From Bolinopsis microptera (Eukaryota; Ctenophora; Tentaculata; Lobata; Bolinopsidae), in contig NC_087073.1 in assembly GCF_026151205.1 (NCBI RefSeq), positions 22,824,987 through 22,888,986 of the forward strand: 64,000 bases of DNA. Direction: 5' to 3'. Numbering within the stretch: the first letter of the stretch is position 1; every line of letters starts with the position of its first letter. Below, piece by piece: positions 1-64,000 of the stretch. The position numbers and the translations under genes are program-made. The notes below the pieces were generated by a model. That model was not told the origin of the DNA. It did not search any database and saw only the letters and a list, made by a program, of their open reading frames with translations.

Positions 1-2482
1 GCACTGTAACAGTATCCTCAGACTAGAATATTTTAAGCAACGCAACAAGCATAGCAATTTTGTAAACAGTAAGAAAGTAGCTTTCCTTAAGAAGTTAAAT
101 GAAGCTATAGAAGAAGGTCACATACTCGACTGGAAAAAATTTAAACGGCTTAAACAAGAACATGACACTAGCCCCTTACTTGACAAATTTGATTTAGCTT
201 CCATGACTTCTTTGCATCCCTTTATAAAAAACCAGACCAGGAGCCAGATCTCACTCACCACAATCTTAAACATTACCCTGAACCACCAGATCTGGATATC
301 CTAAATAAGCTCATGTCAGAATCTGAAGTGACTTCTGCCATCAAAAATCTCAAAAAAGGTAAAAGTTGCTCAAACGACTTGATATCCAACGAGATGCTTC
401 AGAGCGTAACTCCGCTTTGTCTCAAAGCCATCCTCAAAAACTTCAACCACTCACTGGTCTCCGGTTACTATCCATGGCACACCAGCATCATTACTCCTAT
501 TTACAAGTCTGGCAACCCTTTCAGCCCGGACAACTACAGAGCAATAGCTGTTGGTAGCTGTATGGGTAAACTGTTTTCTAGCATCTTACTTGAGCGTCTC
601 CTGCACTTCAAAAAGCTCTACTGCCCTGACCCAAAAGAACAACTAGGGTTCTCGAAGGGTGCTCAAACAAATGACCACGTTTTTACCCTTAAGACAGTCA
701 TTGACAAATATACCAAGGTTAAGAAAGCTCGCCTCTATGCATGCTTTGTTGATCTAAGAAAGGCCTTTGACACTGTATGTAGGGACCTCCTTCTGCACAA
801 AATCACATGCCTTGGAATAACTGGAAACTTCTTCAATTGCCTAAGTGATATGTATAGAAACTCAATAGCTCATATAAAAATCTCCAAACTCTTGTCCCCT
901 AATATTGACATTGGAAAAGGAACAGAGCAGGGACACCCTCTATCACCGGACCTTTTTAAAATCTATATCAACGACTTGTCATCTCTCCTGAAATCTGTTG
1001 GTGATTATCCTATTCTAGCTGACGTCTTAATATCACATCTGCTCTGGGCTGACGATCTTGTCCTACTTGCCCTAAGTCCCAAGGCCTTGCAAGACAATAT
1101 AAACATCCTATTCGACTTCTGTAACTCTATGGGCCTTGAAGTAAACATTTAAAAAACCAAGATTCTCATATTCTGCCCTCCTAAAAGAAAACAATCCTAT
1201 AAAACATTCATTTTGGGAGGCCAGCCCATCCAACACACCGAAAAATACTGCTATCTTGGCATTATATTCCACAGAAATGGATCTTTTACAGCAGCAAATA
1301 CTGAACTGAGGGCCAAGGCTCTCCGTGCTCTCTATGGCCTCAAAGGCAATATCGTCAAAGATGCCCTCTCTCACCGTTCTCTAAACATTCTATTTGACTC
1401 TCTAATAAAACCGATACTGCTCTATGGCTGCCAAATCTTATGTCCCCACTCAAAAACCATGAGATACCTCTCCAAAACAGATAGCAATACTCTCAGGTAC
1501 ATCTCACAAGACCACTATGAAAGATTCCACCTTAAGTTTATCAAGTGGTCCTTGTCTGTCCATTCAAAAGCATCAAATATAGGCTGCTGGGGAGAAAGTG
1601 GGCGCCACCCCCTCTTCTTTGAAGCCTGCAAACTTGCAATAGATTTCTATACTCGCCTTGAAAGCACTGAAAATGAACTTCTCTCCGCTGCATCTCACGA
1701 GCAGATTATGCTGGGCCTTCCTTGGTACACCAACATCTCTAATCTTCTCACCAAATATAACTTCCCCCACTCATCCTCTTCAAAATCCAAGCTCTCTACC
1801 CAAATCAGTCACAACATGAGGGAAGAATTTGTGGATACCTGGAAATCTGCCAAGGCATCCTCACCTAAATTAGAATTCTACAATCAAATTAAACATGATT
1901 TTGAACCAGAAACATACTTAGGAGTGGTTAAGATCCCCGATGCTCGGAAAAGCTTAACAAGGTTTCGTATTAGCTGCCACAATCTTTACATTGAAAGGGG
2001 CCGTTACGAAACCCCCCTAGTACCAAGAGAACATCGATGGTGCACTTTTTGCTTTTTCAGCAAGGGCCTTAAGCCTATTGAGGACGAAATTCATGTTCTA
2101 ACTGACTGTTTACTCTACTCCTCAGTTAGAGAAAAATTTAACTTCCATCCCAAAAATATTACTGACCTAGCCGGTTTGCTATCCGATAAAACTCTAGACC
2201 CTACAAAATTTACTGCCACAGCAAGAGCAATCCATTCAATTCTCTCTGTGAACGAAAATTTTACAGCCTACTATAAGAGCCCAGATTTCCACTCAAAGAC
2301 TGGCCAATGCATAATGCTATAGGACCTCAAAAATAGTATTATAAAACATTTCTATTTTATCCCTACACATCTGTAAGTAACTAGAATTGTGTAACCTTAA
2401 ATTATTTCAGAATTATAACTATTGTGAATTCAATAAAATAATTATCATTTTTGTATCCTTGTATCCTTGTATCCTTGTATCC
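1..2482 (+). mobile_element. 5'-truncated LINE (non-LTR retrotransposon), RT half to 3' tail
   Basis: This is the 3' half of a non-LTR retrotransposon that runs in from the left edge. It contains the linker before the reverse transcriptase, the RT domain, a C-terminal region with a CCHC knuckle, a short 3' UTR with an AATAAA-like site near 2432, and a tail of exactly four 8-bp units TTGTATCC at 2451-2482. Short tandem 3' tails instead of poly(A) are known from CR1/L2-like LINEs. The endonuclease and ORF1 lie outside the window or are missing. I do not commit to a clade. Confidence 0.9.
2..2322 (+). pseudogene. LINE ORF2 fragment: reverse transcriptase and C-terminal zinc knuckle, two lesions
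   Basis: This copy would reverse-transcribe the element's own RNA at a nicked target. Coding sequence is visible from the left edge in frame 2 to about 208, then continues in frame 1 (ending about 312 in the linker), so there is one frameshift near 208-212. Frame 1 runs through the RT core: motif A region RLYACFVDLRKAFDTV near 735-777, motif B-like GTEQGHPLSPDL near 918-953, and motif C LLWADDLVLLAL near 1039-1074. A TAA at 1150-1152 interrupts the conserved KTK segment. The related minus-strand copy has Ser there, so TCA to TAA is the simplest change. The same frame then continues to 2322 and ends with a CxxC...HxxxxC cluster (near 2041-2106). Two lesions make it inactive, but otherwise it is little decayed. 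Confidence 0.9.
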
Positions 2483-2700
2483 TAGGGAGGGGGTGGTTTT
2501 GGAATTTCGGACAAACTCGGACAGGGGGAGGGGGGTGGTTTCTGAAAATCCGGACGTCCCGAAAGTTTGGCAGAATTAACGAAAAAGTCCCATTTATTTC
2601 AACTCTGAATTTTATTTCAACTCTTTGAATTTTATTTGACCAACAAACTAGGACTTTTGAGGTATGAGCCAGTTTCTCCCCAGGTTGTAGCATTAACTAC
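2483..2700. other. Short spacer between two LINE copies
   Basis: This stretch holds two G-rich patches (GGGAGGGGGTGG near 2485 and a similar one near 2523) and a near-duplicate phrase, ATTTCAACTCT(GAA)TTTTATTT, at about 2597-2635. There is no coding signal. Confidence 0.5.
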
Positions 2701-3240
2701 CCTTCTGTTTAAATACCAAGAAGGTATTTCAGGTGTCGCAGATGCACTTGCTCAAGTTGTTGTTTAGTGATGTGAGATACCGCATGATCAAGGTTATGAA
2801 ACTTGCTGAAGCTAGAAAGGACCTTATTGACGGTGGGTAGAACCGGGGCCTTCTCAATCTGGAGTAAGCTCCAAGACCTTTACGGTAGAGAGAGTCAGTT
2901 GCTTACCGAAATTTCCCTGTGCTGCTTATAATAATCCCAAAATAGCAGTAGCAGGAGACCATCTTGATATCTCTGTCATGAATGGAAGGACGCCAGTTTG
3001 GAATGTCTGGTCCTTTGCCATTGAAGACCGTGAATTTGGTTTTGGAGAAATTGATTTCCAGACCCCATTCCTTACTCAGTAGTCCTCAATAATCGTAAGC
3101 AACTTTTGGAGAGACTCAGGATCTAGGGCAAGGATTACTAGATCATTAGCCCACGCTAAGTGAGTCACTCGAGTGTCGGGCAGCTAGCAGTAGCTTCGCA
3201 CTAAGGAGGTCAGAGAGCTTTGAAAAAGTAAACTTTGAAA

Positions 3241-3830
3241 AACTCTGGGCTAAGTAGGTGGGTGTCCTTGTTCAGTCCCTTTAAAATTAAGGATCTTGAT
3301 TGATTCACGATGTCAATCCTTCGCATCTCGCCGATCTGTGGTTGCGAGAAGCATTATTTGATGCGCGCGCGACCCAGTAGTGCATCGCGCTACAAGGATC
3401 TTGAATGCTTCACTGATTTTACTGTGTAGCACTCCATGCTTCTGTATCATGTGTAGTATATTTAGTAGTAGTTTTAGGAATGTACAGTATTTACTATAAA
3501 AGTTTGTCGTCGTATAAACTAATCTTGTTATGAATTTTGTTATGAATTTTTTGTATCGAATTTTTGGATAAAGTTGATTGATTAAAAATAAAGTAATGTA
3601 CACAAATTTTGCCTCAGATATATGTTTTTTACGTTTTGAATTTTTTACACTTGTTTTTAGATCATGAATACGATGTAGTTACATTGAAACGTCGAGTAAT
3701 CTCCCTTCCCTAATAAGAGCATTTTTACTTGTCGCAACAACCGGGATAAAGTTGTATCACGTGGTGACCCCCACTGTCGCTTCTTCCACGATACAGGGGG
3801 AGCCGCGCACTTCGTGCGCGGCGGGTCATA
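3241..3830. mobile_element. Insertion inside the minus-strand LINE remnant, ending in a GC hairpin
   Basis: The LINE homology stops near 3241 and resumes near 3830. The insert is AT-rich in the middle and ends with a perfect 8-bp stem, CCGCGCACTTCGTGCGCGG, at about 3792-3810. An inverted copy of that hairpin block lies at 4653-4690. A GC hairpin close to an insertion edge resembles the 3' end of Helitrons, but the expected CTRR end is not visible. Identity is therefore open. Confidence 0.45.
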
Positions 3831-4138
3831 CAACGTATGACAAGGATAAAAATAATTTTACACAGAATACACTGATTTTACCATTCATCTTGATATGACC
3901 CTTTGGTTTGCTGTACATGACTTTGATGATGTCGTAGTAGCCACCATTGACGCCATAGCAGGCTAGTTTAAACACGAGGGCTTGTCTGCAGACTAAATAG
4001 AAAGCTTTGTGGAGATCAATGAAGACTGCATAGATTTTACTTTTGACCTTTTTGTACTTTTCGATGGTAGACATCAGCGTAAATATATGATCATTGTATT
4101 GACTTCCTTTGGTAAAACCTGCTTGGTTAGGTGGATCA

Positions 4139-4200
4139 TTGTTCTAACCAGAGCCCTCTCGCTTGCGCGACCGCAGTACGCGTATATGGTATACACATGG
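4139..4200. repeat. Small repeat inserted in the LINE remnant; second copy at 5236-5295
   Basis: The core TCTAACCA...GCCCT(C/T)TCGCTTGC followed by GCGCGACCGC occurs here and at 5236-5295. Here it interrupts the RT homology between the AVS.NC block and the NDHIFTL block, so it arrived after the LINE. It has no coding content. Confidence 0.6.
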
Positions 4201-4652
4201 CTATGTGAAGGTGGATCAGGATGTGAAATTTAGCGGTGAGTAACAAGCCGAGATAACAGCATCGTAGAGAACAGTTTTCCGATACAGCAACAGACTGCTA
4301 TTGCTCTATTATTGTCAGGATTCCTGATACACCATTTTTTATCACACTTTTGCTCCAAAGGTAGACTCCTGTCTCCAGGCACATATTGAAAAGTTTGAGG
4401 AGGAGTGACCTCATATTCACGCTCAGACGCTCAGACCCCGGAGCTGGGAACATTTGGTTGTTGATGGGGTCAAAATAAGATGCTTTGGAGGACTTTTCCG
4501 CTTCGACGCGCAGCGCGATCAACAAGCATTCTTGCTTCGCATCGTCGATCTCGATGGGTTGACATCGTCAATCAATGAAATGCTTTGTCACGCGATTTTT
4601 TGACACTTCATCTAGGTGGCTTTGAATGACTATACGAAACCCTAACCCTTTG

Positions 4653-4690
4653 TCATACCGCCGCACGAGTGCGCGGCTTCCTGTATAGTG
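4653..4690 (-). repeat. Inverted copy of the GC hairpin block at 3792-3835
   Basis: Its reverse complement matches the block that ends the 3241-3830 insertion: CTGTAT, then GCCGCGCAC, a short loop, GTGCGGC, then GTATGAC. One stem base is missing compared with the other copy. Confidence 0.55.
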
Positions 4691-4708
4691 CATGAAACGT
4701 TACTGGGC

Positions 4709-4990
4709 CGCGCTCAGTCTGTCATTTCGCCGAATCTCTATTATGCTTATGAATATAATAGCATGAGTCCCCCAGGTAATCCTACTTCTACTGTTATTTT
4801 AATTTAGCAAATATTCACAAAATGTTATACTCTCGTATAAATAAAACATTATTTATCAGATTGGGCTTTACAAATTGAATATCACAGTTACCTGTTAAGT
4901 GTTACCAAGGTTTATCTGGGGACCTCAGGCTATTATGTTCATAAAGATAATATGAGATTCGGCGGAATGACAGTCCGGGCGCGGCTGAGT
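4709..4990. repeat. Palindromic dispersed repeat (MITE-like), arms about 65-70 bp
   Basis: The left arm at 4709-4776 (GCCGCGCTCAGTCTGTCATT ... CATGAGTCCC) is the approximate reverse complement of the right arm at 4918-4990, separated by about 140 bp of AT-rich DNA. A third copy of the arm, in left-arm orientation, is at 5306-5367. Each arm carries a small inner palindrome; the 5306 copy contains the perfect 16-mer TATGTTTATAAACATA (5339-5354). No coding capacity is seen. It looks like a non-autonomous hairpin element. Confidence 0.65.
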
Positions 4991-5067
4991 AAACCAAAGT
5001 AAAATATTTTATGTTGAACTCAAAAGTTTTATGGAGAAATATTTGATTTTGCGCGTAGTTTTTTGTA

Positions 5068-5175
5068 GAATTATAACCTACCAGGTCGAGCACCGAATTG
5101 GACTTGTCGACGGTCCTATATATATATAATAAAATAAATGGAACAGATATTTTACGAGTATCACCCGTTAAAGTA
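5068..5175 (+). repeat. Direct repeat copy 1 (partner at 5728-5815)
   Basis: This block contains ACCTACCAGG, then TGGACTTGTCGACGGTCCTA, and then GGAACAGATATTTTACGAGT followed by ATCACCCGTTAA. The partner at 5728-5815 has the same order and orientation with a few substitutions and a shorter TATA spacer. It is non-coding. Confidence 0.7.
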
Positions 5176-5305
5176 TCACCCGTAAAGTAGTACAGTTTTT
5201 GTCACATCTATGGCAAATTTTAACCAATTTTGTTTTGCTCTAACCAACGCCCTTTCGCTTGCAGTAGCGCGCGACCGCCAAAGGCGGCACACTATGATTC
5301 TTTTT

Positions 5306-5367
5306 TACTGGGCGAGCCTGTCATTCCGCCAAATCTTTATGTTTATAAACATAATAGCCTGGGGTAA
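5306..5367 (+). repeat. Third copy of the palindromic-repeat arm
   Basis: It matches the 4709-4776 arm (GAGCCTGTCATTCCGCC ... AATAGCCTGGGG) and is a solo arm without its inverted partner nearby. Confidence 0.6.
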
Positions 5368-5727
5368 CAGTGGTACTATATACTATATAATATATATTTA
5401 TATAATAGTTATATTCCATAGCTATTCGACAAAATTCGTGAATTCAAGGTCCATAATTTTATTTCAAAATTCAAATAAAATTTACATCAATATATTACAG
5501 TTACATTTACAAAAGACCAAAATATATTATTTTATATATACTATGAGGCAAAGAACATGGAATATGAAAGCTAGAAATTTGTTTGTGATACTTAGCACTA
5601 CCAGACTGCAGCTGGAGTGAGAAACATTATGGGAAACATCACTGGAAAATCCATTTTGGTGAACCATAATTACATTGGTGCCGACCCTACATAAAATACA
5701 GAATTTAAATCATTTACAAATTTGTCG

Positions 5728-5815
5728 GTTTACAACCTACCAGGACCCGCGCCGAGTTGGACTCGTCGACGGTCCTAATATATGGAACAGATATTTTACG
5801 AGTATCGCCCGTTAA
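5728..5815 (+). repeat. Direct repeat copy 2 (partner at 5068-5175)
   Basis: It has the same order of motifs as copy 1, including GTCGACGGTCCTA and GGAACAGATATTTTACGAGT. The two copies are about 660 bp apart. The intervening DNA (5176-5727) is AT-rich, contains the solo arm at 5306-5367, and has no supported gene. Confidence 0.7.
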
Positions 5816-5899
5816 TTACAAATAAGAGAACAAATTAAAATATATACAATACCTTCTCGCTACTACTCCACAGACTTACACAATATAACAACAAAGCAA

Positions 5900-6240
5900 T
5901 TGCATAATAAATCAATTCACCTAACAGATGTAAGGGTACTTCACCCTCAAGCCCAGTCCAACAGTGACAAGAGCATCTCGCAGATTTACAATGACAGAGT
6001 CCTCAATGTAGAAAAGGCTTTCTTCACGCCACTGATGTTCAGTACTACAGGAGGAATGGCGTTTGAGGCTTCACAGTTTCTAAAACATCTCGCTGAAAAA
6101 ATAAGCCTTAAAAAAGGCCAATGGTGCTGTCAGACGCAGACTGCGTTTTGATTTAATCTCTATCAGGGTTTACAGAGGTACCAGAACTCTTTCACCCACG
6201 GCGATAAGTGATTTGGACCTTAACCTGATCAACACTCCTA
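5900..6240 (+). pseudogene. LINE 3'-terminal coding remnant
   Basis: The frame at 5900-6151 contains YNDRVLNVEKAFFTPLMFST, then TGGMAFEASQFLKHLAEKIS. The pattern (N-R-V-x-x-V-E-x-x-x-F-T-P-L-x-F-S-T-x-G-G-M) recurs in the C-terminal coding region of LINE copies in invertebrate genomes. That attribution is from family knowledge. After KGQ the reading continues better in another frame (AVRRRLRFDL...) up to about 6230, so there is a frameshift near 6120. The RT core itself is absent. Confidence 0.55.
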
Positions 6241-6937
6241 GATCCTAAAAAGTCATGGAGTGCTTGTTAGGTGAGGGTCTAAATGCTTTTTGTTGTGATG
6301 TGAATTTGTGGATTTTATTTTTAGTTGACCATTTATGTATTACGAAGGGTTTTATTTTTTACCCCGGTTTTTAAAATTTGTACCATTGTTATAAATTTTA
6401 ATCTATTGTATTGGTGTATACGTAATCAGGAACTTTAGAGTCGTTAGCTTGGAGAAGGAGCCTTGAGAGTTTTATATTTACTATAAATACAATATTATAT
6501 GTTTTGATTCATTGATTAAATAGTTTTTTGCAAGGGGCCAATGCTATCGCGGGTGCGGTATTCAATACTGCACAATTCCGTGTTTTGGTGACCCGTCTTT
6601 CAATACATAATTTGGGTTTCGATATACTGGGCTACTGGATATTTGGGCTTTCTTCTTGTATATCTGGGTTTTTTTAGAGGGTGTCTAATGTATATCCTTA
6701 TAGCTAGACAATTACCAGTGTTGAAATTATCTGTATACAATTCACCTAACAATGGGTTTCGCGTACTAATGGAGTATATGAGACATTGACAGGTTATTTG
6801 AGAGGCCTTAGATACTAGGAATTCGTATCATGTGAACCTCTCTATGGCTTTTTCTCTACTGGGCACTTTTTGTTTCCTCGGGGAAGCTTGGTATAGAGAG
6901 GTTTGAACTAGAAAATTTGCACGTTTATTTTGAAGAT
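6241..6937. other. AT-rich non-coding DNA, probable LINE 3' tail then spacer
   Basis: There is no coding signal. An 11-bp inverted repeat (AACCTCTCTAT near 6836 / ATAGAGAGGTT near 6893) with a loop of about 45 bp lies just beyond the end of the DDE transposon fragment and could be part of its end. Confidence 0.4.
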
Positions 6938-7392
6938 TTATCGGCCATTCCCACGCAACATAGCGATATAATTTTCTTTCCTTATCGTGTCTGCCTTCTC
7001 ATCTTCATTCTCGAAAAAGTGTGATCCGAAGACACCATGGTTACTCTGGCCCATCCAAACAGTCTCCTTTTCCCTGGTCTTGGGACCTTCCACAGTCTCA
7101 AATTTCGTCACCTGTCGTTGAATAGTCTTGGGATGAATTGTCCTGCCTGATTTTCCGTATTTCCTCGAAAGTGCACTCCTAGCAGCCGTCCAACTGCTTC
7201 CGTTGACACAGAGAACCTTGACAATGTCTAGCTTTTCACAAAATTGTGAAAAAACGGGTTTTGATACGATTTTGCAAGAAATAACTAAAATGTAAGACCT
7301 AACAAGCATTCCTAAACCGATTTCAGTTAATTTACTCCTTCAATAGAAAAATTATAATTTAAAATTTGGACACAAGTCTTGTAACACCCTGT
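6938..7392 (-). pseudogene. DDE transposon remnant (IS630/Tc1/mariner-like) with internal deletion
   Basis: Minus-strand codons 7309-6938 encode a helix-turn-helix region with ARSALSRKYGKSGR, followed within about 40 residues by NHGVFGSHFFENEDE and KENYIAMLRG. In related animal transposases the second block lies far downstream, in the catalytic domain just before the last acidic residue. Most of the DDE domain therefore seems deleted while the frame stayed open. The left end of the element may be the GTAACACCCTGTA at 7380-7392: read on the minus strand it starts TACAGGGTGTTAC, typical of mariner-like ends. Function is certainly lost. Confidence 0.6.
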
Positions 7393-7644
7393 ACACAACA
7401 TTGTGTGTCTCCCAAGTAGTCATTATCCCCCCTCCCAGGTTAGAATGTCAACTTCAAAACGACCTTTCTCATCCAATTTTTCTATAACATTTTCTGAACC
7501 TTCATTAAAACCGTTTTAAACCAACCATTTACAGTGCCCCAAATTTGTCTTGAAACTTCCCCCGATTATTACATTATAATAATATCAAATATAATCTTAA
7601 CACAATTCATTTTGAAATATCATTCTACCCATCATATTTTACAG
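7393..7644. other. Region upstream of the signal-peptide exon
   Basis: This is AT-rich DNA ending in a good 3' splice site (CATATTTTACAG at 7633-7644). It would be the end of a 5'-UTR intron. The promoter and any upstream exon are not identified. Confidence 0.45.
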
Positions 7645-7735
7645 CTCATGATTTCAACATTATGGATTCTATGTGCTTTGCTTTTCATCACAAAAGCGGA
7701 GCATTTGGTTTGGCCTACTTCGGAAAACAACCCAG
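7645..7735 (+). CDS. Probable first coding exon: signal peptide (possibly of the semaphorin)
   Basis: A 3' splice site at 7633-7644 is followed three bases later by ATG (7648). The 29 codons read MISTLWILCALLFITKAEHL and on to ...ENNP, then one base, then the donor GTGAGA at 7736. The first 17 residues form a classic signal peptide: a short N-region, a hydrophobic core (LWILCALLFI), and a small-residue cleavage site near TKA|EH. The exon ends in phase 1, the same phase as the start of the sema exon at 44385 on the same strand. That fits one secreted or membrane protein, but nothing in these 29 codons is diagnostic of semaphorins. About 100-130 residues of the N-terminal sema domain are unaccounted for between the two. 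It could instead be the first exon of another gene. Confidence 0.5.
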
Positions 7736-8054
7736 GTGAGATACTATAGTAGTACCCAGGTACCCAGGTAGTACTATACACTAACCACGTGTTATGTACA
7801 CCTCACCTTATCTCAAAATAAACAGTAATTGAAATACCTAAGTAACTACCTGAGTAACTGCTTATTGTATGTTTTCCTGACTGACCCTCTAATAGAACAT
7901 AAAGCAACAAGTGAGAAATCACTTTCTAATTAGGGCCTCTGCTGATCATCAGGTCCCATAATTAGCTTACACATATTTTCTAACACACAATAGCACAGAA
8001 CAATTTTATCTTAACCTTATGAAGGTTCTGGTATTTCAAACCTTGCTTGAAATA
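7736..8054. other. Start of the long intron, no recognised feature
   Basis: The donor GTGAGA is at 7736-7741. The rest is AT-rich, with CCCAGGTA repeated near 7755 and 7763. No exon is seen. Confidence 0.4.
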
Positions 8055-8078
8055 GGGGGGGGGGGGGGGGGGGGGGGG

Positions 8079-8144
<66 letters not shown>
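8055..8144 (+). repeat. Poly-G run of about 90 bases
   Basis: Only G except for a single C at 8079. The length is unreliable for any sequencing method. Such a run would form G-quadruplexes. Confidence 0.95.
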
Positions 8145-8145
<1 letters not shown>

Positions 8146-8790
8146 AGTTTGAACATTCATGTTTTGGCAGATAGTTGATTAATAAGAGCGAAATTTTGTT
8201 AGATTTTAAAATCCTAACCATTTGAACTTTATTATCGTTTTATAACTGATGAAAGATCACTTAATTGAATGGTATCTAATATTCAGTATTCACTCATAAA
8301 ATGTATAGCTGTTAACTGTCAGACAGACAGACGACTAGGAAACACCTGACTCCTCAGTCCTCTGCCTGGTTAATGTTGCAAGTCAAAAAGCTGTAGTGAG
8401 TGTTAAGAAAAATTGTATAAACTAGTAGTAGTAGTAGAACAGGTGCTCTTGAAATTTCTTGATGTTGAGAATTTATGAAGACCCCACTGTCAAATGTGCT
8501 GTAAGCATTATGGTAATATACTATCGGGGTATACTATTTAACTTTATAGTATTGCCTTTAGGGCATTTTGTTGCAGCAAATGTGTCCTCCTCACTGAAAC
8601 TCTGAAAGAAATCTATATAATATTGAGAGGCAGTAAAATTTATAATACTCTTATTTTGTTCTGCTCTCTATACTGTATTAGTTGGTCGTTTCAAGGAAGC
8701 ATATTGTTACTGAGAACAGGGTGAAGTGAGGTAGGAAATGTATTTATAAAGGAGTATTGTGTGGTAGAAGAGAGCTGAATTGTATTTGTG
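8145..8790. other. Intronic unique-looking sequence
   Basis: It contains a short CAGACAGACAGAC run (8320-8332) and (TAG)n near 8424-8438. There is no convincing exon or RNA gene. Confidence 0.4.
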
Positions 8791-9629
8791 AGAGGGAGGG
8801 AGGGAGGGAGGGAGGGAGGGAGGGAGGGAGGGAGGGAGGGAGGGAGGGAGGGAGGGAGGGAGGGAGGGAGGGAGGGAGGAGGGAGGGAGGGAGGGAGGGA
8901 GGGAGGGAGGGAGGGAGGGAGGGAGGGAGGGAGGGAGGGAGGGAGGGAGGGAGGGAGGGAGGAGGAGGAGGAGGAGGAGGGAGGGAGGGAGGGAGGGAGG
9001 GAGGGAGGGAGGGAGGGAAGGGAGGGAGGGAGGGAGGGAGGGAGGGAGGGAGGGAGGGAGGGAGGGAGGGAGGGAGGGAGGGAGGGAGGGAGGAGGGAGG
9101 GAGGGAGGGAGGGAGGGAGGGAGGGAGGGAGGGAGGGAGGGAGGGAGGGAGGGAGGGAGGGAGGGAGGGAGGAGGGAGGGAGGGAGGAGGGAGGGAGGGA
9201 GGGAGGGAGGGAGGGAGGGAGGGAGGGAGGGAGGGAGGGAGGGAGGGAGGGAGGGAGGGAGGGAGGGAGGGAGGGAGGGAGGGAGGGAGGGAGGGAGGGA
9301 GGAGGAGGAGGGAGGAGGAGGAGGGAGGGAGGGAGGGAGGGAGGGAGGGAGGGAGGAGGGAGGGAGGGAGGGAGGAGGGAGGGAGGGAGGGAGGGAGGGA
9401 GGGAGGGAGGGAGGGAGGGAGGGAGGGAGGGAGGGAGGGAGGGAGGGAGGGAGGGAGGGAGGGAGGGAGGGAGGGAGGGAGGGAGGGAGGGAGGGAGGGA
9501 GGGAGGGAGGGAGGGAGGGAGGGAGGGAGGAGGGAGGGAGGGAGGGAGGGAGGGAGGGAGGGAGGGAGGGAGGGAGGGAGGGAGGGAGGGAGGGAGGGAG
9601 GGAGGGAGGGAGGGAGGGAGGGAGGGAGG
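8791..9629 (+). repeat. (GGGA)n microsatellite, about 840 bp
   Basis: It is a nearly pure GGGA repeat with occasional GGA units. The strand is all purine, G-quadruplex-prone and triplex-prone. Long open frames of Glu-Gly-Gly-Arg are by-products of the repeat and not genes. Confidence 0.98.
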
Positions 9630-10766
9630 TATCAGGGTAAGATGGGACTAGAGAGTAGGTACCTCACTACACTCCCCCCTTAACGTCCCGCTCTTACTGT
9701 ACACACAGCTCTACTAGCCCCAGTGTATATTAATCAAAATTCATTACCATTAACATGTATAATATTGAGAGAGGATATACTATATTATACAGTGCTCAGT
9801 ACCTAGCTACTGATAGGATTGCTTTTACACAGTCACAGTTGGGGGTTTTACTACTGCAATTAGGGCACACCAGATTAAAATAATCAGCCCTCAAGGCTAG
9901 TGATGTCGCCCCATTAATGGGGGGGGGGGGGGGGGGTTAGTGGTGTTTCAAGTAAGAGAACTAGCTGAGTGGGCCGCTAATTGACTCCTAATTAGTGGCC
10001 CACACCTTGTATCAAGCTGTGAAACCTTTAATCTCTATTCTGGAGTAAATAGCGTTACCAGTGGGACGGAGATAAAAGCCCCCTCTCCCCCTTATGGTCG
10101 ACATGGTTCATGCATCTACTGCACCCTCATAGTTATAGCAGTAGTGTTAGTAGCAGTAGTGTTATAGTAGTGTTATAGCAGTAGTGTTAATATAGCAGTA
10201 GTGTTATAAACAGAGTGTATATACTCAGTGTTAGGTATTTGAAATAAGTGAAGTAGGCACACACTAGTTTGTAATAATCACGTCTCAATTAATTTAATTT
10301 AATCCCTCACTCGAACCTAGACATTCACAATATTTGCAAAATAGTTAGTACTTATAGTTAATAGTCTGGTCAGCTGAGGAAAATCACTTGCATGAACGTC
10401 GTAATGCGATAGTTATATTTATATACAACTTTTGAAGCAACATTATATGACCCAAAATGCTTACCTTTCGAGTTTTTGCAGCTCTTATTGTCCACATATA
10501 AGCGTTAAAATAGTGTTAGCAGTAGTGTTAGAAGTAGTGTTAGCAGTAGTGTTACTATAAGCGTTAAACTACTGATCTCTTGAAGAAGGGTGTGTAATAT
10601 TTATCTAATCTTAATAATGTAATAATTAATGTTTTGTACATTAAGCGGCGCGACGAGGCGAATGCCATGACTATGGTAACCATAGTTACAAGATCGTTAT
10701 TAGAGATAGGTATAGTGTGGTGTCTAGTGACGAGAAAATGTGATTAATTCACCTGTAACAATGTTC
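9630..10766. other. Intronic sequence with short repeats
   Basis: It holds a G18 run at 9919-9936, clusters of GTAGTGTTA at 10137-10207 and again at 10508-10553, and a small palindrome ACTATGGTAACCATAGT near 10672. No exon is recognised. Confidence 0.5.
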
Positions 10767-10970
10767 GGAAGGAGGGAGGGAGGGAGGGAGGGAGGGAGGG
10801 AGGGAGGGAGGGAGGGAGGGAGGGAGGGAGGGAGGGAGGGAGGGAGGGAGGGAGGGGGGAGGGAGGGAGGGAGGGAGGGAGGGAGGGAGGAGGGAGGGAG
10901 GGAGGGAGGGAGGGAGGGAGGGAGGGAGGGAGGGAGGGAGGGAGGGAGGGAGGAGGGAGGGGGGAGGGAA
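10767..10970 (+). repeat. Second (GGGA)n microsatellite, about 200 bp
   Basis: Same unit and same strand as the array at 8791-9629. Confidence 0.97.
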
Positions 10971-12230
10971 GCCCCATTATTTAAGATATTTATTATAATA
11001 AAGCTCCTATTTCTAACACCAATCACCTCAGATTGTCCTCTGTGTAAGTTCTTCAGCCAGCCTGGAGCTAACCTTCAGTTCTGTAATCACTGGTGGACAG
11101 GATAGCTGGTTGTAGGAGCTAAGTAAGTACTCTATATATATATAGATATTTGATAATCTTGCTACCTCACTAGCGCTATCTCGTACCAGTTCATTTTGTA
11201 TTTGCTAACAGTAAACGAGTAACCACTTTAGTTTCATCGCGTCTTCTCGCGCAACAACGAGCTCAAAGTTGCCTGGCCCAAGCTTCAACAAGTGGACTGT
11301 AAACAAAATAATTTATTTTCAAAATCTCTTTCTTTTTCTCTTTTAGTTAAATCTATATTAATCTTATGATATGTTACTTATTTTACAGTTACTGTTGTAT
11401 CTTAAGATTTTAGATTTGTAGCCTACCCCATTATTAACTACTCTGTGATGTGTGGCATGGTACCTCACTATTATTAGCTACTGTTATTTGGTAACACCAG
11501 ACCTGCAGAAGGTGCCAATGTGACATCCTGTTTGCAGGACTGATAATGATATACTGTTTGGTTTAATAAATATATATTTAGTGAGTAGTGGTACACTGTA
11601 CACTGTGAGTAGTGGTACACTGTACACTGTGAGTAGTGGTACACTATACAGTGTACCACTAACATTGTCACTCTAAGAATTGTATAAACCCTTGATGGTT
11701 AGGATAATCATATTATCATCCTCTAGGCTAACTTAGTCACGTCATAATGGAAATGTTTACATCGTGACACTGTGAATATTGAATATGTGACACTATGTGA
11801 CACTATGTGACACTACGTGACACTGTGAATATGGATCCCTTGCTGCCGGCTGATGGAATGGATACCATTACTTACATTATAATATATAACTGGTGCCCCC
11901 TGGTTAATTCTGTCACATATTTAAGAAAAATATATGAGGAATGTTTAGGGCACCCTGACAAGGAATGTTTAGGGCACCCTGACAAGGAATGCTGAGTAGT
12001 GTAGCATCAGTTGATGACTTGAATGTGTTGAGAATTGTAAACAGATCATATAGTTATAAGCAAATAAAACACAGAAGGCGCAAACAAGTTTACTTTGTCA
12101 ATATCTGATGATATCTAAATGTGTGACATTAAACAAATAATACCAAGCATGTTACCCCAAACCCACCAGTAATATTTAACAGTGGTACAATTGAAACCGC
12201 ATGGTAAAATTTTTAGGTTATTTGTAACAA
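10971..12230. other. Intronic sequence with several small tandem repeats
   Basis: It holds a 24-bp unit (GTGAGTAGTGGTACACTG...) repeated about three times at 11580-11660 and ending in a near-palindrome around 11635-11661, a 10-bp unit TGTGACACTA near 11785-11825, and a 24-bp unit (GAATGTTTAGGGCACCCTGA...) twice at 11938-11990. No exon is seen. Confidence 0.6.
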
Positions 12231-12530
12231 CAAAAATATTTTTTTCCCTTTTTTTTTGGGGCTTTTCCTTTTAATTTTTTTTTATTTTTTTTTTTAAATT
12301 TTGTTTTAATAGAGGTTATTTATAAATGGGGGAAGGGGAATGAAAGATAATTTTATATATTACACTTAAATCATATTGCTATAGGAAGAAGGAATTTAAT
12401 AAAATTTTTACATATAATATTATTACAAAAAAAATTTAATAAAATACTAATTTTAAAATAATTTTATAAATATAACTACTAAAATAGGCCCCCCCCTTTT
12501 TCATTTATAAAACCTTATAAATCTGGTACT
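12231..12530. other. Low-quality AT-rich transition
   Basis: This is homopolymer-rich sequence (long T and A runs and an isolated C run) that marks the start of the first error-prone block. Nothing is recognisable. Confidence 0.5.
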
Positions 12531-15500
12531 ATTTATTTCATAAAACGTAAATAAAATTTAACACAGTATTATAACTTTAAAAGTATAATAAAAATTATAA
12601 AAGTTTTATAACAATTATAACACGTATTTAAACATTTAACATTTTTATAAAAATTTTAAAACAAGTTATTTAAAAATTATAAACGTATATATAAAATTTT
12701 AAACGATTATAAAACATTTAAAAAGTTAATAAAATTTATAACACAGTATATATAAAATTATAAAAGTTTAAAAAAAATACATTATAACACAGTATATATA
12801 CAATTAAACACAGTATTTTAAAATACTTATAAAGTTATTAACACATTTAACCCAGTATATATAAACATTAAAAACCAGTTTATAACACATTATAAACAGT
12901 ATATATAAAATTATAACATTAAAAAAAAAATTTTTAAAACGTATTATAAACATTAAAAAGTTTTTTATAACCAGTTTTAAAATTTAAAGTATTATAAAAT
13001 TTTTAAACTTATATAAAATTTTTAAACAGTATATTTAAAACTTAAAAAAGTATATATAAACTTAAAAAAGTATATATAACATTTAAACGGGTTAAATACA
13101 TTAAAAAAGTATAAAAAATTATAAAAGTTATATAACTTTTAAAAAGGGTTTATAACAATTTTTCCTTTATTAAAATTATAAATTTTAAAAAAAACCATTA
13201 TACATTAATAAAATTATAAAAGTTTTTTAAAATTTAAAAAATAAAAAAACTTTAAAAAAATATAAAACATTTAACCCTTTTAATAAAATTTAAAAGTTAT
13301 AACCTTTTAAAAAACCAGTAATATAAAAAAAAAAAAAAATCTTTATAAACGATATATAACAATTTATAACACAGTAATTTAAATTTAAAACAAGTATATA
13401 TAAAATTTAAACGATATATAAACAATAACACAGAAATTTAACACATTAAACCGTATAATTTTTAATTTTAAAAAATAAAATTATAAAAGTATATATAATA
13501 CATTTTAACAAGTAAATTATACATTATAAAAACGTTATAAACAATTATATCACGATATATAAAAACATTATATAATTTTTTTTTTAAACAATTAATACAT
13601 TTTTTTAACATTAATAATTTATAAAACCCCAAATAACAAGTTTAAACATTATAAAAAGTATATATAAAAAATTATAAACAGTAATATAATACATTTTTTA
13701 AACGTATTTAACCTTTATAAACAGTATATATTACATATAACACTATATTAACACATTTAAACAGTATATATAACATTTAACCAGTTTAACACTTTAACAC
13801 TTTTATATAACACATTATAACCAAAATATATAAATACTTTATAACCAGTAAAATATAAACTTTTACCATTTTTATTAACACATTATAACACAGTAATTTT
13901 AACATTTTAAACAGTATTTTTTAAAATTTATAAAAGGGAATATAAAATTTTAAAAACACGTATATTTATCATTTAACACGTAAATAAAATTATAAAATTT
14001 AAAATAAAAACATTAAACACAGTATTATTAATTATAACACAGAATATAAACATTTTAAAAAGATTTTTAAACACAAAATTTTAAATTATATATAAACATT
14101 ATATACATTATTATAAACAATAAAAAAGTTTTAACCTTTTAAAAGTTAAAAAACCATTTAAAAACAGTTTAAAATACATTTAACCGTTATATAAACATTT
14201 TATACATTATTATAACACTTTATTCAATTTTTTATAAACATTATTACATTTTTTTAAACATTATAAACGTTAAAAAATTATAAAAAGTTATAAATACATT
14301 AAAACAAGTATATATAATCATTTAACACAGTTATTTTTAAACTTAATCAATTATATATAAACATTATTCCATTATATTTTAACACATTTAAACAGTATAT
14401 AACATTATAAACTTTATAAACATTAAAACCCCGTATTATAATTATTTATATACATTTATATAAAATTATTCACATTATTTAACCATTTTAACACAGTTTT
14501 AAAAACACTTAAAACAAGTTTTATAAACTTAAACAATATATAATACTTTAAACAGAAATAAACCTTTATATAAAGTATTTTAAACCCAATTTTAAAAGTT
14601 TAAAATAATTAAACACTTTAAATACTTTATAACCAGTATATTAAAAAATTTAACAAGTATATATAACACATTATAACACAGTATATATAATACATTTTTT
14701 GTTAAAATAAAACATTTATACAGTTATATAAACATTAAAACAGTATATATAAAAATATAAACGAAATTTTAAAACATTATAAAAAGTATTATAAAATTTA
14801 TAAATTATTACCATTATTCCCATTATTATAAAAAATTTTAACACGGATATAACACTTATAAAAAGATATATAAACACATTATACAAGTTATATAATAATT
14901 ATAACACAGTTATTAAACACATTTTTAAAAAATTTTTAATAAACATTATAAAAGTATATATATCATTATAACAAATTTTAAAATTTTTAAACGTTATATA
15001 AACTTTATAAATTTATTTTAAAAAACTTTAAAACCATTATATTAAAATTTTTAAAACAGTAATAAACATTTATAAACAGTAATATAAACATTTAACACGT
15101 TATATAATACATTAAAAACACATATATAAAACAATTAAACACAGTATAATAATACTTATACACAGTTTATAACCATTTATCACAGTTATATAACACATTA
15201 AACACAGTATATATAAACTTTATAACACGTATATATAAAAATTTATAACAAGTTTAAATACATTATAACACGTATATATAAACATTATATCACATTTATA
15301 TAAACATTATATACAATATAAAAAATTAAAACACAGTTATATAAACTTTAAAAAAACACGTATAATAATCATTTAAACAGTATATAAAAAATTATAAACA
15401 GTTATATAAAAATTATATCCATTATATATAAACCTTTTATAATTTATATAAACTTTTAAAAACCCAGTATTAAACTTTAAACAGTATAATAAAAAATTAA

Positions 15501-15725
15501 CACAGTATATATAATAATTAAAAAAAAGTATTAAAAAAATTAATACATTTTATAAAAATTATATACGTATATATAATATTATAACACGTAATTAACACAT
15601 TATAACACGTATATATAAACCCTTTTAAAAAACAGTTTTTAAAACATTAAAACAGTTATTAAAAATTTAAAAAATTTTATAAACAACATTATAAAAGTAT
15701 TATAACACTTTAAACAAATAAAACT
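12530..15725. repeat. AT-rich minisatellite, unit about 22-24 bp, about 3.2 kb
   Basis: The best-preserved units read ACACATTATAACACAGTATA plus TATA. Most copies are scrambled by added or lost A and T bases. The composition is almost free of G except in CAGT. Confidence 0.85.
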
Positions 15726-16319
15726 TTAAAACAATAAAATAAATAAATAAAAACCAAAACACAAAAAAAAACCCCATTTAAAATAAAATTTTATACAAAA
15801 CCAATTTAAAACCCCCACATTAAAACAAAAAATTAATCCTTTTAAAAAAATTAAAAAACACAAAAACACATTTATTAAACCCCAAAATTTTCCCTCAAAA
15901 TCCCCTATTTCTTTTAAAAAGGGTTTTGTGGGGGGAAATTTTTCCAAATACTTGTTTAATTAGAGGAACGCACTTTAAACTGGACTTGCAGGAAACAGTG
16001 GGTTTTCCAGCGGGGGTTTTTGCTCCATTGGCATTTTGTAACCACTATTTTTCTTATTAAACCTTTTTCCCCGGGGTGTTAGGGAAAAAATTAACTAAGT
16101 TTGGGGATGTGTAATCCCGCAGGGGAGTTAAAGGCCCCCCCCCCCCCCCCTTTAAAACAACAATTGTAGGATTTTGTTTAACAATTTAAAGCCCTCCAAA
16201 AAGAGTGTCGGGTTTGGGAAATTTTTATAAATTTTTTAAACATTGCCAAGTTTTTAATTAATACAAAATTGTAGGATCACTGACTGAGTGAAATTTTAAC
16301 CCACTCAGAAAGCTCGTGA
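15726..16319. other. Low-quality spacer between arrays
   Basis: It is A-rich to about 15900, then mixed sequence with a C run near 16135-16150. The open frames here have extreme composition and are not credible genes. Confidence 0.4.
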
Positions 16320-16720
16320 TGATCACGCAGGGGGCTCGGGTTTTTTTCCACGGGGTGTGGATACTGTGTTCTGTTGGGTGGTTTTTTCACTGTGTGATAC
16401 TGTGCTTTTTATTGGTTGGTTTGTTTTTCACGGGTGCAAAAAATGTGTTCGGGTTTGGGTTGGTTTTTGTCACTTGGGGGAAAACTTTGTTTAAAGGGGT
16501 TGGTTTAGTCACGTTTTTTGAATACTGTGCTTTTTTTGGTTGGTTTATGCCGGGGTTTTTAAATACTGTGCTCGATTGGGTTTGGGTTTTTGTGCACGGG
16601 GTTTGAAAATTTTTTGTGTTTGTTTGGTTTTGGGGTTTATGTCACTGGTAAAAATTTCCTGGCTCAGTTTGGGGGTTTATATACATTGTATTTTGTTTAA
16701 ACGCACTGACTTTTGAAAAC
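16320..16720. repeat. GT-rich minisatellite, unit about 36 bp
   Basis: The recurring phrase is TACTGTG ... TTGGTTGGTTT ... TCACG(T)G. Copies are noisy. The spacer at 16720-16920 holds unclear CTAGTA-like repeats. Confidence 0.65.
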
Positions 16721-16919
16721 CGGTTTTAAGGGGTAAAAAAACATTTTCGCCCATACAGGGGGCTCGCCGCTATTAGGATTTTAGACCCATTTGGTGGCTA
16801 CTACCGGTTAGTAGGGCTAGTGCCCATTTTTTAAGTCCCGGGTTTAGTAGCCTTTTGGTAATTTTAAAGGGTTGGGGACCCTGTTATTAAAAAAAAGGGC
16901 CCTTGCTGCCCGGGGACAA

Positions 16920-18670
16920 AAACGACCAACTTCCCTTTTTTAAACCACTAGAAGCTCCCTCTTAGAAACCCTCTTTAACCGGGCTAGCACTCCCCTCTAG
17001 TACCCTCTTGTAACCAGCTAGCACTCCCTTTTTAGTCCCCTCTTGAAACCCAATTAGCAGCTCCCCCCCTCTGTACCCTTTTTGTAACCACTACACTCCC
17101 TCCCTAGTCCCCTTTTTTAAACCCAAGCAAGCGGCCCCCTCTCTAGTCCCCTTTGTAAACAGCTAGCAGCTCCCTTTTAAAAAGTCCCCCTTTTCTGTAA
17201 CCAGCAGCAGCTCCCTTTTCTAACCCCCTTTTTTTAACCCACCCCCAGCCCCTTTTCTAGTCCCCCTCTTGTAACCAGCTAGCAGCTCCCCTTATTTTAC
17301 CCCTTTTAACCAGCTAGAAAGCCCCCTCTCTAGTCCCCCTTCTTTTTAACCAGAAAAGCAGCTCCCCTCTTTTTTGTCCCCTTTTTCTGTAACCCACTAC
17401 CCACCCCCTCTCTATCCCCTCTTGAAACCCAGCAACCCCCCCCTTCTCTAGTACCCTTTTTTAACCACCCAAGCAGCTCCCCTCCCCTATTTACCCTCTT
17501 GTAACCAGCTAGCAGTTTCCCTCTCTATACCCCTTGAAACCCACTAGCAGCTCCCCTCTTTTTACCCTCTTGTAACCAGCTGACTCCCCTCTAGTACCCT
17601 TTTTTAAAACCACTAGCAGCTCCCTCTCTATACCCTCTTGTAACCATCTAGCACTCCCTTTTCTATTTCCCCTCTTGTAACCGGGCTAGCAGCCCCCTTT
17701 TTGGTACCCTTGAAACCAGCTAGCACCCCCTTCTAGTCCCCTTTTAAACCAGCTAGCAGCCCCCTTTAAATTTACCCTCTTGTAACCAGCTAGCGGGTTT
17801 CCCCCCTTTAGTACCCTTTTTGAAACCAAAGCTAGCGGGCTCCCTCTCAACCCCCTTTTTTTAACCACCTAGCGGGCCCCCTCTCCATACCCTCTTGTAA
17901 CCATTAGCAGCTCCCTTCTATACCCTTTTTTAAACCCACTGGGCAGCCCCCTCATTAGAAACCTTTTTAAACCCAGAAGCAGCCCCCTCTCTAGTACCCC
18001 TTGTAACCGGGCTAGCAGCTCCTCTCTAGAAACCCTCTTGAAACCAGCTAGCGCTCCCCTCTAGTACCCTCTTGAAACCCAAGAACCCAGCTCCCTCCAA
18101 GTACCCTTTTTTTAACCAGCTAGCAGCTCCCTCTGGGTACCCTTTTTTTAACCAGTAGCACTCCCTCTCTATTTCCCTCTTGTAACAGCTAGCAGCTCCC
18201 TCTCTGGACCCTTTTGAAACCCACAAAGCGGGCCCCCTCTGTACCTCTTGAAAACCAGCTAGCAGCCCCCCTTCTAATCCCCTTTTGAAACCAGTTAGCA
18301 GTCCCTTAGTATCCTCTTGTAACCAGCTAGCACTCCCTCCTATTCCCCTTTTGTAACCAGCTACCCCAGCTCCCCCTAGTACCCTTTTTAACCCCGCTGC
18401 AGCCCCTTTTCCCAATCCCCCTTTTGAAACCAGCTGAAACTCCCCTTCTAGAAACCCCTTTTAACCAGTAGCAGTCCCCCCTCTAGAACCCTCTTGAAAA
18501 CCACTAGCAGCCCCCTCTCTATTCCCCTCTTGAAACCAGCTAGCACTCCCTCTCTAAAACCCTCTTGAAAACCCAGAAGGGAACCCCCTCCCTCTTAGTA
18601 CCCCCCTTTAAACCAGCTAGCAGCTCCCTCCTAATCCCTCTTTAACCGCAAACACCCCCCCTTTTAAGAA
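16920..18670. repeat. 36-bp minisatellite, about 1.75 kb
   Basis: The unit begins AACCAGCTAGCAGCTCCCTC and continues TCTAGTACCCTCTTGT. It contains GCTAGC (NheI). There are roughly 45-50 noisy copies. Open frames on the minus strand are repeat artefacts. Confidence 0.9.
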
Positions 18671-18859
18671 CCCCCCCACTCTTAATTAAGCTGCGAAAAT
18701 TCTTCGTCCTCACATTTCCCAGGCTCAAGTTAAAAACAAAATTATTTTTTTTGGAATTTTTTGGGGGGAATTGGGGAGGTTTATCCTTTTTTTTTTAAAG
18801 GGGTTGGAAAATTTTTTAAATTCTTACAAAAAACTATAACAGCTACTTTTTAAAAACAC
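18671..18859. other. Low-quality spacer
   Basis: There is no recognisable feature, only homopolymer-rich sequence. Confidence 0.4.
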
Positions 18860-19262
18860 TACAAGGAAGTAGCCCACGTGATCCCCATATAAGGTAAAAC
18901 TGTAGTGGGTCACGTAAAAGGGGGCCCCCCATAAAGGTAAAAAACTGTAGTATTACGTGATCCCGCCATAAAAGGGGGTTTAAAAAGGTATTATTTTCAG
19001 TGAATCCCCCATATAAGGGAACTTAGTGCCACGTAAAGCTCAAAAAAGGGTTTGAACTGTAGTAGTCACGTTTCCCCAAAATAAGGGGGAACTTTGTAGT
19101 CACTTTAAAACCCATATAATTAACTTAGAAGTCCGGATCCCCATATAAGGTGAACTGTAGAAAGCCCACGTGATCCCCCAAAAAAGGTTTAAACTGTTAT
19201 TCCCCGTGATCCCCATTAAGGTGAACTGTAGTTCACGTAAAGCTCTAAAAACGTGACTACTA
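18860..19262 (+). repeat. 34-bp minisatellite carrying CArG and E-box motifs
   Basis: The unit is CACGTGATCCCCATATAAGG followed by TGAACTGTAGTAGT. Each clean unit contains the palindromic E-box CACGTG and CCATATAAGG, a perfect match to the CC(A/T)6GG consensus of SRF/MADS-box proteins. There are about 11-12 copies, several degraded by homopolymer errors. Confidence 0.85.
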
Positions 19263-19650
19263 CATTAACTTGAGGATGAGAAAATAAAGATAACCATTGG
19301 GGTTTCCCTTTTTTTTTTAATTATTTAATAGAGCTAAAAAAAAATTTTATGAAACTTTTTCCCCCCCTTTTTTTTCTATTCAACCACAAATGATAAAAAA
19401 TCCATTTTTCGACAATTTTTGGGTTTCCAAATTAGTCCCCCCAACTGGTTTTAAAAAAATTAGCACGGGGAAGGCCCAAAAGGGGGTTAGTAGTAGTCAT
19501 TAAACAACGGTTTTGGGTAGTTTTGGTTTATTTTAAAAAACTGCTGCTACATGGGTTTTAACCCTTTTTTTGAAATTTTTCCCAAAGGCCCAAACCGTAA
19601 AACCCTGTATTTACTGAAAGTAAAAATTTAACCCCCCCTTCCCCCCGTCC
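19263..19650. other. Low-quality spacer
   Basis: It is homopolymer-rich. No gene or clear repeat is visible. Confidence 0.4.
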
Positions 19651-22600
19651 CTGTGGGCCCGCCCCACGTTTAAAAAACCACCCTGTAGACCGCACCACTG
19701 TAGCCTACCCCCACTGTAGACCTGAAAACCACTGTAGACCTCCCCCCTTTGTGGGCCCTACCCCAAATTGGGACCAAAACCATTTTAAAGCCCTGCACCC
19801 CCTGTCCTTCCGTCCCTGCACCACGAAGCCCGGGCACCCATTAACCTGCCCCAAATGAAAGACCCCCCCATGTAGCCCTGCACACTTTTAGACCTGCCCA
19901 CGTAGCCCTTTAAACCCATGTCCCTCACACTGTAAAACCTCCCCCACTGAAACCGCACCACTGTAAAATAACCCCACTGAAAGACCTGCACCATTTGTAA
20001 CCTGCACCATTTGTAGCCCTGCACCACGTAGCCCAACACCACAGTAGACCAACACCACGTAACCTGCCCCCAAATTTAAAGACCTAAACTGTACCGCACC
20101 CATGAATTTCCACCACTTTGGGGCCCTTTGCACATGTAGACCTGCACCACTGTAGCCCAACCCCCCCACTGTAGCCCTTTCACCAAGAAACCTGCCCCAC
20201 AAAAACCCTTCACCATGTGCCCTGCGCCACTGTAAAACCCGCACCACGTGACCTGCACCACTGTGCCCTGCCCCCACTGTAGACCCCCACCACTGTAGCC
20301 CTTCACCCCCTGTGCCCTTTCACCATGTAGACCTGCACCATTTGTAGACCGCCCCATGAAGACCTGCACCACTGTTAACCCTTTGCCCCTTTTAAGCCGG
20401 GCCCCCGTAGACTGCCCCAGAAACCCTGAAACCACGTAGACCTGCCCCACTGAAACCCTCCCCCACTGTGGGCCCTGCCCTTAACCGCCCCTCGTGACCT
20501 GCCCCACGTGAACCTGAAACCATGTAGACCTCACCACTGTAGCCCTGCACCACTGTTAATGAAACCACGTAGCCGCCCCTTTTTAGATTGCACCTCTGTA
20601 GCCCCTGAAACCACTGTAGCCCTCACCACTGTAAAAACCTGCACCACTGTAACCTCACCACTTTTAAGACCCACCACTTTTGACCGCCCCCTGAAGACCT
20701 GCCCCATTTTAAAACCTTTCCCCACTGAGCCCTTGCCCCCAATGTAGACCTGAACCACTGTAAAACCTGTACCACGTAGCCCTTTCCCACTTTTGGGACC
20801 TGCACCACGTAGACCTGCCCCACTGTAGCCTATACTGAAACCTGCACCATGTAGCCTGCACCACTTTAAAACCTGCCCCAAATGAAGACCTGCCCCCACT
20901 GTAACCTGCACCACGGTAGCCCTGCCCCACTGTAAAACCGCACCACTGAAAGGCCCGGAACCATTAGACCTGACACCCTGTGGGAACCTGCACCATGTGA
21001 CCTCACCACTTTTAAACCTGCACCACTGTAGACCTGCACCACTTTAAAACCTCCCCCACTGTGCCCTTCCCACTGTAACCGCCCCACTGTAGCCCTTGCA
21101 CCACTGTAGACCTGCACCACTGTAAAACCTGCCCCCCACTTTGCCCTTACCCCCATTTGTAGACCGCACCACTGTAGCCCTGCCCCAAACTGTAGCCCTT
21201 CCCACCATTAGACCTAAACGATAAAACCTCAAACACGAAACCCTCCCCACTGTAGACCGCACCACTGTAAAACCTGCCCACTGTAGACCTCCCAACCACT
21301 TTCCCTTCACCACTGTAGCCCTGCCCCCACTGTAAAACCTGCACCACTGTAGCCCCTGCCCCACTGTAGCCCTGCCCCACTTTTGCCCGCCCATTTGTAG
21401 CCCTTTCACCACTGAAAGAGATCCCACCACTGTAGACCTGCACCACTGAGACTCCCCCACTGTGCCCTTGCACCACTGTAGCCTGCACCACTGTAGCCCT
21501 TTCCAACCACGTAAAACCTGCCCCTGCACACTGTAGACATTCACCACTGTGGGACCTGCCCCAAACTGTAGCCCGCACCACTGTAGACCTCCCACCACTG
21601 AAACCCTGCACCACGAAAGACCTGTCCCATTTTAAACCCACACCATGTAACCAACCACGGCCCCGCCCCCACTGTAGACCTGCACCACGTCCCCTCCCCA
21701 CTGTACCCCTGCCCCACTGTAGACCTGCACCCGTAGCCCTCCCCCAAACTGTAGCCCTGAAACCACTGAAAGACCTGCCCCCACTTTTAAGCCCTGCCCC
21801 AAACTGTGGCCCTGCCCCAAAGTAGACCTGCACCACTGTAAAACCTTTCCCCACGAAACCCTCCCACGAAAACCCTGCACCACTGTAGACCTTCCCCCAC
21901 TGTAAGCCCGAAACCACTGAAACCCTTTCACCCTGTAGACCTGCCCCACGTAGCCCTGCACCCATGTAGCCCTGCACCACGGGTAAAACCTGCACCACTG
22001 TAGCCCTTTGCCCCCACTGTAAAGAGGGCACCACTGAAACCCTTCACCACTGTAGACCTGCACCACTGTAAAACCTGCACCACTGTAGCCCTGCACCACT
22101 TTAGACCTGCACATGTAGAGACCCCCACTTTGACCTGCACCACTGTAGACCTGCACCAAGTAACCCCCACCACTTTTAGACCGCACCACCTGTAGACCGC
22201 AAATGTAGACCTCCCACCATGTAGCCCTGCCCCACTGTAAGTTTCACCACTGTAGACCTGCCCACTTGTAGCCCCGCCCCAACTGTAGCCCCCCCCACCA
22301 CTGTAAGATGCACCACTGTAGCCCTGCCCCACTGTAGCCCTTTCCACCACTGAGCCCTGCCCCTTTTTAAAGCCCTTCCCCCACTGAAAACCCGCCCCAC
22401 GAGACCGCCCCACTGTAGCCCCTGCACCACTGTAGACCTGCACCACGGTAGACCCCCATGTAACTGCACCACTGAAAGACCTGCCCCCACTGTAAAATTT
22501 TTCACCACGGGTAGCCCTTTCCACCACTGTAGACCTGAACCATGTAGACCGAAACCATTTTAAAGCCCTTGCACCACTGTAGCCCTTGCACCACTGTAGA

Positions 22601-25600
22601 GAGCACCACTAAAGCCCTGCACACTTTTAAAACCTTTGAAACCACGTAGACCTGCACCACTGAAACCTGCACCACTGTTAGACCGCACCATTTGTAGACC
22701 TGCCCACTTTTAGCCTGCACCACTGTAGCCCTGCACCACGGTAGACCGGCACACTTTAGACCTCACCAGGGAGACCGCACCACTGAAAACCCTTTCCCCA
22801 TGAGACCTGCACCACTGTAGACCTGCACCACTGTAGACCTGCCCCAAATTTTGCCGAACCACTGAAACCCTGCACCACTGAAACCCCCGGGCACCACTGT
22901 AGCCCTGAAACCACGGGTAACCTGCCATTAGACCTCCCACCACTGTAAAACCCCCCCACGTGGGCCCCTTCCCACTGTAAACCTTTCCCCAAATGTAAAC
23001 CCGCCCCACTGAGACCTGCCCCCAATGTAGCCCTTTGCCCCACTGAAAGCCCTCACCACTTTTAAACCTTTGGCCACGTAACCGCACCCACTGTGACCTG
23101 CACCCCCTGTAGACCTGAAACCCCCGGGTAACCTCCCCCATTTGTAACCTCACCACTGAAGCCCCTGCACCACTGTAGAGATGCCCCAAACTGTAGCCCG
23201 GGCACCACGGTAAAACCTGCACCCTTTAACCTGCAAACTGTAGCCCCCGCACCATGTAAAACCTGCCCCACTGTGGGCCCTGCCCACTGTAGACCTCCCC
23301 ACTGTAGCCCTGACCACGTAGCCTGAAACCACTTTTGCCCCTGAAACCACTTAACCGCCAAGAAAGACCGGGCCACCACTGTAGCCTGCACCCCGTAGAC
23401 CGCCCCACTGTAGACCTGCACCCCCTGTAGCCCCGCACCACTGTAGACCTGCCCACTGGCCTTTCCCCCAAACCTTTTTAAAGCCCCCTTGACCCCCCTT
23501 TTTTTAAGCCCCCGGGAAAACCCACTGTAGCCCTGCCCCACTGAAAAAAACCCTTTCAAAAAGGGGGTTAAAAGATTTTTCCCCCCCCAACCCCCGGGGA
23601 AAAAGCCCCCGGCCCCCAAATTGAAAAAAAAAAAAACCCCACCCCTGTGGGACCTGCACCACTGTAAAACCTTTCCCCAATTTGTAGCCCTTCCCCATTT
23701 TTTGGTTTAAAAAAAAAAAACCCCCCTTTTTTTAACAAAAACCCTTCACCACTGAAAGGCCCCTCAACTTTTAACCTGCCCCCCAACTTTTTAAAGCCCC
23801 TGCCCCCACTGTGGGCCCTTTCACCATTTGTAGCCCCTGCGCCACTGTTAGCCCCTTCCCACTGTAAACCGCCCCATTTGTAAAATTTGCACCACTGTAG
23901 ACCTAAAACCACTGAAAGACCTCCCCCACTTAGACCTGCCCCACTGTAGACCTGCCCCAATGTAGACCTGCCCCACGAAAGCCCTGCCCCAACAAAAACC
24001 CTGCACCAGTAGCCTGCACCACTGTAGCCGCACCATGAAACCCTGCACCACTGTAAAACCCGAAACCACGTAACCTGCCCCCTTGAAGCCCTGCACCCCC
24101 TGTAGAGATGCACCACGTAGACCTGCACCACTGTGGGCCCCGCACCACTGAAAAACCTGCAACTGAAAGCCCTGCACCACTGTAGACCTGCCCCCTGTTG
24201 GGGCCCTTCACCACTTTTAAAACCCTCCCCAAATGAAAGGACCTACCCACTGGGGACCGCACCACTGTAAAAACCCAAAATTGTAGACCTGCACCACAAA
24301 AACCCCTGCCCATGTAGCCCTGACCACGAAAACCCTTTCCCCATTTTGCCCTGCCCCACGGGAAAACCTGCCCCATTTTAAAGCCCCGAACCACTTTAGC
24401 CCTGCACCCCCGGTAAAAACCTGCCCACTGTAGACCTGCCCACTTTTGCCCTTTCCCCTGTCCCCTGCCCCACTGTAGACCCACCACTGTGGGACCTGAC
24501 CATGTAACCTACACCACTGTGGGCCCCTGCCCACTGTAGCCCTGCACCCTGTAAAACCTGCCCCACTGTAGACCTGAAACCACTGTGAGATCACCACTGT
24601 AGACCTGCACCACTTAGACCTCACCACTGAAGCCCTTTGGCACCATGTAGCCCCTGACCATTGAAACCCGCCCCATGAAGCCCTGCACCACGAAAACCCT
24701 GCACCACTAAATGCCCACTTTTGACCGCACCCGTAGACCTAAATTTTTCCTTTCCCACTGAAGCCCTTTCCCCACGTAGACCTGCACCACTGTAGACCCC
24801 CCCCACCATTTTCCCCTGCCCCCATGTAAAAACCCCATTTGAAACCTGCCCAAGTAGCCCCCAAAACCATTTGTAAAACCGCACCCTGTAGCCCCTGCCC
24901 ACGTAACCTGCACCACTGTAGCCCTTAAACCATGTAGACCTGCCCCCATAAGACCTTTCCCCTTGTAAACCTGCACCCCCTGTAGCCCTATCTGTCCCTA
25001 CCCACTGTAAATTGCACCACTTTTAGCCCGCACCACTGTAGCCCTGCCCCACTGTAACCTGCCCCAAACTTTTGACCTGCACCACGAAACCCGCAAAACC
25101 CCTGTAGACCTGCCCCTGAAACCCGGGCCCACAGTAATCACCACTTTAGACCGCACCACGTAGACCTGCCCCACTGAAAGAAAAGACCACTGTAGACCGC
25201 ACCACTGTGACCTGCCCCATTTGGACCTTCACCATTTTAACCTGCAATGAAACCCGGCACCATGTAACCTGCACCATGTAACCTCACCACTGTGGGGCCC
25301 TGCCCAACGGTAAAACCTGCACCACTGAGCCCTGACCCTGTAGCCCGCCCCCACTGTAAAACCTTCCCCACGTAGACCTGCACCACTGTAGACCTGAAAC
25401 CACTGAGCCCTGCACCACTGAAACCCTTATATTTAAACCTGCCCCCAAAAGGGACCTGCACCATGTAAAACCTGCCCCCATTTGAAGACCCCCCACCCAT
25501 GTGGACCCACCACTGTAGAATGCCCCCCTTTTAACCTGAAACCATTTGTAGCCCTCCCCCAAAGTAGAGATGCACCCTTTTAGACCTGCACCACGGGAAA

Positions 25601-28285
25601 GCCCTTTGCACCACTGAAAGATGCCCCACTGTAGCCCTGCACCACGGAAAGACCTCACCACTTTTAAAACCTGCCCCCACTGGGGAACCTTTCACCACGT
25701 AGACCGCCCCATGAAGCCCTCCCAACCATGTGCCTGCCCCAAAGTAAAAACCTGTACCTTTTTTAACCTGCACCACTGAAAACCCTATCCCGAAACCCTG
25801 CCCCACTGTAGCCCTGCACCACTGTAGCCTCACCATTTTGCCCCTGCACCACTTTTAAAATGCACCACTGAAAATTTTCACCCCTTAGACCTCCCCACGT
25901 AGCCCTCCACCACTTTTCCCCTTTGCACCACGTAGACCGAAACCACTGAAAGCCCCTTCACCACTGGGGCCCTGTCCACGAAAGACCGGGGCACCAATGT
26001 GGGCCTATCCCTGAAACCTGCCCCATTTTAGCCCTTCACCCCCTGTAGCCCGACCACGGGTTAGCCCTCCCACCACTGAAACCAAACGTACCTGCCCCAA
26101 ACTTAGCCCTCCCAACCATGTAGACCTGCCCCACTGTAGCCTGCCCAAAGTAGACCTGCCCCACTAAAGCCCTGCACATTTGTAGCCCTGCACCGGGGGA
26201 AACCTGAAACCACTTAGACCCCCCACTGAAGCCCTTACCACTTTAGACCTGCCCACTGTAGACCAAATACTGTACCTGCCCCACGGGAGCCCTGCACCAC
26301 TGTAGCCCTTCCCCAACTGTGAATGCCCCAAATGTAGCCCTTTCCCCCTTGTAGCCCTGCAACGAAAGACCTGCCCCCTTGTAACCTCACCACGGAAAAA
26401 CCTGCCCCCACGTAAAACCTGCCCCACTGTAGACCTGCACCACGAAGCCCTGCACCACTGTAGACCTGCACCACTGTAGCCTGCACCACTGAGACCTCAC
26501 CATGTAGCCCCTGAAACCACTTAGACCTGCACCACTGTAACCTGCCCCACTGTAGCCCTTTCCCCACTTAAACCCTGCACCACGAGACCTGCCCCCACTG
26601 TAACCTGCACCACTGTCCCCCTGCACCATGTAGACCTCCCCCCAAATGTAGACCTGCCCCACTGTAAAACCGGGCCCCAAACGGTAGACCTGCACCACTT
26701 AGCCCCTGCACCATTTAGACCTGCACCACTGTAACCGCCCCACTGTAGCCTGCACCATGAAACCCTTTGCACCACGGACCTGCCCCCACGTAGACCTACC
26801 ACTGTAGACCTGCCCCAACTGTAAAAACCTCCACCACGGACCTCACCATTGTAGCCTTTCACCACTGTAGACCGCACCAGGAAAACCCCTGCACCACTGT
26901 AGCCTGCCCCACTGAAAAACCTGACCACGAAAAACCGCACCCTGTGGGACCTGCACCACTGTAGCCTGCACCACTGTAAACCTGCACCACGTAGCCCTTT
27001 CACACTTTTTAGCCCTGCACCACTGAACCTGCACCACTTTTAGCCCTGCACCAGGGTGGGCCTGCACCACTGTAGCCTGCACCATTTGAAAACCTTCACC
27101 ACTGTGGGACCTGCCCACGGGTAACCTGCCCCCAAATTTTAGCCCCGCACCAGGGTTTTAGCCCTGCCCAAATTTGTGGGGACCTGCACCACTTAAACCC
27201 TTGCCCACTGTAACCTGCACCACTGAACCTGCCCCCACTGTAGACCTGACCACTGTAGCCCGACCACTGTCCCCCTGCACCACTGTAGACCTGCCCCTGT
27301 AGCCCTGCCCCACTGTAGACCTAAACCACTGTGGGACCTGCACCACTGTAGACCTGCACCACTGTAACCGCACCACTGTAGACCTGCAAAACTGTAGCCC
27401 TGCACCACGTTGATTTGCACCACGTAACCCCCACCACTGTGGGCCCTTTCACCACTGTAACCTGAAACCCCCCCACTTAGCCCTGCACCATTGTAGACCT
27501 GCACCACTGAAAGCCCCTTCACCATTTGTAAAACCTGCACCACTGTAGCCTGCACCACTGTGGGACCTTACTGTACCTGCACCACTGTAACCTGAACCAT
27601 TAAGACCTCACCACTGTAGCCCTGCCCCACTGTAGACCTCACCACTGAAGCCCTGCCCCACTGTAGACCTGCACCCGTGGGCCCTGCACCACGTAGACCT
27701 GCCCCAAATTAGCCCGCCCATTTTAGCCCTTCACCACTTTTAAGACCTGCACCACTTAGATGCCCCTGTAGCCCTTTGAAACCATTTGTAAAACCTCCAC
27801 TTTTTAGCCCTTAACCCTGTGCCCTGAAAACCACTGTAAAACCTAAAAAAAAAAAACCACTGTAGCCCGCACCACGGGAAACCCTGCCCCACTGTCCCTG
27901 CACCACTGTAGCCCTGCACCCTTTTAGACCTGACCACTGAGCCCGGGCACCACTGTAGACCTGAAACCACTGAGACCTGCACCATTTGTAGACCTGCACC
28001 ACGGTCCCCTTCCCCCCACTGAAGCCCTTCACCTCTGTAGCCCGCACCACTGTAGACCGGGCACCACGAGACCTGCCCCCTGTAGCCCTGCCCACTTTTC
28101 CCCTCCCACCACTGAAACCCTTTGACCATTTTGGGACCTGCCCCACGAGCCTTTGCACCACTTTTAGCCCCTGCCCCAAAGTAAAACCTCACCACGTAGA
28201 CCGCCCACGTGCCCTGCACCACTGTAGACCGCCCCACTGTGCCCTGCAAATGAAACCCTCCCCATTTCCCCTTTCACCCTGTAGA
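19650..28285. repeat. 16-bp minisatellite, about 8.6 kb
   Basis: The unit is ACCACTGTAGACCTGC. There are several hundred copies, with recurrent distortions (TAGA read as TAAAA, CTGCACC as CTGCCCC, CTGTAG as CTGAAAG or CTTTTAG). Two short interruptions of homopolymer-rich sequence are at about 23465-23640 and 23690-23740. The many minus-strand open frames rich in Gly, Val, Gln and Trp come from the repeat and are not proteins. Confidence 0.95.
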
Positions 28286-28660
28286 CCAAAAAAACCCAAG
28301 AGAAATGGGGCCCCAAAAAAAAACCAAAACCCCACATTCCCAAAACCCCAAAAATCTAAACCCTCTTTATAAAGGGAAAGTTTAATATTTAAATTTTTTA
28401 AATTTGATATAATTTTTAAATTGCGTTTAAAGGGGGAAAGAAAAAAAAAGGAAATTTTAAAACGATTTTTTTAATAATTTAATTTTTATAGAGTTATACT
28501 TTATAGAGTTTAAAAATTTAAAAACCTTTTTCCAAGTTTCCGTGAAAACCAAATCACTTAGATTCCCTTTGTCCGGGGACTTGAAAAACCAAATAAAATT
28601 TGCCCCCCACTGAAAACTGCACCTTTCTAAAAGCTTAAAGTTAATTTTTTTTGAGGGTTT
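28286..28660. other. Low-quality AT-rich spacer ending the first error-prone block
   Basis: It is homopolymer-rich with no feature. Sequence texture becomes normal after about 28660. Confidence 0.5.
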
Positions 28661-29128
28661 TTTTCCCGTATAAGGGAATAATATGGCTTGTTTAATGTGA
28701 GTACTAACCGTTTATATGCCCTTATATGGGCATCACGTGAGCACTATGACAGCACCAGAGTGTACCACTACATTTCTAACATCACTCCACAGTAAAAACA
28801 TTTCTAACATCACCTTATCCAAATTTACAATTTAAAAATTACTAACCTCATAATTTGAGAACTGAGACGAATAAAAAATCACTGTACCAGATATCTATAT
28901 AATTGTCTGAGGAACCACTTAAAAATCAGGGAGTTATAAAGTAGGGAGTTGTAGTGTAGGGAGTTTTATAAACTAATCAAAGTTCCAGTTTTACTAGAAC
29001 CATTATTTTAGTGGTAGCACACAACCGGGGACAGTCTGCTTATTAGTGATGACGTCATTTAGCTGGTGATGACGTTATTTGTGGCAAGCCTTACTTCGCA
29101 AGTGGAATATGGTTACTGTGAAATTATT
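28661..29128. other. Clean intronic sequence with a CArG/E-box module
   Basis: At 28718-28740 GCCCTTATATGGGC (containing the CArG match CCTTATATGG) is followed by ATCACGTGAGC, the same motif pair as in the 18860-19262 array. GGGAGTT is repeated three times at about 28929-28970. No exon is seen. Confidence 0.55.
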
Positions 29129-29274
29129 ACTAGTTAGTTACTAGTTAGTTACTAGTTAGTTACTAGTTAGTTACTAGTTCGTTACTAGTTAGTTACTAGT
29201 TCGTTACTAGTTAGTTACTAGTTAGTTACTAGTTAGTTACTAGTTAGTTACTAGTTAGTTACTAGTTAGTTACT
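29129..29274 (+). repeat. 11-bp tandem array
   Basis: The unit ACTAGTTAGTT occurs about 13 times with two GTTCGTT variants. It is clean sequence. Confidence 0.95.
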
Positions 29275-29800
29275 GTTGTGTTTTGGTAAAGCAAGCGTGC
29301 AAACTGGATAAGGTCCAGATGACACAGACCAATCAGAAGATATTATTGATATTATCGTGATTACAATGAAGCGTGGTAATTACAAAGCCGGTAACCATAG
29401 TAACCTGATACTGGGTAATATTCGCCCTACTGATGTGATTAACTCAATAACCCATTATTATATATTCACAAATCCGTTTAAATCCGTTTAGGGGGCACTA
29501 ATCCTTAGCGTTTTAAATTTAGAAACAACAGGTTTTTCGCCATTCCGACTTGTAATTGTTACACATAGCAAATTACACATATTTATACACAATTATACAC
29601 TAGTAATATTACTAGTAGTCAATATCACGTGACACATTGATACCCGGTTTTAAGTGTAATTATGTGGTTTTGAGTGATTACCAGTAAAGGTTCCATCCAA
29701 TTACCTAATTATCTAATTTGTTATTATTTTCAGACCGTTCCACCCGCTAATTTCGATGTGTGTACCAACTCGTACGGACAGAATCAGTAAAACCTTATAC
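29275..29800. other. Intronic sequence, no recognised feature
   Basis: It contains GGTAACCATAGTAACC near 29390, similar to palindromes near 10672 and 40802, and a CACGTGACA near 29626. No exon is seen. Confidence 0.4.
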
Positions 29801-29894
29801 ACTATAGGGGGGGGGGGGGGGGGGGGTGTCACGTCCGTCTATGTCCGCTTGTCTCATAGAATCCAAAAAGGACAGGACATAGCGGACATAGGCG

Positions 29895-29968
29895 GACATA
29901 TACGACATAGGCGGACATAGGCGGACATAGACGGACATAGGCGGACATAGGCGGACATAGGCGGACAT
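29895..29968 (+). repeat. GGCGGACATA repeats in the element's left arm
   Basis: 10-bp units GGCGGACATA / GACGGACATA, about seven copies. The right arm has the inverse motif (TGTCCGCC) at 31655-31830. Confidence 0.9.
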
Positions 29969-30059
29969 TAATGGACACCTAAATTGCTAAATAAAATGTT
30001 CAATTTTTGCTGTTATAGGGGGGGATCATGTTTTTTGTCCGTTCGGTACCCTAATATTT

Positions 30060-30122
30060 TCAAAACGGACAAAAATAGAGCGGCCAAAACGGACAAAAAT
30101 GGACAAAAACGGACAAAAATGG
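30060..30122 (+). repeat. CGGACAAAAA repeats
   Basis: These are units of about 10-11 bp (AACGGACAAAAATGG) inside the transposon-like element. They are possibly derived from the GGACATA units. Confidence 0.8.
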
Positions 30123-30129
30123 AAATAAC

Positions 30130-31650
30130 ATTTAGATGCTTCCTCCTCCTACTCTTCCTCCTCCTCCCCCTGGGTCTTCCTGACTTCCTCAGTCCTCTTC
30201 CTCCTCCCCTCCTCAGTCCTCCTCCTACTCCTCCTCCTCGTCCTCAGTCCTCCTCATCAGTCCTCAACAGTCCTCCTCCTCCCCAGTCCTCCTCCTCCTG
30301 AGTCCTCCTCCCCCATCCTCCTCCTCCTCTTCATCCTCCTCCTCTTCCTCCTCAGTCCTCAGTCCTCCTCAGTCCTCCTCCTCATCCTTCTCCTCAGTCC
30401 TCCATCCTCCTCCTCAGTCCTCCCCCAGTCCCCCTCCCTCCTCCTCCTATTCAGTCCTCATCCTCCTCCTCCTCCTTCTCAGTCCTCCTCCTCCTCCTCA
30501 TCCTCTTCCCTCTCAGTTCATCCTCCTCAGCATCCTCCTCAGTCCTCCTCAGTCCTCCTCAGTCCTCCTCCTCAGTCCTCCTCCTCAGTCCTCCTCCTCC
30601 TGGGTCCTCCTCCTCCTCTTCATCCTCCTCCTCTTCCTCCTGGGTCCTCAGTCCTCCTCCTCCTGGGTCCTCCTCCTCATCCTTCTCATTAGTCCTCCTC
30701 CTCCCCAGTCCTCTCCCAGTCCCCCCTCCTCTCCTCCTCCTATTCAGTCCTCCTCCTCCTCCTCCTCCTCAGTTCTCCTCAGTCCTCCTTCTCATTTCTC
30801 CTAAGTCCTCCTCCTGAGTCCTCCTCCTGAGTCCTCCTCCTCTTCCTTCTGAGTCCTCCTCCTGAGTCCTCCTCCTCCTCCCTCTCAATCATCCTCCTCA
30901 GTCATCCTCCTCAGCCATCCTCCCCAGCCATCCTCCTCAGCCATCCTCCTCAGTACTCCTCAGTCCTCCTCCTTCTCAGTCATCGTCAGTCCTCCTCCTC
31001 AGTCCTCCTCAGTCCTCCTCAGTCCTCCTCCTCCTCCTGGGTCCTCTTCCTTCTCCTGAGTCCTCCTGGGTCTTCCTGATCCTCCCCAGTCCTCTTCCTC
31101 CTCCCCTCCTCAGTCCTCCTCCTACTCTTCCTCCTCGTCCTCAGTCCTCCTCATCAGTCTTCAACAGTTCTCCTCCTCCCGCAGTCCTCCTCCTCCTCCT
31201 GGGGCCTTTTCCGTGGGTCCTCCTCCTGGGTCCTCCTCCTCCTGGGTCCTCCTTCTCCTCCTCAATCCTTCTCCTCATCCTCCTCAGTCCTCCTGCTCCT
31301 CTTCCTCCTCCTCCTCCCTCTCAGTCATCCTCCTCAGCCATCCTCCTCAGCCATCCTCCTCAGTCCTCCCCTTCTCAGTCCTCCTCAGTCTCAGTCCTCC
31401 TCAGTCCTCCTCCTGAGTCTTCCTCCTCCTCAGTCATCCTCCTCAGTTCTCCTCCTCCTCCTCCTCCTAGGTCCTCCTTCTGGTCCTCCTCCTCCTCCTC
31501 CTCTGGGTCTTCCTGATCCTTCTCCTCCCTCTCAGTCATCCTCCTCAGTCATCCTCCTCAGTCATCCTCCTCAGCCATCCCTCCTCAGCCATCCTTCTCA
31601 GCCATCCTCCTCAGTACTCCTTCAGTACTCTTTAGTACTCTTCAGTCCTC
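30130..31650 (+). repeat. 1.5 kb TCC/TCAGTCC pyrimidine-rich tract
   Basis: Units of CCTCCTCAGT and (TCC)n, with CCTCAGCCAT variants near 30915-30950 and 31330-31360. The block at about 31070-31180 closely repeats the one at about 30160-30290, a sign of internal duplication. Open frames of Ser/Pro are artefacts. Confidence 0.9.
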
Positions 31651-31654
31651 AAAA

Positions 31655-31830
31655 TGTTTGTCCGCTAATGTCCACCATGTCCGCTAATGTCCCACCAATG
31701 TCCATCCAAGTCCGCCAATGTCCGTCCGGGTCCGCCAATGTCCGTCCGAGTCCCGCCAATGTCTGTCCGAGTCCGCCAATGTCCGTCCGAGTCCGCCAAT
31801 GTCCGTCCGTGTCCGCCAATGTCCCAAAAA
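31655..31830 (+). repeat. 20-bp repeats in the element's right arm
   Basis: The unit is GTCCGCCAATGTCCGTCCGA, about eight copies. It is the inverse of the GGCGGACATA family in the left arm, so the ends of the element can pair over far more than the 22-bp TIR. Confidence 0.9.
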
Positions 31831-31917
31831 ACACGTCGTTGTCTCATAGAATCCAAAAGGACAGGACATAGGCGGACATAGACGGACATGACACCCCCCC
31901 CCCCCCCCCCCACTATA

Positions 31918-32327
31918 ATACTATAATTTTACACTACTTACATTAGGATATGAACCATTCTGCGATTAAATTAGCAAGGATTAAATTAGCAATATATTAA
32001 ATATATAATATTATATTGAATATATAGTTTAATATATAGTCAGTATGGACCTGAGGAGGCTAATGCTCCCCCAACCAAATTACAGACCATCTCTAATTTA
32101 TATTAGATATACTACAGCTAGCTACGTAGTGAGGTACTCTATTTCTCTAATTTATATTGCCATGTCCTCCTTTATATACTTCTGAATTATTCCCACTGAA
32201 TAATTAGCAGGGCAGGTAATCCGTTCTGTAAATTTATAAAACTCAAAAACACAACCTGTGTAATTCCTGCCCTGCTAATCGTAGTGCCAGGAACAAGACA
32301 GCTAGCAAGGTAGTGAGTAACTGTGAG
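31918..32327. other. Intronic sequence with a hairpin
   Basis: TTAGCAGGGCAGG(T)AAT at 32202-32218 and its reverse complement ATTCCTGCCCTGCTAA at 32263-32279 form a stem of about 15 bp with a ~45-nt loop. AATTTATATT is repeated near 32095 and 32149. No exon is seen. Confidence 0.6.
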
Positions 32328-32440
32328 GGTACTGTAACATTAATAACAGTACTGTCACATTAATAACAGTACTGTCACATTAATAACAGTACTGTCACAT
32401 TAATAACAGTACTGTCACATTAATAACAGTACTGTAACAC
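32328..32440 (+). repeat. 20-bp tandem array
   Basis: The unit AGTACTGTCACATTAATAAC occurs about 5.5 times and is nearly perfect. It contains AGTACT (ScaI). Confidence 0.95.
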
Positions 32441-33635
32441 TAAAATGAACTAACTTAGTTATTTTCAGGACGACTGCCAGAACTATTTTAAGGTTATTTT
32501 AAAACTGAGAAACCAGGATCTCTTTATCTCGGTACTGAGCTTTCAAACCTAGCTGCTCCGTCCGATCGGTTAGTTTTACTTTCACTTTCCGTTTTACGTT
32601 ATCCTCTTGGTTTCACTTTCATCTTCTGTTCACTTTGGTATACTTCCACAATTCAGTTTCATTATGGCAAAACATACGCACATACATCAAATCACCTAAA
32701 ACACTAATTCCCATACTATAAAGTTGTAAAAAATTGCAACACTGCAAATCTATTACATTTATTGAGGATTTACAAAGGAATTTTATTAAAATGCCCACTC
32801 AAAAAATTTTTTGGACGTGTTTTCGTGCACTCCCGCTTTCATCACCGTTAAAATTTTTTTTTAATATTAAAAACCCTTTTGTTTTAAAACCCCAAAATTT
32901 GTTTCCCAAATTGCACCGTGGGGGCGTAAAATACATCCCCGAAATAATTTTTCGAATTATATAGTAAAATTTTAGAAAACCCAAAAAAAAACAAAAAAAG
33001 TAGTATAGTATTAGTGTAAGACCAAACATTTGTTAAAGACCTTCCTCCCTTTAAACCAAATAACTGTCCTTTTCTAAAATAGCCCAAAATACACCGCACA
33101 AAGGGCCCCCCAAAAACCGCATTTTAAATAATCTTTAAACACAAACTAAATAATACACAATATTACCCAAAAAATTATCTTAAATTTAAATCATGCTTAC
33201 AGTAAAAGTGTAGTAGTAAAAGTAGTAGAAATTAAAAGTAGTGTAGTAATAGTATACTAAAAAGGACTAGAAAAACCAACTAGTCATTTGTATTTTCTCT
33301 ATAAAATTTTTCCCCAAAAAAAGTAGTATTTGCAACCCTACTAGTTGTTAGAAGCAAATAAAAGGGTTTTCCCCGCAGCCCCAGAGCTGGGGTTTTAACT
33401 ACTGGTTACAGTAAAAAAAATTTTACCTACCCTAATCTACTATTAACATTTCCCCCTAATACAACTTATTACTATTTACTACTGCTTGTATCGGGTGTAA
33501 CGGAGTGTCCCCAATTTTTTGTAAAACATTATAAACATGGGTAAAACTTGGGTACACTCCCTACACTAGCCCCCCTTTTTTCCCGGCTTACCTATCGGCT
33601 TATCGTGGGGAGATTTTAACAATGTGCTAGGAATA
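32441..33635. other. Intronic sequence; second error-prone block begins near 32760
   Basis: Up to about 32760 the sequence is clean, with TTTCACTTTC repeats at 32578-32625. After that it is rich in homopolymers (AAAAAATTTTTT, CCCCAAAA). Open frames at 32734-33099 on both strands lack any family signature and I do not support them as genes. Confidence 0.45.
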
Positions 33636-35400
33636 CAACTACCCGGGGGGGGGGGGGGGGTAGTATACAATACCCCGGGGGGGGGGCAAGGTATTACTCC
33701 CTCCCCCCCGGGGGGTCTAGGTAACTACTCCCCCGGGGGGGGGGTGCGGAAATACTACCCCCGGGGGGGTCCCTGGAAATACTACCCCCGGGGGGGGGGG
33801 GGGTGCAGGTTTTCCCAAAAAACTCCCGGGGGGGGGGGGGTTTGCTAGTATATTTCAACCGGGGGGGGGTGCAAGGTTACTAAACCCCCGGGGGGGGGCC
33901 CTGGGAATACTACAAACCGGGGGGGTGCTAGGTTACTCCTCCCCTGGGGGGGGGGGGGGTGTGGGTTAACTACGGGGGGGGGGGTCTGGGTATACTACCC
34001 CCCCGGGGGGGGGTGCAGGTTACTATCCCCGGGGGGGTTTTAAAAAAAACTCCAAACCCGGGGGGGGGGGGCGTTATTATCCCGGGGGGGCAAAAGGGGG
34101 TATACCTCCCCGGGGGGTCTATTTTAAATACCCCGGGGGCTAGGTTACCCCAAGGGGGGGGGTGCAAGGATACTACACCCGGGGGGGGTGCTAGGTTTAT
34201 CCCGGGGGGGGGGTGTAGGAAATATATTTCCCCGGGGGGGGGGTTTGGGAATACTACCCGGGGGGGGGGAATCTAGGTACCCCCCCCCCGGGGGGGGGGG
34301 GGGGGCCTAGGTATATATACCCCCCGGGGGGGGGGTCGGGTTAAAACTACTCCCGGGGGGGTGCTGGGTTTATAAAACCCCGGGGGGGGGGGGTGTTTAG
34401 GTATACTACTACCCCGGGGGGGGGGGGGGGTGCGGGTTATTTACTAGGGGGGGGTGCTGGGTATACTATCCCCGGGGGGGTGCTAGGTATCTACCCCCGG
34501 GGGGTGCGGGAAAATCCTCAAACCCCGGGGGGGGGGGTTAAAATATTTCCTCCCCGGGGGGTGGGGGGGTGCTAGTATACTACTCCCCCCGGGGGGGGGG
34601 GCTAGGTAATACTCCCCGGGGGGGGGTAGGTATCCCCTACCCCCGGGGGTGTGGGTTCCTACAAACCCGGGGGGGGGGTGCTATTTATATACTCCCCCGG
34701 GGGGGGGGGGGGCTAGGTATAAACTCCCCCGGGGGGTGCAGGTATATTTACCCCGGGGGGGGGCCCCGGGAATACCTAGGGGGGGGGTGCGGGGTTAAAA
34801 TACCCCCGGGGGGGGTTTGCAAGGTATACTACAAACCGGGGGGGGGGGGGGGAGAAGGGTATACTAAAACCCGGGGGGGGGGGGGGGGGTGCTAGGTATA
34901 CTACTACCCGGGGGGGTGGGGGCTAGAAAAAAATTTCAACCCCCGGGGGTTTTGGGTTACTCTCCCCGGGGGGGGTTGGTTAAAAAATACAACAAACCCG
35001 GGGGGGGGCAAATAATATCCCCGGGGGGTCTGGGTATAAAACCCGGGGGGGCTGGGTTTAAACCTACCCCGGGGGGGGTTAGGTATACTACCCCCCCCGG
35101 GGGGGGTGCTAGGTATAAACTCCCCGGGGGGGGGGGGTGTGGGAAATAAAACCCCCCTTTTGGGGCGTAGGTTTTCTCTACCCGGGGGGGGGGGTAGGGT
35201 ATACAAAACCCGGGGGGGGGTTAGGTAAAATACTCCCCGGGGGGGGGTTAAAGGTAAACTACTACCGGGGGGGCTAGTATACTATCCCGGGGGGGGGGTG
35301 CAATATACAACTCCCCGGGGGGGGGGTGCTGGGTATACAAAACTCCCGGGGGGGGGGGTGCAAAAAATCCTACAACCCGGGGGTTAGGGTACTTTTCCTT
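33636..35400 (+). repeat. G-rich minisatellite, unit about 33 bp, about 1.75 kb
   Basis: The unit is roughly GTGCTAGGTATACTACTCCC followed by CGGGGGGGGGG. It contains CCCGGG and a variable G run. There are about 50 noisy copies. Gly/Pro-rich open frames are artefacts. Confidence 0.9.
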
Positions 35401-36914
35401 AAAACAAGTCCTCCCCCCATTTACACGTTTAGCCTGTTCTGAAACAGAAAAAAGGCGAAAAATTTTGTCTAATTACACTGTCAAACTTGGCGGTTTTAAT
35501 CAAATATTTTGCGGTTTAAAATATAATCGACGAAGGAAATTTTTGGTTGGCCCCCCATTTTTTTAAATATTATTTAATAGGTGTAGCGGGGGGGGGGGAA
35601 ACCAGTGGGGGGGAGGGGGTTAACAATGAAAGGGGGTAAAATTTTGGGGGGAAAAAAAAATTAGGGGGGTAAAATTTGTGCGGGGAAACCAATGTCCAAA
35701 AGGGAAACCCAAAGTAGGGGGGGGGCCCAAAGTACGGGGAGGGGTTTAACCCCAGAACCCGTAAACATTTCGGGGGATTTAACCCCCCTTTTAACGGGGG
35801 GTTTAAAACCAAATGTTTGGGGGGGAAACCCCTTTTAAGGGGGTTTAACAATTAGGGGGAGGGAAAACCTTTTTTCCCCAAAAGTTTTTTGGGGGTTTAA
35901 ACCAAAAACTTTCCCAAAAGCTTTTTAAAACCCCATAACGGGAAACCCCAATTTTGGGGGTAAAAATTCTTTTTCCCCAATGTACGGGGAAAATTACGGG
36001 TTTAAACCAAATTGGGGTTTCCCCAATAACCATTTTAACCATTAGCAGGGTTAACAAAAAACGGGGAAACCCCTTTGGCGGAGGGGCCCCCCAAATTCGG
36101 TTTTTAACCCCTTTAAGGGGAAACCCCAAAATTTGGGGAAAATTACCGGGGAGGCCCCTTGGGGTTTTTTAAACCCATTCGGGGGTTTTAACCAAAAAAC
36201 CTTTTAAACCCCCAATTAGAAAAAAATTTACCAGGGGTTTTAACTATCCCGAAAAGGGTAAAAAATTATTAAAAACCCAAATTTTAAAAAAATTCCATTT
36301 TAAAAATTTTTCCAAAGAAAAAAATGTTAAAATAAAACCGAAAAAAAGGACCTTAAAACCCAAAACCCTTTTCCCTTAAAAAAAAAACCAAAGCCTAAAA
36401 AAACCCCAAAAAACCCCCCAAACCAACAGATTTTTCCCCAAACCCCCCCAAATAACAAAGATGGGTAAAAACCCCCCCCCCCAAAAATTTGGCAAACCCC
36501 AACCCCCTTTTTTTGGAAAAAACCCGGTTGAAAAGGTGAAAAATTTTTTAAACCCTACAGTAAAATCTTTACAAAAAACTAAAAAGAATTTGAAAAACCC
36601 CCGGGTTTGTAAACACTTCCCCTAAAAAATACCCACATCCCTTACTTAACCACCTTTCCACAACACTTCCCCAACTTTTTAAAACCCAAACATTTTCAAA
36701 ACCCCGGACTTCCCCACGTGACTACTTAATAAAGACCATTAAAGCACCCCTTTCCCCGGATCCCAATTCCCCTACAACCCTTTCCCCAAAAATAAAATTT
36801 CCTAAAAATTGTCATCTTTTAAAAAACGCAATCCTTTTACCCTTTTTAAAAGGGAGCATCCCGGGGGAACTAAAAAGAAATTTTTTAATTTCTTTTTTAA
36901 AATTTTTTTCTGCC
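35401..36914. other. Low-quality block with GGGGTTTAAACC-like repeats
   Basis: At about 35580-36250 phrases like CCCCTTTTAAGGGGGTTTAA recur and suggest another scrambled minisatellite. Beyond that the sequence is A- and C-homopolymer-rich with no feature. Confidence 0.5.
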
Positions 36915-36943
36915 CCCCCCCCCCCCCAAAAATTCCTTCTTTC

Positions 36944-36982
<39 letters not shown>

Positions 36983-37050
36983 TATTTTGGTCCCCCCCCC
37001 AACCCCCCCCCCCCCCCCCTTTTGGGTCTTTTGGGACCCCCCCCCCCCCA
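36915..37050 (+). repeat. Cluster of long poly-C runs
   Basis: Several C runs (one of about 33 bases at 36949-36982) are separated by short words such as TTTTGGTC. Lengths are unreliable. Confidence 0.85.
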
Positions 37051-37324
37051 AATTTAAAATTTTTTTGATTTTCCATTGTTTTATTAAAAAACACACTGGG
37101 ACAAAAACTTTAGGGCGCGGCACAAAACAATATGAAATACAGGCAGAATGAAAACACTATTTAAAAATAAAATATTAAAAAGGGGAAAAGGGGTTTTAAA
37201 ATTAAAATTAACCAAAAAACTTTTGTTTACAGTCCTGTTTCCCCGAACATTTAAAAACCCCCCCCTAAAAACCCCCAACCCCAACTGGGCCCCAGAGATA
37301 AAAAAAGCTTGAGGATACCAATCA

Positions 37325-38235
37325 TTGCTTTCTTATAGCCCGGGCCCAAAACCTGCTTTCAAAACACTTCCCAAAACCGCTTTTTTCCCTTCTCGCACGC
37401 CCCCAAAAAACTGCTTTCTTTTTGCCCTTTGACCACCCCGCTTTTCCCAAAAGTCTTTTTGCCCAAATCAGCGTTTTAAATTTATTACTTTGGCCCCAAC
37501 ACCTCCCAAAAACCCAGACACTGCCCAAAACACTGCTTTTTTTAATATCACGTGCCCCAATCAGCTGCTTTAAAACTAGTCCCCCCCCCCATCTTCATTC
37601 AAGCCCCCGGCCCAAACCACTCCTTTCATTTAGACAGGGTCCCCAATCATTTTCTTTCACTTACGTAAACCAACCCACTGTTTTAAATTTGGTAGTGCCC
37701 AAAACAGCCTTTCATTCAAACACGGACCAATAAAAGGCTTTCTTTCCCAAACACGGCCCAATCGGGCCAAAATTTCAAATACGTGCCCAAACAGCTGCTT
37801 AATTTAGTCACGTGACCAATAAACTGTTTTAAATTTCAACCCCGGGGACCATCCGCTTTCCCTTTTATAAGAACTCCCAAACCAGCTGCTTTCAATTAGA
37901 CACGGGGCCCCAATCATGTTTTTCTTTCTATTCACGTGCCAATCACTGCTTAAATTTCTAGTCACGTGACCACCCCAGTTTTCATTCATCACTTTACAAA
38001 CACTCTTTAAAACTAAACGTGCCCAATCCCTGCTTTAAATTCAGTAAAGGGGGCCCATCAGTTTTTTTTAAATTCTAGTCACTGCCCCAACCACTGCTTT
38101 CTTTCTAACACTTAAACCAATCACGCTTTCATTCTAGCCCACGTGCCCAAACACCCTTTTTCTTTTATTCACGTGCCCCAAATCACGCTTTAATTTGGGC
38201 CCTGCCAAAAAGTGCTTTCATTTATCTAATAAACC
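37325..38235 (+). repeat. 31-bp minisatellite with CACGTG, CCAAT and CAGCTG motifs
   Basis: The consensus from the cleanest copies is TTCTAGTCACGTGACCAATC followed by AGCTGCTTTCA. Each unit joins the E-box CACGTG, an inverted/forward CCAAT-type word (ACCAATCA) and CAGCTG. There are about 29 copies, noisy. The flank at 37051-37324 has no recognisable gene. Confidence 0.85.
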
Positions 38236-38970
38236 CAAAGGAAAATTTTTGTTTTTGTAGCAAGAAAGGGCTGGGGTGGGGGTTAATGTGCGAACCCCCC
38301 CCCTAGGGGGTTAATTTCAAAAAAAATTTATTGTTTTTAAATGGGGGGGAAAATTTTGGTTTTTTGGGACTTTTGGGTTTTTTGTTTAAAGGACCCCCCC
38401 AAATTTAGCGGGTTTTGCCTGGGTCCAGTCGGACCCCTTCAAATCCCTCCCCTTTAAAACCTCCCTTAAAAAATACCCAAATTAAAGGTTTTTCCGGGGG
38501 AAGTTAAAACTAAAAAAATATGGTCTATTTTTAATATATAAATTATATAAATATATATATACTTACAATCTACAAAAATTTTTAACATAAAACAAAAATT
38601 ATTTTCTTAAAAAATAAAAAGGGTCTCTCTCCTTTAAAATCCCTTTTTGTTTATCCCGCTTAATAAATTTAAATTTGGGGGGTTAAATTTTTGGGGGGGA
38701 GTTTCTCCCCCCCTCTCTCTCCTCTCTTCCCCTTCCCCCCTTCTCCCCTTCCCCTCTCCCCTTCTCCTCTCTCTTCTCTTTTCTCTCTCTTCTTCCTCTT
38801 TCCTCCCGCCAATGCTAGGATGTTGTTTGGGACAGATTTACACTTACGTAATACTATTTCTCAAAATTTAAAGGGTGTAAAAACCCCGCACTACAATACA
38901 GCCAATAATCACATATACCTAACCAATCAATCACTATTCACAACCAAATCAGATCCAGTTACTACTATAA
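38236..38970. other. Low-quality spacer, CT tract and short clean stretch
   Basis: It is homopolymer-rich to about 38700. A pyrimidine tract (CTCTCC-rich) lies at 38702-38812, followed by ordinary sequence at 38815-38965. No gene is seen. Confidence 0.45.
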
Positions 38971-39440
38971 ACGGGGGGCGACTTACCCCCCGACTTTTCC
39001 CCCCCGAAATTAACCCCCCGAAAATGACCCCCACTTTTCCCCCCCACAATTGCCCCTCCGGCTACCTTGACCCGGGACCCAACCCGGGCCCCAGACCGGG
39101 GAACCCAAACCCGGGACCCAGGACCCAGACCCAGCCCCAGGCCCCAACCCAGCCCCTGACCCGCCCTGACCCACCCAACCCACCCCTACCCTGACCCGGC
39201 CCTTCCCTAACCCAACCCCTAACCCTGCCCCGGGACCCGCCCAACCCCCAACCCCCAAACCCAAACCCTGCCCTGACCCAGGATCGAGCCAGACCCTACC
39301 CACCCAATGCCCCAGGTAATTACAGGGGGGTCATGTCGGGGGTCAATTGTCGACTAAACCATAGTTCGCGAAAATTTGACCCCAGTAATTTACTTGGGGG
39401 TCATTGTCGGGGTAATTGGGGGGTCAATTTCGGACCCCAA
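38971..39440. repeat. Inverted-repeat-flanked CCCTGACCC array
   Basis: The left arm at 38971-39057 consists of ACCCCCCGA..., CCCCCCGAAAATGACCCCC units. The right arm at 39317-39440 consists of the inverse, GGGGGTCATTGTCGGGG and GGGGTCAATTGTCG units. Between them lies a 240-bp C-rich array (GACCCAGCCCCTGACCC, CCCGGGACCCA). The architecture matches the element at 29801-31917, but no target duplication can be read in this noisy block. Confidence 0.6.
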
Positions 39441-39730
39441 AGTAAACCTACAATTAAGAAAAAAGCCAATTGGGGATTGTAAGGGATTTTAACTTTTGGG
39501 CAGGAAAACCTAAAGATAGTTAAAAACTCCACTAATTTACAACTGTTTGCGGGCTTAACTTATTTGACGAACTTAGGGGTTTTTAAAAAAGGGTAAATTT
39601 AAATGGGCAATTGGGCCCATTAGGGGGAAGGTGGGGTATACTACAAACTGAACTAAGGGGGGGGGGGGTACTCAAGTACTAACATTTGGGGGGGGGGTTT
39701 ACAAAAAGCTGAACTAGATTGGGGGGGGGG
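39441..39730. other. Low-quality spacer with G runs
   Basis: GGGGGTACT(C)AA and CTGAACTA phrases recur at 39640-39740. No gene is seen. Confidence 0.4.
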
Positions 39731-40362
39731 GGGTACTAACAAGCCCTCTTCGGGGGGTCCCTTGCAGGGGGGGCCGTCTTGCGGGCCCCTGTCTTGGGGG
39801 GGGTCCTGCTTGAAAGGGGGCCCCTTTTGCAGATGGGCCCTTTTTGCGAGGGGGCCCTTTCTTGCGGGGGGCCCTTCTTGCGGGGGGTTTCTTGCAGAGG
39901 GGTTTTTTAAAAGGGGTTTTGTTGCAAGGGGTCCTGTTTTGCGGGCGTTTAAAGGGGGGGCCTTTTTCAGAGGGGGTCATGTTGCGGGGGGGGGCCCCTG
40001 CTCTCAGGGGGGGGTCCTGTCTTGAAAGGGGGGGTCCGTTTTGCAGGGGGCCTTTCTTGGGGGGGATACGCTGAAAGGGGGGGCCCTTCTCAGGGCCCGT
40101 CTTGCAGGGGGGTCCTTCGCGGGGGGGTCCTGCGCAGGGGGGTTCCTTTCGAGGGGGCCGTCTTGCAGGGGGGGGTCCTTTTTGCAGAGGGGGGTCCGTC
40201 TTGCAAAAGGGGGGGTTTTTCTTGCGAGGGGTCCTTCTGCAGGGGGGGCCGTTTTTCAGTGGGTCCCTGCAGAGGGTCCTGTCTGCGGGGGGCCGTCGCA
40301 GGGGGGGTCCGCTTCAAAAGGGTCCTGCTTCGGGGGGGCCTTTCTTGAAAGGGGTCCTTAAC
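39731..40362 (+). repeat. G-rich 19-bp minisatellite ending at the assembly gap
   Basis: The unit is about GGGGGGGTCCTGTCTTGCA, about 33 noisy copies. It abuts the run of Ns. Confidence 0.9.
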
Positions 40363-40462
40363 NNNNNNNNNNNNNNNNNNNNNNNNNNNNNNNNNNNNNN
40401 NNNNNNNNNNNNNNNNNNNNNNNNNNNNNNNNNNNNNNNNNNNNNNNNNNNNNNNNNNNNNN
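40363..40462. other. Assembly gap, exactly 100 N
   Basis: A fixed 100-N gap is a scaffolding placeholder of unknown real size. Contiguity of the gene across it rests on the scaffolding. Confidence 0.99.
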
Positions 40463-40473
40463 GTTTAAAAGGA

Positions 40474-40722
40474 CTGCAGGGTTAACTGTTTACTTAGTTT
40501 AGAGAGAGGAGCTGCAGGGTTAACTGTTTACTTAGTTTAGAGAGAGGAGCTGCAGGGTTAACTGTTTACTTAGTTTAGAGAGAGGAGCTGCAGGGTTAAC
40601 TGTTTACTTAGTTTAGAGAGAGGAGCTGCAGGGTTAACTGTTTACTTAGTTTAGAGAGAGGAGCTGCAGGGTTAACTGTTTACTTAGTTTAGAGAGAGGA
40701 GCTGCAGGGTTAACTGTTTACT
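40474..40722 (+). repeat. 38-bp tandem array, about 6.5 nearly identical copies
   Basis: The unit is CTGCAGGGTTAACTGTTTAC followed by TTAGTTTAGAGAGAGGAG. Copies are virtually perfect, in sharp contrast to the noisy array just left of the gap. Confidence 0.97.
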
Positions 40723-40911
40723 TTTATGTCCAATTTATCCCTAAAAACAAGAAAACAGTTTCCTGGTGCAGACAGTGTATTTGTACAAGTAACACGACCT
40801 GGTTACCATGGTTACTGACCTGGTTCCTCACTTTCTACGGTAGATCCTTATTTCTAAAAATAAATGCTGTGAAAAGTCAGACCTAAGGATGTTATGAAAA
40901 ATGACAAATGG
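40723..40911. other. Short unique spacer
   Basis: It contains GGTTACCATGGTTAC near 40802. There is no gene. Confidence 0.5.
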
Positions 40912-41390
40912 TATTGTCCAACCCCCCCCCCCTCCAATGTTTGTGGAATTGTCCAGCCTCCCCCTGGTGACCATGTTAGGGTGGTGAAATTGTCCAGCCC
41001 CCCCCCCCTGGTGATCATGTTAGGGTGGTGGAATTGTCCAGCCCCCCCCCCCCCCCCCCACACCTGTTGACCATGTTTAGATTGTGGAATTGTCCAGCTC
41101 ACCCCCCCCCCCCCCTGGTGACCATGTTAGGGTGGTGGAATTGTCCAGCCCCTCCCCCCTTGGTGACCATGTTAGGGTGGTGGAATTGTCCAGCCCCCCC
41201 CCCCTTGGTGACCATGTAAGGGTGGTGGAATTGTCCAGCCCCCCCCCCTGGTGACCATGTTAGGGTGGTGGAAATGTCCAGCCCCCCCCCCCTGGTGACC
41301 ATGTTAGGGTGGTGGAATTGTCCAGCCCCCCCCCCTGGTGACCATGTTTAGATTGTGGAATTGTCCAGCCCCCCCCCCCTCCCCCCCACT
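40912..41390 (+). repeat. About 43-bp minisatellite with C runs
   Basis: The unit is GGTGACCATGTTAGGGTGGT, then GGAATTGTCCAGC, then a C run of 7-16. There are about 11 copies. It shares the word GACCATGTTAG with the next array, so the two are probably derived from each other. Confidence 0.95.
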
Positions 41391-43345
41391 CGACCCCAAA
41401 TGACCATGTTAGATGACCGTTTGTAGCCGGTACAGTGTCCCCCCCCCCCCTCCACCCCAAATGACCATGTTAGATGAACGTTTGTAGCCGGTACAGTGTC
41501 CCCCCCCCTCCACCCCAAATGACCATGTTAGATGACCGTTTGTAGCCGGTACAGTGTCCCCCCCCCCTCCACCCCAAATGACCATGTTAGATGAACGTTT
41601 GTAGCCAGTACAGTGTCCCCCCCCCCCTCCACCCCAAATGACCATGTTAGATGAACGTTTGTACAGTGCCCCCCCCCCCCTCCACCTCAAATGACCATGT
41701 TAGATGAACGTTTGTACAGTGCCCCCCCCCCCTCCACCCCAAATGACCATGTTAGATGAACGTTTGTAGCCAGTACAGTGTCCCCCCCCTCCACCCCAAA
41801 TGACCATGTTAGATGAACGTTTGTACAGTGCCCCCCCCCCTCCACCCCAAATGACCATGTTAGATGAACGTTTGTAGCCAGTACAGTGTCCCCCCCCCCC
41901 CTCCACCCCAAATGACCATGTTAGATGAACGTTTGTACAGTGCCCCCCCCCCTCCACCCCAAATGACCATGTTAGATGAACGTTTGTAGCCGGTACAGTG
42001 TCCCCCCCCCCCCCTCCACCCCAAATGACCATGTTAGATGAACGTTTGTGGCCAGTACAGTGTCCCCCCCCCTCCACCCCAAATGACCATGTTAGATGAA
42101 CGTTTGTAACCGGTACAGTGTCCCCCCCCCCTCCACCCCAAATGTTAGATGAACGTTTGTAGCCGGTACAGTGTCCCCCCCCCTCCACCCCTAATGTTAG
42201 ATGAACGTTTGTAGCCGGTACAGTGTCCCCCCTCCACCCCAAATGACCATGTTAGATGAACGTATGTAGCCGGTACAGTGCCCCCCCCCCCCCTCCACCC
42301 CAAATGACCATGTTAGATGAACGTTTGTAGCCAGTACAGTGTCCCCCCCCCCCTCCACCCCAAATGACCATGTTAGATGAACGTTTGTACAGTGCCCCCC
42401 CCCCCCTCCACCCCAAATGACCATGTTAGATGAACGTTTGTAGCCAGTACAGTGTCCCCCCCCCCCTCCACCCCAAATGACCATGTTAGATGAACGTTTG
42501 TACAGTGCCCCCCCCCCCCCCCTCCACCCCAAATGACCATGTTAGATGAACGTTTGTAGCCGGTACAGTGTCCCCCCCCCTCCACCCCAAATGACCATGT
42601 TAGATGAACGTTTGTAGCCAGTACAGTGTCCCCCCCCCCTCCACCCCAAATGACCATGTTAGATGAACGTTTGTACAGAGCCCCCCCCCCCCTCCACCCC
42701 AAATGACCATGTTAGATGAACGTTTGTAGCCAGTACAGTGCCCCCCCCCCCCCCCTCCACCCCAAATGACCATGTTAGATGAACGTTTGTACAGTGCCCC
42801 CCCCCCCTCCACCCCAAATGACCATGTTAGATGAACGTTTGTAGCCGGTACAGTGTCCCCCCCCCCCTCCACCCCAAATGACCATGTTAGATGAACGTTT
42901 GTACAGTGCCCCCCCCCCCCCTCCACCCCAAATGACCATGTTAGATGAACGTTTGTAGCCGGTACAGTGTCCCCCCCCCCCCCTCCACCCCAAATGACCA
43001 TGTTAGATGAACGTTTGTAGCCGGTACAGTGTCCCCCCCCCCCCTCCACCCCAAATGACCATGTTAGATGAACGTTTGTAGCCGGTACAGTGTCCCCCCC
43101 CCCCTCCACCCCAAATGACCATGTTAGATGAACGTTTGTAGCCGGTACAGTGTCCCCCCCCCCCCTCCACCCCTAATGTTAGATGAACGTTTGTAGCCGG
43201 TACAGTGTCCCCCCTCCACCCCAAATGACCATGTTAGATGAACGTATGTAGCCGGTACAGTGCCCCCCCCCCCCCCTCCACCCCAAATGAACATGTTAGA
43301 TGAACGTTTGTAGCCGGTACAGTGTCCGGTACAGGCTCCAGCATG
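41391..43345 (+). repeat. About 57-bp minisatellite with long and short unit variants
   Basis: The long unit is CTCCACCCCAAATGACCATG, TTAGATGAACGTTTGTAGCC, (G/A)GTACAGTGTC, then a C run. The short unit lacks TAGCCGG/TAGCCAG and ends GTACAGTGC. There are about 34 units. Long and short alternate in several stretches (41590-41985, 42325-42500, 42725-42900). Rare variants (CCCTAATG, then GTATGTAGCC) occur at 42191 and again at 43173. Open frames here are artefacts. Confidence 0.95.
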
Positions 43346-44384
43346 TCTCAATTTAATGAGATTTGTTACAATGTTTTAAATTTGAGTTACACTGACCTGT
43401 TGAACAGGGGGTCCTGGTCATTAAACCCCAGTATAACACAACATTACTGGTGGTGTTCCAATCTACTTCACTTTTAGTTCACCTTCTCTTTGATAAAAAC
43501 TAACGCCGCCGGCCGCACTCACTTTTCACCGCACAATTACAACAGTTCCAATTGCGTTTCATCACTCCGTTTTTAAAGTACTGTGGTTTCCGGGCTCGGA
43601 TTCGTATAAAAAGATCACAGATTCCCATGCAGAGTCACAACTCACTCGCTACAATGTTGCAAGTTTATATGTTATGATGTAGCTAGAATATTATTCACGT
43701 TGATTCTCGCTTAACTTCACACACAACTAAACTTAATAAGGATATCGCTTACAAAGGAGCGAGTAGCAAAAAGTTGGATGAGCTAATCGGCTTTGTCTGC
43801 TCTTTTCTCAACCAATCAGGAGCTTGTATTGGCGGATCCCACCGATAAGATGCGGTCATTACAGCCTCGTGATAACAATGTAATTACCGGCTTCTTCTCG
43901 ACATATTGGCTTAGGAATTTAGAGCTCTTAAACAAACAGAACATATTGGATACACTGTAGCAGAGTAACAGGGGTGTTGGAGATTAGGCAATGGATGCTT
44001 TTAACTCCGAGTTAGACATGATTATAATGAAATGTGTAGAAAGTGCGGCCAGTATTATTAACTCACAGTCTCCTGGCTAATATTCAGTAAAACCCCGATA
44101 TTCTAATTTACCGTCTAGTAGTATAGTGACTTTAATATACCGCGCCTCCATTTACTGCACCTCATAACTATTCCAGGGGTGTAGGAAAGGGGGGAGGGGC
44201 GGGGCGGGGGGGGGGGGGGGGAGGGGGCCAGGGAGGGGGGGGGGGGGGAAGGGGCGGGGGGCGGGCGACTGTATTCACATTATCCATGATTTGTTTCCTG
44301 AACAATTATCCTTTATTATAAGTTTGACAGTGATTAGAGAGTGATATTTATTTCGGTGCTTTACTTTACTCTACTTTATTTCAG
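43346..44384. other. End of the long intron
   Basis: This is unique-looking sequence. A G-rich patch lies at 44188-44268. The 3' splice site ACTTTATTTCAG is at 44373-44384. A TATAAAAAG word near 43607 is noted, but a promoter is not supported. Confidence 0.5.
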
Positions 44385-44516
44385 TGCAAAACGTTGGATT
44401 CGCAGCCACCTCAACTGGAGTAGGAGGGATGGATCATGCTATTCAGAGAATTGACTTGAAGTATGGCTCTTTTGGAACAAAAAGTCGAACAAAAAGTGAT
44501 GATTTTTGGATGAAAG
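44385..44516 (+). CDS. Semaphorin exon, middle of the sema domain
   Basis: Semaphorins are secreted or membrane guidance cues that bind plexins through a seven-bladed sema propeller. This 132-bp exon is bounded by TTTATTTCAG and GTAAGT and is phase 1 at both ends. Its 43 full codons run from QNVGFAATSTG through DHAIQRIDLKYGSFG to SDDFWMK. They fit the family pattern 'LYsaT..dF.g.d.aI.R......lRT...d..WL' that leads directly into the P-x-F-V segment encoded by the next exon. The splice joins Lys to Ala (G+CT) and gives WMKAPEF, matching the family's W-L-x-x-P-x-F. Divergent on its own; the assignment is secured by its neighbour. Confidence 0.8.
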
Positions 44517-44990
44517 GTAAGTTGACTATTATGTACTATACAGTGTACAGCCTAGCAGATAGGGCCCTGTGCGTGTAAATGATTTGCCATGATACGGTCT
44601 GTTTAGTTTATTCGATATCTCAGACCATGTAATAGATTGTCAATTAGTATACTTGCGAACTCACCCATCAGTTTCAAAATGAGAGATTTCGCTTGAAAAA
44701 CCACCGATAAGCATTTCAAGCGCGCGCGATGGCCAAACGGTATTTTTGTGACTGACAAATCAATTCCAACACAAATTTGCGCGCGCGTTGAGGGCGCGCA
44801 GCGTTGTTACACGCTGTTTGCTGAAGTGTTACCCGCGCTTCCTGGTTCGGACAGCTCACACTCTTAAATAAGGTATTTCTGGAGTCATTCCAACTGAGTG
44901 TAACTTGTATAAATGTGTTCGAATCCAAATGTATACTAATCCAAAATCAAACCTAGACTCTTCATTATTTACATACCTTGAATATTTCAG
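44517..44990. other. Intron between two semaphorin exons
   Basis: The donor GTAAGT is at 44517-44522 and the acceptor GAATATTTCAG ends at 44990. A CpG-rich patch with GCGCGCG words at about 44720-44810 stands out from the AT-rich surroundings. I see nothing else in it. Confidence 0.7.
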
Positions 44991-45224
44991 CTCCAGAATT
45001 CATCTATTCATTCGAAGATGACGAATACGTATACTTCCTCTTTAAAGAAATCGCCGCGGAAGAATTCCCCGAGCAAATTTATTCCAGAGTAGCTAGGATC
45101 TGTAAATCCGACGAGGGATCACAAAATCATTTCTTCAAAGATAACTTCCTGACTTTCGTTAAAGCGAGGATATATTGTCAGTACAGTAGGGACGGCTCTT
45201 CCCCCTACACCTTCGAATCAATAT
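44991..45224 (+). CDS. Semaphorin exon, conserved core of the sema domain
   Basis: The 234-bp exon (acceptor ATATTTCAG, donor GTGAGT, phase 1 both ends) encodes 78 residues. They carry signature sema segments: PEFIYSFEDDEYVYFLFKEI (family: P-x-F-V...YVYFFFRE), IYSRVARICKSDEGS (family: VYSRVARVCKNDxGG), FLTFVKARIYC (family: W.SFLKARLxC) and PYTFESI (family: FYFxEIQ). Both cysteines, after ARI and KARIY, are at family-conserved positions. This is definite homology to semaphorins. The class (1-7, or a plexin-like sema protein) cannot be told because the PSI, Ig, transmembrane or basic tail parts are not in view. No following exon was recognised in the window; the next intron contains the LINE. 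Confidence 0.93.
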
Positions 45225-45284
45225 GTGAGTAATATTTGGAGAGGGTCAACCCTAGTATTATAGTGATAAATACCCTTATATATA
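45225..45284 (+). other. Start of next semaphorin intron
   Basis: The donor GTGAGT follows ATCAATAT directly. The intron then runs into the 19-bp array. Confidence 0.7.
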
Positions 45285-45518
45285 GTGATACTAACATTAG
45301 TCACTAATACTAACATTAGTCACTAATACTAACATTAGTCACTAATACTAACACTAGTCACTAATACTAACATTAGTCACTAATACTAACATTAGTCACT
45401 AATACTAACATTAGTCACTAATACTAACATTAGTCACTAATACTAACACTAGTCACTAATACTAACATTAGTCACTAATACTAACATTAGTCACTAATAC
45501 TAACACTAGTCACTAATT
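45285..45518 (+). repeat. 19-bp tandem array
   Basis: The unit ACTAATACTAACATTAGTC occurs about 12 times, with a CACTAGTC variant in about every third to fourth copy. The LINE 3' end abuts its last unit. Confidence 0.95.
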
Positions 45519-45935
45519 TTTTTTATTAAATACTTTTCAAATTTTACAGAGTACAGCAATAGATGAATATAAAATAGAATCGTTCAAAATATCGCCCCCA
45601 TCTGTAAAATATGATGGGCACCCAAACACGGTAAACACATAGTGAACTATGTCCGCAGTAACTTGGACCCATTACATCGAATTAATCTAAATCCAAAAAT
45701 TTATGAAAAACTATTTAATAACAAACAAATCCATGGTGAATAACTGTGGATATAGAGTCAAAATTTGTATTTCAATACGTCAAATTCCAGATACATTAGA
45801 TACAGGTCTGAAATGGTCATTAATGTGTGAGAAGGTGTGCGGGTGAAGTGTGATATGATGTTGAAAGTATAGGAAGGTAGATACAAAAATTAATAAAACA
45901 AAAATAATAATAATATGGGGAGCAAAGAGACTAGG

Positions 45936-48900
45936 CTAGACTGTTGTTTCACTATCCAATAAACATTTCCATAGATGCTTAGTGACCTCAGCTTTGAAAA
46001 GACTAGTAGACACAATCTGTCTTACCTGTAAAGGAAGTCCATTCCACAGTATATGGGTTCTGTAGAAAAATGATTTTGCCAGTGGGCTATTTGAGGTACA
46101 TGTGGTGTGTGAATTCTGACTTAACTTAGGTAAAATTGATGACACAATAGACAGACTGTCGAGGTGGGAACGTCTTAGTCGAGAAGTGCCCTGATATAAA
46201 GAGAGATAGTGAGGCAGCGATACAGGAATTAAATTGTTAAGAACTTTGTGGAAAAAAATAAGATCATTCAAGTCAAACTTTTGAGACAAAGGGAGAATGT
46301 CGACAAGCTTGCACTTTTTGACATATTGCTCAGGTGGATAACTGCGGCCCTCTTCAGACAGAATCCATTTAATAGCTCTCTTTTGGAGACTTTCTAATTT
46401 ATCACTAAGTGATTTATTACAAGGGCGCCAGATTATGGAACAATTTTCGAATTGGCTACGAACCAGGGAGAGGTAAAGCGCCCGGCGACGTTTCTGATCA
46501 ATGACAATATGGCCATCTCTTCTGACCATACCAAGTTGTTGGCAGGCCTTAGTATAAATTCTGTCGCACTGACTATTCCAACTGAGCTTAGGAGTAACAT
46601 CGACTCCAAGATCTTTTTCTAACTCTACATACACAAGAGGAGAGCCATCAAGATTATATGCGAATGGAGGAGATAAAGATGGTTTTCCTGAAACAATAAG
46701 CACTTTACATTTTGCTGGATGGAATCGCATTTTGTTTCTAAGTGCCCAGTCAGAGAGATAGTCTATATCCATTTGTAAATTGATATTATCAGAAGATGAA
46801 TGTATTTTACGCCAGATTTTTGTATCATCGGCATATAAAACAATATCAGTATTATCCGAAAGGCCAAGAGGAATATCATTGATAAACAATACAAAAAGTA
46901 AGGGACCAAGGATAGAGCCCTGGGGGACACCAGAATTAACTGAGAGGGTAGATGACATCTCATTACCAATAACCACTCTTTGGTAACGGCCTTGAAGGTA
47001 ATTGGTAAGAAATTTGAGAAGTGTACCATCAATGTTATATAAGGTCTTTAGCTTATGAAGAAGGATATCATGATTTACAGAATCAAATGCCTTAGCAAAA
47101 TCAAAATACACAACATGATTGATAATGTTTTCGTTAAGAGACAATGCCAGGCTATCACAAAAATCAACCATATTGGTTGTGCATGACTTGTGCTCTAGAA
47201 AACCATGCTGCCTGGGATCAAGAAGGGTACTTGTCAAAGAAAGCAGTTTACGTTTAACAATGCGCTCAAAAACTTTCATGACTAAACAAGTAAGGGATAT
47301 TGGTCTATAGTTTTCAACCTCACTTTTCTTACCTTTCTTAAATATTGGGACAACATTTGCAAGTTTCCATTCTTGTGGAATGTAGCCGCTGTTGTAGGAT
47401 CCACGAAAAATGCATGTTAGAGGGTAAGCTAAACCTACGGAACAATTTTTTAGAATTTTACCGTGTATGCCATCTGGTCCCTGGGCTTTATTTGAATTAA
47501 TATTTGAAAGAAGCTTACGAACATCCCGATGATCGAAGTCAATATCAAAATCAACATCATTGACATAGGAGATGTCAGTGTCATAAAGTGAAGGATCCGA
47601 AAACTGGTTATAAAAGAAAGAATTGAAAAGTTCAGCTTGATCTTTGGGATTGAACCGAAGCTGTCCAGAATAACTAACACAATTAGGAATACGGCAAGAG
47701 TTAGATTTATACTTAACATGTGACCAAAACTTCTTAGTTATAAGCGCTGGATCATCACTATTAAAAAGATTATCTCTTATTTTGGCTGATGAGAGCCTCT
47801 TAAAATCTTTACGGCTAGTAACAAACTTTAACTCATCAGAAATAGAACCAGAAATTTTAAATTTAGCTCTGAGTCTATCTTTTTTACGGCATGAAGAAAA
47901 AAGTTCACTATCGAACCACGGGGGTTGGAACTCTGATTTAATAATTACTTTAGGAATATGTATATCAACTAAATTCATAATGCAGTCTTTAACTAACTTC
48001 CAAGACGAATCAGGATCTAGGCATTCTAGGACTTGCCAATTAATCGAGCATAATTCACGATTAATCATGTCCCAGTTTGCTTTCTTAAAATTATAGATTT
48101 TACGTTTAGGAGTTTTCTTACGGGAAAAGGAGCTTTTAATTGAAAAAGTGACAGGAAAATGATCAGATTTGCACACGGAATGAGGATCACAGACATTCAA
48201 GTTATCGATTGTGTTATCATAATTACTGAGAAGAATGTCTAATGTATTACCACTTTTATGGGTGGGTGATGTGATCAACTGGGAGAGAGAAAGATCACTG
48301 AAAGAATCTATGAAGGATTGCTCAATAGGTACGGTACTGGATGAAGATAGCCAGTCTGTATGGGGGAGATTAAAATCACCAATAACATAGATTTTAGGGG
48401 GATTCTTTTTGGAAACTAGCTTGCGAATATAACTAACTATGACATCATGATTAGGTAACCCAAGAGTTCCTACTCTATAACAAGTACAGATTACAATACT
48501 CTCTTTGTTAGGAAAAGAAATTTTAACGGCAAGCATTTCTGCACCTAGGCTAACTGGTAGTCGGGTTGTAGTGGCGTCGAGATCAGACCGAACAGCCAAA
48601 AGAACACCACCTCCATTTTCCCTAAACTTTTTAGGGTTATTAGGATCTTGAGGATGAGTCTTTCTCGTGCGGTCATTGCGGAAGATTTCATATTGAGAAG
48701 AAGGAAAGATTTCGTTGCTAGAAATAGATTTTTTGAGCCAAGTCTCATTTAGGGCAATTATGTCAGGCTGCTCTATGTTAGCAAAGGATTGAAGTTCGGA
48801 AATCTTATTACCATCAAGAAGGGGATGGGAGGAGCTTAGGTTACTGAAAGGAATGAGACCTTGGACATTTTGGTAGAGTACAGATAGGGAGTTGGGACCT

Positions 48901-49451
48901 GGATTAAGCATAGAAGGATTAACAAGAGTTATCAAAAGAAAGTTAAGAGAGAAAACCCAAAGAATGAATAAAGAGACTAGACGCCTGAGGCGGCTGGAAT
49001 ACTTGACTCTATTCATCTTACCAGGGAGAAGAACATTTCTTATAAACCATGAGGAGATAATTACAAAGAAAAGTTTGATGTGGGAGCAAGCAAGAAATGG
49101 TATAAGATAACGTGGGCTGTCAAGGAGTAGAGAGGAATGAATATTAGAATCTAGGGGGAATACGGTGTTCATGGACCTAACCGTGGAGAGAAGAATTGGG
49201 AGAAAGTAAGTCATGATGAGAGAATAGAAGAGAAACATATGATTATGATAATTGTAGTTGATGTGTGGGGTGTATGGAGACTTAAATGTGTAAATTTTGT
49301 TAGGTATAAACGTGTTGATATGTATAAGTGCATTTCTTGACTGTGTACGAGGCCTTTTGCATGCAAAAAGACCTATTCTAAGTCTAAACGATTCATTGTC
49401 TAACATATTGGAAAATGGACAGTGACCGAATGTACCTGAAATGGGAGGCAT
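45936..49451 (-). CDS. LINE ORF2: endonuclease-reverse transcriptase, intact, 1171 aa
   Basis: The protein nicks target DNA and copies the element's RNA there. Residues 1-180 are unusual: three hydrophobic stretches (about 71-91, 115-137, 158-177), then NPSMLNPGP at 178-186, a remnant of a 2A-like motif. The APE-type endonuclease follows (190-440): YQN 193-195, NETW 235-238, GDFNLPHTDW 358-367, SDH 429-431. The RT spans about 640-920: NYRPISL 714-720, motif A YFDFAKAFDSV 782-792, motif B GVPQGSILGP 841-850, and YADD 873-876. A C-terminal region extends to 1171. All catalytic residues are present and there is no stop or frameshift. The motifs place it in the CR1/Jockey assemblage. The ATG was chosen because it follows ORF1 by 97 nt; an internal start nearer the endonuclease is possible. 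Confidence 0.92.
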   Translation of the reverse strand: MPPISGTFGHCPFSNMLDNESFRLRIGLFACKRPRTQSRNALIHINTFIPNKIYTFKSPYTPHINYNYHNHMFLFYSLIMTYFLPILLSTVRSMNTVFPLDSNIHSSLLLDSPRYLIPFLACSHIKLFFVIISSWFIRNVLLPGKMNRVKYSSRLRRLVSLFILWVFSLNFLLITLVNPSMLNPGPNSLSVLYQNVQGLIPFSNLSSSHPLLDGNKISELQSFANIEQPDIIALNETWLKKSISSNEIFPSSQYEIFRNDRTRKTHPQDPNNPKKFRENGGGVLLAVRSDLDATTTRLPVSLGAEMLAVKISFPNKESIVICTCYRVGTLGLPNHDVIVSYIRKLVSKKNPPKIYVIGDFNLPHTDWLSSSSTVPIEQSFIDSFSDLSLSQLITSPTHKSGNTLDILLSNYDNTIDNLNVCDPHSVCKSDHFPVTFSIKSSFSRKKTPKRKIYNFKKANWDMINRELCSINWQVLECLDPDSSWKLVKDCIMNLVDIHIPKVIIKSEFQPPWFDSELFSSCRKKDRLRAKFKISGSISDELKFVTSRKDFKRLSSAKIRDNLFNSDDPALITKKFWSHVKYKSNSCRIPNCVSYSGQLRFNPKDQAELFNSFFYNQFSDPSLYDTDISYVNDVDFDIDFDHRDVRKLLSNINSNKAQGPDGIHGKILKNCSVGLAYPLTCIFRGSYNSGYIPQEWKLANVVPIFKKGKKSEVENYRPISLTCLVMKVFERIVKRKLLSLTSTLLDPRQHGFLEHKSCTTNMVDFCDSLALSLNENIINHVVYFDFAKAFDSVNHDILLHKLKTLYNIDGTLLKFLTNYLQGRYQRVVIGNEMSSTLSVNSGVPQGSILGPLLFVLFINDIPLGLSDNTDIVLYADDTKIWRKIHSSSDNINLQMDIDYLSDWALRNKMRFHPAKCKVLIVSGKPSLSPPFAYNLDGSPLVYVELEKDLGVDVTPKLSWNSQCDRIYTKACQQLGMVRRDGHIVIDQKRRRALYLSLVRSQFENCSIIWRPCNKSLSDKLESLQKRAIKWILSEEGRSYPPEQYVKKCKLVDILPLSQKFDLNDLIFFHKVLNNLIPVSLPHYLSLYQGTSRLRRSHLDSLSIVSSILPKLSQNSHTTCTSNSPLAKSFFYRTHILWNGLPLQVRQIVSTSLFKAEVTKHLWKCLLDSETTV

Positions 49452-49548
49452 AAAATTGAGAAAAAGATTAAATCAGAGATTTGTTTGAGTTTTAATTTTA
49501 GGCGCAACGTCTTAATCAAAATATTAAATGGAAGAAAAGATCAAAGAT

Positions 49549-50709
49549 TTAAATTCCCAGAAGATTATTTACAACCCTGTCAAAACTGTGTTCGTTTACA
49601 ACAAACTTAAGCCAAGTGGACAGTAAACCTACTCCTCTCATGTTGAGATGAAGCCAATCATGGTATAGAAGTTCATTACATGATCTAAAGTCTCGAGTTA
49701 AAAAGACTGAGAAACAGTCTAAGAACACGCAATTATTATTTAGGCATAAGTCTTTAAGTAGATTATTAAAATCTAGAACATTCTTTGCTATGTAGGAATA
49801 TAAACATTTAATAGGAAGACAACATTGGATAATTATAATTGCAGCGGGAAATAACTGCTTAGTGGTGTCAATTAATTCAGTAAGATACTTCCTAAGGAAC
49901 TGAACCCCATACTTAGAATGTTTAATGTCATTTGTACCAACACTCAATATAATTTTTTCAATATCGTCAGCTTCTGCAGCTGCATGAGTTTTATGAAAAT
50001 TATGAATGTTTTCAGTGATGTCTCTAATTTTTGCACCACTTTGAGACACATTGATTACTTTCCTTCCCCGGAATCCCAACTTATTTGTCCGTACGAATTT
50101 TGTCATTGACGTACCAAACAGGACAGTGGTTTTCCTGCTCTTCGGTTTTCTTGGAGTATTTCGGTAGTAAAGGGTTGGTGTTGAGGTGGTGGTGGGCGGC
50201 ATAGGAATTGTAGTGCGGGCAATCTGCTCCTTGACTACATTTGTATCTGTCTTCGGTATCTGGCAGCGAAAAGATAAGCTATACCGAGTCCCCTTAACTG
50301 AGCTCTCTGCACGAACCTTGTGAAGACAATATTCCTGACACCCCGGTTTCATAATATACAAACTACAGTCCTTTGGGGTGATATAGCATTTACTGTTACA
50401 TCGCTTATCCCCATTTTCTGGAATTATGTCGATGGTCCTCTCAGCTCCAAATGAAACTACATAAATACCTTGCGACTGGTCAAGAGACACCTCGTCGTCG
50501 TTGTGGTACCTAGTTGCACAAGAACCAGACTTGTACATGCTTGCTAGGCATGAGTTTAGCTTGCAGCCAAACTTGGAGTTGATATCATGCATAAGCTCTG
50601 ATATCCCAGGATAATTTAAAATATCGATTGGCTCCTTAGTCGTGGTGTGTCCATTTGAGGAAGACCATACATATTCTTCTCCAGTCGAAGTGATCCCACT
50701 TTGTGGCAT
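49549..50709 (-). CDS. LINE ORF1: AlkB-type dioxygenase fused to SGNH esterase, 386 aa
   Basis: Residues about 45-152 match AlkB-type 2-oxoglutarate/Fe(II) oxygenases, which remove alkyl groups from nucleic acid bases. NSCLASMY (52-59) precedes the iron ligands H69-x-D71 (in YHNDDE), the second His is H130 (in EYCLH), and the 2OG-binding R142-x5-R148 (RYSLSFR) is present. A Pro/Thr linker follows (165-200). Residues 195-375 match SGNH hydrolases: FGTS with nucleophile S201, G225, SVGTND (256-261, N260) and DWLHLN (D351, H354). CR1-type LINEs are known to carry an esterase in ORF1; the AlkB partner is unusual. Direct stop TGA lies just upstream of the ATG, but homologous-looking coding sequence continues in another frame (see 50636-50940), so the true start is probably lost by frameshift. 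Confidence 0.85.
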   Translation of the reverse strand: MPQSGITSTGEEYVWSSSNGHTTTKEPIDILNYPGISELMHDINSKFGCKLNSCLASMYKSGSCATRYHNDDEVSLDQSQGIYVVSFGAERTIDIIPENGDKRCNSKCYITPKDCSLYIMKPGCQEYCLHKVRAESSVKGTRYSLSFRCQIPKTDTNVVKEQIARTTIPMPPTTTSTPTLYYRNTPRKPKSRKTTVLFGTSMTKFVRTNKLGFRGRKVINVSQSGAKIRDITENIHNFHKTHAAAEADDIEKIILSVGTNDIKHSKYGVQFLRKYLTELIDTTKQLFPAAIIIIQCCLPIKCLYSYIAKNVLDFNNLLKDLCLNNNCVFLDCFSVFLTRDFRSCNELLYHDWLHLNMRGVGLLSTWLKFVVNEHSFDRVVNNLLGI

Positions 50710-50940
50710 TTTTCACAGCAGTTTGTTTGGCCATAAGTGTTTTCAAGTTCATTACATCAACGTGCCATGTGAACACTCCTTGTTCTGAACAAAACTGAAT
50801 GCCAAACTCCAAGAAGTCCTCGCATTTAAACAATTTCTCTTAAGATTTCATGACATTCTCAACACTGGCCTTGGAGACTTTCAGCTCATTTTAATAAACG
50901 AGTATAAACAATGGTAACAGAATTCATCCAAAGTGAAGTG
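50636..50940 (-). pseudogene. Decayed 5' coding part of LINE ORF1
   Basis: Upstream of the AlkB ORF the minus strand has coding-like pieces in shifted frames. Near 50940-50890 is FTLDEFCYHCLYSFIK. Near 50890-50835 is NELKVSKASVENVMKS followed by a stop. From 50833 the frame with CEDFLEFGIQFCSEQG and VMNLKTLMAKQTAVKNATK overlaps the start of ORF1. The second and third pieces share a frame across one TAA. This looks like an ORF1 N-terminal domain (possibly coiled) with one stop and about two frameshifts. No known domain is recognised. Confidence 0.5.
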
Positions 50941-52600
50941 GAGATGAGTAGGAGAAAATGCGTTGATGAGAGAAAATGGCGAAGTCCAATACTGTAGCCC
51001 AGGAATAGATGCGTTGCTTAGATACAAACGGTCCACGTCATAGTCTACCTTCTATCGCGTTTACATTGGGACCCTTATATGATTTCCAGGTAAGTGTAAC
51101 TATTTTACTTCACTCAATAGCTTTTGTACGCCCAGGTTTCGTGTCTTAAGTGATTACTTTGCTCGTCAACACCTACAGTACACCACATACAATGAAGAGT
51201 GAAATAACAACTATTTGGTAACATTGCTGCAGCTTAAAACGTTTGAGATCGCTCCGTGGTCATCATTTTGAGTGATGAATACCCAATGACAAACATAATG
51301 ACTTGTTCCCCAACTTAACACAATCTGAAAACTGTTATCAATGTACCATGGAGCTGACGCTTTCCCATCTTTACTGTCCCGCTGGAAATCATAGTTATCA
51401 ATTGCAAAATATGGTCTTGTTTTTTTGCAGATTTGTTTTAAAGGCACGTAGCAGTTGTATTCATCTAAACAATGTACCTTGGCGTAACTCTCGATGCAAT
51501 CTCAATGAGCTTTATTTTTGTATCTTCAGAAACATTAAGGCCCTTCGTTTCCGTAAAAATCTTTTTGCTCCGAGTACCTGTTGTGGATGGAGAGTCCTAA
51601 ACCAACAGATAATAGGGTTTCATTACTGTGAATCTGCTGTTGTGGGGCCATTAACATCACCTTTGGCTAAGCTTCTTCTCACAATCGATCATTTTTCGTG
51701 TTAAAGGAGAATGGAGCTGACACAGCAAAACTATTGTCTTGCTGGTTTCATTAGCTTAAATTGTGTAAGATCGCCGGAAACATCACCATACAGCAGCCAT
51801 TTCAGAACGATACAATCAAAATAGGAGACTGGAATGAGAAAAAACTCCTGTAAACGTCCATTTTGCTTAGCACTGCGTCCTTCCATCGACTTCGAATCAC
51901 AAGTGCTGCTTACGACTATCCACATATTAGATCCTCAATCAATAGCATCAACTGCCAAAGAGACAAACTCAAGTAGAACATACAGAAATCAGTACGTTTT
52001 TTAGTGTGTTCGGATGAAGACTATACCACTTAGATTGTCAAGAATCATTCCTTACTGTCTTTTTAGACTTATTTGCTCCAAGAACACTCTCATCGGACAT
52101 GAACATGGTGCGACGAAAAAAATTGTGACGTACTGTTTAAGTAGCTCCTTGGTATTGTTCCTAAAGTCTCAGTAACCAACAGTCTCGCACTTAACTAAAA
52201 GCCAAATAGAAACTCAAGTGACTACGGCCTGACCTGCTCGGTACTCTGCAACCTCTTCTGTTCAATTTGATCTGCATTCTCTCTAGCTTCAACCAAACAC
52301 TTCTTATGATACATGATATCTCCACAACCGCATCTGTGACAGCTCTCAAGCGAAATCCAAGCAGTTCATCAGAAGTGACCTAGCAATACAACAAAAAGAT
52401 ATCACTTACAGGGAGAGTGAGAACGAGATGCAGTGTAACAGCTGTCCCCCAGCAGAACAACACACGATTGCGAACAGAAATAAAATAGAAACAATTGAAT
52501 CCAGAATTTATCTATTAAGATTAATAATAATTCACAGTTTAATTAGGGTTAATATTTATCAATTACATCACCATCAACACGGCAAAACGGACACAAGGAC
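50941..52600. other. Unassigned region right of the LINE; two look-alike coding stretches on the minus strand
   Basis: Minus-strand stretches at 51211-51447 and 51731-51925 share a spacing pattern: S-x2-G ... F-x-I-x2-S ... W ... G-x5-L, e.g. SWGTSHYVCHWVFITQNDDH against PVSYFDCIVLKWLLYGDVSG. The DNA around 51235-51275 and 51750-51790 is also similar (AGCTTAAA ... GATCGC). They may be diverged duplicate exons or an old repeat. No known domain is recognised. The 5' UTR of the LINE may also extend here. Confidence 0.3.
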
Positions 52601-53860
52601 AATATCACGAAAATGAAACCGACATAAACACGCACACGTGACAATATCACGCAAAAAATCGGACATTAATCACGCCCAACAAGGGCTAATATTACGCAAA
52701 TAACAGACTTTATCACCACACAGGGACAATATCACGCAAATGAACAGACTTTATCACGCACACAGGGACAAAATCACGCAATTGAACAGACTTATCACGC
52801 AACACATGGACAATATCACGCAATAAACAGATTATATTACGCACACAGGACAATGTCCGCAAATAAACAGACTTTATCACGCACACAGGGACAATATCAC
52901 GCAAAAAAACAGACTTTATCACGCACACAGGGACAATATCACGCAAAAAAACGGACGTTAATCAACGCAACCCGGGATAATATCACGCAATGAACAGACT
53001 TACACGCACACAGGGACAATATCACGCAAATGAAAGACTTAATCACGCCACAGGTACAAAAACACGCAATTTGAACAGACTATTATCAAGCATCACAGGG
53101 ACAATAACACGCAATAAACAGAGTTGATTTACGCACACAGGACACTGTCACGCAAATGAACCAGACTTAATCAAGCACATATCAGGATAATATCAAGCAA
53201 ATGAACATAAAAGATTTTATTACGCACACAGGGACAATGTCACGCAAATGAACAGACTTTATCATGCACACAGGGAAAATATCACGCAAATGAACATGAC
53301 TTTAATCACTCAGCACAGGGACAATATCACGCAAAAGAACATACTTTTATCACGCACACGGGGACAATAATCACGCAAATGAACAGACTTAACACGCACA
53401 CAGGACAATATCACGCAAAATAATAACAGACATTATCACGCACACGGGTACAATATCACGCTAATGAACAGACTTTAATCACGCACACGGGACAATATCC
53501 ACGCAAAAAAACAGAGTTGAATTACGCACCACAGGGACAAGTCACGCAAATGAAACAGACCTTTATCATGCACACAACAGTGGATAAAATCACGCAAATT
53601 AACAGACTTTATCACTCACACAGGTACAAAAACACGCAAAGACAGACTTTATCACGCACACCAGGGACAATATCACGCAAATGAACATACTTAACATGCA
53701 CACGAGGGACAATAACACGCAAAAGTAAAGACATTATCACGCACACAGGAACAATATCACGCAAATGAACAGACTTTATCACGCCACGAAAGGTACAAAT
53801 ATCCAAGCAAATGAACAGATTATCATGCAAATAACCGTACTCCTACACGAACAATTATAA
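52600..53860 (+). repeat. 42-bp minisatellite, about 1.25 kb
   Basis: The unit is CACGCACACAGGGACAATAT, CACGCAAATGAACAGACTTT, AT, about 30 copies. The right half carries many single-base indels. Minus-strand open frames (LRDIVPVCVIKSV repeats) are artefacts. The (A/T)CACGC word occurs twice per unit, so the unit may be an old 21-mer dimer. Confidence 0.95.
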
Positions 53861-56800
53861 GAAAACACAATAGACCCTTGTTTTAATTATACCAATTTAA
53901 AAACGAAAAGTTGCGCATTCAATTAAAACTAAAACTGTCCTGTAACAAAACTGAAGACGGCAATGCTTTAGACTGTTAGTAATCCTACATTAGGATCAGA
54001 GATTAATTCGGGGATCTTTAATAGCAGGCTTTCCTGGACACACGATTTAGCTGACATGGTTCTCCTGAGAAAATAAAATAATCAATAACTCCTTTTTAGC
54101 ATATAATTCTATGTTTGCAACTGTCGACAGACGACAGGAATGCACAAATATGTAATTTTACATAAATTAAATTTAAAGGAACAAAAGGCACCTGTAAAAT
54201 TTTGAATTCAGTAAATTTTTTGAAATGCCTTAATTGGTAATCGAATCCAGTAAGAAGATGTGGCTTTAGTAAATACGTTGCATAAACTTTATACAAAAAG
54301 CACATAGACCGTACCGACACAATCGATACTTTACGCCCGTTTGCCCACCGTTGAATTTTACTATATGGAGCTAATTCCTAAAACAGATGCATGATACAGC
54401 CATATAGCAGGTCAATAGCATTTTTGGCCAAGATTTTTAGGTAGAATTTGGCACGTCTCCAGTACCTTTTGGTCTCCCCAAGATTCCGGCATGTACATTC
54501 ATAGAAGCATGTCGATAATTTCCGACACTAGCCTTGGTCAAAACCTAGAAACAAACACAATTAACTTATACATTATATAAGAGGACATAAATTTAGATTA
54601 CCATGTAACGATGTTCCACTGCATATAGATAATTCGGTACTGCACATTTGAAAGACAAAACTGGACTATACATAGCAAATGTTGTTGCTGATATTAATCC
54701 TGCAACTAGTTATTCGTTAACAAAATTTTGAAAATCAAAACAAAGCGGGATATAAATAGCAATTTAAACTACTTTTGGTTTGGTTGCCATGCACCTCTTT
54801 GGCCAAAGAATGCAGTTATCTAGTTAAAGTCGTACCCACTACGTTCAATTAGACAAATTCAAGTAATAGCAAAACTCGAAAGTGAGGACGGTTAAATTAA
54901 ATTTAAAAACCATACAAAATAAAAAGTAAGTTAGATAAATTCGAAATTCTAACAATATTTCTTGTGCACAAATATTCATGCAGTATAAAAATTTGAAAGA
55001 AGAGCACAACTACCGATAGCAGTTCAAAAACGAAAAATGTGAGAGGATCTTCGTCAATCGGGCACCCTGGAAGGCAGGGCGGTCCAACGCCCCAAACCCA
55101 TCGTGAGTTTAAGTCTTCCTACCACAGAGCAAACCGATATATGATCCCAGCAAGAGAGATCACATATCCCATCGTGCAACACAAATATATGTGTAAATAT
55201 AATGCATATATGCAGCGTGGAATACCGAAGGGACAAGTCTTTTTGCTTAATGTTCTAATGTATTACCAGACATTGTGATACCAGTTAACTTTAGCTATTT
55301 GAACATTCTAATTAAGTTCTTGAGACGAAATAATTAACAAACGCTAAATAAAGAAATAATCTATTCGCAAAGTACTCAAGTAACGGCAACCCATTTATCA
55401 TAATTTGTTTCATTCTAATCCAGAATAATATCAGAGAACGCGTTTTCCTGAGCACATATTGCTTTAAACAGATATTGCAAACGTGTTCTCGAGGTCGTAA
55501 AAAAAAAAACCCCTAGATTTGATATATAGCATGCAAATTCGACCAAAATAGCAAAAACACAGATTTTCACCTACACGCCGAACCCTCAAATGGGCGTGGC
55601 CAAAAAGGAGTTGGCGGGCGAGAAACAAAATTGCAACAAGTCTATTATTGTTTCGTAAGGGTCTTAAACTACCATATCCTCGTTGAGAAATCGATGTGAA
55701 CAAAAACCATCCAACGGAACTCCTTAAATCGACCACGTTTTCCTCCCCTGTACTAGTCTGTCACGGCTGAATTCCAATCCTTCAGCTCGGTATTACAGGC
55801 GAATTGTCCAGAATCCTCAGAAGCCTTCGTTCTGAAATGATCAAGAAAGCAGTGAAAACTGTGGTGAACAGGCGAAGACCAGAAACAAAAATCTTATGAT
55901 TTTGTTTTATCGGAGCAGGACAATTGAGGAGCTCAGCACCGTGTCAGTGAAGGGTTCTCATCAATCGGAGAGAAACCAAAATCCGAAGCTAGTAGAGTCC
56001 GGAAAGCTCAAACCTGTCAAGGCTGTGAGACCAAGTTTTAAGTGACTGCGGCAAGTTCAACAATTGTTTAATCATCAGATTTCCTCGCTAAATCGAAAAC
56101 CTGCGAGTCAACGAAAAGTTTAAAACTGTTTTTATGCAGCCCGAGAACGATCTCTACCAGAACAATAGAGCCAAGCAAAGAGAACACGTCAGGACATGAA
56201 AAAACAGTTAACTAGCGCCTGATAAGCTACACTTTTATCAGAAACGGTGCATAAAGAGTACTGATAAGACTAATAAGACTGCAGAAAGAGCTTTGTGGTG
56301 TTTTTTTAATAATTGATTATTATTATTGTATACAAGTTTTGTTTTTTGGATGATGTATTAACTCACTCTGTTTGCCCAGTCATGCACTGTCTTATTTCTT
56401 GACATTTGAGCAACACAAAACAGTCAGTTTTCGCGACATTTGTCAGATTTAGTTTTCAGTTTCTGTCAATTTCAAGCGCAACTTAGCTCTACTACTATAG
56501 TCTACTTCACTCACATTAAAGGATTTTTTTCGCCGTGCGTGTAGCTCCTTTCAAGTTTAACTTGGACGGATATGATTTATAAACGTCGATTATAATATTT
56601 ATTACTATATGTATTTTGTATCTATGTATTTTAGTAAATGGTCATTAGAACCACCGCACCGTTCCCGGGCCCAAACAAACAAAATTGCTTTATAAGCAAT
56701 TTTTATGCGAAATTGTCGCGCACCCGATAGTATTTTGTAAGAGTTTGGTTATATATCGATTGCTAGCGCTATTGTCAGTTTTAGCAAATTAGCTTACGCA

Positions 56801-57160
56801 AGTTAGCGCAAAATGTCTAAATAGGACTTTGTAATATTATTCGTCAGCTAACCAGTGCTAGCAGTACTATTCGACAGCTTGCGCTAGCAGTGCAATATAT
56901 TAAAATTGCTTTGCAACAAAAATGTGAAAAATATCCCCTAGTTTATTGTTTTCAGTGCATTAAGACTCATCGAAAGTATAGTATTCAGCGGTATATTTAA
57001 GTTCAAAACAGTTCTAATACAATTTAAAGATGACAGAATAAGAAATATTAATGTAGGTGGTATTTAAGAATTTGCGTAAATACCCCGCCAGCATGTAATA
57101 CGGAATTTCGACTTTGTAAAGCACCCGACATTATAATAAAAAAGAGATGAATTTGACCAA
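53861..57160. other. Unassigned AT-rich region
   Basis: I examined both strands for exons, tRNAs and transposon motifs and found none that I can support. Small hairpins occur (AATTGCTT-TAT-AAGCAATT near 56685). GCTAGC-like words cluster at 56760-56900. Confidence 0.4.
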
Positions 57161-57270
57161 ACCCATTATCATGGATCATGGGTAGAGTGACAGCTTCCAT
57201 AGTATTCTCTTTCCCCAACAAAAGGAATGATATTAATTTGAATAACCGTCCGCAATGCAAAATGATACCG
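57160..57270. repeat. Old repeat copy 1 (partner at 60500-60600)
   Basis: The two copies align over about 70-100 bp with the shared phrases GGTAGA.G, TCTC(T)TTCC, AA.GAATGAT..TAATTTGAATA. Divergence is high. Confidence 0.45.
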
Positions 57271-57773
57271 AGATTGAAATCGGTCGCTCGCTTTCCCATT
57301 CCAAATACAATTTTAATAGATTAAAAGAACTACCCGAAGGCAACTGTACTCGGCTATATAATTCAATAAACATCAGCTAATTGAACACTTTACTACCACC
57401 CTTATCCTAAATACTAGTAATCGACCCGAAAGCAACCCAAGAGAATGTTTACAGCATGCGATTCCAGATTGTACTGTAATTTATCGAAACGTAATTAAAA
57501 TCCGTATGCCGTGAATGATGGGAAATAGATTAAGGAATAAATCACATGTCTAGGAAAAATTTCGACAAGCATTTACTGCAGGAAATGTGTTTTCCATAGT
57601 GTCAGGAACCACCCAAAGATTTTTTTTGAATCTCGATCTGATTGTAAAACTTATTAGAGCCTACTTCTCCAAGCCGCCTAACTCAGCCTGAGAACCGCAC
57701 TGTCTATTCAAAACTCGTTACTATTGTTAGAAAGACACCTAGGAGCCCTATAGATGGGGTGCAAAATGACCCG

Positions 57774-57809
<36 letters not shown>

Positions 57810-60499
57810 TAATGACAATGATTGTTGGGCGAATCAGTGTTTCAGTTCATCATAGTATTAGTTCCCCCCCAAAACTTTTGGATCTATTTAATTCATCCGT
57901 TCGGGTGAGTTGTATCCAGTACTGTTCAGTGTTCGTTATTAATTTAGCACGTGAATTTTCACTTCTAAAGTATACACATAAATTAAGTTATAAATTCTAT
58001 TCCGCTTCATCTTTGCAGGTGCAACTATTTTTGTTTGTCTTTGCAAAATCCAGTAATTCAATAAAAAATTAACCATTTTTTCTAATTGTCTTATCATATT
58101 CTGTTATACCATGATCTTCAATGTTTTACCGGACTTTCTAATCAAGGAAGTGGAAATTAAAAAATATTTGTGTAAGTTCGTTATTGTTGAAATTCGAATC
58201 CCCAATAAATGAATTATTTCATAGACTGTAATCATCATTATACACAAAGGTATTGGCTAAACTCTCAATGTTCTCAATCCAACTGTCCCTATAGTCATAG
58301 AAATTCCATAATTGTTTTTTTTGTTTGTAAAATAGTAAAATGTGCTAAAATCTGAACCGTCCAGAATTAAGTTTTTTAATTCAATCCCCCTATCCCCCCA
58401 CTTTTTTTATTTTTTTTTTTACCGAACTATTATTTCAATGCTATGTTTAGAACCTGTAGGCTGTAAAATTAAATTAATATGGCTTTTCAAACAGGAAATA
58501 AATTAAAACTGTTATTTATAACTGATGTGATGTTAACATTAAATTAAGTTCCATTTGAGACCTCCGCCATACTAGGGTCTTTTAAACTGCAGTTATACAG
58601 TCCTTTAAACCAATACACGTATTTAACTACTATAATAATAAAAGTAATATACATAGTATATAACGTATTTTTTCTTTCGTTTTTATATACCATTTCTCTT
58701 TACAGATAAAAACTTTTGCTGTAGGTGTGCTTCATGGGCGTCACTATCAAGTTTAAACATCGAATATCCTATCATGCGGTTTCTCTTTACTACCCCTACA
58801 CTACTTCAAACAAAACAGATTCAAGTTTGAGTCCAAGTGAGCATACTACACAAACACATACACAGGATAAACATCTGCAAGTGTTTTCAAAAGAAACAGA
58901 AAACTCTCAGTCGACGAAGCACTGCAAGGGGCACGGTAGTAACCCAAAGTGCTTTTCCTTTCAACGCGACGAATAAACACTATCGCACCTTCTTTTAAAC
59001 AGAAAACTACACAAATCAAACCATCCTTAAATCAGAATTTGTCTGAATCTATCAGAAAAAGTCTAGAGCTTTTTTGACCAAACAAAAAGTATTACAAATA
59101 CTGTTTGAGGAGTCAAAGGACGTGTTTGATCTTTACCAGAAACATATATGCCTGATTACAAGAGTTTTTTGATGTATGTATAGCAGGAGAAATTTCAGTG
59201 TTTTAGCGTCTGTGTAGTTAGCATGGATGCCCAAAAGTGGCCCACGGACCTGTTTGATAACACATGTTGCACCCTCAGCTCATGAACATCTCATAAAAAA
59301 CTACCGATTCTCAAAGGAGTATTCCAATTGGTCAAGATTAAGAAATTGACGACCGTATGGTTTTCTAGAGAAATCAAAGGGCCCCGTTTCCCAAACAATT
59401 TATTACTCATTTTTTAGCGGCACAGGGTCAGAGAAAGTGAAGAATAACAAAGAGGCAAGGATAGTAAGATGTTACACCATCCACTTTATGTGGGACTTTG
59501 CGCAGGATGGGAGACTAGATACCGGTACTAGATGAGCCCCCATGATCACGAATGCAGACTTAATACATGCTGTTGCTCCGTACGCTAAAATATTTGCATG
59601 TGTTAGAAACCCTAACGGAAAGACTGTATTCATAGTATCTTACTTTGGCGTGGTGGAACACCCACAGAAATTTCACCTCGTAAGATTTAGTTTGAATTAA
59701 GAAAAATAATCGTTGCCTCAGAAGAAAACCCTTAAAAATTGCTGTTACCTCTTCATATCATGTCCACCAAAATTGGAGGTTGCACTTGGGGTTTATTTTG
59801 CTTACACGACTTATAGACGTATTAGGGGTAACCTTTTAACATTAAGTTTGAATGAATACAATTTACATCCGATAGAAGCTCTCACACAAAATTTTTAATC
59901 ATTATGTGTAACAAACCAATTAAAGATTTGTGGTGGTGGGGATATTTTATAGAAATTCTAAAGACAAGCAATGTTAACAACAATAGAAAGTGAGCATAGG
60001 TAATATCTTAGTGGAAACAGCAAGTATATTGGATGAATTCTATAGCCCTTATAACTCCGAGATATCGAAGCTTTTAGGGGATACAAATTTCTTTTTTCGT
60101 TAAATCTATTATTGTTTGTATAATATGAAAAAGCGTGTTACATTGTTTGGATCACTGATTTGTGATTGCTGGACTTGGACTTTGGTTTTAATCGCTGTCA
60201 CTATGTATTGAGTCTATGGATAATTCATTATAATTAAGGTTTAATTTAATCTGAATACTAATTTTTTTCAATAGAACGATTAGGATGGCAGATTATCTTG
60301 ATTTATCATCGAAATTGTATTGCTTCAAGTTTTCAATTTTTTTCGATGGCCTTAATTACTACCGACTAAATGAAATATTAGTGGAATCGTATATTTCTAA
60401 TCGCCCACCTTTTCTGTCATATCCAACTTAATCAGAAATTTGATCAAAATATATTACCAAACCCAGATTAGTGTAGAGAATTGATACATGTAGCGGTGA
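57271..60499. other. Unassigned AT-rich region
   Basis: It has a poly-A run of about 30 at 57774-57804. Several short open frames (57812-58072, 58725-58976, 59713-59898) have ordinary composition but no family signature and no convincing pair of splice sites. I do not call them genes. Confidence 0.4.
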
Positions 60500-60600
60500 A
60501 AGTGGCCATGCTAACTAGTCAAGGTAGATGGACCGTTGCAGTTGTCTCCTTTCCAATCAAGAGAAATGATTAACAATTTGAATATCTGTTTTTCTCAAAT
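60500..60600. repeat. Old repeat copy 2 (partner at 57160-57270)
   Basis: See copy 1. The minus-strand translations also resemble each other (LFKLISFLLLGKEN against IFKLLIISLDWKGDN), hinting at a former coding repeat. Confidence 0.45.
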
Positions 60601-62360
60601 CTGAAATGTAAAAAATAAAATCCGCATTTTCCCTATTCGGTGATCTGTTAATGCTTTGACGCAGACGTGAGGATGTGAATTGTTATGTTATCCTCCAACA
60701 ACTCACAAATTAGTGATCAAGCCCACGCCTGACGCCTCATCCAATAATTTATCCGCTCAGTCCGAAAAGTTAACAAATTAGCCGATAATTACAGACCACA
60801 TTAGTAAGCCATTATTTCTTATATACAAATCATGAATTTGTACCGTGAGCTAGATTTTCAGTTATATTTGAAAATTTCTCACACTATCCCCAAATTAAAA
60901 GAAGGCAATATTAGTAATAGTATCGCATTTGCAGTGGGTACATTTAGAAACGATGTTGATGCCTCCCGTTTATATTTTCTGGAGCCTCCGGAAAAGTTCG
61001 AGAAATTGAAGCACTTTGCAATATATCCGGCAACTTGAGCAACAAAACCTTAGAAACATGGGTCATATAACAGACAAGGCTGGCCTGACGGAGGTCGGTC
61101 GAATGCCTGGACGGCCTTTAGTTGAGCTCCGGTCGGAGTGTTGGTCGGAGGTCGATTCGAAGTTTGTCGAGGCGGAGGTCGAATCGCTAGCTTTGGTTAT
61201 AATTCTCAGGCAAGCAACAGAGCAATGCTATCATAGCATGGAATCCTTGCCTGTCCTGTGGAAACCATGATCTGGTAATTTATTATACGGAATAAAATTT
61301 AAAAATACATTATAAATAAACAAATTACAAATCTACAACGGTTGATACGTGAGGTAAAAGTGACGAAGGAGATAAATTTAATGAAATCCGGATAAAAATT
61401 GAATCAAGTAATAAGCAATCTTTTCTGTGTTTGGTTGTTAATTTTGAATTCCAAAAGAGTCCAAATCCAATTTCACACAGAGACCTTAAATTTGTTAGTT
61501 GCAACCGAGCCACGTTGACAATTTTGATCGTTGAGTTAAATTACGAGATGACAAACTGTGTTTACCAACTTATGTAAATAGTTTTATCTTTATCATGGTT
61601 TTTTCATCTTTTGGTAGGTCTCGACCATCATTTCTTTTGAAAGAGCAATAACTGATTGAATATTAGCAAAATCATTAATTATTAAATATAATGTAAATTC
61701 ACACTCAGCTAGATGGCTAACACACACGTAAGCGAAACAAGAAATAAATTATTACCAAATTTCCGATCCTTCAATGGATATCCTGATTGTTGTATATGAA
61801 CTTGGGGCACATTAAAGAGCGCCTAAAACTACTTAATAGCACAGACAGACATTTTGGCAGATAACAATTACGAAAGCTAACTGCAACGACACAATATCGA
61901 GATCGAATGACGCTAGAGTAAGATGAATTGTGATGATGAAAAAATTGTGGCATAATGAAACTAATAAAAAGCTAACAGCAAGAAAATTATATGTGTATGA
62001 GTGACCTTAAGAAAATGACGAATATGGTGATCATTACTTAACGAAACAAAAATGTTGCAGATGATGTAAAATGTTGACAATGGTTACGAAAAGGTGTGGC
62101 ATATGAACTACGGGTGTTCAAGACCAATTTCTACTCACGTACGGCTAATGTAGCAGTATTAACAATTAGAGGATGAATTATCGGAGGATTCCACTGAGGA
62201 AGACGAATAAAGTGAGAGAAGAAAAAGTTGTGGCAGTATGGAACTACTTTGAGTACAAGACTCGTTTACCAATTTCAAGTGCAGCTCAAAAATTAAGAAC
62301 TAGCAAACTGGTTTAAATTTTTTGCATCTTGCGTATACATTTAAAATAAGTATACATGAA
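60601..62360. other. Unassigned region; weak internal repeats near its right end
   Basis: GTCGGA words cluster at 61095-61165. A loose repeat (TTGTGGCA.TATGAACTAC ... ACCAATTTC) appears near 61940, 62095 and 62230. Open frames at 60832-61038 and 61016-61270 have no recognisable domain. Confidence 0.35.
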
Positions 62361-64000
62361 TACAGGCCTGAAAGTTGCTTCGGGTCGGAGGAAGCTCACA
62401 GGAGAAATCTTAACAAAACGAAAAGTTTTATGTTTAAAACTCAGTCCCATTTTCAGATATGAAAATTCTGAACACACATTTTGTCAGATTATATGAAAAT
62501 AATTGCCCACAAACCAATTAGTCAGTTAATTGAAGATGGGGAAACACAAATTGGGTACTGGAGTCTCAAAATCTCGAAAAAATTGCAAAATCATACGTCC
62601 CATACTCTGTCCATTTTCAGTTTTGGTAGCTGAAATTTACCAGGCCGAAAATTTTAACATATTCGGCCGATTTCTGACACTGCAACCAATTAGTCAGTCA
62701 ACTATAGATGGCAAAAGACACGAATCGAGGTGAAAACTATGATATTGGTCGGAGGAAGCACACAGAGAAATCTTAACAAACGAAAAGTTGTATTTTATAA
62801 AACTCCTGTATTGAATATGGTATTAAACAAATTGGGGAACAGGAAGTCAAAATCTCGAAAAAAATTGGAAATCAATGAACTGACCCATACTCAGACCCCA
62901 TATTCAGTTTTTGGAGGCTGAAACATCAGGGCCGAAATTTTACAGTTTTCGGCCGAATTTCTGACCTGCAACCATAAGTAAGTCAACTATATGGCAAATG
63001 ACACGATCGAGGTGCTGACATTTGATTTGGTCGTGATGAAGATCACAGGAGTATCATAAAACAAAACGAAAAGTGTATTTTTAAAACTCTGTCCATTCAT
63101 AAATTAAAATTTCAGAACGCACCTTTGACAGAATGGTGAAGAATTTTTTGCCCACATCCCAAATTATTCCAGTAATTGATGATGGTAAGAAACCAAAGAT
63201 GGGATACTGGAATTCAAATTCTCGAAAAAATTGGAAAATCATACTGAATCATACTCTGTCCCATTTTCAAGTTTTTGACCTAAAATAATCCAGGCCGAAA
63301 ATTTAACAGTTTACGACCGAATTTCTTACCCTGGCACCACAATTAGTCATCAAACTTATAGATGCCAAATGACACTATCGAGGTGCTGGAAATTTGATTT
63401 GGGTCGGAGGAAAAGCTTCACAGAGAAATCTTACAAAACGAAAAGTTGTATTTTTAAAACTCAGTCCCATTTTCAGATATGAAAATTTCTGAAGTCCACA
63501 TTTGACATATTGGTATGAAATTTTTGCCCACAAACTAATTAGTCCTTAAATTAATGATGGTATGAAACCGAATTGTGGGTACTTGAAAATCAAAATCTCG
63601 AAAAAATTGTTAAAATCATACTGTCCCATACTCTGTCCCCATTTTCAGTTTTTTGGAGCGAATTTTTTCCCACCCTGTTCCAGTCCGAAATTTAACAGTT
63701 TTTTCGTCCGAATTTCTACCTGCAAACCAATTAATCATTCAACTATGATGCCAAATGAAACGATCGAGGTGCTGGAAATTTGATTTGGGTCGATGAAGCT
63801 CACAGGAGAAATCTACAAAACGAAAAGTTTTATTTTAAAAACTCTGTCCCATTTTCAATATGAACATTTCTGAACGCAATTTTGACAGATTTGGATTAAT
63901 TTTAGCCCACAAATCAAATAGTTCCCATTTAATTGATGATGGTATGAAACCAAATTGTGGTATGGAATTCAAAATCCTCGAATAAAAATGAAAATCAACT
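62361..64000 (+). repeat. Satellite with about 365-390-bp unit, at least four copies, continues off the right edge
   Basis: The landmark GGTCGGAGGAAGCTCACAGG...AAACGAAAAG occurs near 62382, 62748, 63027, 63397 and 63787. Spacings are about 366, 279, 370 and 390; the second unit lacks the 'CCCATTTTCAGATATGAAAA' part. Other landmarks in order are TTTTTGCCCACAAACC, AATCTCGAAAAAATTG, CATACTCTGTCC, and GGCCGAAAATTT...TTTCGGCCGAATTTCTG. Copies differ by many single-base indels. No coding capacity is seen. Confidence 0.9.

Follow-up and report, generated by a model that had tools for sequence, protein, structure and literature searches.

A LINE in the genome of the ctenophore Bolinopsis microptera carries a first open reading frame (ORF1) in which an AlkB-type dioxygenase domain is fused to an SGNH esterase domain. 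This architecture was confirmed for a copy within a stretch of 64,000 nucleotides (in the following called the window), for further copies of the same element and for other LINE families of the genome. The recurrence of AlkB and SGNH in LINE families and in Helitrons suggests, as far as sequences tell, that mobile elements share a tool that may keep their nucleic acids unmodified.

In the window copy ORF1 is open over 386 aa, which the preliminary description had taken for the whole protein and read as an AlkB-SGNH fusion. The fusion is borne out by profile, sequence and fold matches, and the length had to be revised, with an uninterrupted ORF1 of 460 aa in 24 of 29 sibling loci. Residues 6-386 of the window frame correspond to the C-terminal part of this longer protein in the alignment to most siblings; in the window copy a frame break interrupts the N-terminal portion of ORF1, and intact copies exist elsewhere. 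The full ORF1 comprises an N-terminal region of about 80 aa, the AlkB domain with its ALKBH2/ALKBH3-like fold, a Pro/Thr-rich linker and the SGNH esterase. The active-site residues originally assigned to the two domains, five for each, were all found at the positions claimed (Table 1).

In phmmer searches residues 33-152 matched human ALKBH3 (E 1.4e-8) with HxD, distal H and RxxxxxR aligned, and residues 36-148 matched human ALKBH2 weakly (E 0.005) with the iron ligands and RxxxxxR aligned. The PHROG 21963 profile, 'alkylated DNA repair', matched at E 7.3e-16. A Pfam search of the 386-aa protein, suggested earlier as a check of both domains, recovered the esterase: Lipase_GDSL_2 matched residues 215-359 over the Pfam cut-off (E 2.1e-12). 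The AlkB models fell short, with PF03171 at 17.5 bits (cut-off 23) and PF13532 without a match in either the window ORF1 or sibling L101 at a cut-off of 31.2 bits. The SGNH half found its best solved match in the zebrafish LINE ZfL2-1, whose ORF1 esterase (PDB 4c1b) aligned to residues 196-364 (E 1.2e-5).

Table 1. Features of the element in the window; residue numbers refer to the reading frames as open in the window copy.
Feature	Position	Strand	Basis
ORF1 as open in the window copy, 386 aa	49549..50709	minus	open reading frame
AlkB-type 2OG-Fe(II) dioxygenase domain, residues 6-152	50254..50694	minus	sequence and fold matches
H69 of AlkB domain	50503-50505	minus	
D71 of AlkB domain	50497-50499	minus	
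H130 of AlkB domain	50320-50322	minus	
R142 of AlkB domain	50284-50286	minus	
R148 of AlkB domain	50266-50268	minus	
SGNH/GDSL esterase domain, residues 196-364; S201, G225, N260, D351, H354	49618..50124	minus	
5' part of the element, with out-of-frame ORF1-related coding sequence (frame break, window copy)	50710..51073	minus	
ORF2, 1171 aa: N-terminal extension, APE-type endonuclease, reverse transcriptase	45936..49451	minus	
RVT_1 domain, ORF2 residues 708-918; YADD from 46835	46698..47330	minus	
NPGP (2A-like, degenerate), ORF2 residues 183-186, directly before the endonuclease	48894..48905	minus	
3' tail: 19-nt unit, repeated about 12 times, after AATAAAAAAAATT	45288..45517	minus	

The second frame of the window copy starts 97 bases past the ORF1 stop. 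Its product matched PF14529, PF03372 and PF00078, all over their Pfam cut-offs, and thus holds an APE endonuclease and a reverse transcriptase (RT), the ORF2 domains expected of an APE-type LINE (Jockey superfamily: CR1/L2). Pfam found no integrase in ORF2, and the direct repeats between 44000 and 60000 are tandem arrays, none of which flanks the element as LTRs would. With this composition an orchid-type Gypsy element, which has LTRs and an integrase, was rejected. The ORF2s of the five LINE families compared (A-E, see below), taken as one representative per family, all contain NPGP; their N-terminal extensions of 160-190 aa end in a hydrophobic stretch followed by this motif. Other 2A-like forms were seen elsewhere: GDVExNPGP in L008 and L147, and GDIxxNPGP in L020 and L021.

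At the 3' end, 19 nt appears to be an unusual unit length for a LINE tail. At the 5' end, homology to most siblings stops at 51073. Beyond it (51074-52189) the window copy has at least 1.1 kb in common with L108 (90%), a stretch that is absent from the other fetched copies. Many other copies have a 42-nt unit at their 5' ends, and a different 43-nt unit is found in L104 and L123; these variable ends are perhaps swapped promoters. The sequence ATATAAGGGT occurs at both 51080 and 45281 and is a candidate target-site duplication, which we do not claim since the 5' end of the window copy is unsure. Upstream of the element lies a tandem array of 28 copies of a 42-nt unit (52597-53788). Elsewhere in the window, positions 199-1572 of the plus strand hold part of another LINE RT, 24% identical to ORF2, and on the minus strand overlapping long ORFs of low-complexity, repeat-like, Gly/Ser/Tyr/Val-rich sequence (21044-28249) probably represent a degenerate repeat and not genes.

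Searching the assembly to which the window belongs (264.65 Mb) gave 108 matches to ORF1. The 29 sibling loci (L100-L128) are 94-100% identical, and in 28 of them ORF1 is adjoined by at least 465 residues of ORF2; in L105 the corresponding stretch is only 21 residues within the fetched DNA. Judged from this identity, the 24 uninterrupted ORF1s and the adjacent ORF2, the family looks young. The same genome also contains ORF1 relatives that are 38-43% identical and interrupted by many stops.

The fusion extends beyond the family of the window copy, which we call family A. In four further families, B (L129), C (L130), D (L131) and E (L133), ORF1 measures 451-474 aa and has the same layout of N-terminal region, AlkB, linker and SGNH. 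An endonuclease-RT (EN-RT) frame follows ORF1 in the representative of each family, A-E. All four (B-E) matched PF13532 at 51-63 bits, and Lipase_GDSL_2 exceeded its cut-off in three of them; family D matched only Lipase_GDSL, at 23.8 against 23.6. A profile built from six ORF1 rows (families A-E, two of the rows from family A) matched ALKBH3 at 4.7e-12 and 4c1b at 3.6e-12. The PF13532 cut-off was also exceeded in L145, L146, L147 and L150. Of these, L146 represents a sixth LINE family (G) with a frame of 646 aa (AlkB 82.6 bits, SGNH sub-threshold at 26.8 bits); an APE endonuclease (L149, PF03372, 29.8 bits) comes after it. L150 lies about 3 kb outside the window and combines an AlkB match of 80.7 bits with an SGNH-like stretch, seen by eye, in another frame. 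The same fusion upstream of other EN-RT frames had been named as a check; its presence in 28 of 29 siblings and in families B-E lets the original claim stand, for which absence from all other copies would have been fatal.

To examine the fold we modelled the AlkB domain alone and with an alignment, because a single-sequence AF2 prediction of the 386-aa frame was useless (pLDDT 32.7). The resulting AF2 model reached a mean pLDDT of 83.8 and a pTM of 0.79. Foldseek retrieved ALKBH2 (E 4.5e-9), ALKBH3 (1.2e-8) and E. coli AlkB (3.7e-6). In structural superposition ALKBH2 (Z 16.4, rmsd 2.8, 143 aligned) and ALKBH3 (Z 15.5, rmsd 2.4, 140 aligned) were tied as best solved folds among the matches listed, followed by AlkB (Z 13.5, rmsd 3.3, 141 aligned), ALKBH5 (Z 11.5, rmsd 3.5, 133 aligned) and FTO (Z 11.2, rmsd 3.8, 147 aligned). 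The double-stranded beta-helix expected of an AlkB protein is thus present in the predicted structure.

The five AlkB active-site residues are invariant in all eight rows of an alignment with one row per family, at pairwise identities of 17-80%. Of the 144 gap-free columns in this alignment 16 show no variation, and the probability of finding the five residues among them by chance is 9e-6. In a larger alignment of 67 rows H69, D71, H130 and R142 remained invariant, and R148 was kept in at least 90%. For the esterase, S201, G225, N260 and H354 are invariant across five families (six rows, two from family A). The acid D351 of the DxxH motif is kept in families A and D and replaced in B, C and E, with a D one position off in B, so that the SGNH domain may lack enzymatic activity in some families.

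Purifying selection was shown for one pair of families: between C and E, dN/dS was 0.175 for AlkB (Fisher 1.4e-13), 0.091 for SGNH, 0.097 for ORF2, 0.132 for the N-terminus and 0.37 for the linker. Two subfamilies of family A differ in AlkB by about 1.6 synonymous and 5.9 nonsynonymous changes, a ratio near 1; these differences are either too few to be informative or reflect relaxed selection, and constraint is not visible there.

The AlkB domain is widespread in the genome, with at least 151 matches to PF13532 (150 of 587 candidates scored), many in open frames of recurring length. Helitron_like_N (PF14214) gave 41 matches, and at six places it lies 3.6-4.5 kb from an AlkB match on the same strand with an open frame of equal length (3388, 3366, 3321, 3226, 2459 and 2225 aa). 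In the N-terminal part of two of these six Helitrons, L145 and L147, an SGNH domain precedes AlkB (80 and 77 bits); the SGNH matches (E 6e-7 and 4e-6; 30.5 and 27.8 bits) are both under the Pfam cut-off of 32.9. Two unrelated element classes therefore carry the AlkB-SGNH pair, in reversed order: SGNH then AlkB in these two Helitrons, AlkB then SGNH in the LINEs. The giant frames of L145 and L147 unite SGNH, AlkB and Helitron_like_N, and a 2A-like DVETNPGP lies in the ORF directly upstream of the Helitron frame in L147 (1235-1735). A genome map of PF14529, for which 150 of 1695 candidates were scored, had too few points for endonucleases to be assigned to the remaining AlkB frames, whose lengths include 551, 593, 611, 676, 707, 778 and 843 aa.

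In an unrooted AlkB tree of 26 rows, which included bacterial and phage AlkBs, ALKBH3 and a host ALKBH2-like gene and was built without plant-virus sequences, families A-E, G (L146) and J (the Helitrons) split from the rest at 89/91, below the 95/80 mark. On the other side stood L150, the host gene, ALKBH3 and the bacterial and phage AlkBs; owing to long branches the positions of L146, L150 and the host gene are unsure. The AlkB of family D is sister to the Helitron AlkB (93/85), to which it is 41% identical over 170 residues by BLAST, compared with 29-32% to families A, B, C and E in the MAFFT alignment, a measure not quite like BLAST. These relations lend moderate support to, and suggest, an exchange of AlkB between a LINE and a Helitron. 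Recent capture of a host gene was considered for C5:18690430, the best PF13532 match in the genome, which resembles human ALKBH2 in alignment and which we take to be the host ALKBH2-like gene. It found no support, as this gene is 29% identical to the window AlkB over 98 residues and stands apart in the tree.

The YHNDDE form of the window copy had been thought closer to viral AlkBs, for which we found no support: HxDDE also occurs in human ALKBH2 and ALKBH3 and in the host gene, so it is not virus-specific, and ALKBH2/3 gave the closest matches among solved folds. A BFVD search also returned giant-virus and plant-virus AlkBs among its matches, and a viral ancestry is still conceivable. An EN-RT tree placed families A-E and two decayed relatives in one clade (100/100), relative to a comparison set made up of LINEs in bacterial MAG contigs. 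Scanning contigs filed as bacterial genomes gave nothing with the full ORF2 and 17 loci with an RT motif, in which ORF1 had no match at E up to 1. The LINE RT sequence in sixteen such contigs (L007-L022) indicates eukaryotic DNA in these assemblies, and these LINEs are presumably contaminants. Among 11 of the 17 loci inspected by eye, PHD-like Cys/His clusters were seen upstream in L007, L008, L009 and L012 and in frame with the endonuclease in L020 and L021; none was seen in L014 and L017, where the ORFs upstream are of sufficient length to judge. In IMG/VR no relative emerged for ORF1, for ORF2 or for the AlkB part, the single RT-motif locus being by eye a bacterial group-II-intron-like RT, and tblastn of the SGNH part against phages and plasmids returned nothing.

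ALKBH2/3-type enzymes strip bases of N-methyl groups at the Watson-Crick face (1-meA, 3-meC), and such adducts stop polymerases. The activity of the AlkB domain, its substrate and its benefit to the element are what we infer here, and removal of modifications from the element's RNA or cDNA is plausible from the sequence. We give slightly better than even chances to the following course of events in a young two-ORF LINE with APE endonuclease. ORF1p would coat the element RNA, and its AlkB domain would oxidatively strip m1A and m3C from this single-stranded RNA, possibly also from cDNA, such that the element's own RT then meets an unmodified template. The esterase would bring the RNP to membranes or assemble it there, a role suggested for ZfL2-1 (PMC3905857, PMC4120745). 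In a protocol using the R2 RT, m1A was found to impede that enzyme, and AlkB treatment improved the capture of tRNA 3' halves (PMC12140624). Inside the cell, an ORF1p that covers the template and brings its own demethylase would act likewise.

Helitrons carry AlkB but have no RT, so a role in reverse transcription alone does not account for every carrier; their AlkB suggests either that single-stranded nucleic acid is the common substrate or that the domain evades a host control based on modification. Helitrons pass through single-stranded DNA, on which their rolling-circle machinery would likewise meet an unmodified template. It is conceivable, though somewhat short of an even chance, that AlkB and SGNH form a travelling accessory module, exchanged between Class I LINE ORF1s and Class II Helitrons, that rids the elements' single-stranded RNA or DNA of methyl adducts, be they obstacles to polymerases or marks for silencing.

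The shared fold leaves the substrate unfixed, with m6A, DNA bases or protein as possible targets. A retrotransposon-encoded AlkB from an orchid Ty3/gypsy element demethylates m6A in ssRNA in vitro (PMC9289625), and removal of host-installed m6A from element transcripts, by which degradation or silencing would be avoided, is an alternative that we hold to be unlikely yet worth serious attention. It would be useful to any transcribed element, Helitrons included. We assign a somewhat lower probability to an action on element DNA, in which AlkB would repair or demethylate 1-meA/3-meC in cDNA or ssDNA, or 6mA and other silencing marks, as an anti-silencing or repair tool. ALKBH2/3 act on DNA (by title, their structures were solved with methylated DNA), Helitrons make ssDNA intermediates and the AlkB-SGNH pair is found in both classes; however, LINE ORF1p is mainly a cytoplasmic RNA-binding protein. 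That the AlkB fold is enzymatically inactive and serves as a nucleic-acid-binding or assembly module of a gag-like ORF1 appears quite improbable: a pure binding fold needs neither the iron-ligand nor the 2OG-binding residues, which persist in all eight families aligned, even though ORF1s are in general RNA-binding and the ratio in family A, from very few changes, is near neutral. Coincidental motif similarity, or a host gene that happens to adjoin a LINE, to which the missing PF13532 match and the sub-threshold PF03171 score of the window copy might have pointed, is refuted by the ALKBH3 alignment, the four other families over the PF13532 cut-off, the active-site invariance and the siblings that keep ORF1 next to ORF2.

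Parts of this architecture are already known, namely esterase ORF1s and an AlkB in a plant LTR element (PMC9289625). The type IV (esterase) ORF1 of CR1/L2 LINEs such as ZfL2-1 likewise places an SGNH esterase upstream of an EN-RT ORF2, and the main texts of PMC4120745 and PMC3905857 on such ORF1s contain neither 'AlkB' nor 'dioxygenase'. LINE ORF1 classes described in PMC4120745 comprise RRM, coiled-coil, PHD, zinc-knuckle and esterase domains, with no nucleic-acid demethylase among them. The Phalaenopsis Ty3/gypsy protein is likewise an AlkB-family domain from a retrotransposon with demethylase activity in vitro; it differs in belonging to a plant LTR element, in being a separate ORF and in being ALKBH5-like, and 'esterase' does not occur in the main text (PMC9289625). 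Bdelloid retroelements with GDSL or DEDDy ORFs similarly combine accessory enzymatic ORFs with different element classes, and neither 'AlkB' nor 'Helitron' occurs in that main text (PMC5408684). Human ALKBH2/ALKBH3 and the host ALKBH2-like gene are alike in HxDDE, distal H, RxxxxxR and fold, but are free-standing cellular repair enzymes on the other side of the tree split. AlkBs of plant RNA viruses and giant viruses share the fold within parasitic genomes, but are not LINE proteins. The literature searched, which consisted largely of titles and the starts of abstracts from outside Repbase reports, preprints and closed journals, showed no LINE ORF1 with an AlkB domain, no fusion of such a domain to SGNH and no Helitron with AlkB, nor was an AlkB-carrying LINE ORF1 or Helitron found in what was covered of PMC12140624, PMC11294593 and PMC10161547.

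The sharing of a demethylase across element classes is possibly a new principle. The LINEs provide natural pairs of an RT and a putative demethylase, with a possible use in reading modified RNA. With an element that itself appears to carry the eraser, in many young copies, several families and two classes, base methylation of RNA (or ssDNA) as a restraint on animal transposons would become directly testable.
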